Source of the DNA: Muribaculaceae bacterium Isolate-013 (NCI)
Lineage (GTDB): Bacteria > Bacteroidota > Bacteroidia > Bacteroidales > Muribaculaceae
DNA length: 35,925 nucleotides
Reading direction: 5' to 3'
Assembly (NCBI GenBank): GCA_004102785.1
Contig: SCEJ01000033.1
Span: 1 to 35,925 of the forward strand
The position numbers were made by a program, and so were the translations under genes. The notes under the pieces are model-generated. The model was not told where the DNA came from, made no database searches, and saw only the letters and a list, made by a program, of their open reading frames with translations. The first letter of the stretch is position 1. Each line of letters starts with the position of its first letter. Shown here piece after piece: positions 1 through 35,925 of the stretch.

Positions 1-102
1 ACGAACCCTTCACACCGCCTCCCGAAGAGCCGTTTTTGCCTTAGGGGGATTACTCTGATGTCATTTTTGCAAAGGCTGATGCCTCTGCACGTTGAGTAGC
101 AC
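1..102. other. Non-homologous edge sequence next to the truncated GH32 gene
   Basis: This stretch follows the stop codon of the GH32 gene. The DUF4960-like domain encoded at the end of that gene does not continue here in any frame I tried. The sequence turns AT-rich at about 97-137, unlike the GC-rich coding sequence to its right. A plus-strand frame is open from the window edge to a stop near 94, but I do not recognise its product. It could be the edge of a mobile element, the end of a neighbouring gene, or ordinary intergenic DNA. Confidence 0.35.
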
Positions 103-2700
103 TCAAAAATTATTTAGGACAATATTGGTTTTAGCCAGAAGAAGTGTGGCATGGCCTGAAAGGTAGAGCGAGCCGCCCTGGGCCAGGAATGAAGATAGCG
201 CGGATGTGATTTCAGGGGATGAAAGGGGCGGGTTGTTTCTGTCAAGTCCGCAGCGGTCGATGTGAATCCACAGAGTGCCGTAGTTGTTGAAGCTGAGGTT
301 GCCGATGTCGCCGGGAGTGAGAACCGCTCCATTGGGGCAGGCTGCCTCGAATAGCCTGAGCGCGGCCCGCTCGGAGGGGGAGAGGGCTTCAGGGTCGGCA
401 TTCTCCACAAGGATTGCCATGCGGCGCGACTGCTCTGTGAGAGGCATGGTGTGAGCCGTGGCCGAACGGTTGTGCAGGGTGTTTATCGGCCATGCGTCAG
501 CGGCTATGAAGCCGGTGTCGCCGCCGGTGGAGAACAATTCGGCCTGCACGCCGTTCTCATCGTGGGGATATATGCGCACTGAGGCGGCATAGCGTTCGTT
601 AAGGAATATGTCGGCCACGGAGCCGTCGATGAAAAGATCCACGGTCACCTCTTTGCCCGGTGCAATCAGCTCGGGGAACGATGCCGTGTACAGTCCGTTG
701 TATATCCCGTCGTTTACTATCCTGGGCATGTGCTGCAGCGACAGGGTTATGCTGCCGTCGGCCGGATTTACCGTCAGTGATGCGTGGGAGTGGTCGGGGT
801 TGGCCGGATTTTTGAGGAAGCGGATACCCCAGGGGGCGGAGCCGCACCTTGCCACGGCCTTGAACTCCATATGTCGCCCCGAGCCGATATACCGGTCGCC
901 TGAAAGGGTGAAGTTCTTTTGCGAGAATGTCTGGCGGCTGCGTATCCATTGTACCTCGTCGGCCGGTTTCTGGCATAGCTGGCGGTTCTGGTCGAGACTC
1001 CACTCGCGGGGCAGAGAATAGCAGTGGGCCCAGCCGTTGGCTTTGTTGTCGGCGCTGCCGAGTTTGTCGGGCACGATGCCGAGCGCTATCACACGCCCGT
1101 CCTTGACGGCTATCGAGGGGGAGAGCATTCCGTAGCCGTCGCGTCCGAACATATCCAGCCGGCGGGGTTCGACCGAGGCATCGTCGGTGATGAAGCGGCC
1201 TTCGTCGTTGCCCTCGTTGCCTACGCGTCCGGTGCGGTAGAGAGCCATCGTGCCGTTTTCGGTGCCCAGCGGCGTGTAGCAGAAAAGGGCTGTGCCGTCG
1301 GGCATGAATGTCAGCGACGGCATTTCGATGAAACTTCCGTCGACTTCGGCGTGTTTGCCCCAGTAGAAGTCGTCGTTCTGGTGGCGGCTCCAGGTGCCGT
1401 TGTCATAGCGGTGCAGGGTCACCAGGCCCCGGCCGTCGCGCGACGAGCCTACGATGATATAGGGCTTGCCTCCGCTGCGGAAAAAATATGGGTCGCGGAA
1501 GTCATCGCCGAGCCCGTCGGGGCGCTGGTCGATAAGGGGAGAGTTGTCTTTGGTCCATTTTACCAGAGAATTGTCGTTCGGCGTGGCGCGGAGAATGCGT
1601 GCCCGTCCGTAGTCGACTCCGGTATAGAGGATGTTGGGTCGGTTGCCGGATATCTCCGGGTCGGTGAACACGCATCCGCTCCAGCATCCTTTCATGTCGA
1701 GCGGTGTGCCGGGTGCGATTGCCGTTTGTTCCTCATACCAGCCGAAGAGATCGGTCGAGGCAAGGTGCCCCCAGTGCAGGCGTGCCATGTAGGGGCCCAG
1801 GCTGTTTTTCTGAAAGAATATATGCCAGCGGTTGTCGGTCCAAATCAGCCCGTGGGGCTCGTTTGTCCATGCTGTCGAGGGCAGGCCATGGTATTGCGGT
1901 CGCCAGCGGTCGCCTTCATAGCGTCCGGCCGGAGCCGATACAACGGGAGTGGCGTCGGCGCGCCATGTGCGGAGTTCGTCGGCCGAATAGGTGCGGTCCT
2001 CTACTTTCAGTTCGTCAATCACTCCGCCGAAAGCTGTGGTGCGGAATGCGTCGACACCGGAGCCGAACCACACTTCCCAGCCGTCCTGCGCTATGTGGAG
2101 TGTGGATTCGCCAAGGTTTATGTCACCTTTGCTGCAGTCGGCCGATGCCACTTCATTGCCGTTGTTGTAGAAGGTAAGCTGTCCGGCATCGGCGTCGATT
2201 ACGGCTGAAAGGCAGTTCCAGCGATAGCGCGGAAGTCCCGACGGTACATTTACAATAGCTTTCTCGCCTCCGATGTATATCTGGAAGCTGTATTGCCCGT
2301 CGAAACCTAAGAAGTAGCCGAAACCGGTGCGGGCTGCATCGTCAAGGCAGTTTACTATGCAGGTCTGTCCTCCGGGATTCTCGGAGTCGACTTTTACGAT
2401 AGGGTAGGAGTCAATGGCGACCCACAGCGATATGGTGGCGCGCCGCATAGGGTTCAGGCGCGGCATCACAGCGCCCACGTATGATGTGTAGCCGTCGAGA
2501 AACAGCGCGTTGCCTTTGACTCCGGGGGCGCTCTCGGCTCCGAAGTTGCCGTGCACGGTAAATGAGCGCCCGGTGATACGCTCGGATATTTCTCCCGATG
2601 AATTGATTTCCATCGGGTAATGTGCAACAACCCCTGCCGGGGCATACGCTCCCGGCAGGGTTATAAGGGCTGCTGCGATGGCAGAGGATTTAAGGTTCAC
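103..2700 (-). CDS. Secreted LamG-GH32 fructan hydrolase with a truncated DUF4960-like C terminus
   Basis: A predicted secreted protein of 865 residues that probably cleaves beta-fructosyl bonds in a fructan. The reading frame stays open to 3045, but that part overlaps the preceding gene. I chose the GTG at 2700 because a signal peptide follows immediately (residues 1-22) and the gap to the upstream stop is 11 nt. Residues about 24-245 look like a LamG/concanavalin-type module. Residues about 262-590 are a GH32 propeller with WTNEPHG (E281), FRDP (D403, transition-state stabiliser) and IEMP (E459, acid/base), followed by the usual beta-sandwich to about 755. In GH32 the first motif is normally WMNDPNG with Asp as nucleophile, so Glu at 281 is unusual. 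Residues 760-865 match the N-terminal part of the DUF4960-like domain of the neighbouring proteins, sharing the IHIDRCGL segment, then stop abruptly. Levan or inulin specificity cannot be read from the sequence. Confidence 0.85.
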   Translation of the reverse strand: MNLKSSAIAAALITLPGAYAPAGVVAHYPMEINSSGEISERITGRSFTVHGNFGAESAPGVKGNALFLDGYTSYVGAVMPRLNPMRRATISLWVAIDSYPIVKVDSENPGGQTCIVNCLDDAARTGFGYFLGFDGQYSFQIYIGGEKAIVNVPSGLPRYRWNCLSAVIDADAGQLTFYNNGNEVASADCSKGDINLGESTLHIAQDGWEVWFGSGVDAFRTTAFGGVIDELKVEDRTYSADELRTWRADATPVVSAPAGRYEGDRWRPQYHGLPSTAWTNEPHGLIWTDNRWHIFFQKNSLGPYMARLHWGHLASTDLFGWYEEQTAIAPGTPLDMKGCWSGCVFTDPEISGNRPNILYTGVDYGRARILRATPNDNSLVKWTKDNSPLIDQRPDGLGDDFRDPYFFRSGGKPYIIVGSSRDGRGLVTLHRYDNGTWSRHQNDDFYWGKHAEVDGSFIEMPSLTFMPDGTALFCYTPLGTENGTMALYRTGRVGNEGNDEGRFITDDASVEPRRLDMFGRDGYGMLSPSIAVKDGRVIALGIVPDKLGSADNKANGWAHCYSLPREWSLDQNRQLCQKPADEVQWIRSRQTFSQKNFTLSGDRYIGSGRHMEFKAVARCGSAPWGIRFLKNPANPDHSHASLTVNPADGSITLSLQHMPRIVNDGIYNGLYTASFPELIAPGKEVTVDLFIDGSVADIFLNERYAASVRIYPHDENGVQAELFSTGGDTGFIAADAWPINTLHNRSATAHTMPLTEQSRRMAILVENADPEALSPSERAALRLFEAACPNGAVLTPGDIGNLSFNNYGTLWIHIDRCGLDRNNPPLSSPEITSALSSFLAQGGSLYLSGHATLLLAKTNIVLNNF

Positions 2701-2711
2701 TATAAGATGGT

Positions 2712-4871
2712 TTAGGGAATGATTACTTTGAAGGGGGTGCCGTTGACAGTCACCACTGCTATGCCGCGGAATGCTATGGCGCGGGTGCCGTGGCCTTCGG
2801 CCGTGAAGGTGTCGGCCAGGCGCCCGTCGGAAGTGTAGACGCATATTTCCGAGCCTGCCGGCACATTGGCATAGGCGAGGCCGCCGGGGTGCGATGTCAC
2901 TTTCACATTGTCTGCGTCGGCAACATCCTCTATTCCGGTCATTTCGCCGTACCATGGCGAGAGGTAGTCGATGATGTTGCGTGTCAGTTTCTCCGTGTTG
3001 TCGAGATAGTCGTTGCGCGTGCCGTTGGCATGGAGCTGCATACACCCTATGCCGTTGGCGATAACAGTGCCGGGATGGGCTTTGGTCTTGTTGATTTCGT
3101 TGTCAAGAAGGACTTTCGGACGGTAGCTCAGCAGGTGTTCGGCCAGCGGCTCGAACTCTACGATGCCGGCAGCCTGGTGGTCCCAGTCCTGCCCCCATGT
3201 GCCGAGTATCTTTGAGTTGGTATCCCCCTCGAAGCGTGCCACGTTATCCTCTCCCGGGCTTGTGAAGTCATAGTCACTCGACTTGCTGAGGTATTTGATG
3301 CAGTTTTTGGTGAGGGTGCCGATGTTGTCGCTGTAAGGGTTTGACTCGCTGAACTGGTATGCGGCAAGGCCGTTGGCTATGATTCGTCCCTGAATCTGGG
3401 GGGTGGGGCGGAACTCGATTATACCTGCCACGGCATCGTCGACCACATGGCCCCATGTGCCGAGGATACGCACAAGGTTCTCTTCGCGGAACTGCTCCAC
3501 CTTGTTGCCTCCGGTGTAGAAACGGTTGAGGTCCCACAGGCAGTTGTGGTTTTCAACCTCGCCCTTGATGGCCGGGAATGCGTTATACCGGAAGTCGTTA
3601 TTGGGCTGATATTCCTGCATGGTCATCCCGATATAGATGTCGTGATGGGTGCGGTCGTGGAATATATCCGGATTGCTGTCTTTCCAGAGGTAATTTATCT
3701 GTGCCTGTATGTACCAGGGGGTGTCGCCGGTGTTGCCTGAGCCTGTGTCGAAGATGTTGGGAGCGTATTTTTCAGGGATACGTTCCACCGGCACTGTCAG
3801 TTGCGTGGCATATTTGGTGAGATAAAGGTTGCCTCCCTCTTTTACATAACTGCGGAGTTTTGTGATGAACTCCTCGTTGCGGAAGGCCTCGGGAAGATTG
3901 GTCCATCCCTGCGAAAGGCCCGGACGGTCGATATGAATCCACAGGCAGTCGAAGTTGTTGGGGTCGATGCGCACAAGGTCGTCCTTGGTGATTATCTCCA
4001 CTTCCTGGTCTACGTTGAAGGTCTGCGTGAATTTTATCGCCGCCTTCTCCTGCGGATATGCTATGCCGTCGATATTGAATTTGTCATTGTCGCCGATATA
4101 CATGCCGACTTTCAGTCCCTCGGTGGTTTTACCAGACAGACGCCACATGCAGTTGTGGTCGTAGCGCTGTGTGGAGGATTTGTCGGACGCGCCCTGCATG
4201 GGGAATACATCGTAGACATACCGGTCGTAGATCGGGTCTTTGTCGATGGTCCATTCGGTCGACTTCATCGTTGTGAGACCGGAGTAGATGATGTGGTTGC
4301 GGCGGTCGTGATACTGTGTCGGAGTGTCCCATCCGGGCGAGAGGGCGCGGGCGCCGATTTCGGCGTTGATACACCATATGTTGCCTTCGCTCTTGCCCTC
4401 GCCGTCGGAGAAAATGTTGGGCCGGAACTTATCGTCGAGCCTGCTGATACCGTCGGAGAAAAGGAGCTGAACGGCGAATTTCGACAGATAGAGGTTGCCG
4501 CCGTCCTGATGGAACTTGCGTATGGCGCTGATGAACTCCGGAGAGTTGTAGCCTTTGTAATTGGCCGCTGAGGAGCCTAAGCCGTTGCTGTCTATGTGAA
4601 TCCATATGCAGTCGAAATTCTCGGCGTTGATACGGTCGAGCCGCGAGGGAGTGATGAACTGGCCGTCGAGCCAGAATTCTTTTTGGAACAGTTGTGCCGC
4701 AGCCCGTTCCTGGGGCGATTCTATTGCCTCCACGGTTTCGGCGCTGATGTACATGGCCATTTTCTGATATTCGCGCCACCATGCGGCATTAGCCGCCGGC
4801 GCGAACACTAATGACAGAAATGCCGCTATTATGCAATGTGTAGGAGTCAGGAATCTCAGTTTTGTTTTCAT
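2712..4871 (-). CDS. Secreted protein with two interleaved DUF4960-like units
   Basis: A 719-residue predicted secreted protein of unknown function, probably a cell-surface or periplasmic partner in fructan capture. An ATG also exists at 4946, but the ATG at 4871 gives a clean signal peptide (residues 1-29, ending ANA). Two N-terminal halves of the DUF4960-like domain occur in tandem (about 38-248 and 254-451). Each has an IHID segment, a GGNLYL segment and a closing HNC(M/L)W motif. Two C-terminal halves follow (about 458-530 and 542-638), each with LGTWG, AGI(I/V)EF and IANG. The order is therefore N-N-C-C, not N-C-N-C. Residues 646-719 resemble a degenerate type IX secretion sorting tail ending FKVIIP. 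The upstream spacer of 155 nt carries two hairpins; the GH32 gene follows 11 nt downstream. The domain name is assigned from memory of the family. Confidence 0.85.
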   Translation of the reverse strand: MKTKLRFLTPTHCIIAAFLSLVFAPAANAAWWREYQKMAMYISAETVEAIESPQERAAAQLFQKEFWLDGQFITPSRLDRINAENFDCIWIHIDSNGLGSSAANYKGYNSPEFISAIRKFHQDGGNLYLSKFAVQLLFSDGISRLDDKFRPNIFSDGEGKSEGNIWCINAEIGARALSPGWDTPTQYHDRRNHIIYSGLTTMKSTEWTIDKDPIYDRYVYDVFPMQGASDKSSTQRYDHNCMWRLSGKTTEGLKVGMYIGDNDKFNIDGIAYPQEKAAIKFTQTFNVDQEVEIITKDDLVRIDPNNFDCLWIHIDRPGLSQGWTNLPEAFRNEEFITKLRSYVKEGGNLYLTKYATQLTVPVERIPEKYAPNIFDTGSGNTGDTPWYIQAQINYLWKDSNPDIFHDRTHHDIYIGMTMQEYQPNNDFRYNAFPAIKGEVENHNCLWDLNRFYTGGNKVEQFREENLVRILGTWGHVVDDAVAGIIEFRPTPQIQGRIIANGLAAYQFSESNPYSDNIGTLTKNCIKYLSKSSDYDFTSPGEDNVARFEGDTNSKILGTWGQDWDHQAAGIVEFEPLAEHLLSYRPKVLLDNEINKTKAHPGTVIANGIGCMQLHANGTRNDYLDNTEKLTRNIIDYLSPWYGEMTGIEDVADADNVKVTSHPGGLAYANVPAGSEICVYTSDGRLADTFTAEGHGTRAIAFRGIAVVTVNGTPFKVIIP

Positions 4872-4942
4872 GTCAGGAAGTGAAAAGTAGAAGACTGGTC
4901 TGGTGCAATGCTCAGATGCCGGAGTTTTTATCCGGAAAATTG

Positions 4943-4980
4943 ACATGGCGGCCGGCGGCTCCGTGCCGCCGCCGCCATGT
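4943..4980 (-). terminator. Intercistronic GC-rich hairpin (attenuator or terminator-like)
   Basis: ACATGGCGGC at 4943-4952 pairs with GCCGCCATGT at 4971-4980. An inner six-base stem (4954-4959 with 4965-4970) is separated by a one-base bulge, leaving a five-base loop. On the minus strand the hairpin is followed by CAATTTTCC, a weak T tract. It lies between two DUF4960-like genes, so partial termination or mRNA stabilisation is possible. Confidence 0.55.
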
Positions 4981-4990
4981 CGGGATAGAA

Positions 4991-5020
4991 CGGGCTTTCA
5001 GAGGTCAGGGTGAAAGCCCG
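4991..5020 (-). terminator. Intercistronic hairpin after the 351-residue gene
   Basis: CGGGCTTTCA at 4991-5000 is perfectly complementary to TGAAAGCCCG at 5011-5020, with a ten-base loop. It begins six bases after the stop codon of the upstream gene. No strong T tract follows on the minus strand, so it may protect or punctuate the transcript rather than end it. Confidence 0.5.
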
Positions 5021-5026
5021 GAATTA

Positions 5027-6082
5027 TTATTTTACAAGCACTTTGGCGGTCTTGGCGCCCTGGCGCACGATGTAGAGGCCGGGGGTGAGGTTGTCGGCTT
5101 TCACAGCCATGCCCTGAAGGTTGAAGTATTCGGCGGGAGCGTCGGCCGAAACCTCAGTCTCGGTGATGGCATCGGTGGTCTTTGTGAGGTAAGCCAGGGT
5201 GTTGGCGGTCAGCTTCTCGATGTTGCCTTTTGAGCCGTTGACACCTTCGCGGGGAGCCCATTCGTAGGCGGCCAGGCCGTTGGCGATGATGCGTCCCCCG
5301 TAGGAAGCCACGGGAGCGAACTCCACAATGCCGGCCACGGCATAGTCGGTGACATGGCCCCACTGGCCGAGTACTACTGCATTGAGTTCATTCTCGAATT
5401 TCTCTACGGTGTTGGCGCCGTCGGCGGTGTAGGAGTAGGCGTTGAGATCCCACATGCAGTTGTGGTCTTCGCGGTGCATCTCAGTGCCGTCGCCTGTGCC
5501 GAGGAGGCCGAAGGTGGGATGGCCGAAGTCATTGTTCACTTCGAGGCCGGAGTAGATGGCGTGGTTGGAGCGGTCGTAATACTGTGTGGGGTCGGCTTCC
5601 TTGTTTATGAAGCCGATTTCGGCGTTTACTGTCCATACATCGGTGCCTTTGCCGCCCTCGCCGTCACCATAGATGCCGGGGGCGAAGGATGCGTCGATGC
5701 GGCCCATTTTGTGAACGAGCTGGGTGGCCTGTTTGGAGAGGAAGAGGTTGCCGCCGTTCTCAACGAAAGCCTTGAGGGCGCCGATGGTGGCTTCATCGTA
5801 TTCGGCGGGGAGGTTGTTCAGGCCCAGGCCGCAACGGTCGATATGAACCCAGATCACATCTACTTTCGATGCATCGATTTTTTCGGTTTCGCCGGTGGCG
5901 ATAACAGTACCGTCGGCATAGATTGAGCGGAAGTAGTTGGCGGCGGCGTATTCCTGTGCGTTCTCGATATCGTTGATAGTTGCGGCGGGAATAAGCATAG
6001 CTACCTTCTCGTTTGCCTGTGCGTTGGCGGCAGCGGCGATAGCGGCGGCAGCGATGGCGGATTTAAGTAAAGACTTGTTCAT
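5027..6082 (-). CDS. Secreted single-domain DUF4960-like protein
   Basis: A 351-residue predicted exported protein and the simplest member of the DUF4960-like set here. The frame is open to 6154, but the ATG at 6082 starts a typical signal peptide (residues 1 to about 22, Ala-rich, ending ANA-QA) with no lipobox. The domain runs from about 27 to 302. Conserved pieces in order are VAMLIP, VHIDRCGL, GGNLFLSKQATQL, DHNCMWDLN, LGQWGHV, AGIVEF and GRIIANGLAAYEW. The last 45 residues contain YFNLQGM and end GLYIVRQGAKTAKVLVK, a pattern common in Bacteroidales C-terminal sorting-like tails. It follows the SGBP-like lipoprotein gene by 125 nt. Function is unknown; glycan binding is inferred from context. 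The alternating strands and Gly-rich turns could suit a glutamine-amidotransferase-like fold, which is speculative. Confidence 0.87.
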   Translation of the reverse strand: MNKSLLKSAIAAAAIAAAANAQANEKVAMLIPAATINDIENAQEYAAANYFRSIYADGTVIATGETEKIDASKVDVIWVHIDRCGLGLNNLPAEYDEATIGALKAFVENGGNLFLSKQATQLVHKMGRIDASFAPGIYGDGEGGKGTDVWTVNAEIGFINKEADPTQYYDRSNHAIYSGLEVNNDFGHPTFGLLGTGDGTEMHREDHNCMWDLNAYSYTADGANTVEKFENELNAVVLGQWGHVTDYAVAGIVEFAPVASYGGRIIANGLAAYEWAPREGVNGSKGNIEKLTANTLAYLTKTTDAITETEVSADAPAEYFNLQGMAVKADNLTPGLYIVRQGAKTAKVLVK

Positions 6083-6137
6083 GGTGATTTTGTGTGATGT
6101 TTTATGTAATTGAGTTTTATCAGATGGTTGTTTCCCG

Positions 6138-6175
6138 GTCTGCTTCCGGGGCACCTGGCGGCGCCCCGGGCAGAC
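6138..6175 (-). terminator. Intercistronic hairpin between the two DUF4960-like genes nearest susD
   Basis: GTCTGC at 6138-6143 and CCGGGGC at 6046+100 (6146-6152) pair with GCCCCGG at 6163-6169 and GCAGAC at 6170-6175, with a two-base TT bulge. No T tract follows on the minus strand. It may be a processing or stability element separating the susCD-SGBP part of the transcript from the downstream genes. Confidence 0.45.
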
Positions 6176-6207
6176 TGCGGAATCGGAAAGAGGGGAGGAT
6201 AGCGGTT

Positions 6208-7359
6208 TTATTTGCTGAGTTCGTCAAGGCAGTTGCGGGTCAGGCGGTCGATATTGGCCTGGTACTCGTTGCCGCCGGGCTGGCAGAATTCATAGGCTGC
6301 AAGGCCGTTGGCCACGCAGGTGAGCCGTCCTTCGGTGTCGGCGAACTGGAGGATGCCTGCCACGGCGAAGTCAACAACCTGGCCCCAGGTAGCCATTACG
6401 GTGCAGTCATTCTGCTGCTCGAACTGGAGCACGGTATTGTCGGCGACTACGGTGTAGGGGTAGGAGTTGAGGTCCCACATGCAGTTGTGGTCTTCGCGCC
6501 AGCCCGGACCGATCAGGGGGATGGTGGGATGGGTGAAGGCGTCGCAGGTGGTGAGCCCGGCGAAGAGGGGCGAGTCGTAATGGTCGTATATAAGGCCGAT
6601 GTTGCAGTTCATAGTCCAGATGTCGGTGCCTTCTCCGCCGGCGCCGGAGGCATACAGGCGGGGTGCGAACTGCTCGTCAAGGAAGCCCAGGGGCACGGTC
6701 ATCTGTGTGGCGTGCTTGGTGAGGTAAACATGGCCGCCGGCGTCGATGTAGTCGCGGAGCGCATCAAGCACTTCGGGAGCCACAAGCTTTTCGGGGAGGT
6801 TGCGCCATCCCATCGGGAGGCCTTCGCGGTCGATGTTGATCCATACCACGGGGTTGTCCTTGACTGTGATTTTGTTGACGTCGGCCGGTGTCATCACCAC
6901 TCCGTTGTCGCCGTATTCCTGAGTGAACCAGTTGGCGGCATAGATCTCATCGTCGTCGGTAAGCTCGGGCATCTCGCAGGGGAGGAGAAGGCAGGCTTTC
7001 TCGGTGGAGATGATGTCCATGTGCACTGTGATGCCTTCGGAAACGGTGCCGTCGGCATACATTATTTTCACCGTGTAGCGCACATCGGTGCCGGGAGTGG
7101 CGCGACGATCGGAGTAGGAGGTGGCGGGGCCTTCGATGGTGGCCACTACCACTCCGTCGCGCAGAATCTGCACACCCTTTATGTCTTTCCCCTGGGGGAG
7201 TGTCCAGGTGAGGCTTACAGAACGGCCGTCGACATCGGAGGTTACGTTCTCAGCCTTCGGGGCATTGGGAGTATCGGGATATTCCACATCCGAGCACGAG
7301 GTCAGACCTGCGGTGAGGCTTGCGGCTACGAAGGAAGAAAATATGATTGACTTTTTCAT
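6208..7359 (-). CDS. Surface glycan-binding-type lipoprotein: FN3 module plus DUF4960-like domain
   Basis: A 383-residue lipoprotein encoded 35 nt after susD, the usual place for a surface glycan-binding protein of a PUL. The lipobox is GLTSC with Cys22. The residues after it (SDVEY) are acidic, compatible with the Bacteroides surface-export signal. Residues about 31-115 look like a fibronectin type III or Ig-like spacer. Residues about 119-383 are a DUF4960-like domain with VWINIDREGL, GGHVYLTKHATQM, REDHNCMWDLN and VANGLAAYEF. As I recall, the levan-binding lipoprotein BT1761 of the B. thetaiotaomicron levan locus also belongs to DUF4960, which would make this its counterpart; that needs a search. 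The most likely role is to hold fructan at the outer membrane and deliver it to SusC/SusD. Confidence 0.87.
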   Translation of the reverse strand: MKKSIIFSSFVAASLTAGLTSCSDVEYPDTPNAPKAENVTSDVDGRSVSLTWTLPQGKDIKGVQILRDGVVVATIEGPATSYSDRRATPGTDVRYTVKIMYADGTVSEGITVHMDIISTEKACLLLPCEMPELTDDDEIYAANWFTQEYGDNGVVMTPADVNKITVKDNPVVWINIDREGLPMGWRNLPEKLVAPEVLDALRDYIDAGGHVYLTKHATQMTVPLGFLDEQFAPRLYASGAGGEGTDIWTMNCNIGLIYDHYDSPLFAGLTTCDAFTHPTIPLIGPGWREDHNCMWDLNSYPYTVVADNTVLQFEQQNDCTVMATWGQVVDFAVAGILQFADTEGRLTCVANGLAAYEFCQPGGNEYQANIDRLTRNCLDELSK

Positions 7360-7394
7360 TTTTCGTGTTTGGTTTCAGAATTAGGTAACCGTAA

Positions 7395-9062
7395 TTATTT
7401 CTTGTCGTAGAGTCCGCCGGAGATTTCCACCTGGCTCAGAGGTATGGGGAAGTAAAGCTCATCGGCCGACATCGAGGCGGTCTCGTAGTAGGAGCGGAGG
7501 CGCTGCTCGGTGCGGTAGTATTGGTTCATGGTCTCTACGGCCACGCCCCAGCGCACGAGGTCGAACCAGCGGTGGCCTTCCATAGCCAGCTCCAGGCGGC
7601 GTTCCATGCGCACGGCGCGGCGGGCATAATCCTGGTTCCAGCCCTGCGAGGGATATTCGGCCACGTAATATGATGCGATAGAGGGGTCGCAGTCGATGGG
7701 GGTGTAGTTGGGGTCGACGGAGTTGGCGGCACGGCGGCGCACTGAGTTGATCAGGACGCGGGCGGTGTCAAGATCTTTGCCCTGCTCGATGAGAGCCTCG
7801 GCCTTGAGCAGAATGATGTCGGCGTAGCGGATGAGTTTGAAGCTCAGAGGTGACGCACCCCAGGGGAAGCCCTGGACCATGTCGGGCGACGACGGGTCGA
7901 TAAGGCCTTTCTTGCCGGAATACTCTCCGTAGACGTCGTAGGCGCGACACCATTTCATGTTGTAGATATGGCCGCGGAAGGGGAAGCCCAGACGGCCTAC
8001 GGTGAAGTCGAGGCGGGGATCGACGTTGCCATCGTAGTTCGAGGTCACTTCCACATCGTTGAAGGTGCCGTCGAGGTAGGGGAGGCCGTTGCTGTCGGTG
8101 CGGAAGGCGTTGACCAGGTTCTGCGAGGCGAGGAAGAAGTCGTCGCCGTTGCCGAAGAGGTTACCGTCGGAGTAAGTGGTGTTGAGGAGGTTGCACCAGT
8201 TGATGTTGGCGTTGTTGTTGGCGGTGGAGAACTGGATTGTCACCAGCGACTCGTACATGTTGTTGTACTCTATCTTCGACATATCCAGGAAGTTGGGATA
8301 GAGCTGGTATTTTTTGGAGTCGATAATGTATCCGGCATATTCCTCGACCTCGCTCCATGAGGAGGTGAAAGCCGATACCTTGGCGTGGATGGCCGCTGCG
8401 GCATATTTGTTGAACCGGCCTACCTGCGACTGGGTTTCGGGGAGCACCTTGTAGGCGTCGGCCAGGTCTTTTTTGATGAACGAGAAAATCTCGTCGCGTG
8501 TGTACTGGTAGGGTGAGGCGGAGTTGGCATCCTCGGTCTCGGTCCAGTAGGGAATGTTCTCGTAGATGCGGATCATGTCGAAGTAGAAGTAGGCGCGCAG
8601 GGTCTTGAGCTGGGCGATGAGGTTCTCCTTGTCGCCGATGGCAGGAGCGTCCTGCACGGCGAGGATTGCCTTGTTGCAGCGCGAGATGGCAAACACGTTG
8701 TTCTCCCACTTGTTGAATACCGAAACGTTGTCGCTCTGGATGTTCGACATCTCGAGCTGGTGGATATTCTCCTCCATCGAGGTGCCGCCGCCCCCCTTGT
8801 AGGCGTCGTCGGAGCGTACATCGAAAATCCAGTTTGTGATGGGGCCGGCGAAGGCTTCGTTGTTGCCGAAGAAATGCGACTGGAGTCCGGCGTAGGCGGC
8901 CGACATCAGTCCCTCGACAGCGGCGTCGTCCATCTGGTCGGCGGTGAACACGCCCTGCGGCTTGGTGTCGAGCATATCGTCGCACGATACGGCGCCTAAG
9001 GCCATGCAGCTTATCGAGGCTGCCAGCAGCGAGCGGTTTATGATGTTGTATATGGTTTTCAT
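7395..9062 (-). CDS. susD: SusD/RagB-family outer-membrane glycan-binding lipoprotein
   Basis: A 555-residue lipoprotein that forms the lid of the SusC transporter and binds the oligosaccharide to be imported. The signal peptide ends in the lipobox GAVSC (Cys27), followed by DDMLDTKP, a classic SusD start. The TPR-like helical part and typical C-terminal segments are present: LRYADIILLKAEALIEQG-like sequence reads LIRYADIILLKAEAL, then RRAVRMERRLELAMEGHRW, FDLVRWG and a final YFPIPLSQ. Length is normal for the family. It lies 24 nt after susC, so the pair is co-transcribed. Substrate cannot be read from this protein; fructan is inferred from the GH32 gene downstream. Confidence 0.96.
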   Translation of the reverse strand: MKTIYNIINRSLLAASISCMALGAVSCDDMLDTKPQGVFTADQMDDAAVEGLMSAAYAGLQSHFFGNNEAFAGPITNWIFDVRSDDAYKGGGGTSMEENIHQLEMSNIQSDNVSVFNKWENNVFAISRCNKAILAVQDAPAIGDKENLIAQLKTLRAYFYFDMIRIYENIPYWTETEDANSASPYQYTRDEIFSFIKKDLADAYKVLPETQSQVGRFNKYAAAAIHAKVSAFTSSWSEVEEYAGYIIDSKKYQLYPNFLDMSKIEYNNMYESLVTIQFSTANNNANINWCNLLNTTYSDGNLFGNGDDFFLASQNLVNAFRTDSNGLPYLDGTFNDVEVTSNYDGNVDPRLDFTVGRLGFPFRGHIYNMKWCRAYDVYGEYSGKKGLIDPSSPDMVQGFPWGASPLSFKLIRYADIILLKAEALIEQGKDLDTARVLINSVRRRAANSVDPNYTPIDCDPSIASYYVAEYPSQGWNQDYARRAVRMERRLELAMEGHRWFDLVRWGVAVETMNQYYRTEQRLRSYYETASMSADELYFPIPLSQVEISGGLYDKK

Positions 9063-9086
9063 CGTTTTGTGAAATGCTTTTATGGA

Positions 9087-12000
9087 TTAGAATGTGAGGT
9101 TGAGACCCAGCGAGAGAACGCGTGAGCGGGGGTAGGGACCATTGTCCACGCGTGCGCCGTAGGTACCCAGAGGAAGTTCGGGGTCGAGACCCGAGTACTT
9201 TGTGATGGTGAACACGTTTTCAAGCTGTGCGTAGACGTTGCAGGATGTGCCTGAGATGGGGCGGAGCACTTTTGCGGGGAGCGAGTAGGCGAGCTTGATG
9301 TATTTCATCTTAAGGTAGGAGCCGTCCTCTACATAGTAGGTCGACATGCGTGTCTCGTTGTTGTCGTCGGTGAGCGCCAGGGCGGGAATCCTTGCCGAAG
9401 TGTTGGTCTGTGTCCATGCGTTGAGCACGTCAACGGAACGGTTGGTCGACACACCGCCGTTGCCCATGAAGTTGAGCTGGCGCAGGGTGGGATTGTAGAT
9501 GTCGAAGCCGAAGTCGCCGCAGAAGAAGGCGCTGAGGGTGAAGTCGCGGTATTTGAAGTCGAGGTTCAGACCCAGCGAGAAGTCGGGGTTGGGGTCGCCG
9601 ATGATGCAGCGGTCGTTCTCGTTGATTACGCCGTTGCCGTCGAGGTCGCGGAATTTCATGCGGCCGGGAGCGGCACCGGTCTGCTGGGCATGGTTGGCCA
9701 CTTCGTCGGGGGTCTGGAATATGCCGTCGTAAACATAGCCGTAGTAAACACCCATGGGCTGGTCTTTGATAAGACGGATGTCGCCGCCGATAGTGTTGAC
9801 CATGTTGTTGAGCTTGACGAGCTTGTTCTTGTAGCGCGAGATGTTGAAGTTACCGCTCCAGGAGAAGTCGCCATACTTGGGCGAGATGTAGTTGAGCTGG
9901 AGTTCGAAACCGTTGTTGCTCATGTCGCCGGTGTTCATGAACATCACCGCGTTCTCGCCGGCCACTGCCAGCACTGGGGGCTGGGTGAGCATGTCGGTGG
10001 TTTTCTTGATGTAGTAGTCGAACGAGAGGCTCAGCGAGTTGTTGAGGAATCCGAAGTCTACACCGATGTTGGTCTGGGTTGTGGTTTCCCATTTGAGGTT
10101 GGGGTTACCGGTGCGGTCCACGACTACTCCGGGGATATATCCGTTTCCGGTGCCGTTGAGGTCGTAGGCGCCGTTGCCGAGGTCATATTTGTAGGTGGTG
10201 TAGGCGGCGTAGAGGTTGTCGATTGCAGAGTTGCCGTTCTGACCCCATGCGAAGCGCACTTTCAGGTCGTTGAGCACGTTGTTGGTGGGGAAGAATGTTT
10301 CCTGGGTGGGGCGCCATGCCAGGGTGAATGCGGGGAATACACCGGAGTTGTGGCGCTTGTCGAGGCGCGAGGAGGCGTCGCGGCGCAGAGTGAACGATGC
10401 CAGGTAGCGGTCGGCATAGTTGTAGTCGGCTTTGCCGAACACCGAGAAGAGTGCCCACTGGCTTTTGCCGCCGCCGTTTGTCTGGGTGCCTTCGCCGGAG
10501 CCGATCTGCATGTAGTCGTTATCCTCGAAGGCATAGTCCTTGCGGGCTGCGGAGAGATCCTCGAAGGTGTATTTTATGGCCTCGACACCGAAGAGCACGT
10601 TGATGTGGTGCTTTTCGTTGAAGGTCTTCACATAGTTGGCGGTGTTGGTCCAGGTCCAGGTGTCGCCCTGGCCGTATGCGCGCGACATCTCGTTGACGTC
10701 GGAAGCCACGGTTTTGCGCACCAGGTTCTTGTTGAAGTACTGTATGTGCTCCAGACCGAAGTTTGTCTTGAGGGTGAGGCCGTCGACGGGCATCACGGCC
10801 AGGAACATGTTGCCGAAGATACGCCAGGAGTTGTTCTCGTTGTCGCGGCCGTTGTAGAGAGTCTGCACGGGGTTGGCGATATCGGATGCGATGAGATCCA
10901 TCGGGCGTGCCCAGTCGCCGTCAAGGCCTTTGACCGGGAGTGCCGGGTGCTGGCGCATCGCGGTGAAGGGGATGCCACGGTCGTCGCCGGTGCCGAAGCC
11001 TCGGTCCGACCAGTTGGCTACCATGAGGTTTTCGCCTACCTGGAAATATTTGCTGATATTGTAGGTGGAGTTTACGCGGGCCGAATAGCGGCGGTAGAAG
11101 GTTTCACGCATCACACCGTCCTGGTTGATATAGTTGGCCGAGAACATGAATGAGCCGCGGTCGGAGGAGTTGCTTACCGAAGCGGTGAGGTTGTTAGTCC
11201 ATGCCGAGCGGTAAACGGCGTCCTGCCAGTCGGTGTCGGTGGTGCGGAAGTTGGGGTTGCCGTCGATGTATTCCACGAGCTGGGGTGTTGCGCCGTTGCC
11301 GTAGAGGGGATGCGACGGTGTGACATGCGAGTTGGCGGCGGCGGTCCAGTAGGCCTGGCCCCACTGTTCGGCGTTGAGCATGTCGTAGGTGCGGCCCACG
11401 AACTGCACCGATGCCGAATAGTTTACATTGACCTGGAGCTTGTCGCCCTTGCCCTGGCGTGTGGTGATTATGATAACGCCGTTTGCGGCACGCGAGCCGT
11501 AGATTGACGCTGATGCGGCATCCTTGAGCACCTGCATTGACTCGATGTCGGAGGGGTTGATCGAGGTAATGTTGTCGGTGGCGATGCCGTCGACAATATA
11601 AAGCGGTGCGTTGGAGTTGACGGTCGACATACCGCGCACGCGGATTTCACCGCCGCCGCCGGGAGCGGCATTCGTAGTGACGGAAACACCGGGCATACGT
11701 CCCTGCATGGAGTTGATTATCGAACCGGCGTTTTCTGAAATCGGCTGTTTCATATCCATTACTGCCACGGCTCCGGTGAGGTCGGCCTTTCGCTGGGTGG
11801 TATAGCCGGTGACTACGATTTCCTGGAGATTCAGTGCGTCGTCCTGGAGCACTACCTTCATCTCGGGGGTGGCCTCAACCACCTGTCGCATGTAGCCGAT
11901 GTAGGAGAAGGACAGGCGGGTGCCTTTCGGTACGGTGATGGTGAAATTACCGTCGATGTCGGTGGTTACACCTTTGGTGGGGTCGCCTGCAGGCGCGACT

Positions 12001-12125
12001 GTGGCCCCGATCAGAGGTTCGTCATCATTCAGGCCCCACACTGAGCCGTGAACGGTGATCGACTGTGCGGTTGCTGTCACCATTGCCATTATGGTCAGCA
12101 GCGCACTGAGGATTAGTTTTTTCAT
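9087..12125 (-). CDS. susC: SusC/RagA-family TonB-dependent outer-membrane transporter
   Basis: A 1012-residue TonB-dependent transporter that imports oligosaccharides across the outer membrane. The frame extends to 12161, but the ATG at 12125 (MKKLILSALL) begins the signal peptide and lies just after the promoter. After the signal peptide comes a carboxypeptidase-D-like beta-sandwich (about 22-105: GSVWGLNDDEPLIGATV, DGNFTITVP). Next are the TonB-box-like EIVVTGY and the plug domain (PGVSV, IRVRGMSTVN, PLYIVDGI, LKDAASASIYGSRAANGVIIITT). The remainder is the beta-barrel, ending in an aromatic residue (LGLNLTF) as usual for outer-membrane proteins. It is the first gene of the PUL transcript. 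No N-terminal signalling extension is seen, so it is not of the sigma/anti-sigma transducing type. Confidence 0.97.
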   Translation of the reverse strand: MKKLILSALLTIMAMVTATAQSITVHGSVWGLNDDEPLIGATVAPAGDPTKGVTTDIDGNFTITVPKGTRLSFSYIGYMRQVVEATPEMKVVLQDDALNLQEIVVTGYTTQRKADLTGAVAVMDMKQPISENAGSIINSMQGRMPGVSVTTNAAPGGGGEIRVRGMSTVNSNAPLYIVDGIATDNITSINPSDIESMQVLKDAASASIYGSRAANGVIIITTRQGKGDKLQVNVNYSASVQFVGRTYDMLNAEQWGQAYWTAAANSHVTPSHPLYGNGATPQLVEYIDGNPNFRTTDTDWQDAVYRSAWTNNLTASVSNSSDRGSFMFSANYINQDGVMRETFYRRYSARVNSTYNISKYFQVGENLMVANWSDRGFGTGDDRGIPFTAMRQHPALPVKGLDGDWARPMDLIASDIANPVQTLYNGRDNENNSWRIFGNMFLAVMPVDGLTLKTNFGLEHIQYFNKNLVRKTVASDVNEMSRAYGQGDTWTWTNTANYVKTFNEKHHINVLFGVEAIKYTFEDLSAARKDYAFEDNDYMQIGSGEGTQTNGGGKSQWALFSVFGKADYNYADRYLASFTLRRDASSRLDKRHNSGVFPAFTLAWRPTQETFFPTNNVLNDLKVRFAWGQNGNSAIDNLYAAYTTYKYDLGNGAYDLNGTGNGYIPGVVVDRTGNPNLKWETTTQTNIGVDFGFLNNSLSLSFDYYIKKTTDMLTQPPVLAVAGENAVMFMNTGDMSNNGFELQLNYISPKYGDFSWSGNFNISRYKNKLVKLNNMVNTIGGDIRLIKDQPMGVYYGYVYDGIFQTPDEVANHAQQTGAAPGRMKFRDLDGNGVINENDRCIIGDPNPDFSLGLNLDFKYRDFTLSAFFCGDFGFDIYNPTLRQLNFMGNGGVSTNRSVDVLNAWTQTNTSARIPALALTDDNNETRMSTYYVEDGSYLKMKYIKLAYSLPAKVLRPISGTSCNVYAQLENVFTITKYSGLDPELPLGTYGARVDNGPYPRSRVLSLGLNLTF

Positions 12126-12158
12126 AATGTTGTTAAGGTTAGTGTTGTAAAACTGGCG

Positions 12159-12166
12159 CAAAGATA
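12159..12166 (-). promoter_or_regulatory. Predicted -7 box for the susC operon
   Basis: The minus strand reads TATCTTTG, an exact match to the Bacteroidetes -7 consensus TAnnTTTG, 33 nt upstream of the susC ATG at 12125. I see no TTTG at the expected -33 position, so the promoter may need an activator, as is common for PULs. Confidence 0.65.
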
Positions 12167-12308
12167 TAAATGTATGTTAATATCGGGGTATAAAAAATGT
12201 TGCAGATGGTATCAATTTTAATGCAAGTACCTAATCGTTATAAATTTAGCGCATTTTTTTGCCAATGAAGGGCGGTGTGAGGCCGGGAGTAGTGTGTGTA
12301 TGTGAAAT

Positions 12309-12342
12309 CCCCCGGACCGCTACATTTATTGCGGTCCGGGGG
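12309..12342 (-). terminator. Hairpin terminator after the coiled-coil lipoprotein gene
   Basis: CCCCCGGACCGC at 12309-12320 pairs perfectly over 12 bases with GCGGTCCGGGGG at 12331-12342, with a ten-base AT-rich loop. It lies 29 nt beyond the stop codon of the gene ending at 12372 and closes the dacB-rsmI operon before the susC promoter. The T tract is weak. Confidence 0.75.
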
Positions 12343-12371
12343 AGGTGTGGATGCTATGTTTTTCGGATATG

Positions 12372-13244
12372 TCAGTCAATCTTGACCACGAGGAAATTCG
12401 ATTTCTCCCAAAATGCGCCGGGGTTGGTGATGCGCAGAGTGTAGGAGTCGTTGGCGTCTTTTTCAAGGGTGTACGACGAGGCCGGCTGGTTGGTCATCAC
12501 TTTCGCCTTCTTGGAGTAGAGGGGGATGACGGTGAGTTTGGTCTTGTCGCCTTTGATGAAGTTGGCAGTCGACTGGTCGCCGGGTAGCACCTTGGTTTTG
12601 CGGAGGAAGCCACTCTCGATTATATTTTTGGTCTTGAGTTCCTTTCCGGTGCCGATTACATAGTAGCATGTGTTGAGTTCGGCATTGAGCTGCTCAGCGC
12701 GGGCCTGTGCCTGCGAGCGTTCTTCCGATACTGTGGCAACGGTGGTATTGAGCGAGTCGACCGAAGAGTTGAGCGCGTCAATCTTGATGTTGGCGGCAGC
12801 CAGTTCGTTGCGCAGCGACTGGATGGTGCCTTCCTGCTCGGCGATTGATTTCTTCAGGGTCTCGATTGAGCGCTGGAGGGTCTGGTTGTTGGAGTTAGAT
12901 GCCGCAAGACGTTTCTCAAGGTCGGCCACACGGTCGCGGTTTTTCTGCAGTTGCTGCTGTATGGCCATGATGTCGTTGCGAATCTGCTGGCGTTTGTTCT
13001 GTGCCTCGGGGCCCATGCCGGTGGTGGCATCGAGAAGATTCTCCATCTGTTTGATCTGAGAGAGACCTTCCGACACGTCGTTCATAAGCATCAGCAGAGA
13101 ATCCTGGTTTGCCAGGGCCACGCGCAGTGAGTCGGATGTAGTGGGAGTGTAGGCGCCGTCGCCCTCGTTCTGTGTCTTATCGGAGTGGCAGGCCGAGGCC
13201 ATTATTGCCAGGGCGGTCAGAGTGATACCTGCGATTTTTTTCAT
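12372..13244 (-). CDS. Coiled-coil lipoprotein of unknown function
   Basis: A 290-residue predicted lipoprotein. The ATG at 13244 is preferred over the TTG two codons upstream because it begins a lysine-rich signal peptide ending in the lipobox ASAC. The centre (about 40-195) is a long heptad-like region rich in Gln, Leu, Asn and Ser (QLQKNRDRVADLEKRLAAS, IKIDALNSSVDSLNTTV), predicted to form a coiled coil. The C-terminal 95 residues start with CYYVIGTGKEL and look like a small beta domain (LTVIPLYSKKAKV, YTLRITNP, FLVVKID). Similar Bacteroidales proteins have, as I recall, been labelled Cbp1-like adhesins, but I would not rely on that name. It follows rsmI by 34 nt and ends at a strong hairpin. 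A role in the periplasm or envelope is inferred only from the lipoprotein signal. Confidence 0.85.
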   Translation of the reverse strand: MKKIAGITLTALAIMASACHSDKTQNEGDGAYTPTTSDSLRVALANQDSLLMLMNDVSEGLSQIKQMENLLDATTGMGPEAQNKRQQIRNDIMAIQQQLQKNRDRVADLEKRLAASNSNNQTLQRSIETLKKSIAEQEGTIQSLRNELAAANIKIDALNSSVDSLNTTVATVSEERSQAQARAEQLNAELNTCYYVIGTGKELKTKNIIESGFLRKTKVLPGDQSTANFIKGDKTKLTVIPLYSKKAKVMTNQPASSYTLEKDANDSYTLRITNPGAFWEKSNFLVVKID

Positions 13245-13278
13245 AATCAAATAGTTATAAGCGTTTGTGATTAGTTTC

Positions 13279-14013
13279 TTATTCCGGTAGGTCGGTGCGG
13301 TATTTGTTGCGGTGGACCTTTTTCTCCGATTCCCGTCTGCCGGATACCACTATAACAATCTCTCCGCGCGGATTGTTCAGGGTGAAGTATTCGCGCAGCT
13401 CGGCGAGTGTGCCGTTGCGGGTGGTGTTGTGAAGTTTTGAGATTTCGCGCGACACAGAGGCTTCGCGGTTTTCGCCGCACGCGCGCGCCAGGTCGTCGAG
13501 TGTGCGCGCCAGCCGCAGAGGCGACTCATAGATAATAAATGTGCGTTCGTCGGCGGCGAGTGATTCCAGGCGCGTGGCGCGCCCTTTTTTCTGCGGCAGA
13601 AACCCCTCGAAGGTGAACCGCTCGCATGGCAGGCCGGAATTCACCAGGGCCGGTACGAATGCCGTAGGCCCGGGAAGGGTCTCCACCTCTATGCCGTTGG
13701 CACGGCATTCCCGCACAAGCATGAATCCGGGGTCGGAGATACCGGGGGTGCCGGCATCGGAAACCAGGGCGAACGTCTCGCCCCTTTTGAGCCGCTCGAT
13801 TACGGGGCCCACCGTCTGGTGTTCGTTGAACTTGTGGTGCGACACCATGGGGGTGTCGATTCCGAAATGGCGCATCAGTGTGGCACTTGTTCGGGTATCC
13901 TCGGCAAGGATAAGCGAGGAGCCTTTCAGCACCTCTATGGCGCGAGGCGACATATCGCCGAGATTTCCCACCGGGGTGGGCACTACATACAGTTTTCCGT
14001 CAGTGAGCTCCAT
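13279..14013 (-). CDS. rsmI: 16S rRNA (cytidine-1402-2'-O)-methyltransferase RsmI
   Basis: A 244-residue SAM-dependent methyltransferase of the tetrapyrrole-methylase fold that 2'-O-methylates C1402 in the ribosomal decoding centre. Hallmarks are LYVVPTPVGNLGDMSPRA at the N terminus, LAEDTRTSATLMRHFGI, SDAGTPGISDPG (cofactor loop), PGPTAFVPALVNSGLP and FEGFLPQKKGR. The family tail with SREISKLH and PRGEIVIVV follows. Length is slightly short of the E. coli enzyme because the C-terminal extension is brief. It starts 4 nt after the stop of the acidic hypothetical gene and is probably co-transcribed from the dacB promoter. Confidence 0.96.
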   Translation of the reverse strand: MELTDGKLYVVPTPVGNLGDMSPRAIEVLKGSSLILAEDTRTSATLMRHFGIDTPMVSHHKFNEHQTVGPVIERLKRGETFALVSDAGTPGISDPGFMLVRECRANGIEVETLPGPTAFVPALVNSGLPCERFTFEGFLPQKKGRATRLESLAADERTFIIYESPLRLARTLDDLARACGENREASVSREISKLHNTTRNGTLAELREYFTLNNPRGEIVIVVSGRRESEKKVHRNKYRTDLPE

Positions 14014-14017
14014 GGTT

Positions 14018-14692
14018 TCAGAAAAGTGTTGATATAGATGTGATAAAATCCTTTGCCGTGCGGGTGCGCAGGTCTATGCCGTATCTGTCGGCAAGGATGG
14101 CTCGCACCCGGTCAAGGCTTTCGGCTGTGCCGATTGTGGCCAGAGCATCGGCCATGAGCGCCTCGCTGCCGTTGAAGAGCTCGCGTCGGAAAAGATACAT
14201 GTCGTTGATTGAGAAAATACTCCGCCACAGCGAGAGGTCTGTGGCTGGCCCGGGCTCAGGCAATGGAGCGGCGGCGGCTTCGTCCTCGGCTGCCGGAGCT
14301 GTTTCGGGCTGAGCCTGCTCTGCGGCGCCGGGATCAAAGTAAAATTCCTCGTCCGACATCAGCGTCGGTTCTTCCCGGGCGGATTCTTCTCCCTGTGCAG
14401 GCTGCTCATCATCGGCGGGAGTTGCGTCAGCATCCACATTTTCTGTTTCCACCACCTCCGCGGGTTGTGTGGCCTCCTCAATGACAGAGGCTTCTTCAGG
14501 TTCGGTATCCGGCTCCTGAAGCTCTGTGGGCATGGCCTCGGTTTCAGGCACCTGCGATGCCATTTCGGCCAGTTCGATGATGCGGAGTTTCGCCTCGGCA
14601 GGAAGGCCGTCGGCGCCCCGGTCTTTCACCGCCAGAAGTTGCTCGGCAATCTCGGCGGTGACGGTAAGCATTTTATCTATGACAGGATTCAT
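14018..14692 (-). CDS. Acidic hypothetical protein, translationally coupled to dacB
   Basis: A 224-residue cytoplasmic protein that I do not recognise; no signal peptide or membrane segment is seen. Residues 1-50 are helical, 50-150 are a low-complexity acidic stretch rich in Glu, Ala, Pro and Asp, and the last 75 residues form a compact conserved-looking region (SLWRSIFSINDMYLFRREL, then DRYGIDLRTRTAKDF). The C-terminal pattern resembles tails of other uncharacterised Bacteroidales proteins found near dacB or rsmI, from memory. Its ATG overlaps the dacB stop as ATGA, which implies translational coupling. Confidence 0.8.
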   Translation of the reverse strand: MNPVIDKMLTVTAEIAEQLLAVKDRGADGLPAEAKLRIIELAEMASQVPETEAMPTELQEPDTEPEEASVIEEATQPAEVVETENVDADATPADDEQPAQGEESAREEPTLMSDEEFYFDPGAAEQAQPETAPAAEDEAAAAPLPEPGPATDLSLWRSIFSINDMYLFRRELFNGSEALMADALATIGTAESLDRVRAILADRYGIDLRTRTAKDFITSISTLF

Positions 14693-16014
14693 TGTCGGGT
14701 TGTTGAGGGCTCGTGTACAGTTTCGGTTGCGGGGAGAAAGGTCTCGCTCAGGAATTTTTCAGCCTCGGCAACCACCTTGGCGCGCGGGCATGTGAACCGG
14801 TTGACCATTATCACTACGGCGTGTGTTGGCTCTCCGCTGTCGCCGAGTTTATATCCGGCATAGCACTGCACGCCGCGCACACTGCCGCTTTTCAGCACCA
14901 GTTTGCCGGCCAGAGGGGTGTCTTTGAGTACTTTGCGTACGGTGCCTTCCTCGCCGGCTTTCGGAAAGAAGCCTATGTAATCGGCCGCGCGCGGTGTGCG
15001 GGCCATTGCCTGGAGCATATCGGCCATGAAACGGGGGCTTACGCGGTTGTCGCGAGCGAGGCCGGAGCCGTCGTTGATTATTACGTCGCGCGGGTCGGTG
15101 CCGAGGCGCTGCAGCAGTTGCTTTTCACGCGCAACGGCTCCGTCGATATCCTCGCCCGGCGCCAGAGAGCGCAACATGGCTTCGGCGAACATGTTGTCGG
15201 AGCGCACCATCATGCTCCTCATTATATCCTTGCCGGGAGGGGAGTAGCGCCGGTAAATCTCGCGCGATGACCCGGTGACATCGATGTCTTCGTCAAGCAC
15301 CGCGATGTTTCCTTCATCAAGCGAACGGCAGAGCGCGTCGTAGAAATAAGACGGAGGGTCGGGCATGGCGCGGTCGGGCGGCAGGGTGTTGTCCTTGTAG
15401 TTGAGGGCATAGTGCCCGGCGCCGTAGCGCCATTTGTAGTCTTCGGCAAGCCAGTGGGACGACGGCCCTCCTCCGGGCACGATGGATGTGTCGAAAACAA
15501 TCTGCCCGCGGATAGAGTCGATGCCGAGGGCTGCCACGTGGCTGGCCACGGAATCGGCGAATCCGGCGTTAACCGGAAAAAAGGAGCTTTCGGTTGTGGG
15601 GTCGCCCGATGCCATGATTACCAGGTCGCCCCATAACTGCCCTTCGCTGATGGCCCCGCGGGTGAATGCCGAGGTAACGAACCTCATCTCCGCTTTGCCG
15701 TCGAGCAGGGCGCAGGCCGATGTGATGCATTTCATTATGCTGGCGGGGGTCATGGGGGTGTCGGCGTTGCGGGCGGCGATATCCTCGCCGGTGGCGAGGT
15801 CGCGTACCACGATTCCCACCACAGCCGGCTCCGGCAGGTCGACCGGCGGCCGCGGGGTGGCTATGGTGTCGGGGGCTGCCACGCTGTCGGCCGCCAGTGG
15901 CTCCACGCAGACATCTGCGGCAGTCTGCCCGGCGGCCGTTGCCGGCAGCCACAGCATAGCAGCCATAGCGGTATGCATCAACACCGATACGATATAGTGG
16001 GATATACGTGTCAT
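14689..16014 (-). CDS. dacB: D-alanyl-D-alanine carboxypeptidase/endopeptidase, PBP4 (DacB) type
   Basis: A 441-residue exported penicillin-binding protein of the S13 family that trims or cleaves peptidoglycan peptides in the periplasm. The active-site motifs are all visible: SIMK (Ser92, Lys95), SDN (Ser272, Asn274) and KSG (Lys375). The large insertion between the first two motifs is typical of PBP4. A GTG at 16032 is in frame, but it lies inside the predicted -7 box, so the ATG at 16014 is the start. Residues 1-29 form the signal peptide (ending TAAGQ). It heads the operon dacB, acidic protein, rsmI, coiled-coil lipoprotein. Confidence 0.94.
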   Translation of the reverse strand: MTRISHYIVSVLMHTAMAAMLWLPATAAGQTAADVCVEPLAADSVAAPDTIATPRPPVDLPEPAVVGIVVRDLATGEDIAARNADTPMTPASIMKCITSACALLDGKAEMRFVTSAFTRGAISEGQLWGDLVIMASGDPTTESSFFPVNAGFADSVASHVAALGIDSIRGQIVFDTSIVPGGGPSSHWLAEDYKWRYGAGHYALNYKDNTLPPDRAMPDPPSYFYDALCRSLDEGNIAVLDEDIDVTGSSREIYRRYSPPGKDIMRSMMVRSDNMFAEAMLRSLAPGEDIDGAVAREKQLLQRLGTDPRDVIINDGSGLARDNRVSPRFMADMLQAMARTPRAADYIGFFPKAGEEGTVRKVLKDTPLAGKLVLKSGSVRGVQCYAGYKLGDSGEPTHAVVIMVNRFTCPRAKVVAEAEKFLSETFLPATETVHEPSTTRQ

Positions 16015-16031
16015 ATTTGTTAAAAACGCCA

Positions 16032-16063
16032 CGAATTTACAAATTCATTACACCTCTGCCAAA
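16032..16063 (-). promoter_or_regulatory. Promoter of the dacB operon
   Basis: The minus strand has TTTG at 16063-16060 and, 20 nt downstream, TAAATTCG at 16039-16032, one mismatch from TAnnTTTG. The spacing is ideal for the Bacteroidetes primary sigma factor. The leader to the ATG at 16014 would be only about 12 nt, which rules out the upstream GTG as the start. Confidence 0.65.
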
Positions 16064-16134
16064 TTTTTTCGGTGAAATCACGTCACAGAAATGAAAAACC
16101 GACTAATTTTTAGGGATTTTTCACGAAAAAGTTG

Positions 16135-16142
16135 TAACTTCG
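16135..16142 (+). promoter_or_regulatory. Possible -7 box for the TetR-fabG unit
   Basis: TAACTTCG differs from TAnnTTTG by one base and lies 65 nt upstream of the ATG at 16207. No clear -33 element is seen. The site is divergent from the dacB promoter and would be a natural place for autoregulation by the TetR protein. Confidence 0.4.
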
Positions 16143-16206
16143 CCAACAATTTCCGTCCTTGTGAAAAAGGGCGGATGAGTTTGATGTATTAAATTTTTTG
16201 AGTGAT

Positions 16207-16797
16207 ATGGCAAGCAAGACCCGCGACAGGCTGATCGAGGTGGCAAGGCAGCTCTTCGCCCGCAAAGGGGTGGAGAACACCACCATGCTCGATATCGCCA
16301 ATGCGTCGGAGAAGGGGAGGCGCACCATATATACATATTTTAAAAACAAACGCGAAATTCACCAGGCGGTGATTGAGCGCGAGAGCGAGCAGATAGTTTC
16401 GCGTCAGCGCCAGATTCTTGACAGCGACACCTCCGCCACCGGAAAGCTCATCGACTTCATGAGGGCGCGCCTCGAGATTGTGAAGTGCCCCACAGGCCGC
16501 TTCCTCTCCGAGAATGTGGCCGACATGTTGAGGCTGGATTTCAAGAGAGCCGAAAAAACGCGCCGTCTGGCAGCCAAAAAGGAGGTGGAGATACTTCGTG
16601 AGATACTCCGCGAGGGGGTCGAAGCCGGCGAATTCTCCCCCTCGCAGGCCCGCAGGGCCGGCGCGCTGATAGTGGTGGTGATGCAGGGGTTCGACCATCC
16701 TGCCGTCACTGCCGGGCTTGAACTCTCGGGCTTTGACCGCACCGATTCGGAAGAGGCGGTGATAGCTTTCATCGTCAACGGCCTCCGGCAGAACTGA
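16207..16797 (+). CDS. TetR/AcrR-family transcriptional regulator
   Basis: A 196-residue DNA-binding repressor. The frame opens with TTG at 16198, but the ATG at 16207 gives the standard TetR start (MASKTRDRLIEVARQLF). The helix-turn-helix spans about residues 6-52 (KGVENTTMLDIANASEKGRRTIYTYF, split here only for reference as KGVENTTMLDIANAS and RRTIYTYFKNK). The C-terminal helical ligand-binding domain is variable, as usual. It lies 39 nt upstream of fabG on the same strand. Control of fatty-acid synthesis in response to an acyl ligand is inferred from that context; the ligand cannot be read from sequence. Confidence 0.93.
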   Translation: MASKTRDRLIEVARQLFARKGVENTTMLDIANASEKGRRTIYTYFKNKREIHQAVIERESEQIVSRQRQILDSDTSATGKLIDFMRARLEIVKCPTGRFLSENVADMLRLDFKRAEKTRRLAAKKEVEILREILREGVEAGEFSPSQARRAGALIVVVMQGFDHPAVTAGLELSGFDRTDSEEAVIAFIVNGLRQN

Positions 16798-16836
16798 GGC
16801 ATTCATCGCAAAACCATATACAACCAATTATAAGTT

Positions 16837-17583
16837 ATGAAATTACTTGAAGGAAAAACCGCAGTTGTAACCGGTGCCGCCCGCGGCATCGGCAAGGAAA
16901 TCGCCCTGCGTTTCGCCCATGAAGGCGCCAACATCGCTTTCACCGACCTCGTAATTGATGAAAACGGCAAGCAGACCGAAGAAGAAATCGCAGCCCTTGG
17001 CGTGAAAGTGAAGGCCTACGCCTCCAACGCCGCCGACTTCGCACAGACCGAAGAGGTTGTAAAGGAAATCCACAACGATTTCGGCTCCATCGATATTCTC
17101 GTAAACAATGCCGGCATCACCAAGGACGGCCTTATGATGCGTATGACCGAAGCTCAGTGGGATGCTGTTATCGCCGTGAACCTCAAGAGCGCGTTCAACT
17201 TTATCCACGCCGTACTCCCCATAATGATGCGTCAGAAACATGGCTCAATCATCAACATGGCTTCCGTAGTAGGTGTGCACGGCAATGCCGGCCAAGCTAA
17301 CTATGCCGCGTCGAAGGCAGGTCTCATTGCCCTTGCCAAGAGCATCGCTCAGGAGGTGGGCTCGCGCAATATCCGCGCCAACGCCATCGCCCCCGGCTTC
17401 ATCGAGACTGCCATGACCGCCGCCCTTCCCGAAGAAATCCGCAAGGAGTGGTGCCAGAAGATACCCCTGCGCCGTGGAGGCAAAGTGGAGGATATCGCAA
17501 GCGTGGCCACATTCCTCGCCAGCGATATGTCGTCGTACGTCACCGGTCAGGTTATCCAGGTTGACGGCGGTATGAACATGTAA
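16837..17583 (+). CDS. fabG: 3-oxoacyl-[acyl-carrier-protein] reductase FabG
   Basis: A 248-residue short-chain dehydrogenase/reductase, NADPH-dependent, that reduces 3-oxoacyl-ACP in fatty-acid elongation. Motifs are the cofactor loop TGAARGIG (12-19), NNAG (90-93), and the catalytic set Asn115, Ser143, Tyr156 and Lys160 (YAASK). The C-terminal end VIQVDGGMNM is the usual FabG ending. Length is exactly typical. It is probably co-transcribed with the TetR gene and is closed by a strong bidirectional terminator. Confidence 0.95.
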   Translation: MKLLEGKTAVVTGAARGIGKEIALRFAHEGANIAFTDLVIDENGKQTEEEIAALGVKVKAYASNAADFAQTEEVVKEIHNDFGSIDILVNNAGITKDGLMMRMTEAQWDAVIAVNLKSAFNFIHAVLPIMMRQKHGSIINMASVVGVHGNAGQANYAASKAGLIALAKSIAQEVGSRNIRANAIAPGFIETAMTAALPEEIRKEWCQKIPLRRGGKVEDIASVATFLASDMSSYVTGQVIQVDGGMNM

Positions 17584-17623
17584 AGCCCGCGGCCCGCTGA
17601 ATGGCGCCGCGCCTTTAAAAAGC

Positions 17624-17661
17624 ATCACCCCCGCATGAGCCTGAGCTCATGCGGGGGTGAT
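17624..17661. terminator. Bidirectional terminator between fabG and the GH31 gene
   Basis: A 17-base perfect stem (17624-17640 with 17645-17661) encloses the four-base loop CTGA. TTTT follows on the plus strand and, on the minus strand, CTTTTTAAAG follows shortly after. It serves the convergent fabG and GH31 genes. Confidence 0.92.
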
Positions 17662-17683
17662 TTTCATTCAGGGATGCCGTGCG

Positions 17684-20600
17684 TTACCTCGCGGCAATCT
17701 TGATGCGTTTCGTGGCTGGGCGCTGCGAGGCGTCGGTGGCGGAGATGCGGGCCACATACACGCCGGGGGCGAGGTTCGCCGGAGTCTGGTGTACCGTGCC
17801 GTCGGCCGCGCCGGCCTCGAAGCTGCAAGCCATGGCGCCTGACGCGGAATATACTTCGATGCGGCCGCCCGTCATTTCAGGTGCGAGCGAGTAGCTGAGC
17901 ATTCCGTCGGCATAGCTGAGATACATGTTGTTGTCGGCCTCGATGGCGTCGGCGCCGGTCATTATGGCTCCGTCGCCGCTCACCTGGATTATCTGGTGTG
18001 TGTCGGTGGGGAGAGTTGCCTTGATGTATGCCTTTCCGCTGGCGCTGTCGATGAAGTACGCGTTACGGCCGGAAGCCATGAGGGCGTCGACCGATTCGGC
18101 CTCGGCGAAGTCATCTCCGGCCGAGTTGCCGGCCGAGGGTGCCTTGGCGCGTACGGATGCGCCCGCCCGCACTTTCGCCGGCATGTTGTGGATTACGAAA
18201 GTGTAGGTATGGTATTGGGCCATGCCGTCGTAACCCTCTTTCACCGGCGAGGGGGAGCCGTCGATGTCAGAGTCGTTCTGGTCATAACGCCATATATATA
18301 TGTAGGCCTTGTCGTCCTCGACCACGCCGTGGAATTTAGTCACGAGGTATTTGTAGTTTTCGTTGACCGACGGGGTGGTGCGGTCATCCTCGAAGAGGAA
18401 TCCCTCGGTCACACCGCCGTCGGGGTCGGCGATGTAGTCGATTGTGTAGTCGGTGTGCGCGATTGACGCCGTGTTGGTGAATGTGGTGGCGGTGAACCGG
18501 GGTATGAACGAGCCCACACGGCCGAAGTAGGGGAGTTTGCCAAGCGGAGCGCTGTACTGGGTGGTGCCGCTGTAAATCCCGGTGTAGTCGTTGAGGTCAA
18601 GCCATTTCCCTTCGGGGAAGCGCACGGTGCGGCTTTCGGCGTTTTCAACAACCGGAGCCACCAGTATGTCGCGACCCCAGAGGTATTCGTCCTTTACGGA
18701 GGCCAGAGTGGCCGGGTTGGAGTCATACATGTTCACCGGGCGTGCCAGCGGAGTGCCCTTTGTGGCGTTGCGCCAGGCCAGGGTGTAGGTGTAGGGGAGA
18801 TACTGATAGTGCAGGTTGATGAAGCGGCGCACGTCGTCGCGCACATCATTGTAGCAGTCATTTGACGGTTCAGGCAGGAGTCTGCCCTGGGCGTGGGTGC
18901 GTATCATGGGGGTGAACACAGCCTGCTGCACCCATCGCAGATAGAGGCGCTGGTCGGGGGCCGCTCCCTCAAAGCCGCCGACGTCAGAACCGATGTATCC
19001 GATGCCCGACATCGATGCGCTTACCAGCGCCGGAATCTGGGCCTGCAGCCCCGACCAGGAGCGCTGTATGTCGCCCGTCCAGGGGAATGTGCTGAAGCGC
19101 TGCATACCGGAGGTGCCGGCGCGCGGCATCAGCATGGGGCGCATATCGGGGAATTCCCTCCGCAGTCCGTTGTAAACCGCCTCAATCCAGAGGTTGCCGA
19201 ACTCATTGTGTACCTGCGCCACGCTTCCTCCCTGGTGGTTGCTGTCGTCGTCATGGCGCTCCGGCTCGCCCAGGTCGAGCCACATCCCGTCCACGCCTTC
19301 GCGAGTACGGGGTATATAGCATTCCTCTACCATCCATTTCATCGCTTCGGGATTGGAGGCGTCGATGAGACCTACGTTTTTCGATTTCAGCCATTCCATG
19401 CCGTTGACACTCTCGTCGGCCAGATAGCTTTTGCTCTTGAGAGTGGCGTAATTGCGTGACTTGCTTGTGAAGAACGGCTCGGTGATGATTACGGTGTGCA
19501 CGCCGGAGTCTTTTTTCCCTTTCAGCCACGATGTGGCGTTGCCGAAGTTGCTCCCTTCCCAGTCGAGGTTGCCCATGCCGGACTCGTCAGTGCCCTGCCA
19601 GAAAAGGTCGAACACCACGCCGTCGAGCGGAATGCCGGCTCCTTTGATGGCATTGATATTGTTGTCGGCATCGGTGAAGGAGGTATAGCCGTAGCGCGAT
19701 GTGGTGTATCCGAGGAACCAGTAGGGTGGCATCTGCTGGCGTCCGGTGAGCCAAGTGTAGTTCTCCATTACTTTCTCCATCGAGCCGCCGCCTACAAAAT
19801 AATATGCGATCGGATTCATGGCTCCGGTGGTGTAACGGGTGCCGTTGGCCGACGGGGTTATCTCGGCGTTGCGGTAATGGTCGTCGAACAGCACGCCATA
19901 GCCGCCGGTCGACACATAGAACGGTACATTGATGCACCGCGGGCCCGGACTGCCGCTATGCCATTGCGAAGTCTGCCGGTTGTCCATCAGCATTTTGACG
20001 TTGTTCCAGTCAGTGCGTGCTCCGTTGTATCCTCCGCCGTAGAAGGCGGCGTCGTTCATTGCGGCGAAGGTCACTCCGCGTTTGCCTGCGCGGTTGTCAA
20101 GCCCTCCCTGCTCGGCGAGGATGTGGTTGCCGTCGCTGTCGGTGAAAGTCACGGTGCAGTATTCCTTGTTGATATGCACGAGGGTCTGCCCGTTGCCGAA
20201 AGTGAACACAAGCTCCGAATCGGTATCCTCGGTCACAGCCATCGGCAGGGGCTGCGGAGTGGCGCTTACCGTGATGGAGCGGCGTTCCTGGCGAATGGTG
20301 GCTGATTCGGGCAGGGTGAACACCTTCACGATATTGTCGGCGTAGGGGGTGATGAGAAGTTGCCCCCATTCCCCTTTCACAGTCAGAGTGCCGTCGGTTA
20401 TTTTATGGCCGGTGTATCGTCCGACGCAGGCTGTCGAGGGGTCCAATGGCCGTGTGATGGGGATGAACACATCGGCGTCCTGTGCCTTTGTGCCGTTAGT
20501 GTCGCGCACAATGAAGGCGATGCCGTCAACTTCCATATCATCGCCGATATTGAAGAATTCTGAAATTGTAGGGCCGATTGTGTAGGTGTAGCGGTTTGGA

Positions 20601-21241
20601 TTGTCGGCATCGCGTGTCATCCTGAACTTGTCGTCAAGATTGTTCCAGTCAGTGAGCACGAATTTCCATTCTTTTCCAAAGGCGAGCCCCAGGTGCAGGT
20701 AGAGGTCTGTGTTCTTGTCCTTGAACACACCTGGCGCCGCTGCGGCGTTGAAATGGATTGTTACCTCCTGGTTGATTTTCGGAGTGGCAGGCTCGAGCCA
20801 GAATGCGTCAGTGTCGCCGCCGTTGCCGTCGCCGTTGTCGCCGCCGCTTTCCAGGCTTTCCTTCCACTCGTCAAGCGAGGAGAAGTAGGACATTCCGCCT
20901 TTGTTGGCCGTGGAGGTCATTTTGTAGACTTTTCCGTCGGTTGCGGTAAGGTCGATGGTCTGCATGAGAGCATCTCCGCTCATGCCGTTGTTGAAAATAA
21001 CGTTGGCGTAAGAGCCGGAGTCGAAACTCCACAGGTTGTCGTATCCGCTGACTTGGGTCATCGTGGCTCCGGGCCATGTGTTGTGGTCGGTCGTGGAGTT
21101 CCATACGTGGGCTTTCGGGGAGGCCCATTTTGTCACGGAGTTGTCGTAGTAGACTGTGGCGGCGCAGAGCCACAGACCGCCTGAGGCGAACATGGTGAAG
21201 GCTGCTGCCTCACGCAGCTTCCTCCCGTTTGGTTTTTTCAT
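17684..21241 (-). CDS. Secreted multidomain GH31 alpha-glucosidase or alpha-transglucosylase
   Basis: A 1185-residue predicted secreted enzyme. The frame extends to 21295, but the ATG at 21241 (MKKPNGRKL) begins a signal peptide. Residues about 30-115 resemble a CBM26 starch-binding module (VYYDNSVTKW, HNTWPGATM, NVIFNNG). Residues about 145-280 form a second beta-sandwich (INQEVTIHFNA, LYLHLGLAF). The GH31 core follows, with the nucleophile in MWLDLGEPE (Asp656) and the acid/base in WTGDIQRSW (Asp724). The segments WLDLGEPE, VHNEFGNLW and the loop after TGD resemble the Cellvibrio oligosaccharide 4-alpha-glucosyltransferase Agd31B as I remember it, so transglucosylation is as likely as hydrolysis. 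The last 80 residues look like a sorting-type tail (GGRIEVYSASG, LAPGVYVARI). Alpha-glucan as substrate is inferred from CBM26. No SusCD pair lies beside it. Confidence 0.9.
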   Translation of the reverse strand: MKKPNGRKLREAAAFTMFASGGLWLCAATVYYDNSVTKWASPKAHVWNSTTDHNTWPGATMTQVSGYDNLWSFDSGSYANVIFNNGMSGDALMQTIDLTATDGKVYKMTSTANKGGMSYFSSLDEWKESLESGGDNGDGNGGDTDAFWLEPATPKINQEVTIHFNAAAAPGVFKDKNTDLYLHLGLAFGKEWKFVLTDWNNLDDKFRMTRDADNPNRYTYTIGPTISEFFNIGDDMEVDGIAFIVRDTNGTKAQDADVFIPITRPLDPSTACVGRYTGHKITDGTLTVKGEWGQLLITPYADNIVKVFTLPESATIRQERRSITVSATPQPLPMAVTEDTDSELVFTFGNGQTLVHINKEYCTVTFTDSDGNHILAEQGGLDNRAGKRGVTFAAMNDAAFYGGGYNGARTDWNNVKMLMDNRQTSQWHSGSPGPRCINVPFYVSTGGYGVLFDDHYRNAEITPSANGTRYTTGAMNPIAYYFVGGGSMEKVMENYTWLTGRQQMPPYWFLGYTTSRYGYTSFTDADNNINAIKGAGIPLDGVVFDLFWQGTDESGMGNLDWEGSNFGNATSWLKGKKDSGVHTVIITEPFFTSKSRNYATLKSKSYLADESVNGMEWLKSKNVGLIDASNPEAMKWMVEECYIPRTREGVDGMWLDLGEPERHDDDSNHQGGSVAQVHNEFGNLWIEAVYNGLRREFPDMRPMLMPRAGTSGMQRFSTFPWTGDIQRSWSGLQAQIPALVSASMSGIGYIGSDVGGFEGAAPDQRLYLRWVQQAVFTPMIRTHAQGRLLPEPSNDCYNDVRDDVRRFINLHYQYLPYTYTLAWRNATKGTPLARPVNMYDSNPATLASVKDEYLWGRDILVAPVVENAESRTVRFPEGKWLDLNDYTGIYSGTTQYSAPLGKLPYFGRVGSFIPRFTATTFTNTASIAHTDYTIDYIADPDGGVTEGFLFEDDRTTPSVNENYKYLVTKFHGVVEDDKAYIYIWRYDQNDSDIDGSPSPVKEGYDGMAQYHTYTFVIHNMPAKVRAGASVRAKAPSAGNSAGDDFAEAESVDALMASGRNAYFIDSASGKAYIKATLPTDTHQIIQVSGDGAIMTGADAIEADNNMYLSYADGMLSYSLAPEMTGGRIEVYSASGAMACSFEAGAADGTVHQTPANLAPGVYVARISATDASQRPATKRIKIAAR

Positions 21242-21291
21242 GATCTGATGAATGTAAGTAATGTAAAATGGTATTATCCGGTAAGAAAAAG

Positions 21292-21339
21292 ACACAGCAT
21301 CTCCCTTTGATATTAATAGATAAAGGGCGGATGCTGTGT
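21292..21339 (-). terminator. Terminator after the TM2-domain gene
   Basis: ACACAGCATC (21292-21301) and CCCTTT (21303-21308) pair with AAAGGG (21322-21327) and GATGCTGTGT (21330-21339), leaving a small internal bulge and an AT-rich loop. On the minus strand CTTTTTCTTAC follows. It separates the TM2 gene from the GH31 gene, which must then have its own promoter in the remaining 50 nt. Confidence 0.8.
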
Positions 21340-21363
21340 GTGGGGGCTGCGGAAAGGCAGCTT

Positions 21364-21837
21364 TCAGAATATGGGGAAGGTGGTGTCGGAGTAGACGAAC
21401 TTGCGTTCAAAATCGTAGTCGTTCATCGAGGCAAGCACGATGATGCCCTGAATGAATGTAACAGTCGACCATATGCCGCATGTGACGATTGTAAGCAGTA
21501 TGCACAGCAGGCCGGCGGCTACTTTGTTGACATAGAAATATTGCACGCCGAGGCCGCCGATAAGGAGGGCGAGCACACCGAATGTGGTGCGGCTTTTCGA
21601 GGGCATGTATCCCTGGTTGTAGGGCTGCTGGTATCCTCCGTTGCCATAGGGCTGCTGATACTGGCCCTGCTGGTAATTCTGCTGGTACTGGCCCTGTTGC
21701 TGGTACTGATCCTGCTGCTGGTACTGACCCTGGTTCTCGGGGTTGTTCCACTGCTGGGCGGGCTGCTGGGGATTGGTCCACTGCTGGTCGGGCTGCTGGC
21801 CGTTCCAGTTCTGGCCGTTGTTGAAGTTGTCTGCCAT
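21364..21837 (-). CDS. TM2-domain membrane protein with Gln/Asn-rich N terminus
   Basis: A 157-residue protein. Residues 1-80 are low complexity, almost entirely Gln, Asn, Tyr, Gly and Pro, with repeated QYQQQ-type units. Residues about 82-145 are a TM2 domain: a Lys/Arg-rich lead (KSRTTFG), a first hydrophobic helix (VLALLIGGLGVQYFYV), a short turn and a second helix (GLLCILLTIVTCGIW), ending near FIQGIIVLA. TM2 proteins are small inner-membrane proteins with no defined bacterial reaction. The gene lies 67 nt after smpB on the same strand. The repetitive CTG-rich DNA at 21,640-21,790 encodes the Gln repeats. Confidence 0.88.
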   Translation of the reverse strand: MADNFNNGQNWNGQQPDQQWTNPQQPAQQWNNPENQGQYQQQDQYQQQGQYQQNYQQGQYQQPYGNGGYQQPYNQGYMPSKSRTTFGVLALLIGGLGVQYFYVNKVAAGLLCILLTIVTCGIWSTVTFIQGIIVLASMNDYDFERKFVYSDTTFPIF

Positions 21838-21904
21838 TGTTATATAATAAGTTGTATTTTTTGAGTTAGACGGAGCTTTCTGATAAAAGGTTGCAGCGCG
21901 GCTG

Positions 21905-22357
21905 TCATTTCATCATCACGCGCGCCATGTTGCGGCGGTCCTCCCGCTCTTTTATTGTCTGGCGCTTGTCGTATTCCTTTTTGCCTCGGCCAATGCCTAT
22001 TACGAGCTTGGCATACCCCCGCTCGGAGATGAAGAGCCGCAGCGGCACAATAGTGAATCCGGCCTCGGCGCCTGACTTCTGTATTTTCTGAATCTCTTTT
22101 TTGTTGAGAAGCAGTTTACGGTCGCGGCGCTCGGTGTGGTTGTTGTATGTGCCGTAGAAATATTCGGCGATATACATGTTCTTGACCCACACCTCTCCGT
22201 TGGCCACATAGCAGAATGTGTCGGCCAAAGAGGCTTTCCCTTGCCTGATTGACTTTATCTCCGTGCCGGTAAGCACTATGCCTGCGGTGTAGGTGTCGCC
22301 GATGGCATAGTCGAAGGTGGCGCGGCGGTTTTTTATGTTGATTTCTTTGAATTTCAT
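21905..22357 (-). CDS. smpB: SsrA-binding protein SmpB
   Basis: A 150-residue RNA-binding protein that partners tmRNA in rescuing stalled ribosomes. Family marks are the N-terminal [29 protein letters not shown], the central YFYGTYNNH and [12 protein letters not shown]. The C-terminal basic tail ends in [17 protein letters not shown], which inserts into the mRNA channel. Length is normal. It starts 9 nt after the stop of the Yip1-like gene, so the two are co-transcribed. No tmRNA gene is seen in the window. Confidence 0.97.
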
Positions 22358-22366
22358 GTTGTTGAC

Positions 22367-22930
22367 TCAGAGCAATGCATTGAACAGGAATGAGAGCATG
22401 TAGTAGGCGCCAAGCACCGAAGCCGACGCCACTATCATGAACAGGCCCTCCTGGCGGCGGTCGATTTCAAGGAAGTCGCATCCTTTCCAAAGGATGAACA
22501 CCACATAGAAAGGGAGAAAGGCCTGCAGGCCGATCTGCACTTTTATAACATTGTCGACCAGGGCTACAAGGGCTATGAAAGCAGTCGACATCATTACCTC
22601 TACGGCCAGGCGCCGCTGGTCCTGGCTTTCGCGCACGCAGGCATCTACCAGGCGGGGCATAAACCATGATATAATGTGTATGCCGAGGTGATAGGTGAGG
22701 AAAAGCGCCACAAACACCCTGATTGCCGAGGCAAGACACAGTAGCCAGTCGGCGCCGTAGAAAAGGCGCAGAAAAGATGTGGCCGCGCATGTGGCTATAA
22801 GCGGCAGGAAGGCATGGATGTAGAGATGGCGCACGTTTATTCTGTTGGTGTTCAGGTCGTAAGCCATATCCTCCCAGCCTTTGGCGGGGCTCAGGATTAT
22901 CTGAAACAGATATTTAAGGAAACTTCCCAA
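22367..22930 (-). CDS. Yip1-like polytopic membrane protein, likely TTG start
   Basis: A 187-residue inner-membrane protein with about five hydrophobic segments (HAFLPLIATCAATSF, AIRVFVALFLTYHLG, STAFIALVALVDNV, AFLPFYVVFILW, FMIVASASVLGAYY). The N terminus carries LSPAKGWEDMAYD, similar to the SPxxGWxDI signature of the bacterial Yip1 family as I recall it. The frame has no upstream ATG. A TTG exists at 22960, but a -7 box at 22972-22965 places the transcript start at about that position, so the TTG at 22930 is the better choice; an ATG at 22867 would remove the conserved segment. It is the first gene of the unit with smpB. Function is unknown. Confidence 0.72.
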   Translation of the reverse strand: MGSFLKYLFQIILSPAKGWEDMAYDLNTNRINVRHLYIHAFLPLIATCAATSFLRLFYGADWLLCLASAIRVFVALFLTYHLGIHIISWFMPRLVDACVRESQDQRRLAVEVMMSTAFIALVALVDNVIKVQIGLQAFLPFYVVFILWKGCDFLEIDRRQEGLFMIVASASVLGAYYMLSFLFNALL

Positions 22931-22964
22931 TGTGAGATTCGTTTTACTACACGGTTGCAATTTG

Positions 22965-22972
22965 CAAATTTA
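22965..22972 (-). promoter_or_regulatory. Predicted -7 box for the Yip1-like/smpB unit
   Basis: The minus strand reads TAAATTTG, an exact TAnnTTTG match. Its position makes a start at TTG 22960 unlikely and favours TTG 22930. No -33 match is seen. Confidence 0.55.
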
Positions 22973-23053
22973 CAGATTTTTTATGAATCCGGAGGCTGTA
23001 CAGGCGTTAAATTTTTCATTTTTACAGATGATGATGCGTTTTTAAGGAAAATG

Positions 23054-23084
23054 TTGTGCCGGGGAGAAAAAATCACTAATTTTG
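23054..23084 (+). promoter_or_regulatory. Promoter of the relA-esterase-lipoprotein unit
   Basis: TTG at 23054-23056 and TAATTTTG at 23077-23084 are separated by 20 nt, the ideal Bacteroidetes arrangement. The start of transcription would be near 23090, giving a leader of about 26 nt to the ATG at 23116. Confidence 0.75.
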
Positions 23085-23115
23085 TGTTTTAATGAAGGTT
23101 TAACAGGTACAAGTG

Positions 23116-25377
23116 ATGGACGAAAAGATTAAAGACCCAGCCATTGAGAATGAGGCGAATCTTCTCACCGAGAGGGAGAGACCGGAGTTTCTGGCCGGTT
23201 ACCGTTCGCTTCTTCGCGCTGCCGGCGAAATCACTGCCGAAGCCGGTCTGACGCGTAAGGTGCGGGCTATTCTTGCCGATGGCGCGCAGCGCGGACTCTT
23301 CGAGCGCGACAAGTTCGGCAACAGTACATTGCATCGCGCCATACTCACGGCGGCTGCCGTGTGCGAGCGGATATCGCCTGACCGCAACATGGTTCTGGCT
23401 GTGTTGCTCTACCGCCTTTGCCGCGCCGAGGCCCTTTCTGTGGGGCAGATTACATCGGAGTGGGGCGAGGATGTGGCCCGAATGGTGGGCGGCCTCCTGA
23501 AAGTGTCGTCGCTTTACGCCCGCGGAGCGGCCGTTGAGTCGGAGAATTTCCGGCGTCTGCTGATGGCGTTCGCCGATGACATTCGTGTGATTATCATCAT
23601 GATTGTCGACAGGCTGGTGCTGATGAAGCTCATCAACCACCATCCGTCGGAGCGGCTGGTGCGCGATGTGGCCTACGAGGCTAACTATCTATATGCGTCG
23701 CTGGCACACCGACTGGGGCTTTATGCCATAAAGTCGGAGCTGGAGGATATGTCGCTCAAATACACCGACCGCCGGACCTATACCGAGATAGCCCGCGGCC
23801 TTAACGAGCGCAAGGCTATGCGCGACGCCTATATCGCCCGGTTTATCGCTCCGGTGAAAGAGCGTCTTGAGGCTGCCGGACTGAAATTCGACATAAAGGG
23901 ACGCACGAAGTCGATTTTCTCCATCTGGAACAAGCTTCGCAAGCAGAAAACCGACCTTGACCATATCTATGACCTCTTTGCCATACGTGTGATTATCGAC
24001 ACCCCGGAGCCTAAGGAGAAGAGCGACTGCTGGATGGCTTACTCAATTATCACCGACATGTACCGCCCGAATCCGTCGAGGATGAAAGACTGGATTTCGA
24101 TTCCGAAGAGCAACGGATACGAGTCGCTGCATATCACCGTGGCCGGCCCGGGCGGAAAGTGGGTGGAGGTGCAGATCCGCACCCGCCGCATGGACCTTGT
24201 GGCCGAGAAAGGGCTGGCCGCGCACTGGCGCTACAAAGGGATAAAGAGCGAGGGCGCCCTTGACTCCTGGATGAATAATGTGCGCGACATCCTGGAGACG
24301 GCCGAGGCCGACTCCATGGAGCTGGTGCGTAACTTCAGGATGGATATCTACGACAAGGAGGTGTTTGTGTTCACCCCCAAGGGCGACCTGTTCCGTCTGC
24401 CCGCAGGCGCATCGCTTCTCGATTTCGCTTTCAATATCCATTCGCGTCTCGGATGCCAGTGTACCGGAGGGCGCGTCAACGGCAAGAACGAGAAACTCGG
24501 CTATCGCCTGCAGTCAGGCGACACCGTAGAAATTCAGACCTCGTCATCGCAGGCTCCGAAGCAGGACTGGCTCAATATGGTGGTGACCTCAAAAGCCCGA
24601 AACAAAATACGCCAGACGCTGAAAGAGCAGGCCAACAAGACGGCGGCACTCGGACGCGAGATGCTGGAGCGTCGGTTCAAGAACCGCAAGATTGACCTTG
24701 ACGAGGCGGCTCTCAGCCGTCTGCTGAAACGTCTCGGCTACAAGACTTTCACCGACTTCTATAATGCCATCGCCGACGAGCGTCTTGATGTGTCGACTGT
24801 GGTCGACGGCTACGTGGCAGCAGAAAGTGCCCCGGAAACCACTCCCGAACGGCGACACTCGGCCGAGGAATTCACACTCCAGGCCCCCGCTGAAGATACT
24901 TCAGCCGCGTTCGGCGATGGAGCCGCTGGCGATGTGCTGGTGATAGGCAACGATGTGAAAGGACTGAACTACCGGTTTGCCAAATGCTGCAATCCGATAT
25001 ATGGCGACGATGTGTTCGGCTTCGTCTCGTCGGAGGGAGTGGTGAAAATCCACCGTAACAGTTGCCCCAACGCCCAGGATATACGGCGCCGTTACCCCTA
25101 CCGTATGATAAATGTGAAATGGTCGGGCAAAATCGGCGATTTTTTCCCGGCTACTCTCCGAGTGCTCGGCAACGACGACATCGGCATTGTCACCAATATC
25201 ACATCGATAATCTCGAAGGAGAAGAAGGCGAGTCTGCGCAATATCACAATCGACGCCCACGACGGCCTCTTCCAGGGGCATCTCATTGTGGGGGTGGCCG
25301 ATAATGCCACGCTCCAGAGTCTGATGAAGAAGATTGCCACCGTCAAGGGGGTGAAAAGCGTTGAACGTGCCCGATAG
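23116..25377 (+). CDS. relA: Long RelA/SpoT homologue, (p)ppGpp synthetase with degenerate hydrolase domain
   Basis: A 753-residue stringent-response enzyme that transfers pyrophosphate from ATP to GDP or GTP. The ATG at 23116 is preferred over the GTG just before it. The N-terminal hydrolase-type helical domain (about 25-200) lacks the catalytic HD dyad: the position reads LLYRLC (Tyr99-Arg100) where active enzymes have LLHDVVEDT. The later DRL segment is kept (165-167), but neighbouring residues differ. The synthetase domain is intact: RTKSIFSIWNKL (263-274), YDLFAIRV with Asp286, RMKD (322-325), PKSNGYESLH (330-339) and EVQIRT with Glu351. TGS (about 408-472), a zinc-finger-like region (CC at 624-625, His646, Cys650) and a C-terminal ACT domain follow. 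It is probably synthetase-only, but the RxKD motif is the type usually found in bifunctional enzymes. Confidence 0.93.
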   Translation: MDEKIKDPAIENEANLLTERERPEFLAGYRSLLRAAGEITAEAGLTRKVRAILADGAQRGLFERDKFGNSTLHRAILTAAAVCERISPDRNMVLAVLLYRLCRAEALSVGQITSEWGEDVARMVGGLLKVSSLYARGAAVESENFRRLLMAFADDIRVIIIMIVDRLVLMKLINHHPSERLVRDVAYEANYLYASLAHRLGLYAIKSELEDMSLKYTDRRTYTEIARGLNERKAMRDAYIARFIAPVKERLEAAGLKFDIKGRTKSIFSIWNKLRKQKTDLDHIYDLFAIRVIIDTPEPKEKSDCWMAYSIITDMYRPNPSRMKDWISIPKSNGYESLHITVAGPGGKWVEVQIRTRRMDLVAEKGLAAHWRYKGIKSEGALDSWMNNVRDILETAEADSMELVRNFRMDIYDKEVFVFTPKGDLFRLPAGASLLDFAFNIHSRLGCQCTGGRVNGKNEKLGYRLQSGDTVEIQTSSSQAPKQDWLNMVVTSKARNKIRQTLKEQANKTAALGREMLERRFKNRKIDLDEAALSRLLKRLGYKTFTDFYNAIADERLDVSTVVDGYVAAESAPETTPERRHSAEEFTLQAPAEDTSAAFGDGAAGDVLVIGNDVKGLNYRFAKCCNPIYGDDVFGFVSSEGVVKIHRNSCPNAQDIRRRYPYRMINVKWSGKIGDFFPATLRVLGNDDIGIVTNITSIISKEKKASLRNITIDAHDGLFQGHLIVGVADNATLQSLMKKIATVKGVKSVERAR

Positions 25378-25394
25378 TTTTGATACCGATTGCA

Positions 25395-26255
25395 ATGAAT
25401 AAAAAGATTTTGCTGCTGATGGCCGCCGTAATGGCGTTCGGATATGCCGCGGCCCAGAGCCTGTCGCAGAATATCGGCAAGGTAAACGACGGCTATAATT
25501 TCTGGCTCTATACCCCCGGCAATGACGGGGATGAGAGCCGGGCCAAGCCGCTGTTCATCTTTCTGCACGGTGCGTCGCTGTGCGGAAATAACCTTGACCG
25601 TGTGCGCCGTTACGGCACCATCGACGCCATAGAGAAGGGGCGCGAGCTTGATGCCTACGTCATCGCTCCACAGAATCCGGGCGGCTCATGGTGCCCCCGG
25701 AAGGTGATTAATGTGCTCGACTGGGTTAGCGAGCGGCATAATGTCGACTCCTCGCGCGTATATGTGCTGGGCATGAGTCTGGGCGGATACGGCACCATCG
25801 ATGTGGCGGCTACATATCCCCACCGTATCGCGGCGGCGATGGCTCTGTGCGGCGGCGGCACGGTCAGGAATCTTGCCGGTCTGAACGATGTGCCGCTTTG
25901 GATTGTGCACGGCACGGCTGACCGCGCTGTAAGTGTGCTCGAGAGCGACAAGGTAGTCGCTGCGATGAAAAAGGCGTCAGGCGGCGATGCTCCGCGACTG
26001 GTCTACAACCGTGTGCCGGGCATGAACCATTCACAGCCGGCACGCATGTTCTATCTTGCCGACAGTTATGACTGGCTTCTGAGCCATTCGCTTGATGACG
26101 AGGCCCGTAGCGTGGCGAATACTTTTGAGGTGACTCTTGGCAAGCTCCGCAATGCGTATCAGGGGCTGAACATGGGCGCGCGGCGAACCAAAGCCACAAA
26201 GGCCAAGGCACGCCCCAAGGCCAGGGCGCATCGCCGTAAAAGCCGTCGGCGCTGA
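25395..26255 (+). CDS. Secreted alpha/beta-hydrolase (esterase) with a basic C-terminal tail
   Basis: A 286-residue predicted exported esterase. The ATG at 25395 begins a signal peptide (residues 1-20, ending AAAQ). Alpha/beta-hydrolase features are the oxyanion segment FIFLHGASLCG, the nucleophile elbow GMSLGG (Ser128), HGTADRAV (Asp176) and GMNHS (His212). This order and spacing resembles the phospholipase/carboxylesterase and PHB-depolymerase-like esterases. The last 24 residues are strongly basic (many Arg, Lys and Ala), which is unusual for a secreted enzyme and could bind an anionic surface. The gene starts 17 nt after the relA homologue and is likely co-transcribed. Substrate is unknown. 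Confidence 0.88.
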   Translation: MNKKILLLMAAVMAFGYAAAQSLSQNIGKVNDGYNFWLYTPGNDGDESRAKPLFIFLHGASLCGNNLDRVRRYGTIDAIEKGRELDAYVIAPQNPGGSWCPRKVINVLDWVSERHNVDSSRVYVLGMSLGGYGTIDVAATYPHRIAAAMALCGGGTVRNLAGLNDVPLWIVHGTADRAVSVLESDKVVAAMKKASGGDAPRLVYNRVPGMNHSQPARMFYLADSYDWLLSHSLDDEARSVANTFEVTLGKLRNAYQGLNMGARRTKATKAKARPKARAHRRKSRRR

Positions 26256-26289
26256 TTGTGTAAACTCATTATTCCTTAGAAATATTCCT

Positions 26290-27129
26290 ATGAAAACGAA
26301 AAAAATACTGTGCGTTCTGCTCCCGGCGGGGATTTTGTATGCCTGCTCGGCAGGGAAAGATGGCTCCGACCCGGCAGCCGTTCAGCTCCTGGAGCTGTCG
26401 CAGGCGGAGCTTGATGCAGGCAATCCGGAGGCCGCTCTGCGGCTTGTGGATTCTCTTTACAGCACATGGCCGGCGGAAACAGCAGTGCTCAAGGAGGGGA
26501 TGCTTCTGCGTCCGCGGGCCATGGAGATGCTCTCGGAGCAGGGTATCGCACGTTGCGACAGCGCTGTCGAGGCTGCCAAAGCTGAAATCGAACGGCTGCG
26601 CGCACGCATGAAATGGGTTAATGAAAAAGGTATGGTCGAGGGCTTCTGGATTGACAAGGATGCGTATAAAGCCGATTTTTTCAATACCACCGGCGTGCAG
26701 GCCCGTGTGTCGGGAATCGGTCAGTTTTATATTGTATCGTCTGTAAACCCCGGCATCGGACACACTTCGGTATCCGTTTCGGCCGGAGGCGGGAGTGCTT
26801 CCACTCCTGCGGTGCCTCATGACGGAGAGAGCAATTACCGCATAGGAGGGGGAGAGGTGATTACCTTCTCGCCTGAGCAGTCCGATACAATCGGAAAGTT
26901 TCTGGCATCGCAGGGGGGCCGCGGTGTGACCATTTCGTTCAACGGAAAGGGACGCCGGTCGGTGAAGCTCAGCGCGGCCGCCGCCGAGGGGATGGCAAAT
27001 GCCTGGCGCCTTTCAGAGGCCATGTCGGCCGGCCGCGACAATGACATAGAGCGTCAGCGCCTCCAGCGCCAGCTTGAGCTCGCCCGCACGCAGCAGCAGC
27101 GCCTTGCCGCTGATGCCTCCGCCGAATAA
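26290..27129 (+). CDS. Hypothetical lipoprotein with terminal helices
   Basis: A 279-residue predicted lipoprotein that I do not recognise by name. The signal peptide ends in the lipobox LYACS (Cys19). Residues about 29-115 are helical and TPR-like (LLELSQAELDAGNPEAALRLVDS-type spacing, then AKAEIERLRARM). The middle is a beta-rich domain (GQFYIVSSVNPGIGH, SVSVSAGGG, VITFSPEQ, VTISFNGKGRRSVKLS), and the end is a Gln/Arg-rich helix. It follows the esterase by 34 nt and ends at a bidirectional terminator, so it belongs to the relA transcript. An envelope location is the only safe inference. Confidence 0.82.
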   Translation: MKTKKILCVLLPAGILYACSAGKDGSDPAAVQLLELSQAELDAGNPEAALRLVDSLYSTWPAETAVLKEGMLLRPRAMEMLSEQGIARCDSAVEAAKAEIERLRARMKWVNEKGMVEGFWIDKDAYKADFFNTTGVQARVSGIGQFYIVSSVNPGIGHTSVSVSAGGGSASTPAVPHDGESNYRIGGGEVITFSPEQSDTIGKFLASQGGRGVTISFNGKGRRSVKLSAAAAEGMANAWRLSEAMSAGRDNDIERQRLQRQLELARTQQQRLAADASAE

Positions 27130-27147
27130 TCGCGGCGCTTGAATAAT

Positions 27148-27188
27148 ACAACAGCGGGATGCATCTTGGTGATACATCCCGCTGTTGT
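27148..27188. terminator. Bidirectional terminator between the lipoprotein and dcp genes
   Basis: An 18-base stem with one mismatch (27148-27165 with 27171-27188) encloses the loop TTGGT. It lies between two convergent genes, 18 nt after the plus-strand stop and 25 nt from the minus-strand stop. Confidence 0.88.
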
Positions 27189-27213
27189 TGCGTATAAGCG
27201 TATTAGAGGTTTC

Positions 27214-29328
27214 TTATTTGAGGCCGCGCTGACGCAGGAGGGCGTCGGTGGCGGGGAGGTGCCCGCGGAAATTACGGTAGAGCACCATGGGGTCTTCCGA
27301 GCCACCTGATTCAAGCACCTTTTTCAGCTTGGCGGCAGTCTCGGCATCGAAGATGCCTTTCTCTTTGAAAAGCTCGAAGGCATCTGCGTCGAGTACCTCA
27401 GCCCAGATGTAGGTGTAGTAGCCGGAGGCATAGCCTTCGTCGCCGAAGATATGCTTGAAGTAGGGCGAGCGGTAACGGAAAGTGAGCTCGGCAGGCATAC
27501 CGAGTTTTTCGGCTACTGATTTCTCGAAGGCGTCAACGTCAACATCTCCTTCGGGATTGAGGTGACCCCAGTTGAGGTCGAGCAGGGCGGCGGCTGAGAG
27601 CTCGGCTGTCATGAAGCCCATGTTGTGCTTGGAGGCCGCGTTGATCTGCTGCACGAGCGAGTCGGGGATAAGTTCGCCGGTCTTGTAGTGGTGGGCGTAG
27701 GTCTTGAGGAGCTCCGGCTCGAAAGCCCAGTGTTCGTGGAACTGCGAGGGGAATTCCACAAAGTCACGGTCGACCGAGGTGCCGCTCTGTGAGCGCAGGC
27801 GGGCGCGTGAAAGCATTCCATGGAGAGCGTGGCCGAACTCGTGGAAGGTTGTCTGCACATCGTCGATGGTCAGCAGGGCGGGGGTGTCGCCGGCAGGGGG
27901 AGCGAAGTTGCATACATTATATACTATCGGGCGCTCTACGGAGCCGTCCTTGTTGATCCAGGAGGTCTTTAGTTCCTCCATCCATGCTCCCTGGCGCTTG
28001 GAGGGGCGTGTGAAGTAGTCGGTCATGAATACAGCCAGGTGTTTGCCTTCGGCATCCTTTACGTCATACACTTTCACATCCTTGTGGTAGCGCGGAGCGT
28101 CGGGCATCTCCTCGAAGCTGATGCCGTAGAGGCGGTTGGCCATTTCGAAGATGCCTTTGCGCACTGAATCGACAGCGAAGTAGGGACGTATGGCGCTTTC
28201 GTCAAGAGCATATTTTTTCTGACGTACTTTCTCGGCGAAATAGTAGTAGTCCCACGGTGCGATTTTGAAATCGTTGCCCATGGAGTCGGAGAGAGCCTGC
28301 ATCTCGGCTACCTCTTCGGCCACTTTTGCTTTTGCCGGTTCCCACACTTTCATGAGCAGCTCTTCGGCGGCCTGGGGGGTGCGGGCCATCTTGTCGGCGG
28401 TCATATAGGCTGCGAAGTCGGGATATCCCATTATGCGGGCTTTCTCGGCGCGTGCCTTTACAATCTGGCCTATCAGCGGACGGTTGTCGAATTCGCCCGA
28501 TGTGGCGTTGGTGGTGTAGCCTTTCCACATTTTTTCGCGGAGGTCGCGGTTTTCGGCGTACTGAAGTACGGCCAGGCGGCTGGGGGCGTGGAGTGTGAAG
28601 GCCCATTTGCCTTTGTGCCCGCGGCTTTCAGCCTCGGCGGCAGCATTATCGCGTGTGTTCTGGGGGATGCCGGCGAGGTCAGCCTCGTTGTCAACGATGA
28701 TTTCAAAGGCGTTGTTGGCCGCAAGGAGGTTCTTGTTGAACTTGAGGTAGAGGTCGGTGAGAGTGGCGTTTATCTTTTTGAGCTGCTCCTGCTTGTCGGC
28801 GGGGAGAGTGGCTCCGCAGCGTTCGAACTCGCGGTAGGTCTCTTCGATGGCACGGCGCTCGTCAAGGGGCTGGTTTACGGTATCGATGGCGTTGTAGACC
28901 GTCTGCACGCGTTTGAAGAGCTCCTGGTTCATCATCATGTTGTCAGCGAAAGCGGTGTACAGAGGCATGATTTTCTCGGAAACCTCGGTAAGCTCAGGTG
29001 TGGAGTCGGCCTCGACAAGGGCCATGAGCACCGACATCACGCGGTCAAGGGTCGGGCTGAGGCAGCTCAACGGCTCGATGGTGTTTTCAAAGGTGGGGGC
29101 TTCGGGATTGGCGATGATGGAGTCAATCCTGGCGTTGGCTTCGGCGATTCCGGCCTCGAATGCGGGCATGTAGTCGGAAATCTCGATTTTGTCGAACGGC
29201 GGAATCTGGTACTCCGTTTCGTAGGGCTTCATGAACGGATTTTCGTGCTGTGATTTTGAGCACGACGATCCGAGCATGAGAGCCGAGGCGGCTGCAGCCG
29301 CGCACATTCCTTTGAGAATTGGTTTCAT
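27214..29328 (-). CDS. dcp: M3-family peptidyl-dipeptidase (Dcp-like) lipoprotein
   Basis: A 704-residue zinc metallopeptidase that removes C-terminal dipeptides from peptides. The zinc site is HEFGH (His496, Glu497, His500), with the third ligand in FVEFPSQ (Glu525). The C-terminal signature with FRYRSPYFKHIF and GYASGYYTYIWAEVLDADAF is typical of Dcp. Unlike cytoplasmic Dcp, this one begins with a lipoprotein signal (lipobox GSSC, Cys23, followed by SKSQHENPF), so it should act in the periplasm or at the outer membrane. Length fits the family. It has its own promoter, whose -33 element overlaps the end of the upstream gene. Confidence 0.95.
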   Translation of the reverse strand: MKPILKGMCAAAAASALMLGSSCSKSQHENPFMKPYETEYQIPPFDKIEISDYMPAFEAGIAEANARIDSIIANPEAPTFENTIEPLSCLSPTLDRVMSVLMALVEADSTPELTEVSEKIMPLYTAFADNMMMNQELFKRVQTVYNAIDTVNQPLDERRAIEETYREFERCGATLPADKQEQLKKINATLTDLYLKFNKNLLAANNAFEIIVDNEADLAGIPQNTRDNAAAEAESRGHKGKWAFTLHAPSRLAVLQYAENRDLREKMWKGYTTNATSGEFDNRPLIGQIVKARAEKARIMGYPDFAAYMTADKMARTPQAAEELLMKVWEPAKAKVAEEVAEMQALSDSMGNDFKIAPWDYYYFAEKVRQKKYALDESAIRPYFAVDSVRKGIFEMANRLYGISFEEMPDAPRYHKDVKVYDVKDAEGKHLAVFMTDYFTRPSKRQGAWMEELKTSWINKDGSVERPIVYNVCNFAPPAGDTPALLTIDDVQTTFHEFGHALHGMLSRARLRSQSGTSVDRDFVEFPSQFHEHWAFEPELLKTYAHHYKTGELIPDSLVQQINAASKHNMGFMTAELSAAALLDLNWGHLNPEGDVDVDAFEKSVAEKLGMPAELTFRYRSPYFKHIFGDEGYASGYYTYIWAEVLDADAFELFKEKGIFDAETAAKLKKVLESGGSEDPMVLYRNFRGHLPATDALLRQRGLK

Positions 29329-29395
29329 GGGCGTGTAATGTATTGGTTTTTTGCGGCCACAGTCTGTTGTCGGAATCAGGTTTCGGTGGCCGGAG

Positions 29396-29426
29396 CAAAG
29401 TTAATTTAATTTTTGCGATTTTCCAA
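29396..29426 (-). promoter_or_regulatory. Promoter of dcp
   Basis: The minus strand reads TTG at 29426-29424, a 20-nt spacer, then TAACTTTG at 29403-29396, an exact -7 match. The -33 element lies inside the last codons of the upstream gene. The leader is about 60 nt. Confidence 0.75.
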
Positions 29427-30689
29427 GTCGATTTCCGGCAGATCGTGGTTGTCGGGCCTGGATATGGGATGCCACAGGAATGTGGCTGTGACCGGGTAGT
29501 GGTCGGAAGAGTTGGAGTCGCCTCTGCGGAAGTCTATGGCCTCCAGTGCGCCGCGGTAGAGTATGTGGTCGATATGGAAATAGAACCGGTTGGTGTGGAA
29601 GGTTATTATCGGTCCGTGGCCAGCAAGGGAATAGGCGTTGTGGATATCCTCGCCAGAGAGTTTGCGTATGGCATAGCAGTCGGGCACATCGTTGAAGTCG
29701 CCGGCTATGATTACGTTGCGGATATTGAGCGAGTCGACCAGATGACGGATTTCCTCGGCCTGATAGGCATGCGCCACAAATGCCTGGCCCAGTTTGGGTA
29801 TGAGTACTTTGCGGGCGGCTGAAATTTTACTTTCGCCACCACCTTGGGTAACTTCGCGGTAGAGAGCCTTGTCTGATTCGTCGAGGCCGAACGAGCCAAG
29901 ATGCACGCTTACAACCAGGGTCTTGCGCCCCATTATATCCATCACTGCGGCCTGGAACGGCTGATATTCCTCGGCGGGATTTTTGACCGGGATAGGATAA
30001 AGGGGATATTTCGAGAGTATGGTTTCGGCATAGTTGGCCGTATGGTGGGGGTAGATACTGTAAAGTGAGTCGATTTGCTCAGAGGTGATGCGCAGGCGGT
30101 CGTTCGGTTTCAACGGTTTGGGAAATTCCTGGAGGCACACCACGTCTGCTCCCGAGCCTATAATATAGGAGAGGGTGGGGTTGACAGGGGAGCGGCCGTC
30201 GCCGGGGAGATGAGGATACTGCGCTTCGTCGCGGGCGTCGAACAGGTTCAGACAGTTGTAGGAAAGCAGCATGAAAGCGCGGTCGCGGTTCTGAGGGGTT
30301 ATTTTCTCTTTTACGAAATTTATCGGAGTGTTGCTGATTACAGGACCGAGGCAAATCATGAGCGTTGCTCCGGGCACGAGCGCAAGGCGCCAGTTCACGA
30401 ATACCGTGGCGATAATGAGGAATACCGTAAGCAATATCCAGAACGGGAATGTGAGAGCCAGAATCGCCGGGATTGCGGTGATTTCAGGGTTGATAAGCCC
30501 GGAGTATGCGGCAGCTATGGTGCATAACCCGAGAAACACGTAGATGCAGAATATTATCCACCACCATATCCGGCGTACGCGTGGCGACGTGAAAATCCGT
30601 TTTATGCGGGAACGCGGATGCGACGCCTCTACGGCCGCTGTGTGGTCGGTGCCGGCTTCTCCGGTTTTGTTCTGGTTCATGGATGACAT
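29406..30689 (-). CDS. Membrane-anchored endonuclease/exonuclease/phosphatase-family protein
   Basis: A 427-residue protein. Residues about 40-130 contain three hydrophobic segments (IWWWIIFCIYVFLGLCTI region, AIPAILALTFPFWILL, VFLIIATVFVNW). The C-terminal half is an EEP domain with LSYNCLNLF, the metal-binding CLQEFP, VSVHLGS, GDFNDVPD and the closing SDHYPV. Such proteins act on phosphodiesters or phosphomonoesters; nucleic acid, phosphoinositide-like or lipid substrates cannot be distinguished here. It starts 20 nt after the second rhomboid gene, so the three genes form an operon. An ATG at 30680 is a second possible start. Confidence 0.9.
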   Translation of the reverse strand: MSSMNQNKTGEAGTDHTAAVEASHPRSRIKRIFTSPRVRRIWWWIIFCIYVFLGLCTIAAAYSGLINPEITAIPAILALTFPFWILLTVFLIIATVFVNWRLALVPGATLMICLGPVISNTPINFVKEKITPQNRDRAFMLLSYNCLNLFDARDEAQYPHLPGDGRSPVNPTLSYIIGSGADVVCLQEFPKPLKPNDRLRITSEQIDSLYSIYPHHTANYAETILSKYPLYPIPVKNPAEEYQPFQAAVMDIMGRKTLVVSVHLGSFGLDESDKALYREVTQGGGESKISAARKVLIPKLGQAFVAHAYQAEEIRHLVDSLNIRNVIIAGDFNDVPDCYAIRKLSGEDIHNAYSLAGHGPIITFHTNRFYFHIDHILYRGALEAIDFRRGDSNSSDHYPVTATFLWHPISRPDNHDLPEIDLENRKN

Positions 30690-30708
30690 TTTCAGTAGCG
30701 TATTTCGG

Positions 30709-31431
30709 TCAGTTATTGTCGGTCAGATTGAAGAGCTCAAGACGTTCTGTTTCGGAAAGCGAGCCGTAGCCGGAGGAGCGGGCCTTGTCAAGAAGAGCCT
30801 GTTTCCTTGAGAGGCGCTTCAGATGCTGACGCACCTTCTCAGTGTTGGCTCTGGCACGGCGGCGCCATATCACGGCGGCGGCCGCTCCTGCCGCTATGCC
30901 TCCGATATGGGCGGCCACTGTTGCCGTAGCTCCGGAAAAGAAGCTTATCAGCGCTATGGGGGCCACAAATATCAGCGGTATCTCGCCGAGAAACAGCAAT
31001 CTCACGCGGTATCTCGGTGCGATGGCCGTTGTGGCCACCGTTATGGCCGCGGTGGCTGCTGAAGCGCCGGCGAGTACTCCGTAGCTGTCAGTGCCGCATA
31101 TGGCCGACTGAAGCAGGAATCCGCAGGCTCCGGCTGCCGCCCCGCCCAGATAGAGCGCGGTGACGGCTCTGTTGCCGCGAAGCCCCGACAGGATGGTGCC
31201 GAACCATCCGAGCCACAGCATGTTGACCAGCAGGTGTATGAAGTCGACCTGCACGAATGAGTAGCTCAGGAGTGTCCACGGGCGTGGGAGCGCGTCGGCC
31301 GCTGATGCCGGCAGCGCTATCCATTGAAGCACGGCCTCGAAATCGGCCGGAACATCGGGCAGCAGCAGCCACAGCAGTTTCAGCGCCACATACACGGCGA
31401 TGTTGATGTATATCAGTCTGCGGCAGTTCAA
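30709..31431 (-). CDS. Rhomboid-family protein with variant GASA motif, TTG start
   Basis: A 240-residue polytopic membrane protein of the rhomboid intramembrane serine protease family. Family marks are HLLVNMLWLGWFG (Asn70), the serine motif GASA with Ser124, and AAHIGG with His175. The usual GxSG reads GASA, so the catalytic Ser is present but the following Gly is lost, which may weaken activity. The C-terminal 50 residues are a cytoplasmic basic and acidic tail (RRRARANTEKVRQHLKRL). The only suitable start is the TTG at 31431, four nt after the stop of the preceding rhomboid gene; the next ATG lies inside the conserved core. The two genes are therefore translated as a pair. Confidence 0.88.
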   Translation of the reverse strand: MNCRRLIYINIAVYVALKLLWLLLPDVPADFEAVLQWIALPASAADALPRPWTLLSYSFVQVDFIHLLVNMLWLGWFGTILSGLRGNRAVTALYLGGAAAGACGFLLQSAICGTDSYGVLAGASAATAAITVATTAIAPRYRVRLLFLGEIPLIFVAPIALISFFSGATATVAAHIGGIAAGAAAAVIWRRRARANTEKVRQHLKRLSRKQALLDKARSSGYGSLSETERLELFNLTDNN

Positions 31432-31435
31432 CGGC

Positions 31436-32200
31436 TTACATATAGGGGCCTCCGATAACCCCTTTCTTTTTCCAGTAGAGAAGAATCAGAAGTCCGGCCA
31501 CCATGCCTCCGAGGTGTGCGAAATGTGCCACGGTGTCGGCCTGGCTGTTGTAGACACCGAGTGCAAGCTCGATAATCGCATATACTATCACAAAGGTGCG
31601 GGCCTTGATTGGCATCGGCGGGATAATCATGTATATGCGCATGTTGGGGAACATGAAGCCGTAGGCGAGCAGTATTCCGAAGATTGCACCCGAGGCGCCG
31701 ATTGTAGGTGTGTGGTAGAGGCCGAAGAGGCTGTAAACCGCTGGATCAACCGGGTTGATGCCCATGTCGATAAGGTCGTAGTTTGTTACCTGGGTGTGCG
31801 AAAGGAGCCGGCAAATGGCTGCCGGGTCGTTGAAAAGTCCGGCGTAGTGGTTTATCATCAGGGCGAATACCCCCTCCTGAATCAGTGCCGCCCCGAGTCC
31901 GCACGAAATATAATAGAAGAGGAATTTGGCCGACCCGAGCACACGCTCCATCATCACGCCGAACATGAAGAGCGCCCACATGTTGAACAGCAGATGGGTG
32001 AAGTTGGCATGAATGAACATATAGCTCAGCAACTGCCAGGGCAGAAACTGGTCGGAGGTGAAATAATACAAGGCTCCGTAGCTCTCCAGTAACGCCGACA
32101 CCGGACGCACCATGGCCATGGCAATCCAGATGATGATGTTGATTATCAGAAGATTTTTTGTTACCGGCGGGAGCCTGAGCAGCATGTCTTTAAATCCCAT
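31436..32200 (-). CDS. Rhomboid-family intramembrane serine protease
   Basis: A 254-residue membrane protein that cleaves single-pass membrane proteins within the bilayer. It keeps the full active site: GASGAIFG with Ser170 and HFAHLGG with His229. The conserved HANFTHLLFNMWALF (Asn73) is also present. Between the helices carrying these motifs is an extra loop of about 50 residues (INHYAGLFNDPAAICRLL and onward), as in many Bacteroidales rhomboids. It is the first gene of the rhomboid-rhomboid-EEP operon. Its substrates are unknown. Confidence 0.94.
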   Translation of the reverse strand: MGFKDMLLRLPPVTKNLLIINIIIWIAMAMVRPVSALLESYGALYYFTSDQFLPWQLLSYMFIHANFTHLLFNMWALFMFGVMMERVLGSAKFLFYYISCGLGAALIQEGVFALMINHYAGLFNDPAAICRLLSHTQVTNYDLIDMGINPVDPAVYSLFGLYHTPTIGASGAIFGILLAYGFMFPNMRIYMIIPPMPIKARTFVIVYAIIELALGVYNSQADTVAHFAHLGGMVAGLLILLYWKKKGVIGGPYM

Positions 32201-32252
32201 AGTGAAATCTGTGGTTTGACGCTTGATTTATGATTTGCGTAAAAATATCCCA

Positions 32253-32260
32253 CAAAGATA
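32253..32260 (-). promoter_or_regulatory. Predicted -7 box for the rhomboid operon
   Basis: The minus strand reads TATCTTTG, an exact TAnnTTTG match, 52 nt upstream of the ATG at 32200. No TTTG is seen at the -33 position. It is divergent from the L25 promoter. Confidence 0.6.
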
Positions 32261-32331
32261 ACAATTCCGATTTATACGAGGTTGTATTTCGCCCGAATAA
32301 TGTAATGGGTTTTGATGTTTTTAACAAAATA

Positions 32332-32363
32332 TTTGGCGGTGAGAAGAAAAATCACTACCTTTG
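32332..32363 (+). promoter_or_regulatory. Promoter of the L25 gene
   Basis: TTTG at 32332-32335 and TACCTTTG at 32356-32363 are separated by 20 nt, an exact match to the Bacteroidetes consensus. The leader of about 78 nt contains a short hairpin (32380-32386 with 32391-32397, loop AAGT). Confidence 0.8.
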
Positions 32364-32447
32364 CGGTCGCAAAATCCATGGGCGGCAAGTGTCGCCCCGT
32401 GTGATGGGAAAATTAATTATTAATTTTTGAGTAACACATTATTTAAA

Positions 32448-33110
32448 ATGAAAACTTTCCAGCTCAGCGCCGAACCCCGTACAGATCTCGGTAAGAAGGC
32501 AGCCCAGGCTCTCCGCGAAGAGGGCAAAATCCCCGCAGTGCTCAACGGCGGCGAAATCATCGAACTCCCCTTCACCGGCACTCTCAAGCCCGGTGAGAAA
32601 CTCGTTGAAATCGAGAACGGCCGCGGTATGATCACCACCGACCTCACCGTTACCAACGACAGCGTGCGCAAGCTCATCTATACCCCCGACATCTTCGCGG
32701 TGGAACTCGAATACAACGGCGAGAAGAAAATGGCAGTGCTCCGCGAGGTGCAGTACCACCCCGTGAAAGACACCATCCTCCACATGGACTTCCTCGAAGT
32801 TTCCGAGAAGAAACCCGTGGTTATCGCCGTTCCCGTGAAGCTCGAAGGCCACGCCGAAGGTGTTAAGGCCGGTGGTAAACTCACCCTCTCGATGAAGAAG
32901 GTGAAAGTCAAAGCCCTCTACACAGAAATTCCCGAACGCCTGGTTATCAATGTCGATCACCTTGGCCTCGGCAAGACTCTCCAGGTCGGCGACCTCAATT
33001 TCGAGGGTCTCGAACTGGTTACTCCCAAGGAAGCTGTGGTATGCGCCGTTCAGCTCACCCGTGCCGCCCGTGGCGCACAGGCTGCTGCCGAGGCTGCTGC
33101 CAAGAAATAA
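32448..33110 (+). CDS. rplY: Ribosomal protein L25 (general stress protein Ctc type)
   Basis: A 220-residue 5S rRNA-binding protein of the large ribosomal subunit. The ATG at 32448 (MKTFQLSAEPRTDLGKKAA) is the family start; an upstream TTG in frame is not needed. The N-terminal domain has GKIPAVLNGG and LREVQYHPVKD, followed by HMDFLEV. The C-terminal TL5/Ctc domain has VPVKLEGHAEGVKAGG and ends in an Ala-rich tail. This is the long, two-domain form usual in Bacteroidetes. Codon choice is strongly biased (frequent CTC, GGC and AAG/AAA), consistent with high expression. A terminator follows, separating it from pth. Confidence 0.96.
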   Translation: MKTFQLSAEPRTDLGKKAAQALREEGKIPAVLNGGEIIELPFTGTLKPGEKLVEIENGRGMITTDLTVTNDSVRKLIYTPDIFAVELEYNGEKKMAVLREVQYHPVKDTILHMDFLEVSEKKPVVIAVPVKLEGHAEGVKAGGKLTLSMKKVKVKALYTEIPERLVINVDHLGLGKTLQVGDLNFEGLELVTPKEAVVCAVQLTRAARGAQAAAEAAAKK

Positions 33111-33183
33111 TCGGGAAGCATCCTGAATCCCCAGGTTATGCCGGAACATATCCCTGACCGGACCGGCTGACAGAAATTTTCCG

Positions 33184-33217
33184 GTAGCCGAGGCTATAAG
33201 TGTCTCGGCTACTGTTT
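33184..33217 (+). terminator. Terminator after the L25 gene
   Basis: GTAGCCGAGGC at 33184-33194 pairs with GTCTCGGCTAC at 33202-33212 (11 bases including one G-U), loop TATAAGT, followed by TGTTTTATC. pth should then have its own promoter in the next 45 nt; I see no exact -7 box there. Confidence 0.85.
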
Positions 33218-33263
33218 TATCTTTAGGTTCAGTATAAAATATTTTGAACAGTCACTTGTTGTA

Positions 33264-33827
33264 ATGAAGCATCTTATTGTAGGACTCGGAAATATAGGCG
33301 CCGAATATGATGGAACCCGCCATAACATCGGCTTCTGCATAGCTGACGCACTGGCGGATTCGCTCGGACTGAGCTTCTCCACCGGGCGCTACGGCGATGT
33401 GGCCCAGGGGCGCATAAAGAACCAGCAGGTTGTTATTCTCAAGCCATCCACATATATGAATCTTTCGGGCAATGCTGTGCGCTACTGGAAGGATAATGAG
33501 AAAATCGAGCTCAACGACATTCTGGTGCTTGTTGACGATATAGCGCTCCCTTTCGGAGCGATACGGCTCAAGCCGTCGGGAAGCGATGCCGGGCACAACG
33601 GCCTTAAGAATATCGCACAGATGCTCGGCACACAGGCTTATCCGCGGCTGCGGTTCGGCATCGGCAATGATTTTCCGCGCGGTTGCCAGATTGATTATGT
33701 GCTCGGACGCTTCAAAGCCCAGGAGCGCCAGGCTCTCGCAGAGCGTGTGGCGGTGGCTGTCGACGCCATAAAGACTGAAGTTCTCGCCGGGCTTCAGACC
33801 GCCATGTGTGATTTTAACAACAAATAG
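33264..33827 (+). CDS. pth: Peptidyl-tRNA hydrolase
   Basis: A 187-residue enzyme that frees tRNA from peptidyl-tRNA dropped by ribosomes. Family motifs are LIVGLGNIGAEYDGTRHNIGF at the N terminus (the catalytic His is in TRHNIGF), KPSTYMNLSG, VLVDDIALPFGAIRLKPSGSD-type sequence with the conserved Asp, and GHNGLKNIAQMLG. Length is normal. Its usual neighbour L25 lies directly upstream, a common bacterial pairing. The S4-domain gene follows 24 nt downstream. Confidence 0.97.
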   Translation: MKHLIVGLGNIGAEYDGTRHNIGFCIADALADSLGLSFSTGRYGDVAQGRIKNQQVVILKPSTYMNLSGNAVRYWKDNEKIELNDILVLVDDIALPFGAIRLKPSGSDAGHNGLKNIAQMLGTQAYPRLRFGIGNDFPRGCQIDYVLGRFKAQERQALAERVAVAVDAIKTEVLAGLQTAMCDFNNK

Positions 33828-33851
33828 TCTTCCCCCCCCACGTATACGGAA

Positions 33852-34349
33852 ATGAAAACAGAAGTCAGAGTGGATAAATGGCTATGGGCCATGCGTATAT
33901 TCAAAACCCGCACGGTGTCGACAGATTCCTGCAAGAAAGGGCGCGTGATGCTGCGTGTCGGAGGTGAAGGCCCCGAGGTTGTGGCCAAGCCGTCGAGGAT
34001 GATACATGTGGGTGATGTGGTTATGGTGCGCAAGCCTCCGGTCACATATTCATTCCGGGTGAAGGCTTTGACGGAGAACCGTCTCGGAGCCAGGCTCGTG
34101 CCGGAGTATATGGAGAATGTCACCACCCGCGACCAGCTTGACCTTCTTGATGTGGTGAAGATTTCCGGTTTCATTGACCGCCGCAAGGGGCTGGGACGTC
34201 CTACCAAGCGGGAGGCCCGCGAGCTCAACCGCTTTACGTCAGATATCTATTCTGATGCGGATTTTGCAGAGAGCGGCGACGATATGCCGCTGCCGTCAGG
34301 CCCGGGCGATTTATGGAACCTTGATTTCGATGAAGATGATTTCCGTTAA
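33852..34349 (+). CDS. S4-domain RNA-binding protein (Hsp15-like)
   Basis: A 165-residue protein. Residues about 6-65 are an S4 domain (VRVDKWLWAMRIFKTRT, then CKKGRVMLRV), the start being characteristic of Hsp15/HslR, which binds free 50S subunits carrying nascent chains. Residues 70-130 contain a basic extension (DRRKGLGRPTKREARELNRF), also as in Hsp15. The C-terminal 35 residues are acidic (SGDDMPLPS, DFDEDDFR) and longer than in E. coli. Its position behind pth fits a role in ribosome rescue. The 24-nt spacer contains a run of eight C (33832-33839). Confidence 0.92.
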   Translation: MKTEVRVDKWLWAMRIFKTRTVSTDSCKKGRVMLRVGGEGPEVVAKPSRMIHVGDVVMVRKPPVTYSFRVKALTENRLGARLVPEYMENVTTRDQLDLLDVVKISGFIDRRKGLGRPTKREARELNRFTSDIYSDADFAESGDDMPLPSGPGDLWNLDFDEDDFR

Positions 34350-34354
34350 ATCAC

Positions 34355-34399
34355 GCAGGAGGGTGTGTCAGTATTGAGCAATCTGACACACCCTCCTGC
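34355..34399. terminator. Bidirectional terminator between the S4 and DUF4136 genes
   Basis: A 17-base perfect stem (34355-34371 with 34383-34399) encloses an 11-base loop. It lies 5 nt after the plus-strand stop and 29 nt from the minus-strand stop of the convergent gene. Confidence 0.9.
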
Positions 34400-34428
34400 T
34401 GTTTAGTCTATATCGTAGATTCCCGCGA

Positions 34429-35037
34429 TTACTTGCGGTATTGCGGCAACAGCGGCACAGGGAATTTCGAGAACAGGGTCTGCACGGCCTGGGTAATGCC
34501 CTGGAGGTTCTGGTAGCCGTTGCCTCCTCCATTGATGATTGTAGCCACGGATGCTGAATAAAGGGGCACTTTTGTGTCGATGTTCACGAAGTCCATCGTC
34601 AGCACGCCTTCTTTATATATGCCGGTGATTACCTGCGCGTTGTTGTAGTAGGCCGGATTCCAGTAGGGGCCGTAGTTGTAGCGGGGCCACATGTAGTAGG
34701 GATAATACGGGCCATAATATGGATAGTAGCCCGGCTGCACCAGGGGTTCGGTCTGGAGTTCGCGCTGAGTGGTAACGGCGATGTTGATCAGCAGCGGCGA
34801 TGATTCACTCTCCTGGAATCCTCGCATGAGCATCTCCGAACGGATTGCCGCCGCGATATTGTAGTAGGTCACCATCTCCATGCCGGGAGGGAGTTTGCCC
34901 ATGCCGGGGGTGACGATGCGGAAAGTTTTGTACTCTGCCAGGTCGGCGTTGTTGTAAGTCTCGCTGTTTACGAGCTGATAAGGCGAACAGGCGGTCAGCA
35001 GGGCCGTTATTGCCAGGAAGCATAGAAACTTTTTCAT
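34429..35037 (-). CDS. DUF4136-type lipoprotein
   Basis: A 202-residue predicted lipoprotein with lipobox LTACS (Cys17). The pattern of an early YKTFRIV strand, a helix with AAAIRSEMLMRGFQES, LLINIAVTTQ and, near the end, GVLTMDFVNIDTKVPLYSASV fits the DUF4136 family. A Tyr/Pro-rich insert (about 103-131, GYYPYYGPYYPYY) sits in the middle. The role is unknown; family members are envelope lipoproteins. It lies 54 nt after the HAD gene on the same strand and is probably co-transcribed, as I see no -7 box in the gap. Confidence 0.87.
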   Translation of the reverse strand: MKKFLCFLAITALLTACSPYQLVNSETYNNADLAEYKTFRIVTPGMGKLPPGMEMVTYYNIAAAIRSEMLMRGFQESESSPLLINIAVTTQRELQTEPLVQPGYYPYYGPYYPYYMWPRYNYGPYWNPAYYNNAQVITGIYKEGVLTMDFVNIDTKVPLYSASVATIINGGGNGYQNLQGITQAVQTLFSKFPVPLLPQYRK

Positions 35038-35091
35038 GTCTGGGAAAATAAATAGTTTAATTTATAACGATTTATCTTCCGGAAAAGTTTC

Positions 35092-35727
35092 TTAGAGAAC
35101 CAGCAGATCTTCCCAGCGGAGCGATGCCAGCGAGTCGGTTACAAGATGAGCTTTGCCCATAAGCGATTCGGCGGTGTTGGTGGTTGACAATGCCACCAGG
35201 CGTGCCCCGGCCGAGCGCCCCGATTCAAGGCCCTGGAACGAATCCTCGAACACGATGCAGTCGGTCACCTCCACTCCGGCTTTTTCGGCGCCGCGGAGAT
35301 AAGGCTCGGGATGAGGCTTGGAGTTGGCTACGTCGGCGGCCGTGACTATTGCGTCGAAATGCGATGGAAAGCCGGGATGCTGGTTGAAAAGAAAGTCCAT
35401 CTTTTTGGTGTCGGAACTTGTTACAATCGCTGTTTTTACGCCGTGTGCGCGCAGCATGTCGACAAACTCCAGGGCTCCCGGAAATACGGGATACACTATT
35501 TCGTTCTCGAATTCGTGCAGCAGCCGGTCGATATCGTTGCGCACTTCGGGTTCCGGGAAATATGTTGTGAGAATATCGTTGAGTGTAGTGCCTTTTATGT
35601 CGTAAGCGAAAGTCGGAGAGGGCAAGTGGTGGTGTCTGCCAACTTCTGCCCAGAACTCAGTGTAGAGGGTCTCGCTGTCGATGAGCACACCGTCAAGGTC
35701 AAAAAGGGCTCCTTTTATCTGCTTCAT
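35092..35727 (-). CDS. HAD-superfamily phosphatase, beta-phosphoglucomutase-like
   Basis: A 211-residue cytoplasmic hydrolase. HAD motifs are FDLDGVLIDSE (motif I, with two catalytic Asp), TSS in AIVTSSDTKK (motif II), the Lys in NSKPHPEPYL (motif III) and FEDSFQGLESG (motif IV). A four-helix cap lies between motifs I and II, so this is subclass I, near beta-phosphoglucomutase and small sugar-phosphate phosphatases. The frame opens nine codons earlier with TTG, but the ATG at 35727 starts the canonical MKQIKGALFDLDG. Substrate cannot be predicted. Confidence 0.93.
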   Translation of the reverse strand: MKQIKGALFDLDGVLIDSETLYTEFWAEVGRHHHLPSPTFAYDIKGTTLNDILTTYFPEPEVRNDIDRLLHEFENEIVYPVFPGALEFVDMLRAHGVKTAIVTSSDTKKMDFLFNQHPGFPSHFDAIVTAADVANSKPHPEPYLRGAEKAGVEVTDCIVFEDSFQGLESGRSAGARLVALSTTNTAESLMGKAHLVTDSLASLRWEDLLVL

Positions 35728-35751
35728 AAAGTCATGTTCTGAATTAAAGTG

Positions 35752-35759
35752 CAAAATTA
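35752..35759 (-). promoter_or_regulatory. Predicted -7 box for the HAD-DUF4136 unit
   Basis: The minus strand reads TAATTTTG, an exact TAnnTTTG match, 25 nt upstream of the ATG at 35727. The nearest TTTG upstream is 25 nt away, longer than the usual 20, so support is partial. The TTG at 35754 lies inside this box and cannot be the start. Confidence 0.55.
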
Positions 35760-35839
35760 AGCAATTATAACATTTCTACTTGGCCAAAACCTGTTAAATT
35801 CCTGAGTTTGACAGTTTGATTTGTAACGCATAGATACAC

Positions 35840-35890
35840 AGGCGGTTGCCGCGATAGCAATGTAGCTATACGGCAACCGTCTGATTTTTT
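35840..35890 (+). terminator. Orphan plus-strand terminator-like hairpin
   Basis: A 12-base stem with one G-U pair (35840-35851 with 35871-35882), extended by an inner ATAGC/GCTAT stem, is followed by a run of six T. No plus-strand gene precedes it after 34349. It could end a small RNA, form a leader attenuator for a gene beyond the window, or be a remnant. Confidence 0.6.
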
Positions 35891-35925
35891 AACTTTACTT
35901 TAACACTTGCGTGCGAGGCGGTAGT

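Follow-up and report, generated by a model that had tools for sequence, protein, structure and literature searches.

The gene cluster analysed here likely encodes an enlarged fructan-capture apparatus, a fructan PUL in which one anchored binder is joined by several separately exported binders and enzymes. The window (the whole 35,925-nucleotide stretch of DNA studied) begins with base 1 of contig C218, which belongs to a Muribaculaceae draft genome (3.3 Mb, 385 contigs). On its minus strand lie, in this order, a SusC-like TonB-dependent transporter (9087..12161; TIGR04056, 872 bits), a SusD-like lipoprotein (7395..9062; Pfam SusD_RagB, 6.3e-32), and four genes whose open reading frames were all confirmed as real and which all contain DUF4960. 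The first of these (6208..7359; hereafter, LIPO) is a lipoprotein with the lipobox LTSC, a weak FN3-like stretch at aa 34-108 (phmmer E 6e-4 to 8e-4), and DUF4960 at aa 132-380 (about 6220-6966). It is followed by a protein with a signal peptide, a single DUF4960 at aa 33-299 (about 5186-5986), and a C-terminal tail of 52 residues (5027..6082; hereafter, FREE), and by a longer protein with a signal peptide, a split outer and a complete inner DUF4960, and a C-terminal tail (2712..4871; hereafter, NEST). The fourth gene (103..2700) encodes a LamG-like domain (aa 70-243), the N- and C-terminal domains of GH32 (Pfam, 152.7 and 36.5 bits), and the first third of a DUF4960.

The initial annotation had assigned one DUF4960-like domain to all four consecutive genes and proposed a search against PF16324, and this assignment is firm. 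Using the curated cut-off of 29.2 bits, with the whole genome also scanned, PF16324 was found in LIPO (50.5 bits), FREE (76.1 bits), and NEST (113.4 bits, in two stretches). The truncated copy of the GH32 gene received no Pfam PF16324 call; it was found with a purpose-built DUF4960 HMM (68 bits, model positions 6-97 of 259), and blastp agrees. Structure prediction gives the fold of the C-terminal domain of BT1761, and the shared W(I/V)(H/N)ID and GGxx(Y/F)L segments and the HNC(M/L)W motif are present as had been described. PF16324 was matched in 23 of 149 genomes from the Muribaculaceae family. The lipoprotein, free, and GH32-fused forms of the earlier description also stand; the supposed double unit is instead a nested insertion, and the shortness of the fourth copy probably reflects interruption by a repeat.

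The nesting in NEST is firmly supported at the level of sequence comparison (blastp, alignment, and HMM). The N-terminal part of the outer domain (aa 34-246; 4134..4772, minus strand) ends just past HNCMW, the complete inner domain with HNCLW follows (aa 254-533; 3273..4112, minus strand), and the C-terminal part of the outer domain (aa 536-638; 2958..3266, minus strand) precedes the tail (2712..2939, minus strand). When compared to FREE by blastp, NEST aa 36-246 match FREE 25-214, aa 254-533 match FREE 26-304, and aa 523-653 match FREE 208-315, showing that a second, complete domain lies inside the first, directly after HNCMW. The HMM stretches cover model positions of about 2-176, 4-259, and 175-259. 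The same three-stretch layout occurs in the window and in three genomes of the same genus (G022, G097, and G148), and accounts for seven of the 167 DUF4960 ORFs or four of 138 distinct sequences, because L049-L051 represent the same places obtained through another collection. Among the 167 DUF4960 ORFs, no other protein has a complete domain between two domain parts. A tandem double unit was rejected, since four proteins share the split at model position ~176 and enclose a whole domain there. True DUF4960 tandems exist elsewhere (e.g., L063, L084, L096, L105, L106, L112, L114, L115, and L036). To our knowledge, a domain nested within its own homologue is a rare architecture.

A genus-wide search found full-length NEST in 4 of 14 genomes. 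The nested proteins of the relatives share 45-49% identity with NEST of the window and have HNC in both domains, and gene order is kept in the four genomes. In a quick tree of 148 domains, the inner copies form a clade of four and the outer copies another clade of four (inner copies: 100/100 in a more careful tree), implying that the nesting probably arose once. The two clades were placed apart in the quick tree. In the careful tree of 62 thinned rows, from which the long-branch and BT1761-like rows, L110, the L016/L018/L022/L023/L025/L026 group, and five in every six lipoprotein rows had been removed before testing, an AU test did not reject a single clade of eight (p 0.234). The inner domain may thus have come from either self-duplication of the outer domain or insertion of a FREE-like copy; that of the window is a long branch in the careful tree. 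AlphaFold2 gave a poor model of NEST (pLDDT 48.8) from a 4-row alignment. In alignment, the insertion point corresponds to the loop that bears W359 in BT1761.

Anchoring and C-terminal tails were compared in 121 DUF4960 proteins from 74 genome_contigs loci and the window, with a tail defined as at least 35 residues past the last DUF4960 and the lipobox identified by a simple pattern. Of the 69 proteins whose domain begins no earlier than residue 110, 58 have a lipobox, 11 have none, and none has a tail. Where it starts earlier (40 proteins), 36 have a tail without a lipobox, two have both, and two, pieces of L119, have neither; three of these 40 have ~285 residues after the domain instead of a short tail. 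The remaining 12 are fused to GH32 and 11 of them have a tail, the exception being the interrupted copy of the window. LIPO is the only window copy that is an SPII lipoprotein adjoining SusC/SusD and GH32. FREE and NEST show no lipobox by the simple pattern and have a plain signal peptide. Their tails gave no match above cut-off to the curated sorting models TIGR04183 and PF18962, three of eight tails from relatives reach E 0.03-0.14 against such models (below cut-off), and the NEST tail matches PF19910 at E 7e-4, below the cut-off of that model. A profile of the NEST tail matches the C-termini of other proteins within the genus. Of the type IX components that were looked for, the genome contains SprA, PorV, two C25 peptidases, and 14 Por tail matches (four over the cut-off). 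The tail profile and these components support a putative export of FREE and NEST by type IX secretion; the lack of a match to the sorting models counts against it. The earlier proposal of expanded fructan capture, perhaps with different surface locations or linkage preferences, is partly supported: LIPO is membrane-anchored, whereas the other copies have plain signal peptides and, if intact, a tail, and their outer location is presumptive.

The GH32-DUF4960 gene is likely interrupted, as read from this draft assembly. Positions 1..127 are a repeat whose 127 bases recur identically at the end of contig C348; it contains the final seven sense codons of the GH32 ORF and supplies its stop. The first ~350 bases of contig C284 end in an inverted copy of the terminal repeat sequence, beyond which lies the missing remainder of the domain, including HNCMW, followed by a C-terminal tail and another GH32 (794 aa). 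An identical 9-base stretch, GGCTAAAAC, adjoins both breaks, beside the inverted ends CAATATTGTCC. This structure looks like that left by transposition and the repeat is probably a mobile element; its end had no match among plasmids. The intact gene is found in G022, G097, and G148 (1144, 1136, and 1155 aa). Natural truncation of the fusion was rejected, the missing DUF4960 part having been located on C284. In the interrupted form, the GH32 part would stay open and most of the binding domain and the tail would be lost.

Across 148 DUF4960 domain rows, H is conserved in 135, N in 142, and C in 135; HNC characterises a large subfamily of the domain. The initial annotation left a catalytic role for the conserved His and Cys open, which we consider unlikely. 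In BT1761, itself a binding protein, the stretch aligned with HNC is that of T350/Q352, which probably contacts levan, making a role in binding likelier than catalysis. The BT1761 contacts T350, Q352, W297, and W359 are not kept in FREE, where the aligned residues are Asn208, Met210, Tyr138, and Ala215; given the changes of both key tryptophans, W359 to Ala and W297 to Tyr, affinity or specificity may differ from that of BT1761. If HNC were catalytic or covalent, the free DUF4960 proteins would be enzymes that process fructans or their decorations on a glutamine-amidotransferase/ThuA scaffold, and both the conservation of the motif and a fold common to enzymes would fit. Against this stand the alignment of the motif with the likely ligand-contact segment and the aligned position that we take to be the usual nucleophile site of the ThuA/glutamine-amidotransferase fold, where 126 of 148 rows have Ser/Thr and two have Cys. 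The conserved Cys may also be merely structural, and we regard an enzymatic role of HNC as improbable.

The GH32 family is usually recognised by the motif WMNDPNG, the Asp of which is the nucleophile. The GH32 of the window lacks this Asp and reads WTNEPHG(L) (about 1850-1869), and its Glu occupies the position of the NDPNG Asp in all five PDB alignments shown, of 38 matches; FRDP and the EMP Glu are conserved. The loci contain 161 GH32 ORFs, of which 28 are short or without the motif, and the tree was built from 116 distinct rows (72 Glu, 44 Asp). The 72 Glu-type rows form a single clade (support 100) with one change of state, in a quick tree that included the motif columns. Glu-type GH32 is present in 61 of 74 HNC loci, a biased rate because the loci were chosen with NEST-derived patterns (EDHNCMW and another), and the other 13 are without it in the stretch examined, some being short contigs. 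In a less biased approach, 344 genomes of the order were searched for exact codon patterns. Four contained the HNC pattern, and all four also have WTNExHG. The GH32 pattern was found in 17, of which eight read WTNExHG and seven of those eight have a Glu-type GH32 and DUF4960 in the same stretch; in the eighth (G317), neither was seen. Neither GH32 nor DUF4960 was seen in the other nine genomes or at an additional G262 site, which were set aside as chance matches. In the seven Glu-type loci, DUF4960 has HNC in five (L170 as ENHNCII), HNS in L172, and no such motif in L169, showing that Glu-type GH32 tracks DUF4960 generally, mostly but not only the HNC type.

Based on these results, the likely fructan-capture apparatus would work as follows. 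LIPO, the counterpart of the levan-binding BT1761, would be seated on the rim of SusC, and each DUF4960 would provide a single cleft for fructan, with the HNC(M/L)W segment as part of it; fructan binding by the window copies is probable from their relationship to BT1761. The tailed proteins would exit by type IX secretion and remain at or near the surface, so that fructan chains would be gripped at several points during cutting by GH32. In NEST, the inner domain would take the place of the BT1761 loop with the levan-stacking W359, and the two clefts may sit side by side, clamping one chain. A broader reading, which we put forward tentatively, sees in the locus a second way of capturing fructan in Bacteroidales, distinct in both chemistry and architecture: a GH32 clade with Glu instead of Asp would be combined with mostly HNC-type DUF4960 binders, the extra copies of which would be exported by type IX secretion and would include a self-nested, two-cleft clamp.

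The ligand may also be a different one. The HNC subfamily could bind a non-levan fructan or a modified glycan (inulin-type, graminan, or decorated), with the Glu-type GH32 matched to it. The BT1761-like loci L005-L010 all (six of six) lack HNC and the Glu-type motif within a short stretch, in which their one GH32 fits neither form of the motif pattern; most HNC loci have the Glu-type GH32, W359 is not conserved, and HNC-type loci are found in Prevotella and B. xylanisolvens records as well. However, the HNC loci without Glu-type GH32, together with L169 and L172 among the seven pattern-found loci, weaken this pairing, and the DUF4960 clone Lev-Lev5 prefers levan to inulin (PMC10076258), a comparison that applies at the level of DUF4960 only. 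We find a non-levan ligand rather unlikely. Still less probable is that the additional copies lack a binding role of their own, as paralogues that are redundant and weakly selected or as structural utilisome subunits: the long branch of the inner domain and the broken GH32 fusion of the window are compatible with such decay, but gene order, nesting, and HNC in both domains are maintained across four genomes at the level of divergence given above.

Several elements of the locus have known counterparts. BT1761 (SGBPlev of the B. thetaiotaomicron levan utilisome; PDB 8a9y, 8aa0, and 8aa2) shares the DUF4960 fold, the lipoprotein form, and a SusC/SusD locus with GH32, in agreement with the earlier statement that a DUF4960 lipoprotein is the levan binder of that locus. 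BT1761 has two Ig-like domains and one DUF4960 without HNC, whereas the window has the HNC type and an FN3-like stretch, with DUF4960 in three more genes. An endo-levanase of the BT1760 type is likewise the GH32 partner of a DUF4960 binder, whereas the GH32 of the window adds an N-terminal LamG-like domain and reads WTNEPHG where WMNDPNG is usual. The class I glutamine amidotransferase or ThuA-like fold differs in that the presumed nucleophile position in DUF4960 of the window is not Cys. Levan binding by DUF4960 has been reported for the metagenomic clone Lev-Lev5, which is nearest to Prevotella proteins (PMC10076258); the available text describes a single clone with the common DUF4960 and reports no array, nesting, or secretion tail. 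The same source, the one paper of the searched literature in which DUF4960 appears, lists GH32 and DUF4960 together in 5 of 103 Pfam architectures, the pairing found in the fourth gene of the window, and mentions no nested DUF4960 or Glu-type motif in the part available. In the accessible portions of the literature on DUF4960, fructan PULs, GH32 motifs, type IX secretion, and nested domains, including PMC10076258, PMC7618045, PMC5967196, and PMC11784079, neither the array, the nesting, nor the Glu motif was noted. The core of SusC, SusD, DUF4960 lipoprotein, and GH32 is the already known levan-utilisome set. As far as these searches of partly available sources show, the new elements are the conserved array of extra exported copies, the self-nested copy, and the Glu-type GH32 clade. 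Gut bacteria have here multiplied one fructan-binding domain into anchored, free, nested, and enzyme-fused forms, an array that offers a ready test of the role of extra binders, and an entire clade of GH32 that carries Glu where the nucleophile stands breaks with the standard family signature, which one purified protein could test.

The GH32-DUF4960 gene of the window (103-2700, minus strand) is probably broken by a repeat, copies of which lie at window positions 1-127, at the end of contig C348 (L159), and within positions 1-353 of L158, the stretch of contig C284 that carries the rest of the interrupted DUF4960 (PF16324, levan-binding domain) and a second GH32. The ends of the repeat are inverted, and it is flanked by a candidate 9-base target duplication. 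Elsewhere, the second GH32 of genome G081 (L037, 3557-5968) is split over two ORFs, one of 579 aa and one of 127 aa. In L119 (13277-15024), a DUF4960 ORF is broken across frames; behind it, at the contig end, lies another, incomplete DUF4960.

Directly upstream of the SusC-like gene, a coiled-coil protein (12372-13250) matches NCBIfam NF052320 (Cbp1 family collagen-binding adhesin) with 246 bits (cut-off: 90 bits).

In other loci, GH32 is combined with several DUF4960 copies: one ahead and three behind in a 1898-aa protein (L036, 5711-11407; G140), and three behind in a 1708-aa protein (L106, 2516-7642). A 650-aa protein of Bacteroides xylanisolvens XB1A (L104, 8858-10810), with SusC/SusD-like and Asp-type GH32 genes nearby, ends in a DUF4960 of the HNC type, and its first ~400 residues look like a putative beta-helix.

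Based on motif comparison, WTNExHG (window: 1850-1869; L158: 2135-2154) replaces the usual WMNDPNG in predicted GH32 enzymes of the window's and related DUF4960 loci, and a tree of their GH32 rows placed 72 distinct WTNExHG rows in one clade.
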